Shown: positions 1 to 42,608 of the stretch, in pieces
How positions within the stretch are numbered: position 1 is the stretch's first letter
Layout of the letters: each line of letters opens with the position of its first letter
Assembly: GCA_902597895.1 (NCBI GenBank)
Contig: CACJZM010000008.1
Span: forward strand, 1 to 42,608
Direction of reading: 5' to 3'
Origin: an uncultured Pelagibacteraceae bacterium
Lineage (GTDB): Bacteria; Pseudomonadota; Alphaproteobacteria; Pelagibacterales; Pelagibacteraceae
DNA: 42,608 nucleotides
Program-made: the position numbers and the translations under genes
The notes under the pieces: model-generated
What the model was told of the DNA's origin: nothing
Seen by the model: only the letters and a program-made list of their open reading frames with translations
Databases searched by the model: none

Positions 1-94
1 GTTAAACTCAAAAAATAAGGGAAAATTAAGACTAGAGGGTAAAGATTATATTGTAAATGATGGTGATATTTTAAATTTTAGATTCAATACGTGA
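1..94 (+). CDS. ychF: C-terminal end of YchF/Obg-like ATPase (partial)
   Basis: This is the last 30 codons of a gene that begins before the window, in the frame ending with TGA at 92-94. The readable peptide includes [20 protein letters not shown] followed by N-T and the stop. That is the characteristic end of the C-terminal TGS domain of YchF, a universally conserved Obg-like ATPase linked to ribosomes and stress responses (family knowledge). It converges on petC and the two coding regions overlap by 24 bases. Only the tail is visible, so the assignment rests on this one motif. Confidence 0.8.
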
Positions 95-850
95 CCAAAG
101 TTTTTTCATACTAAAATAAACTAATACAGTCATTATAATCAAATATATTATAGCTCTAAATCCAATTTTATGTCTTGCTTCTAAATGTGGTTCAGCTGCC
201 CAGGCTAAAAAGCTAGTAATGTCTCTCGCCATTTGTTCTTCTGTGGCTTCAGTTCCGTCTATATATGTGACTATTCCCTCTGACAAAGGATTAGACATTT
301 TTATTTTATTTCCAGCCATATACTTATTATAATAAACACCATCATCTAAGCTTATACCCTCTGGTGCTTCTTCATAACCTAAAAGAAGTGAATAAATATA
401 ATCGGCACCACCTTTTCTAGCTTTTACCAAAACTGACATATCAGGTGGATATGCTCCTCCATTTGCTGCTGTTGCAGCCTGTATGTTTTCATATGGTCCA
501 ACAAAATTGTCTGATAGTCTGGCTACTCTAGTAAACATTTCTCCATCGCTGTTAGGACCATCAGTTAACTCAAATTGCGAAGCAATTATTTTTGCCTGTT
601 CTACTGAAAACTCAGGACCCCCTGCTTCAGATAGATTTCGGTAACTTAAATATTTCATTGAATGACATGCGGCACAGACTTCTGTGTATACTTGATATCC
701 TCTTTGAAGAGATGCCCTATCAAATTTTCCGAAGAAACCTTTGAAACTCCATCCTGGACTCAATAATTCATGACTTCTCTCAGCAGCAGTTCCGTTATAA
801 GAATAAATAGAAATTACTAAAACAAGTAATAGAGACTTTAAACTTCTCAT
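71..850 (-). CDS. petC: Cytochrome c1 of the bc1 complex
   Basis: Membrane-anchored c-type haem subunit of the quinol:cytochrome c reductase (complex III), which passes electrons from the Rieske protein to soluble cytochrome c. The 259-aa product has an N-terminal signal sequence (residues 1-22), the haem-binding CAACH at 59-63, a likely axial methionine near M185, and a C-terminal anchor helix at about 232-248 followed by basic residues, all as in alphaproteobacterial cytochrome c1. Its ATG overlaps the petB stop (ATGA, 4 bases), so it is the last gene of a petA-petB-petC operon. Its 3' end overlaps the convergent ychF. Confidence 0.97.
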
Positions 851-2106
851 GAGATTTCTTTCTTACTTCTTGCCATCGCTTGATTGGGCGAGCCACCTAA
901 TACTGGCTCTGTTAAGCTAAGAGGGACCTCTAAAGTTTTTTCTTTTAAACCCAATACTGGAAGAATGACTAAGAAATGTAAGAAGTAATAAGCTGTAGCT
1001 ATTCTTGCTACTAATAAATATAAACCTTCTGCTGGCATTGCTCCGACATATCCTAATATTAAAACGTCAGCTACTAAAAACCAATAAAACTGTTTATAAA
1101 GTGGTCTAAAAATTGCTGATCTTACTTTTGAAGTATCTAGCCAGGGAAGAATCACTAAAACAAAAATTGCAGCAAACATTGCAACGACACCTAAAAGTTT
1201 ATCAGGAACAGATCTTAATATTGCATAGAATGGTAACAAATACCATTCTGGTACAATATGAGCTGGAGTAACCAATGGATTTGCTTCAATATAATTATCA
1301 GCATGTCCTAAAATATTTGGTGAATAAAAAACAAAAAATGCAAAAACAATTAAAAACAATAGCAATGCAAATAAGTCTTTTACAACAATATAAGGATGAA
1401 ATGGCACTGTATCATTAGATGGTTTTTTAAGATCAATACCAATAGGATTATTGTTACCTGGAACATGAAGAGCCCAGATGTGCAAAACAACAAGTCCTAA
1501 AATTAAAAAAGGTATAAGATAGTGTAAACTAAAAAACCTTGTTAGAGTTGGATTATCAACCGAATAACCGCCCCATAACCAAGTTACTATACTTTCTCCC
1601 ACTAATGGGATAGCACTAAATAGATTAGTTATAACTGTAGCACCCCAAAAACTCATTTGTCCCCATGGAAGAACATAACCCATGAATGCTGCAGCCATCA
1701 TCAAAATATATATTATCATTCCTAATATCCATATAATTTCTCTTGGCGATTTATAAGAGCCGTAGTAAAGCGATCTAAAAATATGAATATAAACTGCTAA
1801 AAAAAACATTGATGCTCCATTTGCATGAACATATCTTATTAACCAACCATAATTAACATTTCTCATAATGTGTTCTACACTTTCAAATGCTAAATCCGCA
1901 TGTGCTATGTAATGCATAGCCAGGATTAAACCTGTAACTATTTGAGTAATTAAACAAAAAGTTAGTATTCCGCCAAATGTCCACCAATAATTTAAATTTT
2001 TTGGAGTTGGATAATCAGTTAAATGATTTGCCAGTGATAATAGTGGCAGCCTATCATTAAACCATTTTCCAAATTTAGACTTAGGTGTGTAATTGTGATC
2101 ACTCAT
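847..2106 (-). CDS. petB: Cytochrome b of the bc1 complex
   Basis: Integral membrane, di-haem core of complex III carrying the Qo and Qi quinone sites. The 419-aa product shows the family hallmarks: the N-terminal segment with LNYWWTFGG and LAMHY, the [19 protein letters not shown] Qo-region motif, the PEWY motif ([15 protein letters not shown]), and multiple hydrophobic helices with the conserved haem-ligating histidines. It has the length of an undivided mitochondrial-type cytochrome b, not the split b6/subunit IV form. It starts 7 bases after petA and shares ATGA with petC. Confidence 0.97.
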
Positions 2107-2113
2107 ATTATTT

Positions 2114-2626
2114 TTATCCGATTTTTATTGTATTACTATCGACAAACTCATATTTTGGAACTTCCATGTTGGTAGGAGCTGGTCCCTTTCTAATTCTTCC
2201 AGATGTATCATAGTGTGAACCATGGCAAGGGCAGAACCAACCTCCGTACTCTCCCTTATCACCAAGTGGAACACATCCTAAATGTGTGCATACTCCCAAC
2301 ATAACTAGCCACTCTGGATTCTTAGCTCTATCTTCATCAGTTTCTGGGTGAGGTAAATCATCTATTTTGACATCTTTAGCTTTTGCAATTTCTTCACTAG
2401 TTCTCCGTCTGATAAAAACTGGTTTCCCTCTCCATAAAACAGTAATTGATTGGCCAACTTCTACACCGCTTATGTCTACTTCAGTGCTAGCTAACGCTTT
2501 AACAGATGCATCAGGATTCATTTGATCTACCAAAGGCCATACAGCTGCTCCAACTCCAACTGCTCCTAGTGCATATGATGCTGTAAATATGAAATCTCTT
2601 CTATTAGTTTTTTTTTCTTCTGACAT
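2114..2626 (-). CDS. petA: Rieske iron-sulphur subunit of the bc1 complex
   Basis: Periplasm-facing [2Fe-2S] protein that takes electrons from quinol at the Qo site. The 170-aa product has a twin-arginine-type start (RRDFIF at residues 9-14) leading into one anchor helix (about 14-32). The two cluster-binding motifs are CTHLGC (113-118) and CPCHGS (132-137), which together carry the four ligands and the disulphide pair. It is the first gene of the pet operon. A 63-base A+T-rich gap (2627-2689) separates its start from the divergent trmL and must hold both promoters. Confidence 0.97.
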
Positions 2627-2689
2627 TAAAAATTATAATTATTTATGCTTAATTATATGATTAAATAATAATAAAAAAGGTATTTTTCC

Positions 2690-3163
2690 ATGGATACAAT
2701 GACACACGATCATAGTAATTTAAGGCCAAAAATAGCACTATATGAGCCTGATATACCTCAAAATACAGCTTCGATAGTCAGGACCTGTTCTTGTTTAGGG
2801 GCGCAATTAGAAATTATTGAGCCGTGTGGATTCTTATTGTCAGATAAACGTTTTAAAAGAGTGGTCATGGATTATATGAATATAAACAATATAAGTTTTT
2901 ACAAGGACTATAAGGAATTCTTTAAAATTAAAAAAAAGGATAGAATAATACTCATTACAACAAAAGCTGACAAAGTGTATACTGATTTTTCTTTTAAAAA
3001 AAATGATACAATATTGTTTGGTAGAGAAAGTTCTGGTGTGCCAAAACATGTGCATGAGATAGTTAATGAAAGGCTAAGAATTCCAATGTTAGAAAATAAA
3101 AGATCTCTTAATCTTGCAACATCAGTTGGTATAGTGTTGGCTGAACAATTGAGACAGAATTAA
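2690..3163 (+). CDS. trmL: tRNA (cytidine/uridine-2'-O-)-methyltransferase TrmL-like (SpoU family)
   Basis: A small SPOUT-fold enzyme predicted to 2'-O-methylate the wobble base of tRNA-Leu isoacceptors (family knowledge). The 157-aa protein is of TrmL length and has no N-terminal RNA-binding extension. It shows the SpoU motifs: PDIPQNTASIVRT (20-32), FGRESSGVP (110-118), and RSLNLATSVGI (138-148) at the knot that binds S-adenosylmethionine. ATG at 2690 is used; a second in-frame ATG at 2699 is a possible start. The stop abuts the hemF start with no gap (TAAATG), suggesting translational coupling. Confidence 0.9.
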   Translation: MDTMTHDHSNLRPKIALYEPDIPQNTASIVRTCSCLGAQLEIIEPCGFLLSDKRFKRVVMDYMNINNISFYKDYKEFFKIKKKDRIILITTKADKVYTDFSFKKNDTILFGRESSGVPKHVHEIVNERLRIPMLENKRSLNLATSVGIVLAEQLRQN

Positions 3164-3988
3164 ATGGAAGAAAATATAAAAAAAAAATTGACTAAAAATT
3201 GGTTTAAGATTCTTCAAGATATGATTTGTAGTGAAATTGAAGAATTAGAAAATAAATCTAAATTTAAATTAACAAATTGGCAAAGAAATAAATCAAAAGA
3301 TGAAGGCGGGGGAGAATATAGAATTTTAGAAAATGGAAAAATTTTTGAAAAAGTTGGAGTAAATTTCTCAGAGGTATATGGAAAATTTTCAGAGAAATTT
3401 AAAGACAGGATACCAGGAACTAAAAATGATCCAAGTTTTTGGGCCTCTGGTATTTCAGTTGTAATGCATATGAAAAATCCTCATATTCCTGCTATGCATT
3501 TTAATACAAGGTATATACATACATCTTATGGATGGTTTGGAGGGGGAATGGATGTTACTCCTTGTTTTGAAGACAAAAATTTAAAAAAGTGGTTTCACAA
3601 TGAACTAAAAAAAACATGTGATAGTCATAATAAAAAATTTTATAAAAAATATAAAAAGCAATGTGATGAATACTTTTATCTTCCTCATAGAAAAGAAACT
3701 AGGGGGATTGGAGGAATATTTTTTGACTATAAAAAAGAAAATTGGAAGAAAGATTTTAAGTTTGTGAGAGATGTGGGGCTAACTTTTAAACAAGTTTTTA
3801 AAGATATTATTATGAAAAAAAATAAAAAAAAATGGACAAAAAAACAAAAAGAAGTTCAATACTTAAAAAGAGGAAGATATATTGAATTTAACTTGCTATA
3901 CGATAGAGGAACTAAATTTGGATTACAAACTGGGGGCAATACAGATGCAATTTTAATGTCTCTTCCCCCTATTGCGAAATGGAAATAA
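3164..3988 (+). CDS. hemF: Aerobic coproporphyrinogen III oxidase
   Basis: Oxygen-dependent enzyme that decarboxylates coproporphyrinogen III to protoporphyrinogen IX in haem synthesis. The 274-aa product matches the HemF family throughout. It has the GTKNDPSFWASGISVVMH segment (85-102), HIPAMHFNTRY (107-117), the glycine-rich GGGMDVTP (126-133), and KRGRYIEFNLLYDRGTKFGL (235-254). It lies directly between trmL and greA with no intergenic bases on either side. Its haem product is needed by the bc1 complex and cytochrome oxidase genes found elsewhere in the window. Confidence 0.96.
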   Translation: MEENIKKKLTKNWFKILQDMICSEIEELENKSKFKLTNWQRNKSKDEGGGEYRILENGKIFEKVGVNFSEVYGKFSEKFKDRIPGTKNDPSFWASGISVVMHMKNPHIPAMHFNTRYIHTSYGWFGGGMDVTPCFEDKNLKKWFHNELKKTCDSHNKKFYKKYKKQCDEYFYLPHRKETRGIGGIFFDYKKENWKKDFKFVRDVGLTFKQVFKDIIMKKNKKKWTKKQKEVQYLKRGRYIEFNLLYDRGTKFGLQTGGNTDAILMSLPPIAKWK

Positions 3989-4465
3989 ATGGAAAAAGAA
4001 CCTATTACAATTTCTGGATTAGAAAAATTAAAAGATGAGTTGATATTTCTAAAAGAAAAGAAACGACCTGAAATAGTTGCAGCAATTTCTGAAGCTAGAT
4101 CACATGGTGACTTGAAGGAGAACGCAGAATATCATGCAGCAAAAGAACAACAGTCTCATAATGAAGGAAGAATCCAAGAAATAGAAGATTTGATAGCAAG
4201 AGCAAATGTTATCGATGTAACAAAAATAAATAATGAAGGAAAAGTAATATTCGGTTGTACTGTATTTTTAGAAAATTTAGATACTACAGAAAAAATAAAT
4301 TATAAAATAGTTGGAAAAGATGAAGCAGATCTTAAAAATAAGCTGATATATTTTAAGTCTCCAATTGGTAAAGGTTTAATTGGCAAAAACAAGAAAGATC
4401 TTGTTGAAATAATAACTCCAGCTGGTACAAAAAATTTTGAAATAATTGATGTTAAATATATTTAA
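3989..4465 (+). CDS. greA: Transcription elongation factor GreA
   Basis: Acts in the secondary channel of RNA polymerase to stimulate cleavage of backtracked transcripts. The 158-aa product is full length, with an N-terminal antiparallel coiled coil (about residues 5-75). The coil carries the acidic tip region and the family signature around [20 protein letters not shown] (36-55). It is followed by the FKBP-like C-terminal domain with the [10 protein letters not shown] motif. Translation starts on the base after the hemF stop. The 3' end overlaps the convergent pcnB-family gene by four bases, leaving no room for a terminator between them. Confidence 0.96.
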
Positions 4466-5736
4466 CTATTTACTATCTCGCTAATTTTTTCCTCGCTTAT
4501 TTTAAATTGATTATCCATCCAATGTTTTTCAATTTTCTTTAAAGTGTGCCCAACGGAAGGACCTTCTTTAATATTAAATTTTTCCATAATATATTTTGCA
4601 TTTACATTTAGTTTTGGAGCCTCTTTATCTCTAAAGAATTCTTTGAATTTCACTAACTTTTTAAGTGAGCTTTTATCTCTAACAATATGAAAATTAATTA
4701 GATCATTTAATAATTCTTTATTATTTTGATATAATATTTTCCATAGATTATGCTCTGTGAAAATATTTTTTTTAAGATTTTCTAAATAAAAGTTATAAAG
4801 TAATTTAATTCTATTTTTTTGCTCATTTGAAATATTAAATTTATAAATGAAATAATCTGAATTATCAGTTTCATCAATTATAATTACAGAAATCATGAAA
4901 AAGAAGTCATTAGATGTTATAATGCTCTTTTGAGTTTCGTTAAGATTATTTAATATATTCAAATTTTTAAGTTGAGGAAAGATAAGTTGTATTATTTCAA
5001 CTAAAAATTTATCTTTATTTAGATTTAAGAACTTTTTAGATTTAAAGATCTTTTTAAGTTCATCCAAAAGTCTTTCGGATGATATTTTTGATATACCATC
5101 AATATTCTTTCTAATTATTTTTTTTAAGTTTTCTGAATGATCATTTTTACTATAATTTAAAAAAAATCTTAAATATCTTAAAATTCTAAGGTAATCCTCT
5201 TTAATTCTACTTTCCTGGTTTCCAATAAATTTTACCTCTCCATTTTCTAAATCCTTTTTTCCATTGAAAGGATCAAAAATATTTCCATCTAAATCTGAAT
5301 AAATTGAATTTATGGTAAAGTCTCTTCTGGAAGCGTCATCATACCAATTTTTTGAAAAACCTACTGTTGCATGTCTACCATCTGTAATTAAATCTTTTCT
5401 TAAAGTAGTTATTTCAAATTTAGTATTTTTAATTTTTGCTGTGACTGTCCCATGCTCAATGCCACTTTCATAAAATTGAATTTTATTTTTACTTAAAATT
5501 TCACAAACTTGGCTAGGTTCTAAATTTGTAGCTAGATCAATATCATCAATTTCTTCACCACTTAATATTTTTCTTAAACAACCACCAACAAATCTCACTT
5601 CTGAGTCCTCTGAAAAATTATTAATTAAATCAAAAATTAATGAAACGTTAGTTGTATTGTCTAAAATTTGTAATTTTGATTTTACAAAATTTAAATTATT
5701 TTTTTTTTTAAACAGTCTGTTTATTATACTAATCAT
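4462..5736 (-). CDS. CCA tRNA nucleotidyltransferase / poly(A) polymerase family protein
   Basis: Template-independent nucleotidyltransferase of the class II family, which either repairs and adds the 3' CCA of tRNAs or adds poly(A) tails. The 424-aa product has the RFVGGCLRK motif (48-56), the catalytic carboxylates in DDIDLA (64-69), the [10 protein letters not shown] motif (137-146) and the arginine-rich segment around RILRYLRF (184-191). The sequence cannot settle CCA addition versus poly(A) addition. No HD domain is evident at the C-terminus. The start codon lies only three bases beyond the encoded CCA end of tRNA-Gln on the same strand, so a tRNA-processing cut would leave an almost leaderless mRNA. 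Confidence 0.88.
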
Positions 5737-5739
5737 ATA

Positions 5740-5813
5740 TGGCTGGGGTGCTAGGATTCGAACCTAGGATGGCGGTACCAAAAACCGCTGCCTTACCGCT
5801 TGGCTACACCCCA
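5740..5813 (-). tRNA. tRNA-Gln (anticodon TTG), 3' CCA encoded
   Basis: Read on the minus strand, the acceptor arm pairs TGGGGTG with CACCCCA, followed by discriminator G and an encoded CCA at 5742-5740. The anticodon stem GCGGT/ACCGC carries the loop TTTTGGT, giving anticodon TTG for glutamine CAA codons. The T arm reads CCTAGGTTCGAATCCTAG with the canonical TTCGAAT loop. It sits between ispE (32-base gap) and the CCA-adding/poly(A) polymerase family gene (3-base gap), all on one strand. Confidence 0.96.
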
Positions 5814-5823
5814 AAATTAATTT

Positions 5824-5832
5824 CGTATAGCA
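5824..5832 (-). promoter_or_regulatory. Possible extended -10 promoter of tRNA-Gln
   Basis: On the minus strand the sequence TGCTATACG lies 11 bases before the tRNA 5' end, in the 32-base gap after ispE. This fits an extended -10 element (TGnTATA-like) and would let the tRNA and the downstream nucleotidyltransferase gene be transcribed independently of ispE. No clear -35 was seen, so this is tentative. Confidence 0.4.
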
Positions 5833-5845
5833 CAAAAAAAAAGCT

Positions 5846-6682
5846 TTATATAGTTTTAGATATTATACACCAATAATTTTTATATTTTTTTTTGATAACT
5901 TTAGTCGCATTAAGCGAGGCATTCTTAGTTTTAAAGTAGGCAATTGCAGCTGACCCGGACCCTGTCATCCTTACAAATTCATTATGTTTCAAATTTTTCA
6001 TAAAATTGATTAAATTTTCAAGTTTTGGATATTCATTTTTAGCTATATTTTCTAGGTCATTTTTTAAAACTTTAATTTTATCTAAATTTATATATTTAAT
6101 AGATGCATTATTTAGATTGGGCTTAGAAAAAATTCTTACTTTTTTATAAATTGATTTTGTTGAACAACCAAAATTTGGTTTAACTATTACAACATAAAGA
6201 CCGATTTTTTTTTTAAATCTTAAGATACTTTGGTTACCTAATTGAATTGTATTATTTAATTTTAGGCCAAATTTTACATCAGATCCTACCTTTTCAGATA
6301 ATTCAAAAATTTTATTTTTTGAAATTAATTTATCTCTCTTTAATAAAAAAAATCTTATTATCGAAGCTGCATTCATTGAGCCTCCTCCCAAACCAGCTTT
6401 TTGAGGTATATTTTTTTTTATTTTAATCGAATACTTTTTTCCTTTAAGAAGATTTTGTTTATCCATGAATTTCATAATTTTTGAAACAGTATTACTGCTA
6501 GGTATACCTTTGGAAAATTTCCCATAAAATAATATCTTATGTTTTTTTTTATTTATATTTTTGATATAGATTTCGTCATATAGACTAATAAAAGAAACTA
6601 TAGTTTCAATTCTATGAAAATTTGAATTTATCTTTCCTAGAACAGTTAATGATAAATTAATTTTAGCGTGCGATTTAATCAT
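5846..6682 (-). CDS. ispE: 4-diphosphocytidyl-2-C-methyl-D-erythritol kinase
   Basis: GHMP-superfamily kinase that phosphorylates CDP-methylerythritol in the MEP isoprenoid pathway. The 278-aa protein begins with the typical SHAKINLSLTVLGK (4-17), which includes the catalytic lysine. The ATP-binding glycine loop is PQKAGLGGGSMNAA (93-106), the GSDVKF region follows, and MTGSGSAA lies near the C-terminus. It is 17 bases downstream of the TPR gene, a TPR-ispE pairing common in alphaproteobacteria (recollection). Its product feeds the same pathway as IspH further along the window. Confidence 0.95.
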   Translation of the reverse strand: MIKSHAKINLSLTVLGKINSNFHRIETIVSFISLYDEIYIKNINKKKHKILFYGKFSKGIPSSNTVSKIMKFMDKQNLLKGKKYSIKIKKNIPQKAGLGGGSMNAASIIRFFLLKRDKLISKNKIFELSEKVGSDVKFGLKLNNTIQLGNQSILRFKKKIGLYVVIVKPNFGCSTKSIYKKVRIFSKPNLNNASIKYINLDKIKVLKNDLENIAKNEYPKLENLINFMKNLKHNEFVRMTGSGSAAIAYFKTKNASLNATKVIKKKYKNYWCIISKTI

Positions 6683-6699
6683 ATAATAATTTTAATAAT

Positions 6700-8379
6700 T
6701 TATAGACCGTTTAAAAGTTTTCCAGAAATTTTAATTTTAAGTTCATCATCCGCATAATTTGATTCAAATGCGCTCTTCCAATAATATCGTGCTTGTATTT
6801 TTCTATTTAATTTCCACAATACATCGCCATAGTGATCATTCACTATTGGATCTCTTGGCATTAATTTTATAGCTCTTTGTAAAAATTTTTCTGCATTAAT
6901 AAAATTTTTTGTTAAATAATAACCCCATCCAACAGAATCAATTATATATGGATCATCTTGTTTTTGCTGATATGCTTTTTCAAGCATACTAATCGCCTCC
7001 TCAATTTTATAATTTCTATCAAGCCATCCGTATGCCAAATAATTCATTACATAAGGATCGTTAGGTCTTATATTTAATGAGTCTATTAAATCTTTATCAG
7101 ACTTAAAATGTTCTCCAATTCTCTCATAGCTCCCACCTCTTCTATACAAGATTTCAGCAAATATTTCAGATTTGTAATCTAACTGATTTAATACTTGCGT
7201 ATAAACCTCAATAGATTTTTTAAATTTTTTATTTCTTTTATAAATATTACCCATATCTAACAAAATATTTATTGGGGGATTTTTGTAATTATTAAATTTT
7301 TCCTCTATATAAACTAATGCTTCTTCATCATTTTTATCTTCTGAAATAACTTGAGACAATTTTTTAAGTTTAAACCAATGGAAAATTTGATCTTTATCAT
7401 CAATTTGTTTTAACAATATTTTTGCAGTATCTAATTTATTTGTATCAAAATAATTTTCTATGATTTGTATATTATTGAAATTAAAATCAGGATTTAAATA
7501 ATTTGATAAATATCCATAAAAATTCGATTTTTCATATTCTTGACTAACAGAAAAAAGATTAGATATAAGATAGAAAAACTCACTCAAAAGATTATTTTCT
7601 TTTTGGCAAGAAAACAGATTCTTGATTTTATTAAATTCAGAATTTTGAATCCAAAATTTAGATTGGGCTACAAGTAGATTGCTACCTATAAGTTTAATTT
7701 TATCTGCCAATTTGTGAGTATTTTCATATAGATTATTTTTAATTAAATAGTTTAAATAAAAAAATAAATATCTTGAATACCCGCCTTCATCATTTTCTAT
7801 AATCTTCAAAAATTTAGAACTTGTTTCAGGGTGATTTAAATAACAATAAAAAAATGCTTTATTTATAGAATTTAATTTTCCAAGATTTTTATTAACTTTT
7901 GAAATTTTTTTTTCTAAAAATAATAGGTTATAATCTTTTAAAGTATCATATATTAGTTGATTGTAATTATTAAGGTTATTATATTTTTTTAATTTGCTTA
8001 ATAGCAAAATATTTTCTTTAAATTTTTTTTTTTTGAAATTTTCTAAAATTAATAAAAGATCAGCCTCGAAAAAAAAATTTTTGTTTTGATTTTTATTTGA
8101 TTTGACCTGAAATATTGCTTTTTCAACCTCACCGTTCAATACTAATGCAAATACGTAATCCTTCAAGTAACTATCATGTTTGTTTATTAAATTTTTAGAA
8201 GCATTAAAATATTTAATAGAATTTTCATTATTTTGGTTATTATAAGAAATGATTGCAGATAAATAATTCGATAAGTATCGAGGGTTGAAATCTTTGTCTG
8301 TCGATATTTTGGAAGTAGCGTTAGTTTGATATAAAATGAAAAAAAGAAATATACAAAAATTAAATTTATTTAAAATCAC
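6700..8379 (-). CDS. Exported tetratricopeptide-repeat protein
   Basis: The 559-aa protein has a hydrophobic N-terminal export signal (residues 4-20) and a C-terminal half built of helical TPR units at about 370-555. Examples are YVMNYLAYGWLDRNYKIEEA, a segment containing DSVGWGYYLTKNFINAEKFL, and one with NDHYGDVLWKLNRKIQARYY. The N-terminal half is degenerate helical repeat. TPR proteins act as protein-protein scaffolds; no specific partner can be named. The start is a GTG, because an in-frame stop lies a few codons upstream. Only 11 bases separate it from the divergent glycosylase start. Confidence 0.85.
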   Translation of the reverse strand: MILNKFNFCIFLFFILYQTNATSKISTDKDFNPRYLSNYLSAIISYNNQNNENSIKYFNASKNLINKHDSYLKDYVFALVLNGEVEKAIFQVKSNKNQNKNFFFEADLLLILENFKKKKFKENILLLSKLKKYNNLNNYNQLIYDTLKDYNLLFLEKKISKVNKNLGKLNSINKAFFYCYLNHPETSSKFLKIIENDEGGYSRYLFFYLNYLIKNNLYENTHKLADKIKLIGSNLLVAQSKFWIQNSEFNKIKNLFSCQKENNLLSEFFYLISNLFSVSQEYEKSNFYGYLSNYLNPDFNFNNIQIIENYFDTNKLDTAKILLKQIDDKDQIFHWFKLKKLSQVISEDKNDEEALVYIEEKFNNYKNPPINILLDMGNIYKRNKKFKKSIEVYTQVLNQLDYKSEIFAEILYRRGGSYERIGEHFKSDKDLIDSLNIRPNDPYVMNYLAYGWLDRNYKIEEAISMLEKAYQQKQDDPYIIDSVGWGYYLTKNFINAEKFLQRAIKLMPRDPIVNDHYGDVLWKLNRKIQARYYWKSAFESNYADDELKIKISGKLLNGL

Positions 8380-8390
8380 AGTTATATTTT

Positions 8391-9095
8391 ATGATTGAAA
8401 ACGACAAAAATCAAAAAGACAAAATAAACGAGGAGTTAATAAATACTTATGAAATAAGTTATATTTTTGAAAATAAGCCTTTAAATAGATTGAAAACTAA
8501 ACCTACGCTAGAGAAAAAGTCAGATAGACTGGATCAATTAAAGAGGAAAATTGAAGAAATTGACGATTGTGAATTAAAGTCTAATGCAAAAAATTTAGTA
8601 CTTTATGATGGGGATTTTAACAGCCCAGTAATGATTGTGGGTGAAGGACCAGGAGAAAAAGAAGATAGTTTGGGTAAGCCATTTATGGGTGATGCGGGCC
8701 AATTATTAAATAAAATGTTAGAAGCAATAAAAATTGATAGAAAAAAAATATATATTACAAATGTTGTAAATTATAGACCACCAAACAATAGAAAACCTGA
8801 GCCCAAAGAAATAAATAGATATTCAAATTATTTAAAAGAGCACATTTCAATAATAGATCCTAAAATTTTAATTCTTATGGGAAGTACTGCTATGGAGTCA
8901 TTGTTTGGATCAAAAATTAAAATTTCTAAAGAAAGAGGTTCATGGAAAGAAGTTATTATTAACAATAAAACTTACTTAACTATGATAACTTTTCACCCAG
9001 CTTACTTATTACGACAAGCTGATCAAAAAAAATATTCTTGGGCTGACTTAAAAGAATTAAGAAAAAAAATTGATCAATTAAATATAATGTTATAA
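8391..9095 (+). CDS. Uracil-DNA glycosylase, family 4-like, lacking Fe-S cysteines
   Basis: Predicted to remove uracil from DNA at the start of base-excision repair. The 234-aa product has the family motifs GEGPGEKED (84-92), GKPFMGDAGQLL (95-106), TNVVNYRPPNNRKP (123-136) and FHPAYLLR (201-208). Classical family 4 enzymes hold a [4Fe-4S] cluster with four cysteines. Here the only cysteine in the whole protein is C60, the usual CRPP is YRPP (128-131), and the E..xC position is Y144. It therefore belongs to a cluster-free variant, apparently shared by other alphaproteobacteria (recollection). The first 40 residues are charged and poorly conserved. Confidence 0.88.
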   Translation: MIENDKNQKDKINEELINTYEISYIFENKPLNRLKTKPTLEKKSDRLDQLKRKIEEIDDCELKSNAKNLVLYDGDFNSPVMIVGEGPGEKEDSLGKPFMGDAGQLLNKMLEAIKIDRKKIYITNVVNYRPPNNRKPEPKEINRYSNYLKEHISIIDPKILILMGSTAMESLFGSKIKISKERGSWKEVIINNKTYLTMITFHPAYLLRQADQKKYSWADLKELRKKIDQLNIML

Positions 9096-9104
9096 ATTGT
9101 TAAA

Positions 9105-9239
9105 ATGATTGAATATCATAAAGGATTAGTAGAATATTTAAAAAATAAAACTGGTCTGTCCAATTATGGAGTAGCTTGGATATCTTTTTTCAAGGGATTA
9201 ATACTAGGCTTACTAATTTATCATTTTTTTATAATTTAA
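9105..9239 (+). CDS. Small membrane protein, 44 aa
   Basis: A 44-codon frame from ATG 9105 to TAA 9237-9239 fills the gap between the glycosylase and rnhB exactly, ending 3 bases before the rnhB start. The peptide has an amphipathic N-terminal part (IEYHKGLVEYLKNKTGLSNY) and one C-terminal hydrophobic helix (about residues 24-43). The exact fit, co-orientation and sensible membrane topology support a real gene. I do not recognise a function. Confidence 0.65.
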   Translation: MIEYHKGLVEYLKNKTGLSNYGVAWISFFKGLILGLLIYHFFII

Positions 9240-9242
9240 ATT

Positions 9243-9815
9243 ATGAAGAAGGTAATTGCTGGTGTTGATGAAGTAGGTAGAGGTAGTTTGATTGGACCCG
9301 TATATGCTGCAGCAGTAATTTTTAAAAATAATTTAGACAAAAAAAAACTTAAAGATTCAAAAAAGTTAACTAAAAAGAATCGTGAAATTTTAGAAAAGTA
9401 TATTAAAAAAAATTCATATTGGTCTATTGGATCAGCATCTTTAAAGGAAATAGAAAAATTTAATATCTTAAATGCAAGTTTACTAGCTATGAAAAGAGCA
9501 ATTAAAAAATTAAGTAAAAAACCTTCTGATGTATTGATTGATGGAAACAAAACTCCAAAAATAAAGAATTATAATTTAAAATACGTTATCAAAGGAGATG
9601 AAAAGATACCCGAAATATCTGCTGCATCAATAATTGCTAAAGTTGCCAGAGATAGGTTAGTTAAAAAAATGTCTAAAGAATTTACTAAATATGCATGGGA
9701 TAAAAATGCAGGATATGGAACTAAATTGCATTTAAAAGCAATTAAGAAGTTTGGAGTAACGAAACACCATAGAAAAACTTTCAGTCCTATACACAACATA
9801 TTGAGTCCAAACTAA
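9243..9815 (+). CDS. rnhB: Ribonuclease HII
   Basis: Cleaves the RNA strand of RNA-DNA hybrids, including single misincorporated ribonucleotides. The 190-aa product opens with the diagnostic AGVDEVGRGSLIGPV (6-20), where D9 and E10 are metal ligands. It continues with DVLIDGNK and the ASIIAKVARDR motif. The C-terminal segment GYGTKLHLKAIKKFG is the usual family ending. It sits between the small membrane protein and ccrM; an RNase HII-CcrM pairing is typical of alphaproteobacteria (recollection). Confidence 0.95.
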   Translation: MKKVIAGVDEVGRGSLIGPVYAAAVIFKNNLDKKKLKDSKKLTKKNREILEKYIKKNSYWSIGSASLKEIEKFNILNASLLAMKRAIKKLSKKPSDVLIDGNKTPKIKNYNLKYVIKGDEKIPEISAASIIAKVARDRLVKKMSKEFTKYAWDKNAGYGTKLHLKAIKKFGVTKHHRKTFSPIHNILSPN

Positions 9816-9879
9816 ATCATATAACAAAACGAGTCCAATTTTTTCAATCTCTGGTTGACGAAGAATCTACACTAGAGTC
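9803..9879. promoter_or_regulatory. Cluster of four GANTC methylation sites before ccrM
   Basis: GANTC, the recognition sequence of CcrM-type methyltransferases, occurs at 9803-9807 (GAGTC), 9831-9835 (GAGTC), 9863-9867 (GAATC) and 9875-9879 (GAGTC). The first is inside the end of rnhB and the other three are in the 81-base gap before ccrM. In Caulobacter, the ccrM promoter carries GANTC sites and responds to methylation state (established). This arrangement suggests autoregulation here. Confidence 0.6.
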
Positions 9880-9896
9880 TAATTGTTTTTTAAGAA

Positions 9897-10970
9897 ATGA
9901 TTGATAAGAACCTACATAGCAAAATAATCAAAGGTGATAGTCTTAAAGAATTAAAAAAAATTCCTGATGAAACATTTGATTTAATTTTTGCTGACCCACC
10001 ATATAATTTACAATTACAAAATAGTTTGATTAGACCAGATAGATCAAAAGTTGATGCTGTAAATGACAAATGGGACCAATTTGAAAGTTTTAAAACATAC
10101 GATGAATTTACAAATGAATGGCTAAGCGAATGTAAAAGAATATTAAAGAAAAACGGGTCTATTTGGGTAATCGGAAGTTACCATAATATATTTAGAGTTG
10201 GCAAAATAATTCAAGATTTAGGTTTTTGGATTTTAAATGACGTAATCTGGAATAAAAATAATCCTATGCCAAACTTCAGAGGCACTAGATTTACTAATGC
10301 CCATGAAACATTAATCTGGGCTTCTAAAAACAAAAAATCAAAATATACTTTTAATTATCAGTCAATGAAGTGTTTCAATGATGATTTACAAATGAGATCA
10401 ACTTGGAACTTGCCTATATGTAATGGCAAAGAGAGATTAAAAAATAATGGAATAAAAGTTCATTCAACCCAAAAACCAGAAGCTTTACTTCACAGGATTA
10501 TATTAGCCTCTTCAAATAAAGATGACTTCATTCTAGATCCCTTTTTAGGATCTGGAACGACAGCTGTTGTATCGAAAAAGTTAGGTAGAAATTATTATGG
10601 TATTGAAAAAGAAAAAAAATATTTCGAAGCTGCAGCCAAGAGAATAAGAAAAACTCATATAATTAAAAATGAATATTTAGATACAGTTCAAAACAATAAA
10701 TCAAAACCAAGAATCCCTTTTGGTTCATTGATCGAACTAGGGGTAATCAAACCAGGAATAGTAATTTATGATCGAAAGAAAGAAATTTATGCAAAAGTAA
10801 TGGTTGATGGAAGTATTAAATACAAACAGAATGAAGGATCGATACATAAAGTTGCAGCTCAAATTTTGGGATCCGAAAGTTGTAATGGTTGGACCTATTG
10901 GTATTATCAATCAGGAAATAGCTTAAAATCGATTGACGATCTAAGGCAACGTCTAAGACCTAGAAACTAG
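9897..10970 (+). CDS. ccrM: CcrM-type adenine DNA methyltransferase (GANTC)
   Basis: Orphan beta-class N6-adenine methyltransferase predicted to methylate GANTC and to mark replication state. Motif IV DPPYNL (33-38) precedes motif I DPFLGSGTTAVV (214-225), the beta-class order. The C-terminal domain (about 270-345, with RIPFGSLIELGVIKPG and a GWTYWYY segment) is the extra domain typical of CcrM that binds DNA. At 357 aa it has the usual length. No restriction endonuclease gene is adjacent, supporting a solitary regulatory enzyme. Its end overlaps the convergent monooxygenase by four bases. Confidence 0.95.
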   Translation: MIDKNLHSKIIKGDSLKELKKIPDETFDLIFADPPYNLQLQNSLIRPDRSKVDAVNDKWDQFESFKTYDEFTNEWLSECKRILKKNGSIWVIGSYHNIFRVGKIIQDLGFWILNDVIWNKNNPMPNFRGTRFTNAHETLIWASKNKKSKYTFNYQSMKCFNDDLQMRSTWNLPICNGKERLKNNGIKVHSTQKPEALLHRIILASSNKDDFILDPFLGSGTTAVVSKKLGRNYYGIEKEKKYFEAAAKRIRKTHIIKNEYLDTVQNNKSKPRIPFGSLIELGVIKPGIVIYDRKKEIYAKVMVDGSIKYKQNEGSIHKVAAQILGSESCNGWTYWYYQSGNSLKSIDDLRQRLRPRN

Positions 10971-12100
10971 TTAGTATATATTTTGCCTAAATAATTTTCT
11001 AAAAATGTTTTATTTTTTGAAAGACGTCTTAAAAAAATATCTCTAAAGAAAATATTTAGTGGATTTGAAAGGTGAAATGCAAAATGATTGAGTGTAGATC
11101 TTGAGTCTATTTGTTTAGTTTTTAAAATTCTTTTTTTATAATAATTTGAAGAATTATTCTCTAAATCATTAAAAAGATCATTTGCAGCTTCTATTGATTG
11201 TGATGCGCCTTGGGCAAAAGATGGTGGAAATGAGTAAAAAGCATCTCCAGTTAAAAAAATATTTTTTAAAGTTGGAATTTGAAATTTTTTACTTACAAAA
11301 ATGGGAAAACATTTAATTTCCTCAACTTTTTCATCTAAATTAAATTTAGATTTTGAAGAAATCTTATTTAATAAGTCTTTAATAAAAGTATTGTCTTTAA
11401 ATAAATCTCTATTGGACATTTCTTCTTCAATTAATTTTTTTCTTATAATTGAGATAAAATTAAATTCTTTATTTTGGTTGATTGGATAAATTACAAAGTG
11501 GAATTTTGGCCCTAAATACAATGAAATATCAGAATTTTCAAAGTCACGAATTTTTCCTCTTAAAGCAATTGAATTAAAATATTTTGGAAGACCTTCCCTT
11601 TTAAACAAAATTTGTTTAGTTTTAGAAAAAACTCCATCCGCCGCTACTATATAATCAAATTCTTCACTCTCTTTATTTCTGAATTGTAACGATATTTTGG
11701 CCTGGTTTTTAATATTAATAAGATCTGAATTAAAAAATATTTTTTGTGATGGAATATTTTGTAAAAAAAATTCAATAAGTTTAGATCTTTTTAAAGTTGT
11801 ATATCTGTTACTTTGATTATTAAATTGTGATATGTCGATATCACATATTTTCCTTAAGTTTTTTGCGTCAAAAAAATTAACTTTTTTAGGAAAACAAACA
11901 TCGCTAGCATTCATTTGTTGAAAACCGATTTTGTTCAATATTTTAATACTATTTGCTGACATTTGTATTCCATATCCATCAGTTAAATCTAAAGAATTTT
12001 TTTTTTCAAAAATTTTATAAGAATAAGATTGATCCTTTTCTAAAAGATTTGCAAAAAATAAACCTGAAATTCCTGCTCCTATAATTGCAATTTTTTTCAT
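10967..12100 (-). CDS. FAD-dependent aromatic-type monooxygenase (UbiH/PHBH superfamily)
   Basis: A 377-aa flavoprotein with the N-terminal Rossmann motif IGAGISGLFFANLL (7-20), the second FAD/NADPH motif around VAADGVFS, and the flavin-ribityl motif GDAFYSFPPSFAQGA. These place it in the family that includes UbiH-like and salicylate/hydroxybenzoate hydroxylases. The substrate cannot be read from the sequence; ubiquinone hydroxylation or aromatic ring hydroxylation are both possible. ATG at 12100 is preferred over an in-frame TTG one codon earlier. It overlaps the mutY stop by one base (TGATG), indicating coupling. Confidence 0.85.
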   Translation of the reverse strand: MKKIAIIGAGISGLFFANLLEKDQSYSYKIFEKKNSLDLTDGYGIQMSANSIKILNKIGFQQMNASDVCFPKKVNFFDAKNLRKICDIDISQFNNQSNRYTTLKRSKLIEFFLQNIPSQKIFFNSDLINIKNQAKISLQFRNKESEEFDYIVAADGVFSKTKQILFKREGLPKYFNSIALRGKIRDFENSDISLYLGPKFHFVIYPINQNKEFNFISIIRKKLIEEEMSNRDLFKDNTFIKDLLNKISSKSKFNLDEKVEEIKCFPIFVSKKFQIPTLKNIFLTGDAFYSFPPSFAQGASQSIEAANDLFNDLENNSSNYYKKRILKTKQIDSRSTLNHFAFHLSNPLNIFFRDIFLRRLSKNKTFLENYLGKIYTN

Positions 12101-13089
12101 CAATATCTTATAACAGAATTAAAAATTTTTTTTGTAAATGATGGCAAAATATGATTCTTAATATCTCTTTTATCAATTAATAAACTATTACTTAAATACT
12201 TCTTTCTTTTTTTTTCATTTATCGTAATCTTCATATCCATATTAGACATTTTAATATTAATTCTTTTATTTAAGGAAGACTTAAATTGCTTTTGATTGAT
12301 TTCTTTCATTGGAAAAATTAATAGGTTCTTTAAGAAATTAAATTTATTATTTTTAATAAGTAAATATTTATTTTTATTTTTATAGATTTCTGCTTCAAAA
12401 TATTTTACTTTATTAAATTTACTTTTTGATTTTATACCAAAATCATTTTTCTTATATGCTAAGCATCTTTTATTGATAGGGCAATCTTCACATAAAGGAT
12501 TTGCTGGTTTGCAAATTAAAGCACCAATTTCCATTATTGATTGAGCATAATCACTTGATCGAGAAGATTTTCCAAAAAATAATTTTTTTTTGTGCAAATT
12601 ATTTTTGCTTATTTCATTTTTTTTTTTTAAATATAAAACTCTTTTTAGAATTCTTTCTACATTTCCATCAAGAGGTATAAACTGTTTATTAAAAACTATT
12701 GCCATTATTGCAGTTGATGTATATTCACCTATTCCAGGTAAAGTTTTCAACTGCTCAATATTATCAGGCAGCCTTCCATTAAACTCCTTTATTATTTTTT
12801 TTGCAGTTTTTTTTAAATTTTTTGCACGAGAGTAATATCCAAGTCCTTCCCAACATTTCATAAGTTTTTTATTATTAGTCTTGGAAAGTGTTTTTAGATT
12901 TGGAATTTTTTTTATAAAGTTTTCAAAATATGGTACTACAGTTTTTACCTGAGTTTGCTGTAGCATTATTTCACTCACAAGTGTAAAATATTCTTTTTGT
13001 TTATTTGTTAAATGTTTTCTCCAAGGTAAAATTCTTTTATTATTATCGTACCAATATAGAATTTCTTTTGATATACTTTGATTAATCAT
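12100..13089 (-). CDS. mutY: A/G-specific adenine glycosylase
   Basis: Removes adenine mispaired with 8-oxoguanine. The 329-aa product carries catalytic E40 in SEIMLQQTQV, the helix-hairpin-helix LPGIGEYTSTAI (117-128) with D141 (PLDGNVERI), and the [4Fe-4S] ligands C193, C200, C203 and C209 (C-x6-C-x2-C-x5-C). A C-terminal NUDIX-like part is shorter than usual. I chose ATG 13089 because the family begins just before the segment LYWYDNNKRILPWR; the frame stays open 15 codons further but has no homologous sequence there. The start is back to back with the divergent DUF721 start. Confidence 0.93.
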   Translation of the reverse strand: MINQSISKEILYWYDNNKRILPWRKHLTNKQKEYFTLVSEIMLQQTQVKTVVPYFENFIKKIPNLKTLSKTNNKKLMKCWEGLGYYSRAKNLKKTAKKIIKEFNGRLPDNIEQLKTLPGIGEYTSTAIMAIVFNKQFIPLDGNVERILKRVLYLKKKNEISKNNLHKKKLFFGKSSRSSDYAQSIMEIGALICKPANPLCEDCPINKRCLAYKKNDFGIKSKSKFNKVKYFEAEIYKNKNKYLLIKNNKFNFLKNLLIFPMKEINQKQFKSSLNKRINIKMSNMDMKITINEKKRKKYLSNSLLIDKRDIKNHILPSFTKKIFNSVIRY

Positions 13090-13572
13090 ATGGATTTTAA
13101 GAATAATACTAAGCATAGATACAAAACCATTCAAGGGCTAAGATCGTTTAAAAACACTTTGCCTAAGGAGGTAAAAAAAATAATAAGTAAAAAGGGACAT
13201 ATTTATTCAGAAACCTTAGATAATTGGAGGTCTATTGTTGGTGAAGAATTATTTAAAGTTTGTTATCCAAAATCGTTTAAAAACTCCAATCGAATAAGTC
13301 CCAGTTACTTGAGCATAATGGTTAAGAGAGGTCATGAAGTTGACATTGAATATTCGAAAAAAAAAATATTGAGCAGGTTGAATAGCTATTTAGGATATAA
13401 TGCAGTTGAAAAATTAAAATTTGTTTCTTTTGAGGGTAATGACGGTGTTTTTAAGGAAAAAGTTTTAGATAATGCGACAAATAATAAGTACAAAAATGAA
13501 ATTTCTAAGATTAAAAATGAAAAAGTTAAAAAGTCTTTAGAAGAACTAAGCAAATACTTTTATAAAAAATGA
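13090..13572 (+). CDS. DUF721 / DciA-like protein
   Basis: A 160-aa protein matching the DUF721 family: an N-terminal basic region, then a domain around WRSIVGEELFKVCYPKSF and LSIMVKRGHEVDIEYSKKKI. Members are proposed or shown in some bacteria (DciA) to help load the replicative helicase; whether this one does is not established. The neighbourhood mutY-DUF721-dsbA-smc is conserved in alphaproteobacteria (recollection). ATG 13090 is used because a TTG 12 bases earlier would place the start inside mutY. It overlaps the next gene by ATGA. Confidence 0.82.
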   Translation: MDFKNNTKHRYKTIQGLRSFKNTLPKEVKKIISKKGHIYSETLDNWRSIVGEELFKVCYPKSFKNSNRISPSYLSIMVKRGHEVDIEYSKKKILSRLNSYLGYNAVEKLKFVSFEGNDGVFKEKVLDNATNNKYKNEISKIKNEKVKKSLEELSKYFYKK

Positions 13573-14150
13573 AAAAAAAAATATTTATTTTTTTAATACT
13601 AATTTTCTATTTTAATTCGGCTTTTGCAGAAAAAAAGGTTGAAACTATTTATGAGGGTAATAAAAATGCAAAAATAATAATTATTGTATTTGAATCTCTT
13701 ACCTGTGGAGCGTGTGGAAATTTTCACAAAAATGTTTATCCTGACTTAAAAAAAGACTTCATAGATACTGGATTAGTAAAAATAGAATTTAGAAATTTTC
13801 CCTTAGACCTTGCTGCTTTTAATGCATCTAAAATAGCTCATTGTAAAAATGATGGAAAATCAGATCTGTTACATAATTTATTTGAAAATCAAAATGAATG
13901 GGTAAAGGGTCAAACAATAGAAGATTTTAATTTAAATTTAAAAAAATTTGTAAGAAAAAACGAAAAAAATTTAGATTTAGATGCATGTTTAATAGACAAG
14001 GATATTGAAGATCATATATTGAATGATCGAATCGATGGGGTTAAAAATTATGAAGTAGAAGCTACCCCAACCCTTATAATTAATGATAAAAAGTTCGATA
14101 ATCCTCAAAACTATAAAAAATTGAAAAAAACCTTAGAAAAAATGATATAA
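13569..14150 (+). CDS. DsbA-family thiol:disulphide oxidoreductase
   Basis: An exported thioredoxin-fold protein of 193 aa. It has a signal peptide with probable cleavage after AFA (residue 20), the redox-active C46-G-A-C49 in SLTCGACGNFH, and a cis-proline loop (EATPTLIIND). An alpha-helical insertion between the halves fits the DsbA/BdbD type, not plain thioredoxin. It probably introduces or isomerises disulphides in periplasmic proteins. It shares ATGA with the DUF721 gene and precedes smc by 8 bases. Confidence 0.87.
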   Translation: MKKKIFIFLILIFYFNSAFAEKKVETIYEGNKNAKIIIIVFESLTCGACGNFHKNVYPDLKKDFIDTGLVKIEFRNFPLDLAAFNASKIAHCKNDGKSDLLHNLFENQNEWVKGQTIEDFNLNLKKFVRKNEKNLDLDACLIDKDIEDHILNDRIDGVKNYEVEATPTLIINDKKFDNPQNYKKLKKTLEKMI

Positions 14151-14158
14151 TTAAGTAA

Positions 14159-16555
14159 ATGGAGTTTAAAAAAATTCAACTTAATGGTTTTAAGTCATTT
14201 GCTGATAAAACAAATTTTTTAATTGAAGAAGGACTTACTGGAATAGTGGGACCAAATGGATGTGGAAAATCAAATATTGTTGAATCATTAAGATGGTGCA
14301 TGGGAGAAACATCAGCAAAAAGCATGCGAGGTTCCGGCATGGAAGATGTAATTTTTTCTGGAACTTCAAATAAGCCCTCAAAAAATATCGCAGAAGTTTC
14401 AATTGGTCTTTCAAATGATAGTAAGGAAGGACCATTGCAATATAAAGATTTAGATGAGATTCAAATAAGAAGAAAAATTGAGAAAGATAAAGGTTCTAAA
14501 TTTTATATAAATGACAAAGAAGTAAGAGCAAAAGATGCTCAAATGTTTTTTGCAGATTTGTCTACAGGGGCACATTCGCCATCTTTAATTAGCCAAGGGA
14601 GAATTGGAGCATTGGTAACAGCAAAACCAGTGGACAGAAGAGCAATTATTGAGGAAGCTGCGGGAATTGCTGGACTACATGCAAGAAGGCACGAAGCAGA
14701 ACTAAGGCTTAACGCTTCAGAAAATAATTTAAAAAGAGCAGACGAGTTAAGACGTCAGCAAGAAAGACAGTTAGCTGGACTACAAAAACAGGCTGAGGAA
14801 GCAGCAAAATATAAAGATATATCTGAAGAAATAAAAAAGATTGAGGCTGGATTGTATTTTTTAAAACTAAGGGACATTGATAATGAAATTAAGCTAGAAA
14901 ACGAAATCAATACTGATGCTGAAAATGAGGTAAAAAAATATAATGATAAAATAGATGAAATAGAAAAAACAATTTCAATAGAAACTGATAAAATAAATCC
15001 AGTTAAAGATAAAAATTTAGAAAATACATCGAAAATTCAAAGACTTAATTTAGAGCTAAAAAACTTAGATGAAGAAAATCAAAGAATAGATGATGAAATA
15101 AATAATATTAAATCATCAATTAAAACAATTTCCGAAGATATTGATAGAGAAAAAAGTATAATAATTGATGCCAATTCAAATGAAAAAAGACTTAAAGAGG
15201 AAAAAAAAGAATTAATCGAAGTTGATTCAAAATATTACGACACAGAAAAACAATCAAATCTGGATTTAGAAAACTCAAAAAATAAGTTAGATAGTGAAAT
15301 AGATAAAGTAAAACAATTGATAAATGAAAATAAAAATAATGAAGCAATATTAGCTATAGAAGATTTCAAAAATATAATTAATTCTTTTGCAGAAAGTTAC
15401 AGTAAAAATCAAAATATCAAAAAAGAGTCAGTAAAAAGAACAGAGAGAATAAATATTATTGAAAAAGAAGTTGAAAGTTGGAAGAACCTTTTAACTAATT
15501 CTGAAAGAATGGTTAATGAATTAAATGAAAGAAAGCAAAAATTATCAAATAAACTTAATGAATTTGAGAAACAGCCCCAATCTCAAGCAGAAAAAAAAGG
15601 TCAGATATCAGAAAGTCTTAGATTAGCTGAAAACGAAAAAATAGAAAATGAAACTTTAATCGAAAAAACTGACACTACAATTTCTAATTTAACTTTAGAA
15701 TTAAATAATACAAAAGAAGAGACTATTCAGTTTAGAGAAAGAAAAGCTAGTTCTGGAGCAACTATTGAAGGTCTAAATAAAAGAAAAAATGATTTGTTAG
15801 AGAGAGTGGAGTCAGAGTTAAATTTAAATGAGAATAATGTATTAGAATTTTCTAACTTAGATCAAAAAGATGAATTTCCAGACGCTCTAACACAGGAAGA
15901 GCTTTTAGATGAAAAAAAACGTCAAAGAGAAAAATTGGGATCTGTTAATTTGAGAGCAGATGAAGAAACTGAAAAATATGAAAGCGAAATTAAAAAAATG
16001 GAACAAGATAGAGCTGATCTTGTGACTGCAATAATTAAGTTGAAAGAGAGTATTAATGAATTAAATCAAAAAGGAAGGGAAAGACTTTTAGATGCTTTTG
16101 AAAAAGTAAATAGAAAGTTTAATGAGGTGTACACAAAACTATTTAATGGTGGTAGCGCTAAACTTGAATTAGTAGATTCTGATGATCCACTTGACGCTGG
16201 ATTGGAACTTTTAGTCAGTCCGCCTGGTAAAAGATTGCAATCGATAACATTATTATCAGGAGGTGAACAAGCTTTAACTGCTTTATCTTTAATTTTTGCA
16301 GTTTTTTTAACTAATCCATCACCCATCTGCGTTTTAGATGAAGTGGACGCTCCTTTAGACGATGCTAATGTCACTAGGTTTTGTAATCTTTTGGGAGAGT
16401 TAACAAAAATAACATCAACAAAATTTATCATTGTTACCCATCATGCATTAACAATGTCAAAAATGGATAGATTGTATGGTGTCACGATGCCTGAAAAAGG
16501 AGTTAGCCAGCTTGTTGCAGTTGACTTGCAAAAGGCTGAAAGTATGGTGGCGTAA
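14159..16555 (+). CDS. smc: Shortened SMC chromosome-segregation ATPase without a recognisable hinge
   Basis: Organises and helps segregate chromosomes. The ATPase head is complete: Walker A GPNGCGKS (31-38), the Q-loop SLISQGRIG (142-150), the signature LLSGGEQ (698-704), and Walker B ICVLDEVDAPLD (723-734). The 798-aa length is far below the roughly 1,150 residues usual for bacterial Smc. Residues 232-480 contain no glycine at all and read as continuous charged coiled coil, so the globular dimerisation hinge expected mid-protein is absent; a turn may lie near 390-420. It directly abuts atpI (TAAATG). Confidence 0.9.
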   Translation: MEFKKIQLNGFKSFADKTNFLIEEGLTGIVGPNGCGKSNIVESLRWCMGETSAKSMRGSGMEDVIFSGTSNKPSKNIAEVSIGLSNDSKEGPLQYKDLDEIQIRRKIEKDKGSKFYINDKEVRAKDAQMFFADLSTGAHSPSLISQGRIGALVTAKPVDRRAIIEEAAGIAGLHARRHEAELRLNASENNLKRADELRRQQERQLAGLQKQAEEAAKYKDISEEIKKIEAGLYFLKLRDIDNEIKLENEINTDAENEVKKYNDKIDEIEKTISIETDKINPVKDKNLENTSKIQRLNLELKNLDEENQRIDDEINNIKSSIKTISEDIDREKSIIIDANSNEKRLKEEKKELIEVDSKYYDTEKQSNLDLENSKNKLDSEIDKVKQLINENKNNEAILAIEDFKNIINSFAESYSKNQNIKKESVKRTERINIIEKEVESWKNLLTNSERMVNELNERKQKLSNKLNEFEKQPQSQAEKKGQISESLRLAENEKIENETLIEKTDTTISNLTLELNNTKEETIQFRERKASSGATIEGLNKRKNDLLERVESELNLNENNVLEFSNLDQKDEFPDALTQEELLDEKKRQREKLGSVNLRADEETEKYESEIKKMEQDRADLVTAIIKLKESINELNQKGRERLLDAFEKVNRKFNEVYTKLFNGGSAKLELVDSDDPLDAGLELLVSPPGKRLQSITLLSGGEQALTALSLIFAVFLTNPSPICVLDEVDAPLDDANVTRFCNLLGELTKITSTKFIIVTHHALTMSKMDRLYGVTMPEKGVSQLVAVDLQKAESMVA

Positions 16556-16831
16556 ATGTCAAAACAATCATTTAAGACTCGCCTAGAGATTGCAAAAAAA
16601 AAGATCAATAATAAAAACGCAGGCTCAAAAAATGAGAAAAATTCTAATTTTGGTGAGGCTTTTAAAATGAGTACTGAATTAGTCGCCGCTGTTGTAGTTG
16701 GGACAATTATTGGGTTTATTTTGGATGAATGGTTTGGTACTAAACCCTGGTTAATTTTAATATTTTTTTTTGTAGGTGTAATTGCTGGGATATTGAATGT
16801 GATTAAATCTGCAAAAAATATGCAAAAATAG
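16556..16831 (+). CDS. atpI: ATP synthase subunit I / AtpI-like protein
   Basis: A 91-aa protein with a charged N-terminal tail (about 1-35) and two membrane helices (about 42-60 and 64-86), including the conserved ELVAAVVVGTIIGFILDEWF segment. AtpI helps assemble the c-ring or supplies magnesium to ATP synthase in some bacteria; it is not a core subunit. It is the first gene of the F0 cluster, but its start follows the smc stop without a gap, so the F0 genes may share a transcript with smc. Confidence 0.87.
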   Translation: MSKQSFKTRLEIAKKKINNKNAGSKNEKNSNFGEAFKMSTELVAAVVVGTIIGFILDEWFGTKPWLILIFFFVGVIAGILNVIKSAKNMQK

Positions 16832-16845
16832 TTTACAGAGATAAA

Positions 16846-17580
16846 ATGGCCTCAAACCCAATGTACCAATTCAACGTATACCGAATTGGACCAGAAATAA
16901 AAATAGGCGAAATAGATTTGTCATTTACTAATGCAAGTTTATTTATGGTTATAAGTTCATTGGCAGTATTAATTATTTTCAATCTTGGATCAAAAAAAAG
17001 TTCTTTAATTCCTAATAGAATTCAATTACTCGCAGAGCTCAGCTATACCTTTGTGTCAAAAATGATTAGTGATACCGCTGGTAGTAAAGCTAAGCCGTAT
17101 TTCTCGTTTATCTTTTCTCTATTTATGTTTGTTTTATTTTGCAATATGTTTGGAATGATACCGTATGCATTTACAGTCACTAGTCATATAATCGTAACCT
17201 TTGTTTTGGCTGCATTTATTTTTATAGGAGTGACAGTTATTGGTTTCATAAAACATGGATTTGGTTATTTAAAATTATTTGTACCTAGCGGTGTCCCAGT
17301 AGTTCTTTTACCTTTAATAGTAGTAATCGAAGTTATTTCATATTTAAGCAGGCCTGTGAGTTTATCAGTAAGATTGTTTGCAAATATGATGGCGGGTCAC
17401 ACAATGATGAAAGTATTCGGAGGCTTTGTTATAAGCCTTGGAGTAGTCGGTGGTTGGTTACCATTAGGCTTTTCAGTAGCTTTAACTGGCTTGGAAATAT
17501 TAGTAGCATTTCTCCAAGCATATGTTTTTGCAATATTAACCTGCATCTACTTAAATGATGCATTAAATTTACACCATTAA
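16846..17580 (+). CDS. atpB: F0 ATP synthase subunit a
   Basis: Membrane subunit forming the two proton half-channels against the c-ring. The 244-aa product has several hydrophobic helices, including the key helix with SVRLFANMMAGH, whose arginine is essential for proton transfer, and the C-terminal helix LTGLEILVAFLQAYVFAIL. The N-terminus (YQFNVYRIGPEIKIGEIDLS) is typical of alphaproteobacterial subunit a. It lies 14 bases after atpI and 19 before atpE. Confidence 0.97.
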   Translation: MASNPMYQFNVYRIGPEIKIGEIDLSFTNASLFMVISSLAVLIIFNLGSKKSSLIPNRIQLLAELSYTFVSKMISDTAGSKAKPYFSFIFSLFMFVLFCNMFGMIPYAFTVTSHIIVTFVLAAFIFIGVTVIGFIKHGFGYLKLFVPSGVPVVLLPLIVVIEVISYLSRPVSLSVRLFANMMAGHTMMKVFGGFVISLGVVGGWLPLGFSVALTGLEILVAFLQAYVFAILTCIYLNDALNLHH

Positions 17581-17588
17581 CAACTTAT

Positions 17589-17595
17589 AGGAGGA
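17589..17595 (+). promoter_or_regulatory. Strong Shine-Dalgarno before atpE
   Basis: AGGAGGA stands 4 bases before the atpE ATG at 17600. Most genes here have no visible ribosome-binding site, so this full anti-16S match is notable. It fits the need to make about ten c subunits per ATP synthase. Confidence 0.75.
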
Positions 17596-17599
17596 TATA

Positions 17600-17827
17600 A
17601 TGGAATTAGAAGCAGCAAAAATGATCGGAGCAGGACTTGCAGCAATCGCTTTAGCAGGCGCAGGTGTAGGGATAGGAATTATTTTCGGTAATTATCTATC
17701 TGGAGCAATGAGAAATCCATCTGCAGCACAAAAACAATTTCCAAATTTATTATTAGGTTTTGCTTTAGCAGAAGCGACGGGTTTATTTGGCTTAGTTGTT
17801 GCATTAATTATTTTATTTGCATTTTAA
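17600..17827 (+). CDS. atpE: F0 ATP synthase subunit c
   Basis: Proteolipid whose ring rotates as protons pass. The 75-aa product is a helical hairpin: helix 1 is glycine/alanine rich (AGLAAIALAGAGVGIGIIFG), the polar loop contains RNPSA, and helix 2 carries the proton-binding glutamate in LAEATGLFGLVVALI. The residues around the glutamate look like the proton type; no obvious sodium-site signature was seen. It has the strongest ribosome-binding site in the window. Confidence 0.98.
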   Translation: MELEAAKMIGAGLAAIALAGAGVGIGIIFGNYLSGAMRNPSAAQKQFPNLLLGFALAEATGLFGLVVALIILFAF

Positions 17828-17830
17828 TTA

Positions 17831-18400
17831 ATGTTTCTAAAATTTTCTCAAATAACTTTTTTCTATTTCCTTTTACTTTCTCAAGTAAATGGGGCTGAAA
17901 GTGGAGGAATGCCTCAACTCAATCCTGAGTTTTGGTTTTCACAAATTTTTTGGCTAATCATTACTTTTGGCTTTATGTTTGTAGTTTTGTCTAAATTAGT
18001 TTTGCCTAAAATTAGTGAAAATCTTGAGACTAGAAAGGCACAAATTTCGGAAAATATTGAGTCTGCTGAAAAACAAAGATTAGAAAGTGAAAATAAAATA
18101 AAAGAGTATAATAAATTAATTCTGGAAAGTAAAAATGAAGCAAAAAATTACTTTAACCAAGCTCGAGAAAAAATCTTGAAAGATGTGGATAAAAAAAGAG
18201 AAAATTTAGAAAAAGAAATTAATGAAGAAATAAGCAAAGCTGAGAAAGAAATAGAAGATCTTAAAAACAAGTCCCCAGATAAAGTAAGAAAGATAGCTAT
18301 AGAAACATCTTCTGATTTAATTAAACAAGTTATTGGTGTTGATGTAAATAATAGCAGTATTTCAGCAATAGTAGAGGATATTTCAAGAAAGAGAAATTAA
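17831..18400 (+). CDS. F0 ATP synthase subunit b' (AtpG/AtpF')
   Basis: One of two peripheral-stalk b-type subunits, as usual in alphaproteobacteria and phototrophs. The 189-aa product has a leading hydrophobic stretch resembling a signal peptide (1-21), then the conserved membrane anchor (PQLNPEFWFSQIFWLIITFG, about 28-47). A long charged coiled coil follows, reaching to the C-terminal segment that meets F1. It starts 3 bases after atpE and ends 2 bases before the second b subunit. Confidence 0.93.
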   Translation: MFLKFSQITFFYFLLLSQVNGAESGGMPQLNPEFWFSQIFWLIITFGFMFVVLSKLVLPKISENLETRKAQISENIESAEKQRLESENKIKEYNKLILESKNEAKNYFNQAREKILKDVDKKRENLEKEINEEISKAEKEIEDLKNKSPDKVRKIAIETSSDLIKQVIGVDVNNSSISAIVEDISRKRN

Positions 18401-18402
18401 TT

Positions 18403-18900
18403 ATGATAATTGATGCAACATTTTGGGTAGCAATTTCTTTTTTCCTTTTTTTTGGTTTGTTAGTTTACTTTAAAATACCACAAAAAATTAATGAAACATT
18501 AAGTGGTCTTATAACTAATATTAAAAACGAGATTGAAGAAAGTGAAAAGTTAAGGAATGAAGCTAGGACTCTTTTAGAAAATGCGCAAATAAAACTTGAT
18601 AGTGCAAAAAAAGAAAAGGATAAAATAATTAATCAATCAAAAAAAGAGAGTGAAAGGTTGGTTATAGAAATAAATGAAAAATTTCATAAATCTGCTGAAA
18701 TAAAAAAAAAAGTTGCTGAAACAAAAATTTATCAAATGAAAGAAGCTGCTATTAAAGAAATTAAAGATACATCAGTCAAAATAGCAATAGATTCTGTGAA
18801 AAAAATAATATCTACTTCTATAGATAAAAATAAACTTGATGCTATCTTTGAAAGAGATCTTGAAGAAGCTAAGAACGAGTTAAAAAAAATTAACTCATAA
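18403..18900 (+). CDS. atpF: F0 ATP synthase subunit b
   Basis: Second peripheral-stalk subunit, 165 aa, with one N-terminal membrane helix (about 4-24, ATFWVAISFFLFFGLLVYF) and a long lysine/glutamate-rich coiled coil. It ends the F0 gene run. The F1 genes (delta, alpha, gamma, beta, epsilon) are not in this window, consistent with the separate F0 and F1 operons of alphaproteobacteria. Only 39 bases separate it from crtI, with no convincing terminator hairpin between. Confidence 0.94.
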   Translation: MIIDATFWVAISFFLFFGLLVYFKIPQKINETLSGLITNIKNEIEESEKLRNEARTLLENAQIKLDSAKKEKDKIINQSKKESERLVIEINEKFHKSAEIKKKVAETKIYQMKEAAIKEIKDTSVKIAIDSVKKIISTSIDKNKLDAIFERDLEEAKNELKKINS

Positions 18901-18939
18901 TACCCTTACATTTTTTAAAAAAAACTATAAATTATAAAA

Positions 18940-20400
18940 ATGAATTCTATTGTGATTGGTTCCGGATTTGGTGGAATTGCTGCAGCGCTCCGCTTAAAGG
19001 CTAAAGGATACAACGTAACATTAATTGAAAAACATCCTGATCTTGGAGGAAGAGCAAGAGTATTTTCAAAAAATGGATTTATATTTGATGGTGGCCCAAC
19101 TGTTATAACCGCGCCATATTTAATAAATGAACTATTTGAAATGTATAAAAAAAATCCAAAAGATTACATAAATATTTCTCCTCTAAAAATTTGGTATCAA
19201 TTTATTTTTGAGGATAAATCAAAATTTAACTATTCAGGGGATGAAGATGATATGAAGAAGCAAATAGAGAAAATTAGCAAAGAAGACGTTCTGGGTTATG
19301 AGAAATTAGTAAAATTCACTAAAAAGATTTTTGATAAAGGTTTTACTGAACTTGCTGATATACCTTTTGATAAACCTTTAGTCATGTTTAAACAATTGCC
19401 AGCTTTACTAAAACTTAGAAGTTATAAATCTGTATATTCGTTAGTTTCTTCTTATGTAAAAAATGAAAAATTAAGAAGGATGTTAAGTATGCATCCTTTA
19501 TTAGTTGGTGGAAATCCTTTTACTACAACGTCTATATATGGACTAATTTTATATTTAGAAAAAAAATGGGGAATACATTACTCAATGGGAGGAACTGGTA
19601 ATATCATTAAAGGATTTGAAAAATTGATGAATGAGGAAGGTATTATAATTATTAAAGGACACGAAGTAAGTAAGATACTTTCAAATGGAAATAAAATTAT
19701 AGGAGTCCAACTTGACAATGAAAAAAAAATAAATGCTGATCATGTTATTTGTAATGCTGATCCCCCAGCTGTTTATGATGAATTATTAAAAAGTAAAAAT
19801 AATACTTCAATGTTATTTAATTGGAAAAAAAGTAGGATGGAATACTCAATGGGTTTATTTGTTTATTATTTTGGGACAAAAAAAACTTTTCCAAACGTTG
19901 AGCATCATACAATTAAATTTGGAAATAAATATAAAGAACATCTTGATGACATATTTAATAATAAAAAATTAAATAGTGATATTAGCTATTACCTTCATAG
20001 ACCTTCTGCTACAGATAAATCTATGGCTCCAGAGGGAAATGATTGTTTTTATGTTTTGGTTCCAGTCCCTAATAATCAGTCAAAAATAGATTGGAAAATC
20101 GAAGGTGAAAAAATGAAGAATTTAGTAATTGATAAAATGGAAAAAGATTTAATGCCCAATCTTCGTGAAAACATTATAGAGGATTTTTATCTAACACCAG
20201 ATTATTTTGAAAAAGAGCTTAATACAAAATATGGTTCAGGTTTTTCAATTCAACCAAAATTCTCCCAATCAGCATATTTTAGATTTCATAATAAATCAGA
20301 ATTATATGATGGACTTTATTTTGTAGGGGCTGGTGTTCATCCTGGAGCTGGTGTTCCAGGTGTACTTTCATCTGCAAAAGTCTTGGATAAAATAATTTAA
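18940..20400 (+). CDS. crtI: Phytoene desaturase
   Basis: FAD-dependent desaturase converting phytoene to lycopene. The 486-aa product starts with the dinucleotide-binding motif IVIGSGFGGIAAALRL (4-19), then KHPDLGGRARVF and FDGGPTVIT. It ends with the family signature LYFVGAGVHPGAGVPGVLSS. It is the first gene of a crtI-crtB-crtY-blh run that makes retinal. No crtE (geranylgeranyl diphosphate synthase) is present in the window. The stop overlaps the crtB start by one base. Confidence 0.97.
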   Translation: MNSIVIGSGFGGIAAALRLKAKGYNVTLIEKHPDLGGRARVFSKNGFIFDGGPTVITAPYLINELFEMYKKNPKDYINISPLKIWYQFIFEDKSKFNYSGDEDDMKKQIEKISKEDVLGYEKLVKFTKKIFDKGFTELADIPFDKPLVMFKQLPALLKLRSYKSVYSLVSSYVKNEKLRRMLSMHPLLVGGNPFTTTSIYGLILYLEKKWGIHYSMGGTGNIIKGFEKLMNEEGIIIIKGHEVSKILSNGNKIIGVQLDNEKKINADHVICNADPPAVYDELLKSKNNTSMLFNWKKSRMEYSMGLFVYYFGTKKTFPNVEHHTIKFGNKYKEHLDDIFNNKKLNSDISYYLHRPSATDKSMAPEGNDCFYVLVPVPNNQSKIDWKIEGEKMKNLVIDKMEKDLMPNLRENIIEDFYLTPDYFEKELNTKYGSGFSIQPKFSQSAYFRFHNKSELYDGLYFVGAGVHPGAGVPGVLSSAKVLDKII

Positions 20401-21296
20401 TGATAATTAAAGAAACAAATTATCTTGCTCTTTTTGCAAAATCTTTCAATTGGGCTGGTTTTTTTCTACCTAAAGATACTTATGAGGAGTGTTCTAAACT
20501 TTATGCCTTTTGCAGAGTTCTTGATGATTTAGCAGATGCTAATCAAGATTTAGAAATTAAAAAAGAAAGATTTAAAGAGTTAAAAGAAATTTTTAAAGAA
20601 ATAGAAACTCTAAAAAATAATGATTTACAATCATCAACATTCGTAAAAAATAAAGTAGTAATTTCAGATATGATTGTTGTTTCTGAGGATAAAAAAATAC
20701 CTGATGTAGTAATTAAAGATTTAGTGGACGGAGTAGAGTCAGATCTTAAAGATAAAATTCAATTTAACACAGTAAAAGAATTACTTGTTTATTCTTACAG
20801 AGTTGCAGGAACGGTAGGACTAATGATGGCTAAAATTTTAAATGTAAGTGATAAACGTGCTTTAAAAGGAGCAATTGATTTAGGAATTGCTATGCAACTT
20901 ACAAATATTTCTAGGGATGTCGTAGAGGACTATAAAATGAATAGGGAATACATTAAAGATGACTTTGAAAACATTAAATCAACTTTAAAGTTGGCAGATA
21001 TGTTTTATGAAAGTTCATTTAGTTCACTGAAAAGAATTCCAATTAGATATAGATTTGCAATTATAGTTGCAAGAAGAGTTTATAGACAGATTGGAAGAGA
21101 AATAATAAAAAAAAAAAATATTGAAAATTACAAAAGATCTGGAAAAATTTATGTAGATAATTTTGGAAAAATCACCCAAACAATTCTATCTTTTGTTGAT
21201 TTAATAAAGCTTTTTTTCGTAAAAATTGAAAAACATCAAAGATCACAAGAACATGATATTATTAAATCAGAAATTAATTTAAATGAGAGAATTTGA
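20400..21296 (+). CDS. crtB: Phytoene synthase
   Basis: Condenses two geranylgeranyl diphosphates into phytoene. The 298-aa product contains the two aspartate-rich magnesium/diphosphate motifs DDLAD (42-46) and RDVVED (172-177, within the longer LTNISRDVVEDY). It also has the YSYRVAGTVGLMMA helix. It overlaps crtI by one base and crtY by 14 bases, so expression is likely coupled. Confidence 0.96.
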   Translation: MIIKETNYLALFAKSFNWAGFFLPKDTYEECSKLYAFCRVLDDLADANQDLEIKKERFKELKEIFKEIETLKNNDLQSSTFVKNKVVISDMIVVSEDKKIPDVVIKDLVDGVESDLKDKIQFNTVKELLVYSYRVAGTVGLMMAKILNVSDKRALKGAIDLGIAMQLTNISRDVVEDYKMNREYIKDDFENIKSTLKLADMFYESSFSSLKRIPIRYRFAIIVARRVYRQIGREIIKKKNIENYKRSGKIYVDNFGKITQTILSFVDLIKLFFVKIEKHQRSQEHDIIKSEINLNERI

Positions 21297-22350
21297 TTAT
21301 ATTATTATAGGGGGTGGTTGTGCTGGTCTTTCACTTGCCTATGAATTAGAAATCAATCAAAAATTAAAAGATAAATCATTAGCAATTATTGAACCAAGGG
21401 AGGAATACAAAAGAGATAAAACTTGGTCCTTTTGGAAGGTAATAGATCATAATTTTGAGGATTGTGTAAAAAAAAGTTGGGATAATTTTACAATTAATAT
21501 TCCAGGAAATACAAAACATATTGAATGTAAAAATACACCATATCAAACAATTGATAGCGGCCTGTTTTATTTAAAAATAATCAACACCTTAAAAAAAAAT
21601 AAAAATATAAATTTTTTTAAAAATATCAATGAAGTAGATATAAAAGATTCTTTTATATTTAACAGTTTATCAGACAATCATTATGATAAATCAAATTTAT
21701 GGCAACACTTCTCAGGTTTTGAGATTGAAACAGACAAAGATTTATTTGACGATAAAATTTTCAATTTGATGGATTTTGATTGTGATCAAAAAAACAGTGT
21801 TCATTTTTTTTATACGCTTCCATTCTCAAAAAAAAAAGCACTAATAGAGACTACTTGGCTTTCAGATCTAAATAATAATTCTCTTCAAGATTATGAGAAA
21901 CAGTTAAAAGATTATATTGAAAATCATTTAAATATTAAAAAATATAAAATTAGTTTTACCGAAACAGGGGCTATTCCTTTATTTGATCTAAGAAATGAAC
22001 AAAAAATTAATCAAATAAATATTGGAACAGCTGGCGGTATGACTAGATTAAGCACAGGTTACACTTTTTTAAATATTCAGGAGCACAGTAAATATATTAC
22101 AAAAAACATTGAAAATATAAAAAATCATAAGAAATTTACTATTATTACAAAGAAATATAAATATTTAGATAATATTTTTTTAAAAGTACTTAAAAAGAAT
22201 CCTGAAAAAATGTCCAAAATTTTTTTTAAAATGTTTCTTAGTTCACCGAGCACTGTTATAAATTTTTTATCAAATAAAAGTAATTTTTTTGAGGATATAG
22301 CTATAATTTCGAAAATGCCAAAGTGGACTTTTATAAAAGAGATAATTTAA
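21283..22350 (+). CDS. crtY: Lycopene beta-cyclase (CrtY type)
   Basis: Flavin-dependent cyclase that closes both ends of lycopene to give beta-carotene. The 355-aa product starts with FDYIIIGGGCAGLSLAYELE (4-23), the family nucleotide-binding motif. It continues with the KTWSFW segment and the conserved NIGTAGGMTRLSTGYTF region near the C-terminus. It lies between crtB and blh with one base before blh. Confidence 0.95.
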   Translation: MREFDYIIIGGGCAGLSLAYELEINQKLKDKSLAIIEPREEYKRDKTWSFWKVIDHNFEDCVKKSWDNFTINIPGNTKHIECKNTPYQTIDSGLFYLKIINTLKKNKNINFFKNINEVDIKDSFIFNSLSDNHYDKSNLWQHFSGFEIETDKDLFDDKIFNLMDFDCDQKNSVHFFYTLPFSKKKALIETTWLSDLNNNSLQDYEKQLKDYIENHLNIKKYKISFTETGAIPLFDLRNEQKINQINIGTAGGMTRLSTGYTFLNIQEHSKYITKNIENIKNHKKFTIITKKYKYLDNIFLKVLKKNPEKMSKIFFKMFLSSPSTVINFLSNKSNFFEDIAIISKMPKWTFIKEII

Positions 22351-22351
22351 A

Positions 22352-23284
22352 ATGAGTCAAGTTATTAAAAAAATTAATTTTAACCATTCTTTTATTTTTT
22401 TTATATTTTGTAATATTTTTTCCTTATTAATCTTTAAAATGAATATTAATATTTCACCGTTAATTTGCTTATTTTTAATTTTATTAATTGGTGTATCACA
22501 CGGCTCATTAGATCATATAAAAGGAAAAAAATTATTTGAAATTTTAAAAATTAAAAATATTTCTTCTTTTTATCTAATTTATATTTTAATTACTTTTTTT
22601 ATAGTTATTTTATGGATTTTTTTACCTACCTTTTCTTTAATAATTTTTCTAATAATCGCTTCCTTTCATTTTGGTAAGGAAGATACTGAGTTTTTATTTT
22701 TCGAAAGATCATACCCAATTCAGTTAATGTATTTATTAAAAGGATCATTGGTAATATTGGCTCCCATGTATTTTCACTTTGATGAGACAATATCTATTTT
22801 TAAATTGCTATTAGTTGAAAATGAAACTTTTTATACAATATTAAGTTTTGTAGAAGAAAAAAATATCTTACTTTTAAGTATAATAATAAGTTCTATTTCA
22901 AGTATTTATTTATTTACAAAGCAGTTTGAGATAAAAAAATTTACTATTTTTTTAGATTATTTTTCAATTATATTATTAAATTATTTTCTTTCACCATTAG
23001 TAGCATTTACAATGTATTTTTGCTTCCTACACTCAATAAGACATAGCATTACATTAGTATTTGAAATAGATAAAAATAATCTTAAAAATGGTGTATTAAC
23101 ATTTATTAAAAAAGCAATGCCATTAACATTTTTAACTGCTGTTTTATGTATAGTTGGTCTATACTTTTTAAATAAAAATTATGGTTTTGATAATTCAATT
23201 TTAAAATTAATTTTTATTGGTTTGGCGTCATTAACCTTTCCACATATATTGCTAGAATATTTTTTAGAAAAAAATGAAAAATAA
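22352..23284 (+). CDS. blh: Beta-carotene 15,15'-dioxygenase, Brp/Blh family
   Basis: Splits beta-carotene into two retinals, the chromophore of proteorhodopsin-type pumps. The 310-aa product is strongly hydrophobic (several membrane helices). It has the family's conserved histidines: GVSHGSLDH (47-55), SFHFGKEDTEF, FLHSIRHS and TFPHILLEYF. These are the expected iron ligands. It completes a retinal pathway, implying that the organism has a rhodopsin gene elsewhere. The coding end overlaps ispH by 11 bases. Confidence 0.94.
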   Translation: MSQVIKKINFNHSFIFFIFCNIFSLLIFKMNINISPLICLFLILLIGVSHGSLDHIKGKKLFEILKIKNISSFYLIYILITFFIVILWIFLPTFSLIIFLIIASFHFGKEDTEFLFFERSYPIQLMYLLKGSLVILAPMYFHFDETISIFKLLLVENETFYTILSFVEEKNILLLSIIISSISSIYLFTKQFEIKKFTIFLDYFSIILLNYFLSPLVAFTMYFCFLHSIRHSITLVFEIDKNNLKNGVLTFIKKAMPLTFLTAVLCIVGLYFLNKNYGFDNSILKLIFIGLASLTFPHILLEYFLEKNEK

Positions 23285-24218
23285 AGAACTCAAAATATTG
23301 CTTTCAGCTCCTAGAGGTTTTTGTGCTGGAGTAGAAAGAGCAATTGAAATTGTTGAAAAATCGATTAAGAAGTTCGGAGCTCCAGTTTATGTTCGACATG
23401 AAATAGTTCATAATAAATATGTTGTTGATGATTTAAAAAATAAAGGAGCAATATTTGTAGAAGAGCTTGAAGAGATTGAAGACAAATCAAGACCAGTAAT
23501 ATTCTCAGCTCATGGTGTACCAAAAAAAATTCCTGAGGATGCAAAAAGTTATAATATGACTTTTGTAGATGCTACCTGTCCTCTTGTTTCAAAGGTTCAT
23601 AGAGAAGCAGAAAATCTAAATAAATCTGGATATCATTTAATATTAATTGGTCATGAAAGTCATCCTGAGGTTGTTGGAACAATGGGCCAATTACCCAAAG
23701 GTTCTATCGATCTTATTCAAGATGAAGAGGAAGCAAAAAATTATAAATTTGATAAAAAAAAACAAATTGCTTTTGTAACTCAAACAACTTTGTCTGTTGA
23801 TGATACAAAGGATATAATAAAAATTTTAAAAGAACGTTTTCCAAATATACGTGAACCCTTAAAAGAAGATATTTGCTACGCAACTACAAATCGACAAATG
23901 GCTGTTAAGAATATTGCAAAAAAGTGTGATATGTTTTTTGTTATAGGTAGTAGAAACTCATCTAATTCTGTTAGGTTAGTTGAAGTTGCAAAAAAATCAG
24001 GATGTTTAAAATCTCATTTAATCCATTCACAAAGTGAAATACCTTATGATTTAATAGAAAACTCAAATACAATTGGAATTTCCTCTGGAGCTTCCGCCCC
24101 AGAAGTTTTGGTTGAAAATTTTATTAAGGAATTGAAAAAAAGATTTATTGTTACTATAGATGAGGTAGAAATAATAAAAGAAAACGTAACTTTTAAAGTC
24201 CCTAAAAAATTAAATTAA
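23274..24218 (+). CDS. ispH: 4-hydroxy-3-methylbut-2-enyl diphosphate reductase
   Basis: Last enzyme of the MEP pathway, a [4Fe-4S] protein that yields IPP and DMAPP. The 314-aa product has cluster cysteines C17 (APRGFCAGVERA), C102 (DATCPLVSKVH) and C201 (DICYATTNRQ). It also has the GHESHPEVVGT and GSRNSSNSVRL motifs. It overlaps blh and abuts thrB (TAAATG). The ispH-thrB-rnhA order is an old alphaproteobacterial arrangement (recollection), onto which the crt genes appear to have been joined. Confidence 0.97.
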   Translation: MKNKELKILLSAPRGFCAGVERAIEIVEKSIKKFGAPVYVRHEIVHNKYVVDDLKNKGAIFVEELEEIEDKSRPVIFSAHGVPKKIPEDAKSYNMTFVDATCPLVSKVHREAENLNKSGYHLILIGHESHPEVVGTMGQLPKGSIDLIQDEEEAKNYKFDKKKQIAFVTQTTLSVDDTKDIIKILKERFPNIREPLKEDICYATTNRQMAVKNIAKKCDMFFVIGSRNSSNSVRLVEVAKKSGCLKSHLIHSQSEIPYDLIENSNTIGISSGASAPEVLVENFIKELKKRFIVTIDEVEIIKENVTFKVPKKLN

Positions 24219-25187
24219 ATGGCTGTTTATACAAAGATAAACTCAACAATAATTTCATCAATTGAAAATAGTTACAGCATAGGAAAAATAATAAAATTTA
24301 GTGGTATTAAAAAAGGAATAGAAAATACTAATTATTTTATTAAGACAAATAAGAAAAAATTTATACTTACAATTTTTGAAAAACGGGTAAATTCAAAAGA
24401 TCTTCCGTTCTTTATGAATTTAATGTCTGGGCTCCATAAATTAAAGATTAAATGCCCAATGCCTATTAAAAATAAAAAGGGTAGTTATTTATTTAAAATA
24501 AAAAAAAAACAAGCTTGTATAGTTACATTTCTTGATGGAAAAGACAAAAGCGAGTTAACTGCAAAAGACTGTTATGTTGTTGGAAAAAATATTGGAAAAT
24601 TACATAAAGCGTCAAAAAAACTTAAAATCTTCAGGAAAAATTCAATGTCGATAAATTCTTGGGGACCGCTCTTAAATAAGATCGATAATAGAATAAACAA
24701 AGTTTCAAAAAATTTAAAGAATTCAATGAAACATGACCTAAATGATATTAAGCAGAAATGGCCTAAAAATTTACCAAAGGGTATTATTCATGGTGATTTG
24801 TTTATAGATAATATTTTCTTTTATAAGAGAAAATTTCTTGGGTACATTGATTTTTATTTTTCTTGCAACGATTTTTTAGCTTATGAATTAGCTATTTGCA
24901 TAAACGCACTTTGTTTTAAAAAAAAAAGAAGTTCCTTTATATTTGATAAAAAAAAATCGACTAATCTTATTAGAGGTTATGAGTCTATTAGAAAATTAAA
25001 TGGAAATGAAAAGAAATACTTTAATGTTCTGTGTCGTGGATCCGCTTTGAGATATTTGCTAACTAGAGCATATGATTATTTAAATACACCAAAAAATGCT
25101 ATAATTAAAATTAAAGATCCAAAAGAATATATTAAAAAGTTAAATTTTCATCGTCAAGTAAAGTCATACAACAATTATATTAATTAA
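24219..25187 (+). CDS. thrB: Homoserine kinase (aminoglycoside-kinase fold, ThrB type)
   Basis: Phosphorylates homoserine for threonine synthesis. The 322-aa product belongs to the choline/aminoglycoside-kinase-like ThrB family, not the GHMP family. It has the nucleotide-binding FSGIKKGIENTNYFI region (27-41), the catalytic HGDLFIDN (191-198) and the metal-binding DFYFS (211-215). Position between ispH and rnhA matches alphaproteobacterial thrB. Threonine synthase, the next step, lies 2.5 kb away on the other strand. It shares TAATG with rnhA. Confidence 0.93.
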   Translation: MAVYTKINSTIISSIENSYSIGKIIKFSGIKKGIENTNYFIKTNKKKFILTIFEKRVNSKDLPFFMNLMSGLHKLKIKCPMPIKNKKGSYLFKIKKKQACIVTFLDGKDKSELTAKDCYVVGKNIGKLHKASKKLKIFRKNSMSINSWGPLLNKIDNRINKVSKNLKNSMKHDLNDIKQKWPKNLPKGIIHGDLFIDNIFFYKRKFLGYIDFYFSCNDFLAYELAICINALCFKKKRSSFIFDKKKSTNLIRGYESIRKLNGNEKKYFNVLCRGSALRYLLTRAYDYLNTPKNAIIKIKDPKEYIKKLNFHRQVKSYNNYIN

Positions 25188-25609
25188 TGATTAAAGTTTA
25201 TACTGATGGTTCTTGCTTAGAAAATCCTGGAAACGGTGGATGGGCAGCAATAATTATTGATGATGGAAAAAAGACTCAAATAAAAGGAAGTAAAAAAAAT
25301 ACTACAAATAATCAAATGGAGTTAATGGCTCCAATTGAAGCTTTAAAGAAAATTCCTAAAGGTAGTAAAGTTCAAATTTTTACAGATTCTAAATATGTAA
25401 AATCAGGAATTACAGAGTGGATCAATAACTGGAAAAAAAATGGGTGGAAAACTGCAAATAAACAAAAAGTTAAAAATAAAGATCTTTGGGTAGAACTTGA
25501 TCTGCTTTCAAGTCAATTTGATATAAAATGGAGCTGGGTAAAAGCACATTCCACTGATAAGTTAAATAATGAAGTAGACTTAATTGCTAGAGAAGCAGCA
25601 AATTTATAA
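25187..25609 (+). CDS. rnhA: Ribonuclease HI
   Basis: Degrades RNA in RNA-DNA hybrids. The 140-aa product is of bacterial RNase HI length with acidic catalytic residues in YTDGSC (D7), NNQMELMAPIEAL (the glutamate), FTDSKYVKSGI and the final NNEVDLIAREAA. It includes the basic protrusion segment WINNWKKNGWKTANKQKVKN. The stop codon is followed directly by the first copy of the island repeat (from 25610). Confidence 0.97.
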   Translation: MIKVYTDGSCLENPGNGGWAAIIIDDGKKTQIKGSKKNTTNNQMELMAPIEALKKIPKGSKVQIFTDSKYVKSGITEWINNWKKNGWKTANKQKVKNKDLWVELDLLSSQFDIKWSWVKAHSTDKLNNEVDLIAREAANL

Positions 25610-25611
25610 AT

Positions 25612-25640
25612 GGGGCACCTGGCAACAGAACGCCCCTTTT
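25612..25640 (+). terminator. Island repeat copy 1: intrinsic terminator of rnhA
   Basis: GGGGC (25612-25616) pairs with GCCCC (25632-25636) and is followed by TTTT. Inside the loop, CTG-GCAA-CAG can form a second short stem closed by a GNRA-type tetraloop. It begins 3 bases after the rnhA stop, so it is well placed as the rnhA terminator. The 29 bases from 25610 are identical to those of copy 3. Confidence 0.7.
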
Positions 25641-25681
25641 AATTCATTGAAGTTCTCTTATAAAAAATATACTCTTTTTTA

Positions 25682-25846
25682 ATGCAAATACTTGGTTACA
25701 TTTTAATAGCACTTGGTGTAGCAGATTTCTTATTAGGAAATTTTGGAAACATAAATCTAACAGGATTTATGGGACCATTATCATCATTTACTCCTATTAT
25801 ATTAATAGTTGTTGGTGGTTTGTTGACTCGAGTTGGAAATAAATAA
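25682..25846 (+). CDS. Small two-helix membrane protein, 54 aa
   Basis: A 54-codon frame, ATG 25682 to TAA 25844-25846, filling the first island cassette. It predicts two hydrophobic helices: LGYILIALGVADFLLGNF near the N-terminus, and FTPIILIVVGGLLTRVG at the C-terminus. It resembles the 69-aa protein of the next cassette: both read L-G-x-I-L, a D-x-L-L-x-x-F segment, then S-x-F-x-P and an ending in G-N. By eye, about 20 of roughly 52 positions agree. No function is recognised. Confidence 0.6.
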   Translation: MQILGYILIALGVADFLLGNFGNINLTGFMGPLSSFTPIILIVVGGLLTRVGNK

Positions 25847-25860
25847 TTATAGTTTAAGGT

Positions 25861-25882
25861 CACCTGGCAACAGAACGCCCCT
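25861..25882 (+). repeat. Island repeat copy 2 (degenerate outer stem)
   Basis: CACCTGGCAACAGAACGCCC continues to CT at 25882 and matches copies 1 and 3 over 22 bases. Upstream, however, the bases read AAGGT where the others have ATGGGG, which weakens the outer GGGGC/GCCCC stem. The inner CTG-GCAA-CAG hairpin is intact. No T-tract follows. It therefore marks a cassette boundary but is a poor terminator as it stands. Confidence 0.8.
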
Positions 25883-25890
25883 CAAAAACT

Positions 25891-26058
25891 TTATTTTTTA
25901 TATCCTGAGCAATATTTTGCTGCAGTTCTATGCGAATAATTATTTTCTATCAATTTATCCATACAATTTGCCAGAGGATCATTTAAAGATGATAAATAAA
26001 TTCCTACGGAAACTATTATTGCTCCAATTATAATTGCATTTGGGATATTAATTTTCAT
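25891..26058 (-). CDS. Small anchored protein, 55 aa
   Basis: Starts at ATG 26058, four bases after the 69-aa gene's stop, so the two look like an operon. Residues 5-22 (about IPNAIIIGAIIVSVGIYL) form one membrane or signal helix. The remainder is soluble with two cysteines in NCMDKLIENNYS and KYCSGYKK, which could form a disulphide outside the cytoplasm. The frame is open further upstream, but that extension lies over the 69-aa gene. No function is recognised. Confidence 0.6.
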   Translation of the reverse strand: MKINIPNAIIIGAIIVSVGIYLSSLNDPLANCMDKLIENNYSHRTAAKYCSGYKK

Positions 26059-26062
26059 TAGT

Positions 26063-26272
26063 CTAATTCCAATTTCCAAAAAGACCAGAACATTGATTTC
26101 CAGTTTGTAATAATAAATAAACCCCCAAGCATATAAAAGCATAAGGAGCAAAGTAAGAAAATTTTCCAAAACCAACTTTATGTGCTAAGTCAAAGTTAAA
26201 TCTGGATAGCAGAATATCAGTACCTGCTAGTATTGCTAATATTTGTCCTAATGAATGCATTAATTCACACAT
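26063..26272 (-). CDS. Small two-helix membrane protein, 69 aa
   Basis: ATG 26272 is preceded by AAGGAG (26288-26283 on the minus strand) with a 10-base spacer, one of the few good ribosome-binding sites in the window, which supports a real gene. Two hydrophobic helices are predicted (about 8-22 and 41-56). It appears to be a distant paralogue of the 54-aa protein in the neighbouring cassette (shared L-G-x-I-L, D-x-L-L-x-x-F, S-x-F-x-P, final G-N). The function is unknown. Confidence 0.7.
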   Translation of the reverse strand: MCELMHSLGQILAILAGTDILLSRFNFDLAHKVGFGKFSYFAPYAFICLGVYLLLQTGNQCSGLFGNWN

Positions 26273-26331
26273 ATTTATTTTTCTCCTTTTTAATCATTAA
26301 GAGAAATTTATTAGATTTTTTTTATTAAGTA

Positions 26332-26361
26332 TTGTCCAAATTTATAATTTATCTTGGACAA
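26332..26361. promoter_or_regulatory. Inverted repeat between divergent island genes
   Basis: TTGTCCAA (26332-26339) and TTGGACAA (26354-26361) are perfect 8-base inverted arms separated by 14 bases. They lie in the 121-base gap between the 69-aa gene (-) and the 79-aa gene (+), so this could be an operator for either or both. A further TTGGACAA stands at 27105-27112, upstream of the 121-aa island gene. Confidence 0.45.
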
Positions 26362-26393
26362 GAATTTATCCAATTAAACATTATATTAAGATC

Positions 26394-26633
26394 ATGATTA
26401 AAAATAAAATAAACAAATGGATCTTATTTTTATATTTTTTAACTGTAGGTAACTATGCACATGCAAGAGTTATAAATGTCAACTCTTGCCCAGTTCCTTT
26501 TGACTTCACAGTTGCAGACTTTTGTGTGTTAAGTACGATTGGAATGTGGATTGCGGTTCCATTAATAATCTTTGCAGTTTATGTTGGTTTCGCCTTGTTT
26601 ACAGGAATAATAAGAAGTATATTTTCAAGATAA
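26394..26633 (+). CDS. Small membrane protein, 79 aa
   Basis: ATG 26394 to TAA 26631-26633. The N-terminus looks like an export signal ending near YAHA (residue 24), followed by VNSCPVPFDFTVADFCVLS with two cysteines and a strong membrane helix (about 51-70, MWIAVPLIIFAVYVGFALF). A basic C-terminal tail follows. The stop is followed within 8 bases by the hairpin that overlaps repeat copy 3. No function is recognised; a small conserved membrane protein is all that can be said. Confidence 0.6.
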   Translation: MIKNKINKWILFLYFLTVGNYAHARVINVNSCPVPFDFTVADFCVLSTIGMWIAVPLIIFAVYVGFALFTGIIRSIFSR

Positions 26634-26640
26634 TTTAGTT

Positions 26641-26683
26641 AGGTGCCCTTAATAATGGGGCACCTGGCAACAGAACGCCCCTT
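26641..26683 (+). terminator. Island repeat copy 3 with two mutually exclusive hairpins
   Basis: AGGTGCCC (26641-26648) pairs with GGGCACCT (26658-26665) around a 9-base loop. The same GGGGC (26657-26661) can instead pair with GCCCC (26677-26681), as in copy 1. The two folds exclude each other. The element lies between the 79-aa gene (+) and the 121-aa gene (-), whose stops face it, so it probably terminates transcription from one or both sides. From 26655, 29 bases are identical to copy 1. Confidence 0.65.
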
Positions 26684-26684
26684 C

Positions 26685-27050
26685 TCAATTAATTTTATCG
26701 CATTTTCCTGAAACATAATCATCAATATCATAATTATCAAATGGATGATCAATTTGTGATGCCCCATATGTCAGGTCATTTTTATTTAATAGTATTGTAG
26801 CAACACCTAAACGATTGGGTATTGTCGCAATTAATAAAATAGCATTTTGATCTTCGTAATATATATCAAAAGATATTTTTTGATTTCCATTAATCTCTCT
26901 AAGTGAAAAATAATCTTTAGAAGTTCGTTCCCAAATATATGTTCCTACAGTATTAGTTGAAGTTTTATTATCTTTGCATACATACGACTCCGCAAATCCA
27001 GTATTGCACCATAACAAACCCAAAACGACGAAAAGAAATATTTTTTTCAT
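26685..27050 (-). CDS. Secreted protein of unknown function, 121 aa
   Basis: ATG 27050 begins a clear signal peptide (MKKIFLFVVLGLLWCNTGFA) with likely cleavage after GFA, followed by ESYVCKDNKTSTN. The frame is open 17 codons further upstream, but that extension would bury the signal peptide, so I reject it. The mature part has two cysteines (in YVCKD and SGKCDK) that could form a disulphide and reads as a small beta-rich periplasmic domain (WERTSKDYFSLREINGNQKI). The pattern recalls many uncharacterised small periplasmic proteins; no family is assigned. Confidence 0.7.
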   Translation of the reverse strand: MKKIFLFVVLGLLWCNTGFAESYVCKDNKTSTNTVGTYIWERTSKDYFSLREINGNQKISFDIYYEDQNAILLIATIPNRLGVATILLNKNDLTYGASQIDHPFDNYDIDDYVSGKCDKIN

Positions 27051-27081
27051 AAAGTAAGAATAATCTAACGCCTGCGGTTTT

Positions 27082-27148
27082 TCAACGAAGTCAAAAGGCA
27101 AACCTTGGACAAAAAAAGTAAATCTCTCAACGAAGTTTTCAACGAAGT
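27082..27148. repeat. Three copies of TCAACGAAGT
   Basis: The 10-base word TCAACGAAGT occurs at 27082-27091, 27127-27136 and 27139-27148, in the 136-base gap upstream of the 121-aa gene. The last two are separated by only two bases and all are on the same strand. They may be iterons for a regulator or remnants of local duplication. The rest of the gap shows no other feature. Confidence 0.55.
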
Positions 27149-27186
27149 AGTTTGATTAAGTGAGCAAATATACTATTTTCTAATCT

Positions 27187-27210
27187 AATGCCGGGCAACA
27201 GAACGCCCCT
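27187..27210 (+). repeat. Island repeat copy 4, abutting the peroxiredoxin stop
   Basis: GGCAACAGAACGCCCCT at 27194-27210 with altered upstream bases (ATGCCG where copies 1 and 3 have ATGGGGCACCT). GGGC (27193-27196) can pair with GCCC (27205-27208). The element ends 5 bases from the peroxiredoxin stop, mirroring copy 1 beside rnhA. Together copies 1 and 4 look like the two ends of one ancestral intergenic element that was split by insertions. Confidence 0.75.
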
Positions 27211-27215
27211 TCTAA

Positions 27216-27701
27216 TCAGATAATATCTAGAATTCCCTCTGCTGAGGAAATACCACAACTTTTAGTTTCTTCTTCTTCTTGGATATTTTGGACTTTTAAG
27301 TTTTCAATAATCATAGCGTAACGACTAGATCTAATTCCCATACCTTTTGAATTTCTGTCAATTTCTGCACCAATTAATTTAGTAAATGATAAATACGGAT
27401 CAGCTAACATTTTGATATTATTTCGAACATTGTTAGCTTCTCCCCAAGCATTCATTACGTGTGGGTCATTTACTGAAATACAAAATATTTTATCAATTCC
27501 TTTTGCTATGATTTTTTCAGCATTTTTTACATACCCTGGTAAATGAAATTTAGAGCATGTAGAAGTGTATGCTCCTGGTAATCCAAATAAGAGTACTTTG
27601 CTGTTTCCCAAGGTTTCTTTAATGTTTTGCTCCTTTGGCTCGCCGTCTTTTAAAATATAGATATTAGCCTCAGGTATAAGGTCATTTACTTTTAATTTCA
27701 T
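27216..27701 (-). CDS. Peroxiredoxin (Prx5-like, AhpC/TSA superfamily)
   Basis: Thiol peroxidase that reduces hydrogen peroxide and alkyl peroxides. The 161-aa product has the peroxidatic cysteine C49 in LPGAYTSTCSKFHLPGY, corresponding to the usual PGAFTPTCS, and the Prx5-typical SVNDPHVMNAWGE and the later GIRSSRYAMIIE. A C-terminal cysteine in KSCGIS may act as resolving residue. No glutaredoxin domain is fused. Its ATG overlaps the thrC stop (ATGA), so it follows thrC in one operon. Confidence 0.93.
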   Translation of the reverse strand: MKLKVNDLIPEANIYILKDGEPKEQNIKETLGNSKVLLFGLPGAYTSTCSKFHLPGYVKNAEKIIAKGIDKIFCISVNDPHVMNAWGEANNVRNNIKMLADPYLSFTKLIGAEIDRNSKGMGIRSSRYAMIIENLKVQNIQEEEETKSCGISSAEGILDII

Positions 27702-29068
27702 ATTTTGCTTTTAACAAAGTTTTTTACTACTTCAATATCGTTTTTTAGCACCTCGAAGTTTTCATCTTTGTTAAGGACATGCTCAAGTTCCTTTGGTAAA
27801 TTTTCATATTTTTTTATTGCATTTTCTGTCGCATCTGGAAATTTACATGGGTGTGCCGTTGATAAGACAACACAATCATTTAAAGATAACTTATTTGCAA
27901 CCCCTACTCCAACTGCTGTGTGGGGATCTAAAATCACATTATCTTTTTCGTAGTATTTTTTAATTATATCTAAAGTTTCATTTTCATTACAGCTTCCAGA
28001 AACAAAATCTTTTTGAATACTTTCTAAATTAATTTTATCAATTTGATAAACGTTCTCTTTAATTTTTTTCATAATTTCTGCAGTAATTTCTGAATTAGAA
28101 TTATTAATATAGTAAATTAACCTTTCAAAATTACTCGCTAGTTGAATATCCATACTTGGGGAAATTGTTTGTTCAACTTTCTTTGATATATACTCTCCTT
28201 TTGAAATTGCTCTATGCAAAATGTCGTTTTGATTTGTTGCAACAATTAATTTATCTATTGGTAAACCCATTTTCTTTGCAAGATAACCAGCAAAAACATC
28301 TCCAAAGTTTCCAGTAGGAACTGAAAAAGATATGGGTTTACTCGAATTAAGTTTAAAACAAGTATAAAAATAATAAACCGCCTGAGCAATTATTCTTGCC
28401 CAATTTATTGAGTTTACTCCAGTCATTTTTATACTTTTTGAAAATTCAAGATCTGAAAACATTGCTTTAACTAAATTTTGACAATCATCAAAATTTCCAT
28501 CAATAGCAATATTAAAAACATTCTTTTCATTGCCAGTTGTCATTAATTTTCTTTGAACTTTGGATATTTTATTATTTGGATGAAGAACAAAAATATTCAT
28601 ATTATTCTTTCCTTTAATTGCATCAATTGCAGCTGCTCCTGTATCACCAGATGTAGCTACTATTACATTTAAAAAATCATTATTTTTACTTAAATAATAA
28701 TCATATAAGTTTCCTATAAATTGCATTGCAATATCCTTAAATGCAAGGGTAGGACCATGATATAATTCAAGAAGTTTTATGTTTCCTAAATTACTAATTT
28801 TTACAACTTCTTTTTCCCTAAAAGTTGAATACGATTTTGTAATAATAGTTTTAAGATCTTTTTTGTTTATAAAATCTGAACAAAATAGGTTTAGAATTTC
28901 ACAAGCTAAATCGTTGTAGCTAAGGTTTCTTAATTTATCTAAATCTTCAGAGTTTAATGATTTAACGTTTTTTGGGACAAATAATCCACCATCGTCAGCT
29001 AAACTTTTAATAAAAACATCTTTAAAATTAAGCTCATTTTTATTATTTCTTGTACTTACATAGTTCAT
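27698..29068 (-). CDS. thrC: Threonine synthase
   Basis: PLP enzyme converting phosphohomoserine to threonine. The 456-aa product opens with YVSTRN, has the PLP-binding lysine K111 in the segment LELYHGPTLAFKDIAMQF, and shows VATSGDTGAAAI and FSVPTGNFGDVFAGYLAKKM. This is the longer bacterial class I type. Its kinase partner thrB is on the opposite strand beyond rnhA and the island. It lies 39 bases after ctaB and overlaps the peroxiredoxin gene. Confidence 0.97.
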   Translation of the reverse strand: MNYVSTRNNKNELNFKDVFIKSLADDGGLFVPKNVKSLNSEDLDKLRNLSYNDLACEILNLFCSDFINKKDLKTIITKSYSTFREKEVVKISNLGNIKLLELYHGPTLAFKDIAMQFIGNLYDYYLSKNNDFLNVIVATSGDTGAAAIDAIKGKNNMNIFVLHPNNKISKVQRKLMTTGNEKNVFNIAIDGNFDDCQNLVKAMFSDLEFSKSIKMTGVNSINWARIIAQAVYYFYTCFKLNSSKPISFSVPTGNFGDVFAGYLAKKMGLPIDKLIVATNQNDILHRAISKGEYISKKVEQTISPSMDIQLASNFERLIYYINNSNSEITAEIMKKIKENVYQIDKINLESIQKDFVSGSCNENETLDIIKKYYEKDNVILDPHTAVGVGVANKLSLNDCVVLSTAHPCKFPDATENAIKKYENLPKELEHVLNKDENFEVLKNDIEVVKNFVKSKI

Positions 29069-29107
29069 AGAATTTATAGATACTCTCTTATATCTAAACT
29101 GGCAATA

Positions 29108-30022
29108 TTAAATTAGGCTATCTATGAGAAATAACACAAAAACTATAAACAAATAAAAAATAGAGTAAGTAAAAATTTTCTTCGCTTTTTTTGGATCAAA
29201 TTTATTCTTTTTATAATTTAACAGTTCATAACAAATATAATTATAATAAAAAGTTAGAAGAATAGATGGTATTAGGTATGAAAGTCCTGCAAAATTAATA
29301 AGGTATGGCAATATAATTACAGGGATCATTGATAAAGAATATAAAAATATATATTTTTTTGTTTTTTCAATTCCATCTGATACCGGGAGCATTGGTATCT
29401 TAGCTTTTTTATAATCCCCTGCTTTATAAAGGCTTAACGCCCAAAAATGAGAAGGCGTCCAGAAAAATATTATTAAGAATAAACTTATAGGCTCTAAAGA
29501 AATTGAATTAGTTGCAATAGACCAGCCTATAATTGGTGGAAGAGCTCCTGCTGCTCCACCAATAACAATATTTTGGGGAGTTTTTCTCTTTAACCAAATT
29601 GTGTAGACCAATATATAAAATAAAATTGTAAAAAGTAATAAAGCAGCAGAAAGAAAATTTGTAAAATAATTTAAAAGAATAACAGAAACAACTGTAAGAG
29701 TTACTCCATAAATCAAAGCATAGTTTCTTGTTATTTTTCCTGTTGGTATCGGTCTCAAGCATGTTCTGGTCATCAATGCATCAATATCTGAGTCGTACCA
29801 CATATTTAAACAGCCAGCAGCTCCTGCTCCTATTGCCACCAAAACAATTCCTATAATCGCATTTGTTGTTTCAATAGTAGAGTTTGAAGTAATATAACCA
29901 ACAGCACATGTAAAAATTACAAGAGACATCACTCTTGGCTTAAGCAACAATATTAAAGATTTTAAAAAAGAATTAATATCAATGTTGGAGACTGATTTAT
30001 GTTTTATGGATTTTGTAGACAA
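29108..30022 (-). CDS. ctaB: Protoheme IX farnesyltransferase (haem O synthase)
   Basis: Attaches a farnesyl group to haem b, the first step to haem a for the neighbouring cytochrome oxidase. The 304-aa membrane protein has the UbiA-superfamily motif NMWYDSDIDALMTRTCLRPI (residue 88 onwards), a LLLKPRVMSLVIFT N-terminal helix, and FFWTPSHFWALSLYKAGDYK. The start appears to be TTG at 30022, since no in-frame ATG occurs before the conserved region; this is uncertain. It sits 3 bases after the 87-aa gene. Confidence 0.93.
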   Translation of the reverse strand: MSTKSIKHKSVSNIDINSFLKSLILLLKPRVMSLVIFTCAVGYITSNSTIETTNAIIGIVLVAIGAGAAGCLNMWYDSDIDALMTRTCLRPIPTGKITRNYALIYGVTLTVVSVILLNYFTNFLSAALLLFTILFYILVYTIWLKRKTPQNIVIGGAAGALPPIIGWSIATNSISLEPISLFLIIFFWTPSHFWALSLYKAGDYKKAKIPMLPVSDGIEKTKKYIFLYSLSMIPVIILPYLINFAGLSYLIPSILLTFYYNYICYELLNYKKNKFDPKKAKKIFTYSIFYLFIVFVLFLIDSLI

Positions 30023-30025
30023 TTT

Positions 30026-30289
30026 TTAATCAACGTTCATGCTTACAAATATAACCACTAAAACCAAACCAATGATTAAAATATGGTTTCCAAGATCAAA
30101 AACTCCTACTTTGCTATTTTTTTTATCTATAAGTTTTCGATGCAATGGTACATTATCATAAGGATTAATTTTGATTTTAGAACCTTCGTTCTGTTCATTA
30201 TCTACTTTAACAGAAAAACCAAACCAAGTAAGATAAATGAATAGAATAAAAAAAATCAGTAATCCTCCTAATATTGTATATCCGTCCAT
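30026..30289 (-). CDS. Small two-helix membrane protein in the oxidase operon, 87 aa
   Basis: It lies between oxidase subunit IV and ctaB with 3-base gaps on both sides, so it is part of the operon. Predicted topology is an N-terminal helix (about 5-26), a charged loop (about 27-64, with NPYDNVPLHRKLIDKKNSK) and a C-terminal helix (about 66-84). I do not recognise the family. Position suggests a small oxidase subunit or assembly factor, but that is inference. Confidence 0.75.
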   Translation of the reverse strand: MDGYTILGGLLIFFILFIYLTWFGFSVKVDNEQNEGSKIKINPYDNVPLHRKLIDKKNSKVGVFDLGNHILIIGLVLVVIFVSMNVD

Positions 30290-30292
30290 AAA

Positions 30293-30637
30293 CTATTGTC
30301 CTCCACCAACAAAAAAATAAAATAATCTTGAAAATAAAGTATATTGACCTTCAGCAGCCATTAAAACGATAAAGCAAGCTATTGCCGTCATTGGCCAAAG
30401 AAGTACATTTACAAGTGCATATCTTTCCCAGAATAGATGCATAAAGAATGCCATTATTAATCCTGCTTTTAAAAACATAAAAAATAAGATCAAGCTCCAT
30501 CTAAGCATTCCTTGAAATTGGTACCAATCAACCATGTATGAAAAGAAACTTAGTACAAATAACAATCCCCATATCCAAAGATAAATACCTATCTTATGTG
30601 TGCTACCCTGTTGTTCTTTTTTTTTTGTCTCTTCCAT
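30293..30637 (-). CDS. Cytochrome c oxidase subunit IV (prokaryotic, CyoD-like)
   Basis: A 114-aa protein with a charged N-terminus (EETKKKEQQGSTHKIGIYLW) and three hydrophobic helices. The middle one includes LKAGLIMAFFMHLFWERYAL, the conserved core of bacterial oxidase subunit IV. These subunits stabilise the core complex. It lies 8 bases after subunit III and 3 before the 87-aa gene. Confidence 0.87.
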   Translation of the reverse strand: MEETKKKEQQGSTHKIGIYLWIWGLLFVLSFFSYMVDWYQFQGMLRWSLILFFMFLKAGLIMAFFMHLFWERYALVNVLLWPMTAIACFIVLMAAEGQYTLFSRLFYFFVGGGQ

Positions 30638-30645
30638 AATTTAAA

Positions 30646-31359
30646 TTACCATAAATAAAAAAACGCGAAAATAAATACCCAAACTAAATCTACAAAGTGC
30701 CAGTATAATCCAAGTATTTCAATTTCTACATAGTCACCTCTCATTGTTGTAAACCAGCCTCTTTTTCCGCCATTTTCATAGTGCCCAGCAAAAACTTTGT
30801 AAGCGTATATAAATAAAAATATAACTCCAATTGATACATGGGTTCCATGAAAACCAGTTATCATAAAAAAGAATGAGCCAAATTGTGCAGCACCAAAAGG
30901 ATTTTCCCAAGGTCTAACACCTTCATGAATAAGTTTTGACCATTCATAAGCCTGCATACCTACGAATATTAATCCCCCAAGCGCAGTTGCTAAAACTAAC
31001 CAGCCGCACATCTTTTTATTTTTCTCATACCCGTACTTAACCGCTAGAGCCATTGTACCGCTACTTGTAATTAAAACGAAAGTCATTAGTGCGATCAATA
31101 ATAATGGTACTGGAACTCCAAATGCATCTAATGCAAAAACCTCACTCGGATTAGGCCATTCAACTGGAGTTGAAGCTCTGCCCTTCATATATGAAATTAA
31201 AAAACAACTAAATACAAAGGTATCACTTAATAAAAAGATCCACATCATTGCCTTGCCCCAATGCACACCTTTGAACATTGTTTGATCTGAACCAGTGTCA
31301 TGAGCCATACCCTTAAAACCGGGTTTATACTCATAATCAACTATTTTTTGCTCAGACAT
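30646..31359 (-). CDS. ctaE: Cytochrome c oxidase subunit III
   Basis: Seven-helix core subunit without metal that supports proton uptake and stability. The 237-aa product has MMWIFLLSDTFVFSCFLISY, FMITGFHGTHVSIGVIFLFI (the conserved HGxH helix) and the ending YWHFVDLVWVFIFAFFYLW, all diagnostic. It lies 18 bases downstream of subunit I. A second, more divergent subunit-III-like gene is found at 34376-35056. Confidence 0.95.
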   Translation of the reverse strand: MSEQKIVDYEYKPGFKGMAHDTGSDQTMFKGVHWGKAMMWIFLLSDTFVFSCFLISYMKGRASTPVEWPNPSEVFALDAFGVPVPLLLIALMTFVLITSSGTMALAVKYGYEKNKKMCGWLVLATALGGLIFVGMQAYEWSKLIHEGVRPWENPFGAAQFGSFFFMITGFHGTHVSIGVIFLFIYAYKVFAGHYENGGKRGWFTTMRGDYVEIEILGLYWHFVDLVWVFIFAFFYLW

Positions 31360-31377
31360 TACTTGCCTTTTTTATAT

Positions 31378-33216
31378 TTAAGTTTTTTCTACCTCTGTGT
31401 TTGTTACTTCACTCGGTGGAGTAGTTTGAGGCATGAAATCTTCTTTAGCTCCAGGTACACTATAGTCGTATGCCCATCTATGTACTACTGGTAGCCTTTC
31501 TCCAAAATTACCATGCTCAGGTGGAACTGTTGAGGTATGCCACTCTAAAGAGTTTGCCTTCCAAGGATTCTTACCTGCTGGTTTTCCAGTTTTTAAAGTT
31601 TTTATAATGTTATAAATTAAAATAAATTGTGCAGCGCCAACTATGAAAGCTGCCAAACTTATGAACTCGTTTAACCCCACTCCTGATGTCATGTAAGGGC
31701 TATCGTACATTTCAAAATATCTTCTAGGAACTCCAATAAAACCTAGGTAATGCATTGGGAAATAAATTGAATAAGCACCTAAGAAAGTTATCCAAAAATG
31801 CCATTTCCCTAAACCTTCATGAAGCATTCTACCTGCAACCAATGGAAACCAGTGATAAACAGCTCCCATTATTACCATCAATGGAGCAATACCCATTACC
31901 ATATGGAAGTGAGCCACTACAAAATAAGTATCAGATAGTGGCACATCTACTGAAACGTTTCCTAAAAATATTCCTGTTATACCCCCGTTTACAAATGTTA
32001 CAATAAAACCAAGGCACCATAACATTACAGTATTAATTCTAATATTTCCTCTCCATAAAGTTAAAATCCAATTATAAACCTTCATGGCGGTGGGGACTGC
32101 AATTATGAGTGTAGTTGATGCAAAGAAGAAGCCAAACCAAGGATTCATTCCACTTACATACATATGGTGTGCCCACACAAAGAAACTTAAAGCTCCAATT
32201 CCTACAATTGCCCATACCATCATTCTGTAGCCAAAAATATTTTTTCTAGCGTGCACAGATATTAAATCTGAAACTATCCCAAATGCTGGAAGAGCTACAA
32301 TATAAACTTCGGGGTGACCAAAAAACCAGAATAAGTGTTGGAAAAGAATTGGACTTCCTCCTCCATATTCTAAAACTTCACCTGCTTTTAAAATAGTTGG
32401 CATGAAGAAACTTGTTCCAAGAACTTTATCTAAAGTCATCATTATAGAGCTTACTAAAAGTGCTGGAAATGCTAGCATCGCAAGTACTGTCGCTGTGAAA
32501 ATACCCCAAACCGTTAAAGGCATTCTCATAAGCGTCATACCTCTAGTTCTCGCTTGAAGAACTGTGATCAAATAGTTCAGTCCTCCCATCGTGAAACCAA
32601 TGACAAATAAAGATAAAGATATTAACATCAGAAGTATTCCTGCACCTGATCCAGGTGTTCCATCTAAAATTGCCTGAGGAGGATACAAAGTCCAGCCCGA
32701 TCCTGTTGGTCCACCAGGTACAAAAAAGCTTGCCATTAAAACTGCAACAGCAACAAAAAACATCCAAAAACTTAACATGTTTACATATGGAAAAACCATA
32801 TCACGCGCTCCAACCATTAGTGGTATTAAATAGTTACCAAAGCCTCCAAGAAATAATGCTGTTAAAAAATAAACAACCATTATCATTCCGTGCATAGTCA
32901 CGAATTGATAATAATGTTCCGCAGTCATAAAACCAGCTAATTCAGGGAAACCTAATTGCAATCTCATCAACCAAGACAAAATTAATCCTACAATTCCAGT
33001 GAATACTGCTGTTAGAAAATACTGTACGCCAATTACTTTAGCATCTTGGCAAAAAACCCATTTAGTTAGAAAAGTATGTCCATGATATAAATCTTGCTCA
33101 GGTATTTCAGCGGGTCTTACATAGTCAACGTCTCCAACTGCAGCACCAGAATATTCATTCATAGTCTCAGAAGACTGAGTTTGATAACCTGATTTATTTT
33201 CTATTTCATCTGACAT
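31378..33216 (-). CDS. ctaD: Cytochrome c oxidase subunit I
   Basis: Catalytic haem a / haem a3-CuB subunit that reduces oxygen and pumps protons. The 612-aa product has 12 expected helices. Low-spin haem ligand H109 lies in FVTMHGMIM. The CuB/D-channel motif is GHPEVYIVALPAF (H301, E303, Y305), with H350-H351 (WAHHMYVSGMNP) and the later HFHMVMG haem ligands. An N-terminal extension of about 50 residues and a soluble C-terminal tail are present. A GAGG ribosome-binding site (33227-33224, minus strand) lies 7 bases before the start. Confidence 0.98.
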   Translation of the reverse strand: MSDEIENKSGYQTQSSETMNEYSGAAVGDVDYVRPAEIPEQDLYHGHTFLTKWVFCQDAKVIGVQYFLTAVFTGIVGLILSWLMRLQLGFPELAGFMTAEHYYQFVTMHGMIMVVYFLTALFLGGFGNYLIPLMVGARDMVFPYVNMLSFWMFFVAVAVLMASFFVPGGPTGSGWTLYPPQAILDGTPGSGAGILLMLISLSLFVIGFTMGGLNYLITVLQARTRGMTLMRMPLTVWGIFTATVLAMLAFPALLVSSIMMTLDKVLGTSFFMPTILKAGEVLEYGGGSPILFQHLFWFFGHPEVYIVALPAFGIVSDLISVHARKNIFGYRMMVWAIVGIGALSFFVWAHHMYVSGMNPWFGFFFASTTLIIAVPTAMKVYNWILTLWRGNIRINTVMLWCLGFIVTFVNGGITGIFLGNVSVDVPLSDTYFVVAHFHMVMGIAPLMVIMGAVYHWFPLVAGRMLHEGLGKWHFWITFLGAYSIYFPMHYLGFIGVPRRYFEMYDSPYMTSGVGLNEFISLAAFIVGAAQFILIYNIIKTLKTGKPAGKNPWKANSLEWHTSTVPPEHGNFGERLPVVHRWAYDYSVPGAKEDFMPQTTPPSEVTNTEVEKT

Positions 33217-33239
33217 TTCTTTTCCTCTTTATATATATA

Positions 33240-34094
33240 TTAATTTAAATTTAAATTTATTTTTTTTGCGATCTTGTTTTCCTCAATTTTTAATTTGTTT
33301 TGTTTGGCTACTAATTCTGAAAAAGTTTCTTGCTCATTTAACCAAGAGTTGTAGTCTTGTTTACTTTGGACAATAACAGAGCCTCTCATAGCATAATGTC
33401 CCACTCCACAATACTCAGCACAAAGCACTTCATATTCTCCAACTTTATTCGGTTCAAACCAATAAAAAGTTACTACTCCTGGAACTGCATCCATTTTTGC
33501 TCTAAATTGTGGAACGTACCAGTTATGTAAAACATCAACTGATCTTAGCAAAATTTTTATTGGTCTATCAGTTTCCATATTCAAAACATCACTTTGAATA
33601 ATTACATCATCTTGACCAAATGGGTCGTTAGGATTTATACCAAATGGATTATCATCATTAATATTAATTACTTTAGTTGTACCTAATTTTCCATCTTCTC
33701 CTGGTAATCTGTATTGCCATCCCCACTGCCAAGCCATTACATCAACCTCTAATGCATTTTTTGGAACGTTAACATATTGATTCCAAATAATTAAACCTGG
33801 AGCTAATAAAGCTGCAACACCTAGAGTTGTTGCCCAAGTAAGTATTCTTTCTAATTTTTTATCTTCAGGCTTATATTCAACTGTTCTACCTTCTTTATAA
33901 GAAAACTTAAAAACACAATAAATCATGAATAAACATACAGCTACGAAAACACCACCACCTACCCAAAAAGTAAGTGTTATAGTATCATCCATTCCTTGCC
34001 AATTAGATGCAATATCAGTCCAATACCAAGGTGTAAAAATATGGAAAAGTATTGATCCAACTATGACTAATAAAAATATTATTCCTGCATGCAT
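33240..34094 (-). CDS. ctaC: Cytochrome c oxidase subunit II
   Basis: Carries the CuA centre that accepts electrons from cytochrome c. With ATG 34094 the product is 284 aa. It has two N-terminal helices, then the cupredoxin domain with the CuA ligands H190, C225, E227, C229, H233 and M236 (in CAEYCGVGHYAM). The aromatic electron-entry patch is MAWQWGWQYRLPG. There is no fused cytochrome c domain, so this is the aa3 rather than caa3 form. A TTG six codons earlier is rejected as the start. It is the first gene of the oxidase operon. Confidence 0.95.
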   Translation of the reverse strand: MHAGIIFLLVIVGSILFHIFTPWYWTDIASNWQGMDDTITLTFWVGGGVFVAVCLFMIYCVFKFSYKEGRTVEYKPEDKKLERILTWATTLGVAALLAPGLIIWNQYVNVPKNALEVDVMAWQWGWQYRLPGEDGKLGTTKVININDDNPFGINPNDPFGQDDVIIQSDVLNMETDRPIKILLRSVDVLHNWYVPQFRAKMDAVPGVVTFYWFEPNKVGEYEVLCAEYCGVGHYAMRGSVIVQSKQDYNSWLNEQETFSELVAKQNKLKIEENKIAKKINLNLN

Positions 34095-34128
34095 TAGGGT
34101 TATATAGATCAATAATGCTATAAATACC

Positions 34129-34145
34129 TATGACAAAATGTCATA
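34129..34145. promoter_or_regulatory. Palindromic operator candidate upstream of ctaC
   Basis: TATGACA-AAA-TGTCATA is a perfect inverted repeat with 7-base arms. It lies 34 bases upstream of the ctaC start and 36 bases upstream of the divergent 63-aa gene, in an 87-base gap. It has the size and symmetry of a dimeric regulator site (CRP/FNR-like in form, though not a consensus FNR box). Control of the oxidase operon is an inference. Confidence 0.5.
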
Positions 34146-34181
34146 AAACAATTAAAATAAACTAATATAATCAACGATAAT

Positions 34182-34373
34182 ATGCTCGGAAAATTAGGAA
34201 TTTTTATAACTATACTCGTATTAGTTTTACTATTCTATTTAGTCATTGCTTTTGGTGCGGGAGCTTTCTCAAAAGGTAAATTAAAGCCAGAAACAAAAAA
34301 ATATTTAAAGTCAGTTAATATTCTTTTAGTAATTGTTGCCTTGGTTGGATCTGTTTTGGTTTTATTTTTGTAG
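34182..34373 (+). CDS. Small two-helix membrane protein, 63 aa
   Basis: ATG 34182 to TAG 34371-34373. Two hydrophobic helices (about 5-26 and 45-62) flank a short basic loop (SKGKLKPETKKYLKSVN). It is divergent from ctaC across an 87-base gap that contains a palindrome, and ends 2 bases from the convergent subunit-III-like gene. Its setting among oxidase genes suggests a respiratory-membrane role, but no family is recognised. Confidence 0.7.
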   Translation: MLGKLGIFITILVLVLLFYLVIAFGAGAFSKGKLKPETKKYLKSVNILLVIVALVGSVLVLFL

Positions 34374-34375
34374 GA

Positions 34376-35056
34376 TTAAGAAATTAGTGATCTACACCAA
34401 TCTAAAACTGCATCATTATAGACAAACATTATTGTGAAAAAAACAAACCATACAATAAATAAGAATAACCAATAAACTGAGAGAGCTGTTATACTTCTCT
34501 CTTCTTTTTTAAAATCTCTTTCCTCTAGTTTAAAAATTTTTGATGTAACCTTTCCCCAAAAAAATAAACCTCCAAGAAGATGGATACCGTGTAAAGCTGT
34601 AAAAAAATAAAAAGATGAAAAATAAGTATTAGTTGAAACGTAATTTCCATCAACCATTAATTGATACCACAAAATCAATTGTAAAATTAAAAATAAGTAA
34701 CTTAAAGCACCAACGACGATTAGATTCTTTTTAATATTGCTAGTAATGTTATTATTGAAATCTCTTCTTATTTTATCAAAAAAATATGTAACCAGTATAA
34801 GCACTAAAGTATTTATCCAAAGCATATTTGTTTTAAGAATAAATGTAGTATCTTGCCCAGGGGGTAATGAATATAAATAACCCGTAAAAATCAAACTAAA
34901 TAGTACTGAACTAATTCCAAATATTATAATTACAACTGACATTTGGTTGGAAATATTAAAAGTTTGACCACTGTGCTTTGAATCTATCGCTGCTTGATTA
35001 GCTTCCCAAGGTTTTTCAGTTAATGTGCCAAATATCTTCTTTAATATTGAATTCAT
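34376..35056 (-). CDS. Second cytochrome c oxidase subunit III-like protein
   Basis: A 226-aa, five-to-seven-helix protein of the haem-copper oxidase subunit III family. It has the diagnostic SFYFFTALHGIHLLGGLFFW helix and the closing ALSVYWLFLFIVWFVFFTIM helix, which parallel HGTHVSIG and YWHFVDLVW in the ctaE product. It is divergent from that protein, and its nearest relatives may be CyoC/NorE-type proteins. It stands alone, outside the oxidase operon, divergent from the Sco gene by 36 bases. Its partner oxidase is unknown. Confidence 0.8.
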   Translation of the reverse strand: MNSILKKIFGTLTEKPWEANQAAIDSKHSGQTFNISNQMSVVIIIFGISSVLFSLIFTGYLYSLPPGQDTTFILKTNMLWINTLVLILVTYFFDKIRRDFNNNITSNIKKNLIVVGALSYLFLILQLILWYQLMVDGNYVSTNTYFSSFYFFTALHGIHLLGGLFFWGKVTSKIFKLEERDFKKEERSITALSVYWLFLFIVWFVFFTIMFVYNDAVLDWCRSLIS

Positions 35057-35092
35057 AATGCTTATATAATTAGTAAAACATATTTTGCAACT

Positions 35093-35680
35093 ATGAAATT
35101 AAAGACCTCAATAACAGTAATTACAGGATGTCTAGTAATTTTCTTGTTTTTAATGTTGCCCGTTTTTTTATCTATGGAAAAAACTAAAGATGACATAGAA
35201 TCAAAATTTAAAGGTTCTGAATTCTCGTTAATTGACGTGAATAATGAGGTAATAACTGAGTCATCTTTCGAAGGTCCTTTAACAGCGATATTTTTTGGAT
35301 TTACTAATTGTCCTGATATTTGTCCGATGACATTAAATAATTTAGATTTAGTGATAAATAATTTAGATGAGAAAAAGAAAAATAAAATAAAAATATTTTT
35401 TGTAAGTATTGATCCTGAGAGAGATACTCCAGAAATAATAAAAGATTATCTAAACTCTTTTGATAACAAAATGTATGGTATTACAGGTGATCCTAAAAAA
35501 GTTTTTTTAATGTCACAATCTTGGGGAGTAATGTCAGAAAAAATATTTACTGGAGATGGTGAGTATCTAATTAATCATAGTTCTTCAATAATTCTATTAA
35601 AAGATGGTAAATATATAAACAGAATAAGCCATCATGCAGCTTATGATGATATTTATAAAAATATAAATAAATATCTATAG
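35093..35680 (+). CDS. SCO1/SenC family copper chaperone
   Basis: Membrane-anchored thioredoxin-fold protein that delivers copper to the CuA site of oxidase subunit II. The 195-aa product has an N-terminal anchor (about 6-27), the metal-binding C73-P-D-I-C77 (GFTNCPDICPMTL) and the distal ligand H162 (INHSSSIILL). Its location next to the oxidase genes fits CuA assembly. No Cox11/CtaG gene was found in the window. Its 3' end overlaps the convergent rsmE by six bases. Confidence 0.93.
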   Translation: MKLKTSITVITGCLVIFLFLMLPVFLSMEKTKDDIESKFKGSEFSLIDVNNEVITESSFEGPLTAIFFGFTNCPDICPMTLNNLDLVINNLDEKKKNKIKIFFVSIDPERDTPEIIKDYLNSFDNKMYGITGDPKKVFLMSQSWGVMSEKIFTGDGEYLINHSSSIILLKDGKYINRISHHAAYDDIYKNINKYL

Positions 35681-36373
35681 TAAATTAAAACTAACTATTG
35701 AAATCATTGATATAGCTGCGGTCTCTGATCTAAGTATATTTTTATTAATTTTAATTGGAAATATTTTTTTATGTTTTAATATATTTTCTCTTTCTTTAAC
35801 TGTAAAATCACCCTCGGGGCCAATTAAGATACATACAGGTTCTTTTTTTTCTAAATTTAATTTAGTCCTTTCAGAGTTTAAATCCCCAAAAACAACATTT
35901 ATATTTTGATTAGATTTTAAAAAATTGTCTAATTTTATAATTTTGTCTAGTTTTGGGATATTAAGTCTATTACTTTGTTCAGATGCTTCAGCAATAATTT
36001 TATGTATTCTTTTTTCATTTAACTTTCTAACAACAGTTCTTTCTGTCAAAATTGGTATGAATCTTGTTATTCCAAGTTCTGTAGCTTTCTGGATCATTAA
36101 ATTCAAATAATTTAGTTTGATTGGCGTAAATGCTAACCAAATTTCTTTATCATTTTCTGCTGATCTTAATTTTTTTTGAACAGTAAATTCTACTATACCC
36201 TTATTTATATCATCAACTTTAGCTACCCACTCCCCACTTTCATTAAATAATGAAAATTTTTGACCACTGCCTAACCTCATTACTTTGGAAAGATAATGGG
36301 ATTGAGACCTGTTTAGTTGTGACTTTAAATTTAATGATAAACTTTCCTCAAAAAATAATCTAATATTACTCAT
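35675..36373 (-). CDS. rsmE: 16S rRNA (uracil1498-N3)-methyltransferase
   Basis: SPOUT-family enzyme methylating U1498 of 16S rRNA. The 232-aa product has an N-terminal PUA-like domain (RLFFEESL ... HYLSKVMRLGSGQKFSLFNE) and the C-terminal knot with IQKATELGITRFIPILTERT, a segment containing SEQSNRLNIPKL, ILIGPEGDFT and the LRSETAAISMISI end. This is the normal family length. It is divergent from the dehalogenase-like gene, with 16 bases between their starts. Confidence 0.94.
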   Translation of the reverse strand: MSNIRLFFEESLSLNLKSQLNRSQSHYLSKVMRLGSGQKFSLFNESGEWVAKVDDINKGIVEFTVQKKLRSAENDKEIWLAFTPIKLNYLNLMIQKATELGITRFIPILTERTVVRKLNEKRIHKIIAEASEQSNRLNIPKLDKIIKLDNFLKSNQNINVVFGDLNSERTKLNLEKKEPVCILIGPEGDFTVKERENILKHKKIFPIKINKNILRSETAAISMISIVSFNLL

Positions 36374-36389
36374 ATTTACAAATTAGATT

Positions 36390-37052
36390 ATGAAAAATAT
36401 TAAAGCAATAATTTTTGATGCTTATGGAACATTATTTGATGTCAATTCAGCTGCAGAAAAATGTAAAGATAAAATTGGAGATAAATGGGAGGGATTTGCA
36501 AATTATTGGCGCACTACACAATTAGAATATACATGGCTTAGAAGCTTGATGAAAAAACACAAAGATTTTTGGCAAATTACAGAGGATAGTTTAGATAAAT
36601 CTATGAGAGCTTTCAAAATAAATATTGAAATGAAAAATGAGCTATTAAATTTATATAAGGTTTTATCACCTTACCCAGAGGTAAAAGAAACTCTAGAAAA
36701 GCTTAAAGAAAAAAAATATAAATTAGCGATACTATCAAATGGAACACCTTCTCTACTTCATGAATTGGTAAATAGTAACAATCTAAAAAATCTATTTGAT
36801 GATATTTTTTCTATAGAGGAAGTCAAAATTTATAAACCAAGTTCAAAAGTTTATGAGATGCCAATTAAAAAATATAATATTAAACATGAGGAAGTTGCTT
36901 TTTTAAGCGCAAATACTTGGGATGTTTCTGGCGGTGGAAATTATGGATTTACATCAATATGGGTAAATAGAAATAATAATATATTTGATAATCTTGATTA
37001 TAAACCAAAAAATCAAATTACTGGACTAAATCAACTACTTGATATTTTATAA
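36390..37052 (+). CDS. HAD-superfamily haloacid dehalogenase type II-like hydrolase
   Basis: A 220-aa hydrolase with HAD motif I FDAYGTLFDV (residues 9-18, nucleophile D9), motif II LSNGT and motif III/IV around KPSSKVYEM and SANTWDVSGGGNYG. These match the (S)-2-haloacid dehalogenase subfamily, as does the segment YWRTTQLEYTWLRSLM. The true substrate may be a 2-haloacid or another small organic acid. It is first in a run of four co-oriented genes (DoxX, pirin, quinone reductase). Confidence 0.87.
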   Translation: MKNIKAIIFDAYGTLFDVNSAAEKCKDKIGDKWEGFANYWRTTQLEYTWLRSLMKKHKDFWQITEDSLDKSMRAFKINIEMKNELLNLYKVLSPYPEVKETLEKLKEKKYKLAILSNGTPSLLHELVNSNNLKNLFDDIFSIEEVKIYKPSSKVYEMPIKKYNIKHEEVAFLSANTWDVSGGGNYGFTSIWVNRNNNIFDNLDYKPKNQITGLNQLLDIL

Positions 37053-37076
37053 AAAAAAACTAATTAATTGATCACT

Positions 37077-37454
37077 ATGACAAATGTAATAGACCTTGTT
37101 GGAAGAATTTTAATTTCTGCATTATTTCTTATAAATGGAATGTTTAAAATAAGTAATTATGAGGGAACTATTGGATGGATGGAAAGTTTTGGTATGCCAG
37201 GAATGTTTATTGTTCCAGCAATAATTGTGGAGATAGCAGGTCCAGTTTTGATTGTCATTGGTTATAAAACAAAGTTTGCTGCTGGATTATTGAGTTTATT
37301 TTGTATAACAACTGCATTTATTTTTCATAATGACTTTGCTGATCAAATGCAGTTTACTTCATTCTTAAAAAATATTGCTCTTGCTGGTGGTTTTTTAATT
37401 CTTTTTGCAAATGGAGCTAAAGCTATAAGTTTAGATAACAAATTTAAAAAATAA
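37077..37454 (+). CDS. DoxX family membrane protein
   Basis: A 125-aa, four-helix membrane protein of the DoxX family (LVGRILISALFLINGMFKIS; GPVLIVIGYKTKFAAGLLSL). Members are linked to redox or thiol stress membrane complexes in some bacteria, but the function here is not known. ATG 37077 is preferred over an in-frame TTG three codons earlier. It is one base upstream of the pirin gene. Confidence 0.85.
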   Translation: MTNVIDLVGRILISALFLINGMFKISNYEGTIGWMESFGMPGMFIVPAIIVEIAGPVLIVIGYKTKFAAGLLSLFCITTAFIFHNDFADQMQFTSFLKNIALAGGFLILFANGAKAISLDNKFKK

Positions 37455-37455
37455 A

Positions 37456-38292
37456 ATGTTAAATATTGAGGTAAAAAAAATTATTAAACCAATTCTTGCT
37501 TCTGATGGTGCTGGGGTGAAATTAAAGAGAAGTATTGGCGTTGAACCAAGCTACTTTGATCCTTTTTTAATGTTAGATGAGTTTGGCTCTGAAAACAGTG
37601 AAGATTATATCGCGGGGTTTCCCCCTCATCCTCATAGAGGAATTGAAACAGTAACTTATATGCTGCAAGGTGAATTCGAGCATGAAGATAGCACTGGTGC
37701 AAAAGGTAGAATGTCTTCAGGTGATGTACAATGGATGAAGACAGGTAGCGGTATAATTCATTCTGAAATGCCAGCTATGTCTGAAGGTCGTCTTCATGGA
37801 TTCCAATTATGGATTAATATGCCAGCAAAATTAAAAATGAGTAAACCCAATTATATTTATATAGATTCTGATAAAATAAATGTTCATAAAGATAATGATA
37901 AACAAATAAAAATTATTGCTGGAAAATTTGAAAAAGCAGAAGGTCCAGTAAAAGGCCATAACGTTGAACCAGTATATTTTGATGTTGAATTAAAAAAAGA
38001 TAAAGAATTTAAATTTAATCTACCATCATCTCACAACTCATTTATTTATTTAATTAATGGAGAAATAGAAATTGGTAATAAAAAGCATGATAAAACAAAA
38101 GATAGCACTTTGATATTGCTAGAAAAAGGAGAAGATTTAAAAGTAAGAGGCAAGACAAATGCAAAATTTTTAGTGATTTCTGGAAAGCCTATTAATGAAG
38201 AAATTGCTAGAGGAGGACCGTTTGTAATGAATACAAAAGCCGAGATCTTGCAAGCAGTTCAAGATTATCATAATGGTACGTTTGTAAAGTAA
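37456..38292 (+). CDS. Pirin family protein
   Basis: A 278-aa bicupin with the pirin signature FPPHPHRGIETVTYMLQGEF (residues 55-74), carrying the metal-binding histidines, followed by GDVQWMKTGSGIIHSEMP. The second cupin half is present (LPSSHNSFIYLINGEIEIG). Some pirins act as quercetin dioxygenases; others are regulators, so the precise role is open. It overlaps the downstream quinone reductase start by one base (TAATG). Confidence 0.92.
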   Translation: MLNIEVKKIIKPILASDGAGVKLKRSIGVEPSYFDPFLMLDEFGSENSEDYIAGFPPHPHRGIETVTYMLQGEFEHEDSTGAKGRMSSGDVQWMKTGSGIIHSEMPAMSEGRLHGFQLWINMPAKLKMSKPNYIYIDSDKINVHKDNDKQIKIIAGKFEKAEGPVKGHNVEPVYFDVELKKDKEFKFNLPSSHNSFIYLINGEIEIGNKKHDKTKDSTLILLEKGEDLKVRGKTNAKFLVISGKPINEEIARGGPFVMNTKAEILQAVQDYHNGTFVK

Positions 38293-39263
38293 TGAAAGCA
38301 ATTCAAATATCTAAAAATGGAGGGCCTGAGGTTTTAGAGTTAAAAGATATTTCTATTGATAAACCACAAGATGATGAAGTTACTATTGAGCATAAAGCAA
38401 TTGGTCTTAATTATATAGATACATATCATAGATCAGGATTGTACCCTTTAAAACTTCCTTCCCCAATTGGATTGGAAGGTTCTGGAGTAATTACTCGAAT
38501 TGGATCGATGGTTAAAGATTTTAAAATTGGTGACAAGGTATCATACGCAGGTGCACCAATTGGTTCATATTCAACTCACAGAAATTATCAAACTAAAAAT
38601 CTTGTAAAAGTACCAGATAATATAGATTTAGAAATAGCAGCTGCAATAATGACTAAAGGCTTAACAACATTTTATTTACTACATAAAACTTATCCTGTTA
38701 AAAAAGGACAATCAATATTATTTCATGCAGCAGCTGGAGGTGTTGGTCAAATCTTTGGTCAGTGGGCTAAATCACTTGGATGCACTACTATTGGTACTGT
38801 TGGAACTGACGAAAAAATAGATCAAGCAATTACTAACGGCTATGATTTTGTAATTAATTACAATAAAGAAAATTTTGCAAAAAAAGTAATGGAGATTACA
38901 AATGGTAAAGGAGTTCCAGTGGTTTATGATGGTGTTGGAAAAACTACTTTGGATGGATCTTTAGAATGTTTAAGTGTAAGAGGCATGATGGTTTCATTTG
39001 GTAATGCTTCAGGGCCATTATCAGATATTAATGTTCCAAAAAATATTCAACCTAAGGGACTGTATTTAGTTAGACCAGCTATGCAACAATATTTGAGTAC
39101 TAGAGAGGAATTAAATGAAGCCTCAAAAGTATTATTTGAAAAAATTAGTTCAAATCAAGTCAAAATTAAAATTTATAAAAAATATAAATTAAGTGATGCT
39201 GAGCAAGCGCATAAAGATTTAGAGTCCAGACAAATTTTAGGCCCAGCTATAATTATTCCTTAA
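38292..39263 (+). CDS. NADPH:quinone reductase (zinc-free MDR family)
   Basis: A 323-aa medium-chain dehydrogenase with the quinone oxidoreductase features: NYIDTYHRSGLYPLKLPSPI, IGLEGSGVITRIG, and the Rossmann motif ILFHAAAGGVGQIFGQWAKS. It lacks the zinc-binding cysteines of alcohol dehydrogenases. It likely reduces quinones or reactive carbonyls with NADPH. It ends the dehalogenase-DoxX-pirin-qor run and overlaps the convergent DUF2721 gene by 11 bases. Confidence 0.92.
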   Translation: MKAIQISKNGGPEVLELKDISIDKPQDDEVTIEHKAIGLNYIDTYHRSGLYPLKLPSPIGLEGSGVITRIGSMVKDFKIGDKVSYAGAPIGSYSTHRNYQTKNLVKVPDNIDLEIAAAIMTKGLTTFYLLHKTYPVKKGQSILFHAAAGGVGQIFGQWAKSLGCTTIGTVGTDEKIDQAITNGYDFVINYNKENFAKKVMEITNGKGVPVVYDGVGKTTLDGSLECLSVRGMMVSFGNASGPLSDINVPKNIQPKGLYLVRPAMQQYLSTREELNEASKVLFEKISSNQVKIKIYKKYKLSDAEQAHKDLESRQILGPAIIIP

Positions 39264-39660
39264 ACTGCTGATCCATATCAGATATATGAAGTCTTAAAGC
39301 TTTGGTAGAAATTTGAATTTCTCTTATAAAAAATATTATTGAAGTCATCATTGACAAACAACATGACCCAAAAATAATTCTTGCAACAAATAATTCATCT
39401 AAATAGAGTGCAAAAACAGTAACCATATTAAATAAAAAACCAAATGCTCCAAACATTATAGAGTATTTTAAAAAACTAATTCTATAATTTAAATTATTAA
39501 GCTGATCTTTCCATTCTGGAGGTGTGTGTTTTTCAAATACATATTCATCATGAATTTTTCTTATTAATGCACTTAATGTGTGAAATCTGGTAGAATAAAC
39601 ATTCATTATAAGTGGAATTGCAGGAAACATCAGTGCAACTACAGTGTAATCTATGTTCAT
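39253..39660 (-). CDS. DUF2721 family membrane protein
   Basis: A 135-aa protein with a pattern I recognise as DUF2721: an N-terminal helix (VVALMFPAIPLIMNVYSTRF), a charged cytoplasmic segment (RKIHDEYVFEKH) and two further helices (about 66-87 and 91-112). The function is unknown. It is divergent from ubiA across a 48-base gap and convergent with the quinone reductase. Confidence 0.75.
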   Translation of the reverse strand: MNIDYTVVALMFPAIPLIMNVYSTRFHTLSALIRKIHDEYVFEKHTPPEWKDQLNNLNYRISFLKYSIMFGAFGFLFNMVTVFALYLDELFVARIIFGSCCLSMMTSIIFFIREIQISTKALRLHISDMDQQFKE

Positions 39661-39708
39661 GACGATTAAATTTGCTTAATAATAAATCTTTGTTATTTAA
39701 TAATTTAT

Positions 39709-40584
39709 ATGTCTCATATAAGCATCTTCTTTGAATTAACAAGACTTAAAAAGCCAATTGGCTATATGCTTTTATTTTGGCCTTGTGCGTGGGGGCTTAC
39801 AATAGCTTATGATTTTCAAAATGGTTTCGAAGATTATATTTTATATATTTTTTTATTTTTTTCTGGATCAGTATTAATGCGATCGGCGGGCTGTATTGTA
39901 AATGATGTAGTTGATAAAAATTATGATCAAAAAGTTGAGAGGACAAAAAATAGACCTCTAGCATCAAATAAAATTTCGATCAGATCAGCTTTAGTAATTG
40001 CTTTAATTTTATGTTTATTAGCATTTCTAATTTTAATTAATTTTAATAATTTAACTATTATTCTGGCAATATGTTCTATGCCTTTTGCTTTTACTTATCC
40101 ATTAATGAAAAGATTTACATACTGGCCACAACTTTTTTTAGGATTTACATTTAATTACGGCCTTTTATTAGGCTGGATATCTATCCAAGAAGAAATAAGT
40201 TTTATTCCTCTTATATTTTATTTTGGAGCCATATTTTGGACACTTGGTTATGACACGATTTATGGATATCAAGATATTAAGGATGATGAAATAATTGGGG
40301 TAAAATCAACATCAATAAAATTTAAAAATAGTCCAAAAACTTTCATAAGTGTGTGCTATTTTTTATTTTTTTTATCTCTAATTTTAATTGGATATTTTAT
40401 GAATTTTAATAATTTATACTATTTACTTTTAATAATTCCTTTTTTTCATTTGTTTTTTTATCAAATAATAAATTTAGACATTGATAACAACAACTCATGT
40501 CATCAAAAATTTAAAAGTAATAATATTTTAGGTCTAATTATATTTTTAACAGTTTTAATAGAAAAAAATAATTTATTTATATGA
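39709..40584 (+). CDS. ubiA: 4-hydroxybenzoate polyprenyltransferase
   Basis: Membrane prenyltransferase that joins the polyprenyl tail to 4-hydroxybenzoate in ubiquinone synthesis. The 291-aa product has RLKKPIGYMLLFWPCAWGL and the two aspartate-rich motifs NDVVDKNYDQKVERTKNRPL and YDTIYGYQDIKDD, as expected of UbiA. It belongs to the same superfamily as CtaB. It shares ATGA with the ABC transporter gene downstream. Confidence 0.95.
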   Translation: MSHISIFFELTRLKKPIGYMLLFWPCAWGLTIAYDFQNGFEDYILYIFLFFSGSVLMRSAGCIVNDVVDKNYDQKVERTKNRPLASNKISIRSALVIALILCLLAFLILINFNNLTIILAICSMPFAFTYPLMKRFTYWPQLFLGFTFNYGLLLGWISIQEEISFIPLIFYFGAIFWTLGYDTIYGYQDIKDDEIIGVKSTSIKFKNSPKTFISVCYFLFFLSLILIGYFMNFNNLYYLLLIIPFFHLFFYQIINLDIDNNNSCHQKFKSNNILGLIIFLTVLIEKNNLFI

Positions 40585-42323
40585 AAAATTTTGACGTATT
40601 AAAAAGATTTTATAATCAATATACCAAAAGACACTTAAAAAAAATATTTATTGCAGTTTTTTTTTCTGTCATGGTTGCAGGAAGCACTTCCTCAATTGCC
40701 TGGTTGTTAGACCCTGCGATTGAAAAATTATTTATTAATAAAGATCAGACCTTAATTTATTTAATTCCAATTTTTATAGTTGTTGCTTTTGCAACCAAAG
40801 GTCTATCGTTATATACCGCTAAAGTACTACTAATAAATGTAGCTGAAGAGGTTAAAAAAAGTATTCAATCAGACATGATTAAAGCATTAATTAAATCAGA
40901 TACTAAATTTATTGAAAGTAAGCACTCTGGAAAATATATCTCAAATTTAAATTTTGATGTTGAATTAATAAAAAACGTTTTGAGTATTAATTTGTTAAAT
41001 CTTATAAAGGACTCTTTAACCCTTTGCGGCTTGCTCGGTGTAATGTTTTACCAGAATTGGAAGTTATCTTTAGTAGCTATAATAATGATACCTTTGGCAT
41101 CTATAGCGGCTAAAAGCTTGGGTAAAAGAATGGGGAAAGTATCTACTCAGGCTCAAGAAAGGTCAGGTTTTTTAAATAAACATCTGGTTGAAATATTTAA
41201 AAATCACAAATTAATTAAAATTTTCCAAAAGGAAAACTTTGAAAGTAATAGATCTGACGAGTTAATTTCAAATTTAGCAAATAAAGTGAAAAAAATTAAT
41301 ACTGTTTATGTTAGATCAACTCCTATTATGGAGACACTAACTGGTATTATGATAGCTTTCCTAATATTTTATTCAGGAAGATTAATAATGTCTGAAGAAT
41401 TAGAAATTAATAATTTTTTTTCTTTCTTGGCGGCAATGATGTTGGCATATCAACCTGTTAGGTCATTAGCCACTTTGAATATAGGAATTCAACAAGGTAT
41501 ATCAGCAGGTAAAAGAATTATACCTATACTAGATATTAAAAATGAAATCACAAATAAAGAAGAATGTGATCCTATAAAATTAAGTAAAGGGGAAATAGTT
41601 TTTTACAATGTAAATTTTTCCTATCTAAAAGATGCTGAACAAAAAACATTAAAATCTGTTAATATATCAATTGAGGGAGGTAAAATTTCTGCATTTGTTG
41701 GTCATAGCGGAGCTGGAAAATCAACATTGCTAAATTTGATACCTAGATTTTATGATCCCGACAGTGGGGAAATTAAAATTGATAATCAGTCTATACACAA
41801 CGTTAAACTTAAATCTTTAAGGGAAAATATTTCAATTGTAAGTCAAGACACGACTTTATTCGACGATACAGTAATAAATAATATTAAGTATGCAAATCTC
41901 GATGCAACTGATAATGAAGTTTTTGAAGCAGCTGAATTAGCTTATGCAACAGAATTTATATCCAAACTTAAAGATGGTTATAATACAGTTATTGGCGAAA
42001 ATGGCGTGAGACTTTCTGGTGGAGAAAAGCAAAGACTTTCAATAGCTAGAGCAATTTTAAAAAAAACAAAAATTATTCTTTTAGATGAAGCTACATCTTC
42101 ATTAGATGCTGAGACAGAAAGCAAAATACAAAAAGCAATCAACCATTTAACAAAGGATAAAACATCTTTAATTATTGCACATAGACTGTCAACAATTTTA
42201 AATTCAGATAAAATTTTTGTTTTAGACCAAGGTCAAGTAATAGATCAAGGTAATCACGATGATTTAATTAAAAAATCTATTATTTATAAAAACTTTTACG
42301 AAAAGCAGTTAAGAAAAGATTAA
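40581..42323 (+). CDS. MsbA-type lipid A / lipid ABC exporter
   Basis: A 580-aa half-transporter with the membrane domain fused to its ATPase. The membrane part has six predicted helices (about 20-310). The nucleotide domain has Walker A GHSGAGKST (near 374), signature RLSGGEKQRLSIARAIL (near 476), Walker B IILLDEATSSLD and the H-loop IIAHRLS. Together with the downstream waaA start it looks like the msbA-waaA pair of lipopolysaccharide export and synthesis. It overlaps waaA by one base (TAATG). Confidence 0.9.
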   Translation: MKNFDVLKRFYNQYTKRHLKKIFIAVFFSVMVAGSTSSIAWLLDPAIEKLFINKDQTLIYLIPIFIVVAFATKGLSLYTAKVLLINVAEEVKKSIQSDMIKALIKSDTKFIESKHSGKYISNLNFDVELIKNVLSINLLNLIKDSLTLCGLLGVMFYQNWKLSLVAIIMIPLASIAAKSLGKRMGKVSTQAQERSGFLNKHLVEIFKNHKLIKIFQKENFESNRSDELISNLANKVKKINTVYVRSTPIMETLTGIMIAFLIFYSGRLIMSEELEINNFFSFLAAMMLAYQPVRSLATLNIGIQQGISAGKRIIPILDIKNEITNKEECDPIKLSKGEIVFYNVNFSYLKDAEQKTLKSVNISIEGGKISAFVGHSGAGKSTLLNLIPRFYDPDSGEIKIDNQSIHNVKLKSLRENISIVSQDTTLFDDTVINNIKYANLDATDNEVFEAAELAYATEFISKLKDGYNTVIGENGVRLSGGEKQRLSIARAILKKTKIILLDEATSSLDAETESKIQKAINHLTKDKTSLIIAHRLSTILNSDKIFVLDQGQVIDQGNHDDLIKKSIIYKNFYEKQLRKD

Positions 42324-42608
42324 TGTTATTGTTTTATAGAATTTTAATTAATCTAGTTCTTATACTATCCCCTATAATAATTTTATTTCGATTAATTAAA
42401 AAAAAGGAAGATCCAAAAAGATTTTTTGAAAAATTTGGTTTTCCATCAAAAAAAAGATTGTCTGGAAAAGTTATTTGGTTTCATGGTTCAAGTGTTGGTG
42501 AAATTTTAAGTATTATGCCATTAATTGAAAAATTAGAAAAAAACAAAAAAGTCAAACAAATACTTATAACCTCATCAACTTTGAGCTCATCTAAAGTTTT
42601 AGAAAAAT
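42323..42608 (+). CDS. waaA: 3-deoxy-D-manno-octulosonic acid (Kdo) transferase, N-terminal part
   Basis: The gene runs off the window after 95 codons. ATG 42323 overlaps the transporter stop by one base. The N-terminus has a membrane helix (MLLFYRILINLVLILSPIII), then the domain-opening motifs EDPKRFFEKFG, WFHGSSVGEILSIMPLIEKL and LITSSTLSSSKVLEK, which match Kdo transferases (WaaA/KdtA). This enzyme adds Kdo to lipid A precursor at the cytoplasmic side of the inner membrane. Confidence 0.9.
   Translation, partial: MLLFYRILINLVLILSPIIILFRLIKKKEDPKRFFEKFGFPSKKRLSGKVIWFHGSSVGEILSIMPLIEKLEKNKKVKQILITSSTLSSSKVLEK

Follow-up and report, generated by a model that had tools for sequence, protein, structure and literature searches.

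A probable tandem array of integrase-less cassettes at tmRNA gene ends in a Pelagibacteraceae genome

The interval between rnhA and a peroxiredoxin gene (prx) of an uncultured Pelagibacteraceae bacterium very probably holds three integrase-less cassettes arrayed in tandem and delimited by four attachment (att) sites derived from the 3′ end of the tmRNA gene ssrA. Sequence comparisons suggest that the cassettes would have been moved in trans on a transplanted tmRNA site and would have accumulated by CIME-like accretion. The array lies in a window of 42,608 nucleotides, by which we mean the whole stretch of DNA analysed.

Repeat copies and cassette genes in the window

A scan of the window located exactly four exact copies of the core GGCAACAGAACGCCCCT, all on the forward strand and starting at 25621, 25866, 26666 and 27194, as the original prediction had it; shuffled windows are expected to contain 0.01 copies on average, and no further copy with up to three mismatches was found on either window strand. 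Successive cores are separated by 228, 783 and 511 bases (predicted as about 230, 780 and 510). The identity between copies 1 and 3 is real, extending over 30 bases (25609-25638 and 26654-26683) rather than the 29 first counted. The outer copies do lie close to the flanking genes: the core of copy 1 begins 12 bases past the rnhA stop codon, and that of copy 4 ends 5 bases short of the prx stop codon.

What is repeated is the 3′ terminus of ssrA, the permuted tmRNA gene; the same genome has an intact ssrA on another contig. In Rfam searches near the window copies the alpha tmRNA end alone was significant, yet below its gathering score, and other RNA elements were rejected; ssrA itself scored well above the gathering score. 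Weak tmRNA-model scores on C1, C5 and at C8:41595 were judged to be chance.

The left border gene, rnhA (25187..25609, + strand), encodes ribonuclease HI (Pfam RNase_H 1.7e-46; NCBIfam ribonuclease HI above cut-off). It is followed by the rnhA-proximal, attL-like att copy 1 (25612..25638, +), whose 27 bases equal the 3′ end of the genome's own ssrA; half-site comparison places the putative crossover, ACAGAAC, within it (25625-25631, +), and one-copy relatives retain a site at this position. Cassette 1 carries an open reading frame for a 54-aa small membrane-type protein (25682..25846, +), whose homologue in G210 (94% amino acid identity) has an att copy after it in an ssrA array (L296, L364); the cassette ends on the right in att copy 2 (25858..25882, +), located by the repeat scan. 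Cassette 2 encodes a 55-aa small protein with no Pfam family (25891..26058, −; inside a 94-aa frame), a 69-aa small membrane-type protein predicted as an open reading frame (26063..26272, −; LiaF-like matches sub-threshold only) and a 79-aa protein with a hydrophobic N-terminus (26394..26633, +), which serves as a mobility marker through its recurrence in other genomes. A hairpin, AGGTGCCC-loop-GGGGCACCT (26639..26665, +; −22.2 kcal/mol), lies directly left of, and overlaps, att copy 3 (26657..26683, +; repeat scan), the right end of cassette 2. Cassette 3 holds an open reading frame for a 121-aa protein with a signal-peptide-like N-terminus (26685..27050, −), and similar N-termini are present in cassettes of other arrays. 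Its type-F1 right end contains the direct repeats CAACGAAG (27083..27147, +; at 27083, 27128 and 27140), which are putative integrase arm-type sites. The prx-proximal, attR-like att copy 4 (27181..27211, +) has the F1 left half TAATCTAATGCCGGGC and precedes prx, the right border gene (27216..27701, −; peroxiredoxin/Redoxin family, Pfam Redoxin 1.8e-26).

None of the five window cassette genes matched an integrase or any Pfam family above threshold, four of them were without a PHROGs match, and no family was assigned to the small cassette proteins via Pfam, PHROGs or NCBIfam. Across the arrays the cassettes encode small proteins of membrane or secreted type, and some of the larger ones carry restriction-modification systems.

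Array content, joints and half-sites across the genus

The motif was found in 174 of 201 genomes of the genus, and a backwards-motif control gave one match in the same 201. At least two copies occur in 93 of these genomes and, by hand count, copies no more than 7 kb apart in 54. Arrays are located after ssrA, after rnhA, and between pnp-like and fabI-like genes; G381 and G210 also proved to be ssrA arrays when longer stretches were examined. The repeat is thus tied to ssrA and to arrays rather than placed singly as an ordinary terminator. The array family includes islands delimited by ssrA together with direct repeats of that gene's 3′ end; in the window array the repeats are ssrA ends, but the location is rnhA and ssrA lies elsewhere. 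The proposal of a recombination site is upheld, with the amendment that the element is the ssrA 3′ end, for which ssrA is the main site and rnhA a secondary one. Sites are spaced at a median of 684 bp (range 88-6173 bp), and gene orientation relative to the site is mixed (126 opposite, 58 same). A coding stretch of the pyruvate phosphate dikinase gene (ppdK) resembles the motif at up to four mismatches, and five such rows were dropped (212 to 207); two others (L120, L158) passed the filter, but those stretches have copies on both strands, so the two appear to lie opposite arrays and hence to count as singles. Five genomes have the variant ssrA end CCGGGTAACAG, and 10 of 11 other copies in them have the variant too; the one other copy in G154 is without its host's variant, which counts against the preferred explanation.

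The rnhA gene and its right neighbour lie on one stretch in 93 genomes, with zero recognisable copies in 59, one in 21 and two to five in 13, and the content of the interval varies among these 13. The strain alignment that the original prediction called for thus revealed variable copy number and content, and neither the fixed order of four copies nor the single scattered terminator that would have spoken against it was seen. In 10 of the 21 one-copy genomes the rnhA-prx gap is just 37-50 bp, mostly the site. Seven comparisons of filled and empty intervals (G085 with G039 and G117; G174 with G071; G047 with G120; G103 with G065, G104 and G072) each showed a difference of one cassette, with exact joints and flanks 87-97% identical; the overlap at the joint is 14-22 bp in four and 35-46 bp in three. 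These one-cassette differences and short one-copy gaps bear out the idea that a single element between the two genes acted as a recombination site, with each segment flanked by a copy. The rule does not extend to every insert: among the 59 zero-copy genomes 14, and among the 21 one-copy genomes 9, have intervals longer than 300 bp without the expected copies, reflecting either site decay or a different route of insertion. In G071 the single site has a hybrid appearance and was perhaps left by loss.

Half-sites segregate as if by site-specific recombination within about 7 bp, ACAGAAC, to judge from aligned copies. In the filled rnhA arrays of G103, G086, G188, G110, G085 and G079 the first copy has CGCCCC and the last a chromosomal-type right half. 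Across 57 runs of at least two copies, with relatives treated as independent, the right half was changed in 22 of 57 last copies compared with 13 of 120 first and internal copies (p=3e-5), and the left half in 7 of 57 first copies compared with 72 of 120 others (p=8e-10). The best conserved block among non-ssrA copies is AACAGAAC (93-99%). Many internal copies carry a full ssrA-type left half, so the crossover cannot be mapped there. Four intact att sites in the window, together with half-site segregation in relatives, amount to flanking by attL and attR. A tandem CAAYGAAG pair was present in 22 of 172 att-left flanks as against 0 of 200 shuffled sets, and the only window tiles with the pair are those of the 27083..27147 repeats. 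The F1 right-end module of att copy 4 occurs as 30 loosely clustered copies in 22 genomes.

These joints bear on a highly improbable account, namely that the arrays arose with no site-specific recombinase, through terminator duplication or through homologous recombination among scattered tmRNA-end repeats. The repeats are indeed short identical sequences at gene ends, and two of them can form hairpins: copy 1 folds through GGGGC/GCCCC (z −3.0), and copy 3 is part of a stronger hairpin (z −3.5; z −3.85 for the fold at 26639..26665), whose homologue in G294 keeps its fold through the paired change AGATGCCC/GGGCATCT (−21 kcal/mol, z −5.2). Copies 2 and 4, however, fold no better than shuffles on the + strand, and a terminator scan calls none at the copies, so that the label 'terminator-like' is weak and an intrinsic terminator was rejected. 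Segregation of half-sites to the outer copies, exact joints, the 14-22 bp overlap in four of seven comparisons and element ends with direct repeats resembling integrase arm sites likewise argue against such an origin.

The 79-aa gene of cassette 2 occurs in 9 of 399 genomes of the genus, this one included, and lies in ssrA arrays in 6 of the 9; near it in G356 and G253 no att copy was found at up to four mismatches. Over the region of this gene, the window and G094, in its ssrA array, share 366 of 386 nucleotides; the ssrA of G094 is just 86% identical, and the homology stops about ten bases beyond the right edge of att copy 3. The same cassette therefore occurs both at ssrA and at rnhA. It is rather unlikely that the rnhA array is an old immobile relic of formerly mobile cassettes, now fixed and decaying. 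Such a relic would fit the absence of a nearby tyrosine integrase gene in a PF00589 search and the decay, in some genomes, of last copies and of entire rnhA sites; against it, all four window copies are intact across a 17-base core, part of cassette 2 is 95% identical to an ssrA copy in another genome, and close relatives differ by single cassettes.

Integrases and a proposed route of movement

Related tyrosine integrases, 52% identical, lie directly behind ssrA in G160 and G241, and this pair provides the only other match above 50% identity in 399 genomes. The G160 element is 6.2 kb long and satellite-like; PHROGs matches to an integrase (3.5e-55) and a DNA primase (8.1e-25) give it the two genes of a satellite. 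Its end, GAAACAAAGTTCGGGGCACCTGG, is the F3 end common to other cassettes (17 copies in 16 genomes), making G160 the integrase with an end motif shared by F3 cassettes. The far end of the G241 element is off the contig, and neither the F1 end nor the ends of cassettes 1 and 2 could be matched with an integrase-bearing partner. Among 52 array genomes searched with PF00589, a match inside a mapped array occurred only in G160, and 15, with incomplete assemblies, had none.

As the original prediction held, a search for the Phage_integrase family (PF00589) found no recombinase nearby: the window contig is without a match, and the assembly's only one is a tyrosine recombinase of 317 aa, conserved in the genus, on another contig (C2:81251). 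An integron-like arrangement, in which this resident recombinase inserts and excises cassettes at tmRNA-type sites and satellites borrow the site, is quite unlikely. Its standing as sole match, mirrored by a single PF00589 match in the one-contig genome G012, and its relatives, 68-71% identical in four other genomes fetched, are in keeping with such a role. Its best NCBIfam match, however, is XerD, far below cut-off; we take such an enzyme to be necessary for chromosome dimer resolution, which counts against the integron-like scheme. In the 52 genomes the similar-sized matches fall outside any mapped array, and the presence of several end families that differ in their direct repeats (CAAYGAAG, TATGTACC) points to several integrases rather than a single one.

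Phage carriers were also considered and rejected: when viral contigs were scanned for exact matches to the 19-mer, the 16-mer and two end motifs, no carrier emerged. Eight viral contigs (L042-L049) contain a whole phage tmRNA gene ending in the motif, and the matches L081-L086 and L372-L375 lie inside unrelated phage genes, seemingly by chance. An integrase search against viral contigs returned nothing; a two-sequence integrase profile returned two relatives at 23% identity and no close integrase.

Taken together, these observations point to a model of trans-mobilized cassettes in which Pelagibacteraceae elements with tyrosine integrases would insert into the ssrA 3′ end. Each would supply a left half-site of its own and restore ssrA by carrying a duplicate of the final bases of that gene, GCCCC. 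Entry of new cassettes would be mostly at the gene-proximal site, a direction suggested by decay of the far copy; arrays would consequently grow by accretion, the far copy being oldest. The small cassettes may have lost, or never had, an integrase, and would depend for movement on integrases acting in trans from satellite-like elements, of which the 6.2-kb G160 element with its integrase and primase is an example. An early insertion may have left a tmRNA-type site between rnhA and prx as a second landing pad, with the pnp-fabI gap a probable third.

A wider joint reading is advanced tentatively: SAR11 may possess an integron-like exchange whose address is the tmRNA gene end, served by several satellite integrases with their own arm repeats and one 7-bp core, in which bare cassettes down to about 100 bp move in trans. 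The address would be transplantable (rnhA-prx, pnp-fabI), so that new cassette arrays could be founded elsewhere on the chromosome, and arrays would be one of the chief reservoirs of genes for restriction-modification and the cell surface in organisms regarded as defence-poor. A cassette-collecting system across the family would let very small genomes swap genes, and a precise, recognisable recombination site would make the mechanism of variation testable. Any single-cell genome or long-read metagenome could then reveal the cassettes, where each begins and ends, and perhaps the order of their ages. Arrays would be a place to seek SAR11 anti-phage genes and the site a defined target for helper integrases; bare cassettes, should they prove mobile, would form a natural class of very small integrase-dependent DNA.

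Comparison with known systems

Chromosomal integrons share with these arrays tandem cassettes, often of unknown small genes, a site at one end and an integrase elsewhere. They differ in that the recombinases tested here score below the IntI (integrase_gron) cut-off of 265 bits (resident 26.7, satellite integrases 41.3 and 49.4) and that site orientation is mixed. The attC sites of integrons are folded, with the core RYYYAAC / GTTRRRY; the invariant site GGCAACAGAACGCCCC, of tmRNA origin, is by eye unlike the attC palindrome. The available text of a 2007 study of SAR11 hypervariable regions reports no attC sites there and leaves the mechanism of variation open (PMC2217521).

The available text on Dehalococcoides describes several islands lying in tandem behind ssrA, their borders formed by ssrA itself or by a 20-bp direct repeat of its 3′ end, with strain-variable content; 15 of 31 are without an integration module and might be cis-mobilizable (PMC3146451). 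As described there, those islands use a Ccr-like recombinase, DsiB, with T-loop insertion and, where present, a six-gene integration module, and all repeats are downstream of ssrA (PMC3146451). In SAR11, where the permuted tmRNA consists of two pieces, the site is instead the coding piece's 3′ end and is also found at rnhA and pnp, and the linked integrases are of the tyrosine type.

Another streamlined aquatic bacterium, 'Ca. Methylopumilus', has in fGI-2 a recurring last 20 bp of tRNA-Lys, with islands of 330 bp-42 kb and 79-80% of proteins unknown, according to the available text (PMC10872708). That region uses tRNA-Lys, not tmRNA, and is described in the same text without any mapping of crossovers, half-site scheme, families of cassettes lacking an integrase, or transfer of the site to a gap between protein genes (PMC10872708). 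Window cassettes resemble CIMEs in that family searches (Pfam, PHROGs, PF00589) found no integrase, and Pfam no family above threshold, inside; CIMEs, reviewed alongside the tandem accretion of ICEs and IMEs, are presented in the available text as decayed conjugative-type elements (PMC5704250), whereas SAR11 cassettes are tiny and their candidate helpers satellite-like. Tycheposons, with tyrosine recombinases (PMC10872708), and PICMIs (PMC10803314) are, as far as these texts go, small or cargo-carrying marine bacterial integrative elements like the SAR11 cassettes. The G160 element, with its integrase and DNA primase, is the closest counterpart here. Tycheposons, in the portion of text available, sit at tRNA genes (PMC10872708); the window cassettes are arrayed, without the integrase and replication gene of a tycheposon or phage satellite.

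A search by title and abstract start, outside which most subscription journals fell, found no paper on ssrA/tmRNA-end cassette arrays in SAR11. The description of the site as 'undescribed' holds for this version and not for the principle, because tandem site-specific islands at tRNA and tmRNA genes are known. Tandem ssrA islands have a precedent in Dehalococcoides; the tiny cassettes, the relocated site and the SAR11 setting look new.

The repeat and its tmRNA counterpart

The original prediction had described a repeat-punctuated gene island, with small genes between four same-orientation copies of a terminator-like repeat. Four exact copies in one orientation were confirmed in the window, where 0.01 would be expected by chance, and the 1.6 kb that separate rnhA from the peroxiredoxin gene (prx) are split by them into three segments (cassettes 1-3), each with small genes. 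When the window's assembly (1.01 Mb, 83% complete) was searched allowing up to 2 mismatches, only one further copy was detected; it lies on another contig, C3, and forms the 3′ end of ssrA, the permuted tmRNA gene. This ssrA gives an Rfam alpha tmRNA match at 226 bits and carries the tag ANDKFALAA; its last 28 and 27 bases are matched with zero mismatches by copies 1 and 3, respectively. Because the sole fifth copy is the ssrA 3′ end and copies 1 and 3 match the last bases of that gene, the window repeat is, judged by its sequence, a tmRNA gene end. Its proposed role as an insertion site was retained, while the terminator-like label was corrected to that of a tmRNA attachment (att) site. Between ssrA and tRNA-Leu of the window's own genome (L011:13155-16128) lie about 3 kb of sugar- or membrane-related-looking genes, with no second att copy.

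The motif (up to 3 mismatches) was found in 174 of the 201 genomes of the genus, compared with one match in all 201 for a backwards-motif control. A manual count of the tables gave 93 of the 201 genomes with at least two copies; these lie less than 7 kb apart on one contig in 54 genomes (also counted by hand) and on separate contigs or at a distance in the other 39. An order-wide draw of 247 genomes revealed copies and clusters outside the genus as well, in further genera of its family. In a second family 10 of 53 genomes matched, every time with one different sequence, CCTGGCACAAGAACACCCC, which is probably a coding stretch. Among at least 120 matching records, the 80 named ones listed were 79 Pelagibacterales and one Rhodobiaceae bin.

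In five genomes (G028, G152, G074, G196, G154) ssrA itself ends in a variant, CCGGGTAACAGAACGCCCC (also given as CCGGGTAACAG). Within this clade (stretches L376, L379, L381, L382, L159 and L125) 10 of the 11 other copies have the same variant, the exception being in G154. Both copies of G141 are of the variant type, with ssrA absent from the stretch analysed. The pool of cassettes looks as though it tracks the tmRNA of its host.

Arrays and cassette differences at rnhA

In a survey of 80 stretches picked for copies or rnhA, tandem arrays began either directly at ssrA, as in L107 with its eight sites, or after rnhA. A third location, between a pnp-like and a fabI-like gene, was observed in four genomes (L157, L162, L163, L111); domains were checked in one of the four, the left gene with KH and S1 domains being read as pnp and the right neighbour as a fabI-like reductase. 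Some arrays were located elsewhere (e.g. L125, L148).

An rnhA match was present in 139 of the 201 genomes, and the interval was judged in 93 of the 96 genomes whose analysed stretches include rnhA. This comparison of the rnhA-prx interval, proposed in the original prediction, showed that copy number varies, with zero att copies (up to 4 mismatches) in 59 genomes, one in 21, two in nine, three in two, four in one (the window) and five in one. In 10 of the 21 one-copy genomes the rnhA-prx gap is just 37-50 bp, mostly the site. In other genomes, which lack a site altogether, the rnhA TAG is directly followed by TAGATTGTTCAATAAG; in G065 and G072 it is followed by the site and then by TAGATTAGATTATTTAATAAG. 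For the origin of the rnhA site, the simplest reading is that an ancient insertion left it behind. Counting against a simple picture, more than 300 bp without the expected copies was found at rnhA in 14 of the 59 genomes with no copy and in 9 of the 21 with one. These inserts may represent decayed sites or another insertion route; rnhA sites are visibly decayed in G018 and G184. The inserts of the zero-copy genomes (L100, L102, L309, L365 and ten more) range from 330 to 2613 bp and contain no recognisable att copy. In part of the genus prx is absent between rnhA and thrC, and in L056, L059, L065 and L066 4 bp separate the rnhA match from the thrC match.

Several observations favour site-specific recombination. 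At rnhA, a single cassette with exact joints distinguishes closely related genomes. The joint overlaps were 17 bp (G085 versus G039), 14 bp (G085 versus G117), 22 bp (G174 versus G071), 17 bp (G047 versus G120) and, for G103, 35 bp versus G065, 46 bp versus G104 and 37 bp versus G072. Because the flanks in these filled/empty comparisons are 87-97% identical, the genomes compared are related species, not clones. The exact joints, the one-cassette differences and the range of zero to five copies at rnhA support the cassette-accumulation site that had been inferred.

Also in favour of site-specific recombination, half-sites segregate. In G065 the empty site has the sequence GGGCACCTGGCAACAGAACTGCCC. 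Among the filled arrays, six (G103, G086, G188, G110, G085, G079) have CGCCCC in the first copy and a chromosomal-type right half (CTGCCC, CAGCCC, CGGCCC, TTGCCC or CTGCCA) in the last copy only; in the remaining filled rnhA arrays, that of the window included, the pattern is uninformative or decayed. Across 57 multi-copy runs (two copies or more), the right half was changed in 22/57 last versus 13/120 first or internal copies (p = 3e-5) and the left half in 7/57 first versus 72/120 later copies (p = 8e-10), values that serve as a guide only since related genomes are not independent. The most conserved block in 178 non-ssrA copies, chosen by similarity to the motif and with ppdK entries still included, was AACAGAAC (93-99%; neighbours 82-93%). 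A 7-bp crossover region is compatible with tyrosine recombinases.

The 79-aa gene of cassette 2 is present in nine genomes out of 399, that of the window among them. In G094 it forms the first cassette behind ssrA; there the cassette 2 DNA is identical to that of the window at 366 of 386 positions, with homology ending about ten bases beyond the att copy, and the ssrA genes of the two genomes are only 86% identical. The gene also lies in ssrA arrays of G294, G058, G113, G381 and G210, at rnhA with no recognisable site in G356, and with no site whatever in G253. The cassette 1 gene and its att copy recur in the G210 array, and cassette 3 ends on the right in a module seen ahead of att copies beside other genes. 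Taken together, these results lend indirect support to a model in which the window cassettes move. Cassettes of G085 (L105) and G047 (L130) measure about 128 and 88 bp, below ordinary gene size, and may be minimal mobile att units; the former has a direct repeat, ACATTGAAG, close to its right end.

Element ends, candidate integrases and cargo

Sequences to the left of att copies group into families. F1, a loose cluster of 30 copies from 22 genomes that includes related types, carries tandem CAAYGAAG repeats and has window copy 4 as a member; F5 (7 copies) carries tandem TATGTACC repeats; F3, with 17 copies in 16 genomes, has the end ACAAAGTTCGGGGCACCTGG, to which the end of F4 (15 copies, 13 genomes) is related. 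Of 172 flanks, 22 had a tandem pair of CAAYGAAG and 6 one of TATGTACC, against no such pair in 200 shuffled sets; in the window the CAAYGAAG pair occurs only in tiles of copy 4. These pairs look like integrase arm sites.

Behind ssrA of G160 lies a 6.2-kb element encoding a tyrosine integrase and a phage-type DNA primase, with the F3 motif at its right end. An integrase 52% identical to it sits directly behind ssrA in G241, on a contig that stops short of the far border. For 18 weaker relatives no ssrA was found within the approximately 1.5 kb examined on either side, and 7 of the 18 had a tRNA gene there. At the sequence level, one integrase type is linked to ssrA and, via the end motif, to other cassettes. 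The link stops short of the window cassettes, since their ends belong to other types. Candidate helper integrases were seen in few, incomplete genomes, and the viral contigs searched yielded no carrier of cassettes. Eight viral contigs (L042-L049, one of 242,646 bases) encode their own permuted tmRNA gene with the tag end ADENLALAA, and the 3′ end of these genes contains the exact SAR11 att motif. A two-piece tmRNA related to those of SAR11 is described for an OM43 phage in a published report (PMC9004378).

Spacing in 120 cassettes had a median of 684 bp (range 88-6173 bp). They contain 184 frames of at least 60 aa (80% coverage), 126 oriented against and 58 along the att site; five of the 120 have no frame of 50 aa. 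A Pfam scan of 130 proteins (128 of the 141 frames of at least 90 aa, plus two large L094 proteins) matched 98 families, including a type I restriction system in L150, a helicase/PLD and Eco57I-type methylase pair in L094 (an extended rnhA interval in which one site is recognised, its genes being cassette-like by position only), other DNA methylases, trypsin-like proteases, DUF805, SHOCT and adhesin-E proteins. PADLOC returned restriction and methylase models, plus some broad models of doubtful meaning. The window cassette genes had no family match. A 110-aa protein without a Pfam family adjoins restriction-modification genes in two cassettes, one at rnhA (L131:1076-1408) and one at ssrA (L150, reverse strand).

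Relation to known systems

By the integrase test the array is not an integron, attC sites being compared by eye only. The window array appears to work like cis-mobilizable elements that grow by accretion, as outlined in PMC5704250, here at a tmRNA-type site. Dehalococcoides ssrA islands likewise grow by accretion at the tmRNA gene, but their recombinase is Ccr-like according to PMC3146451; a tRNA-Lys version with 20-bp repeats is reported for 'Ca. Methylopumilus' in PMC10872708. As far as the literature searched shows, what is new is the SAR11 setting, very small integrase-less cassettes, a common 7-bp core beneath several end families, and a tmRNA-type site that lies in gaps between protein genes and founds additional arrays.
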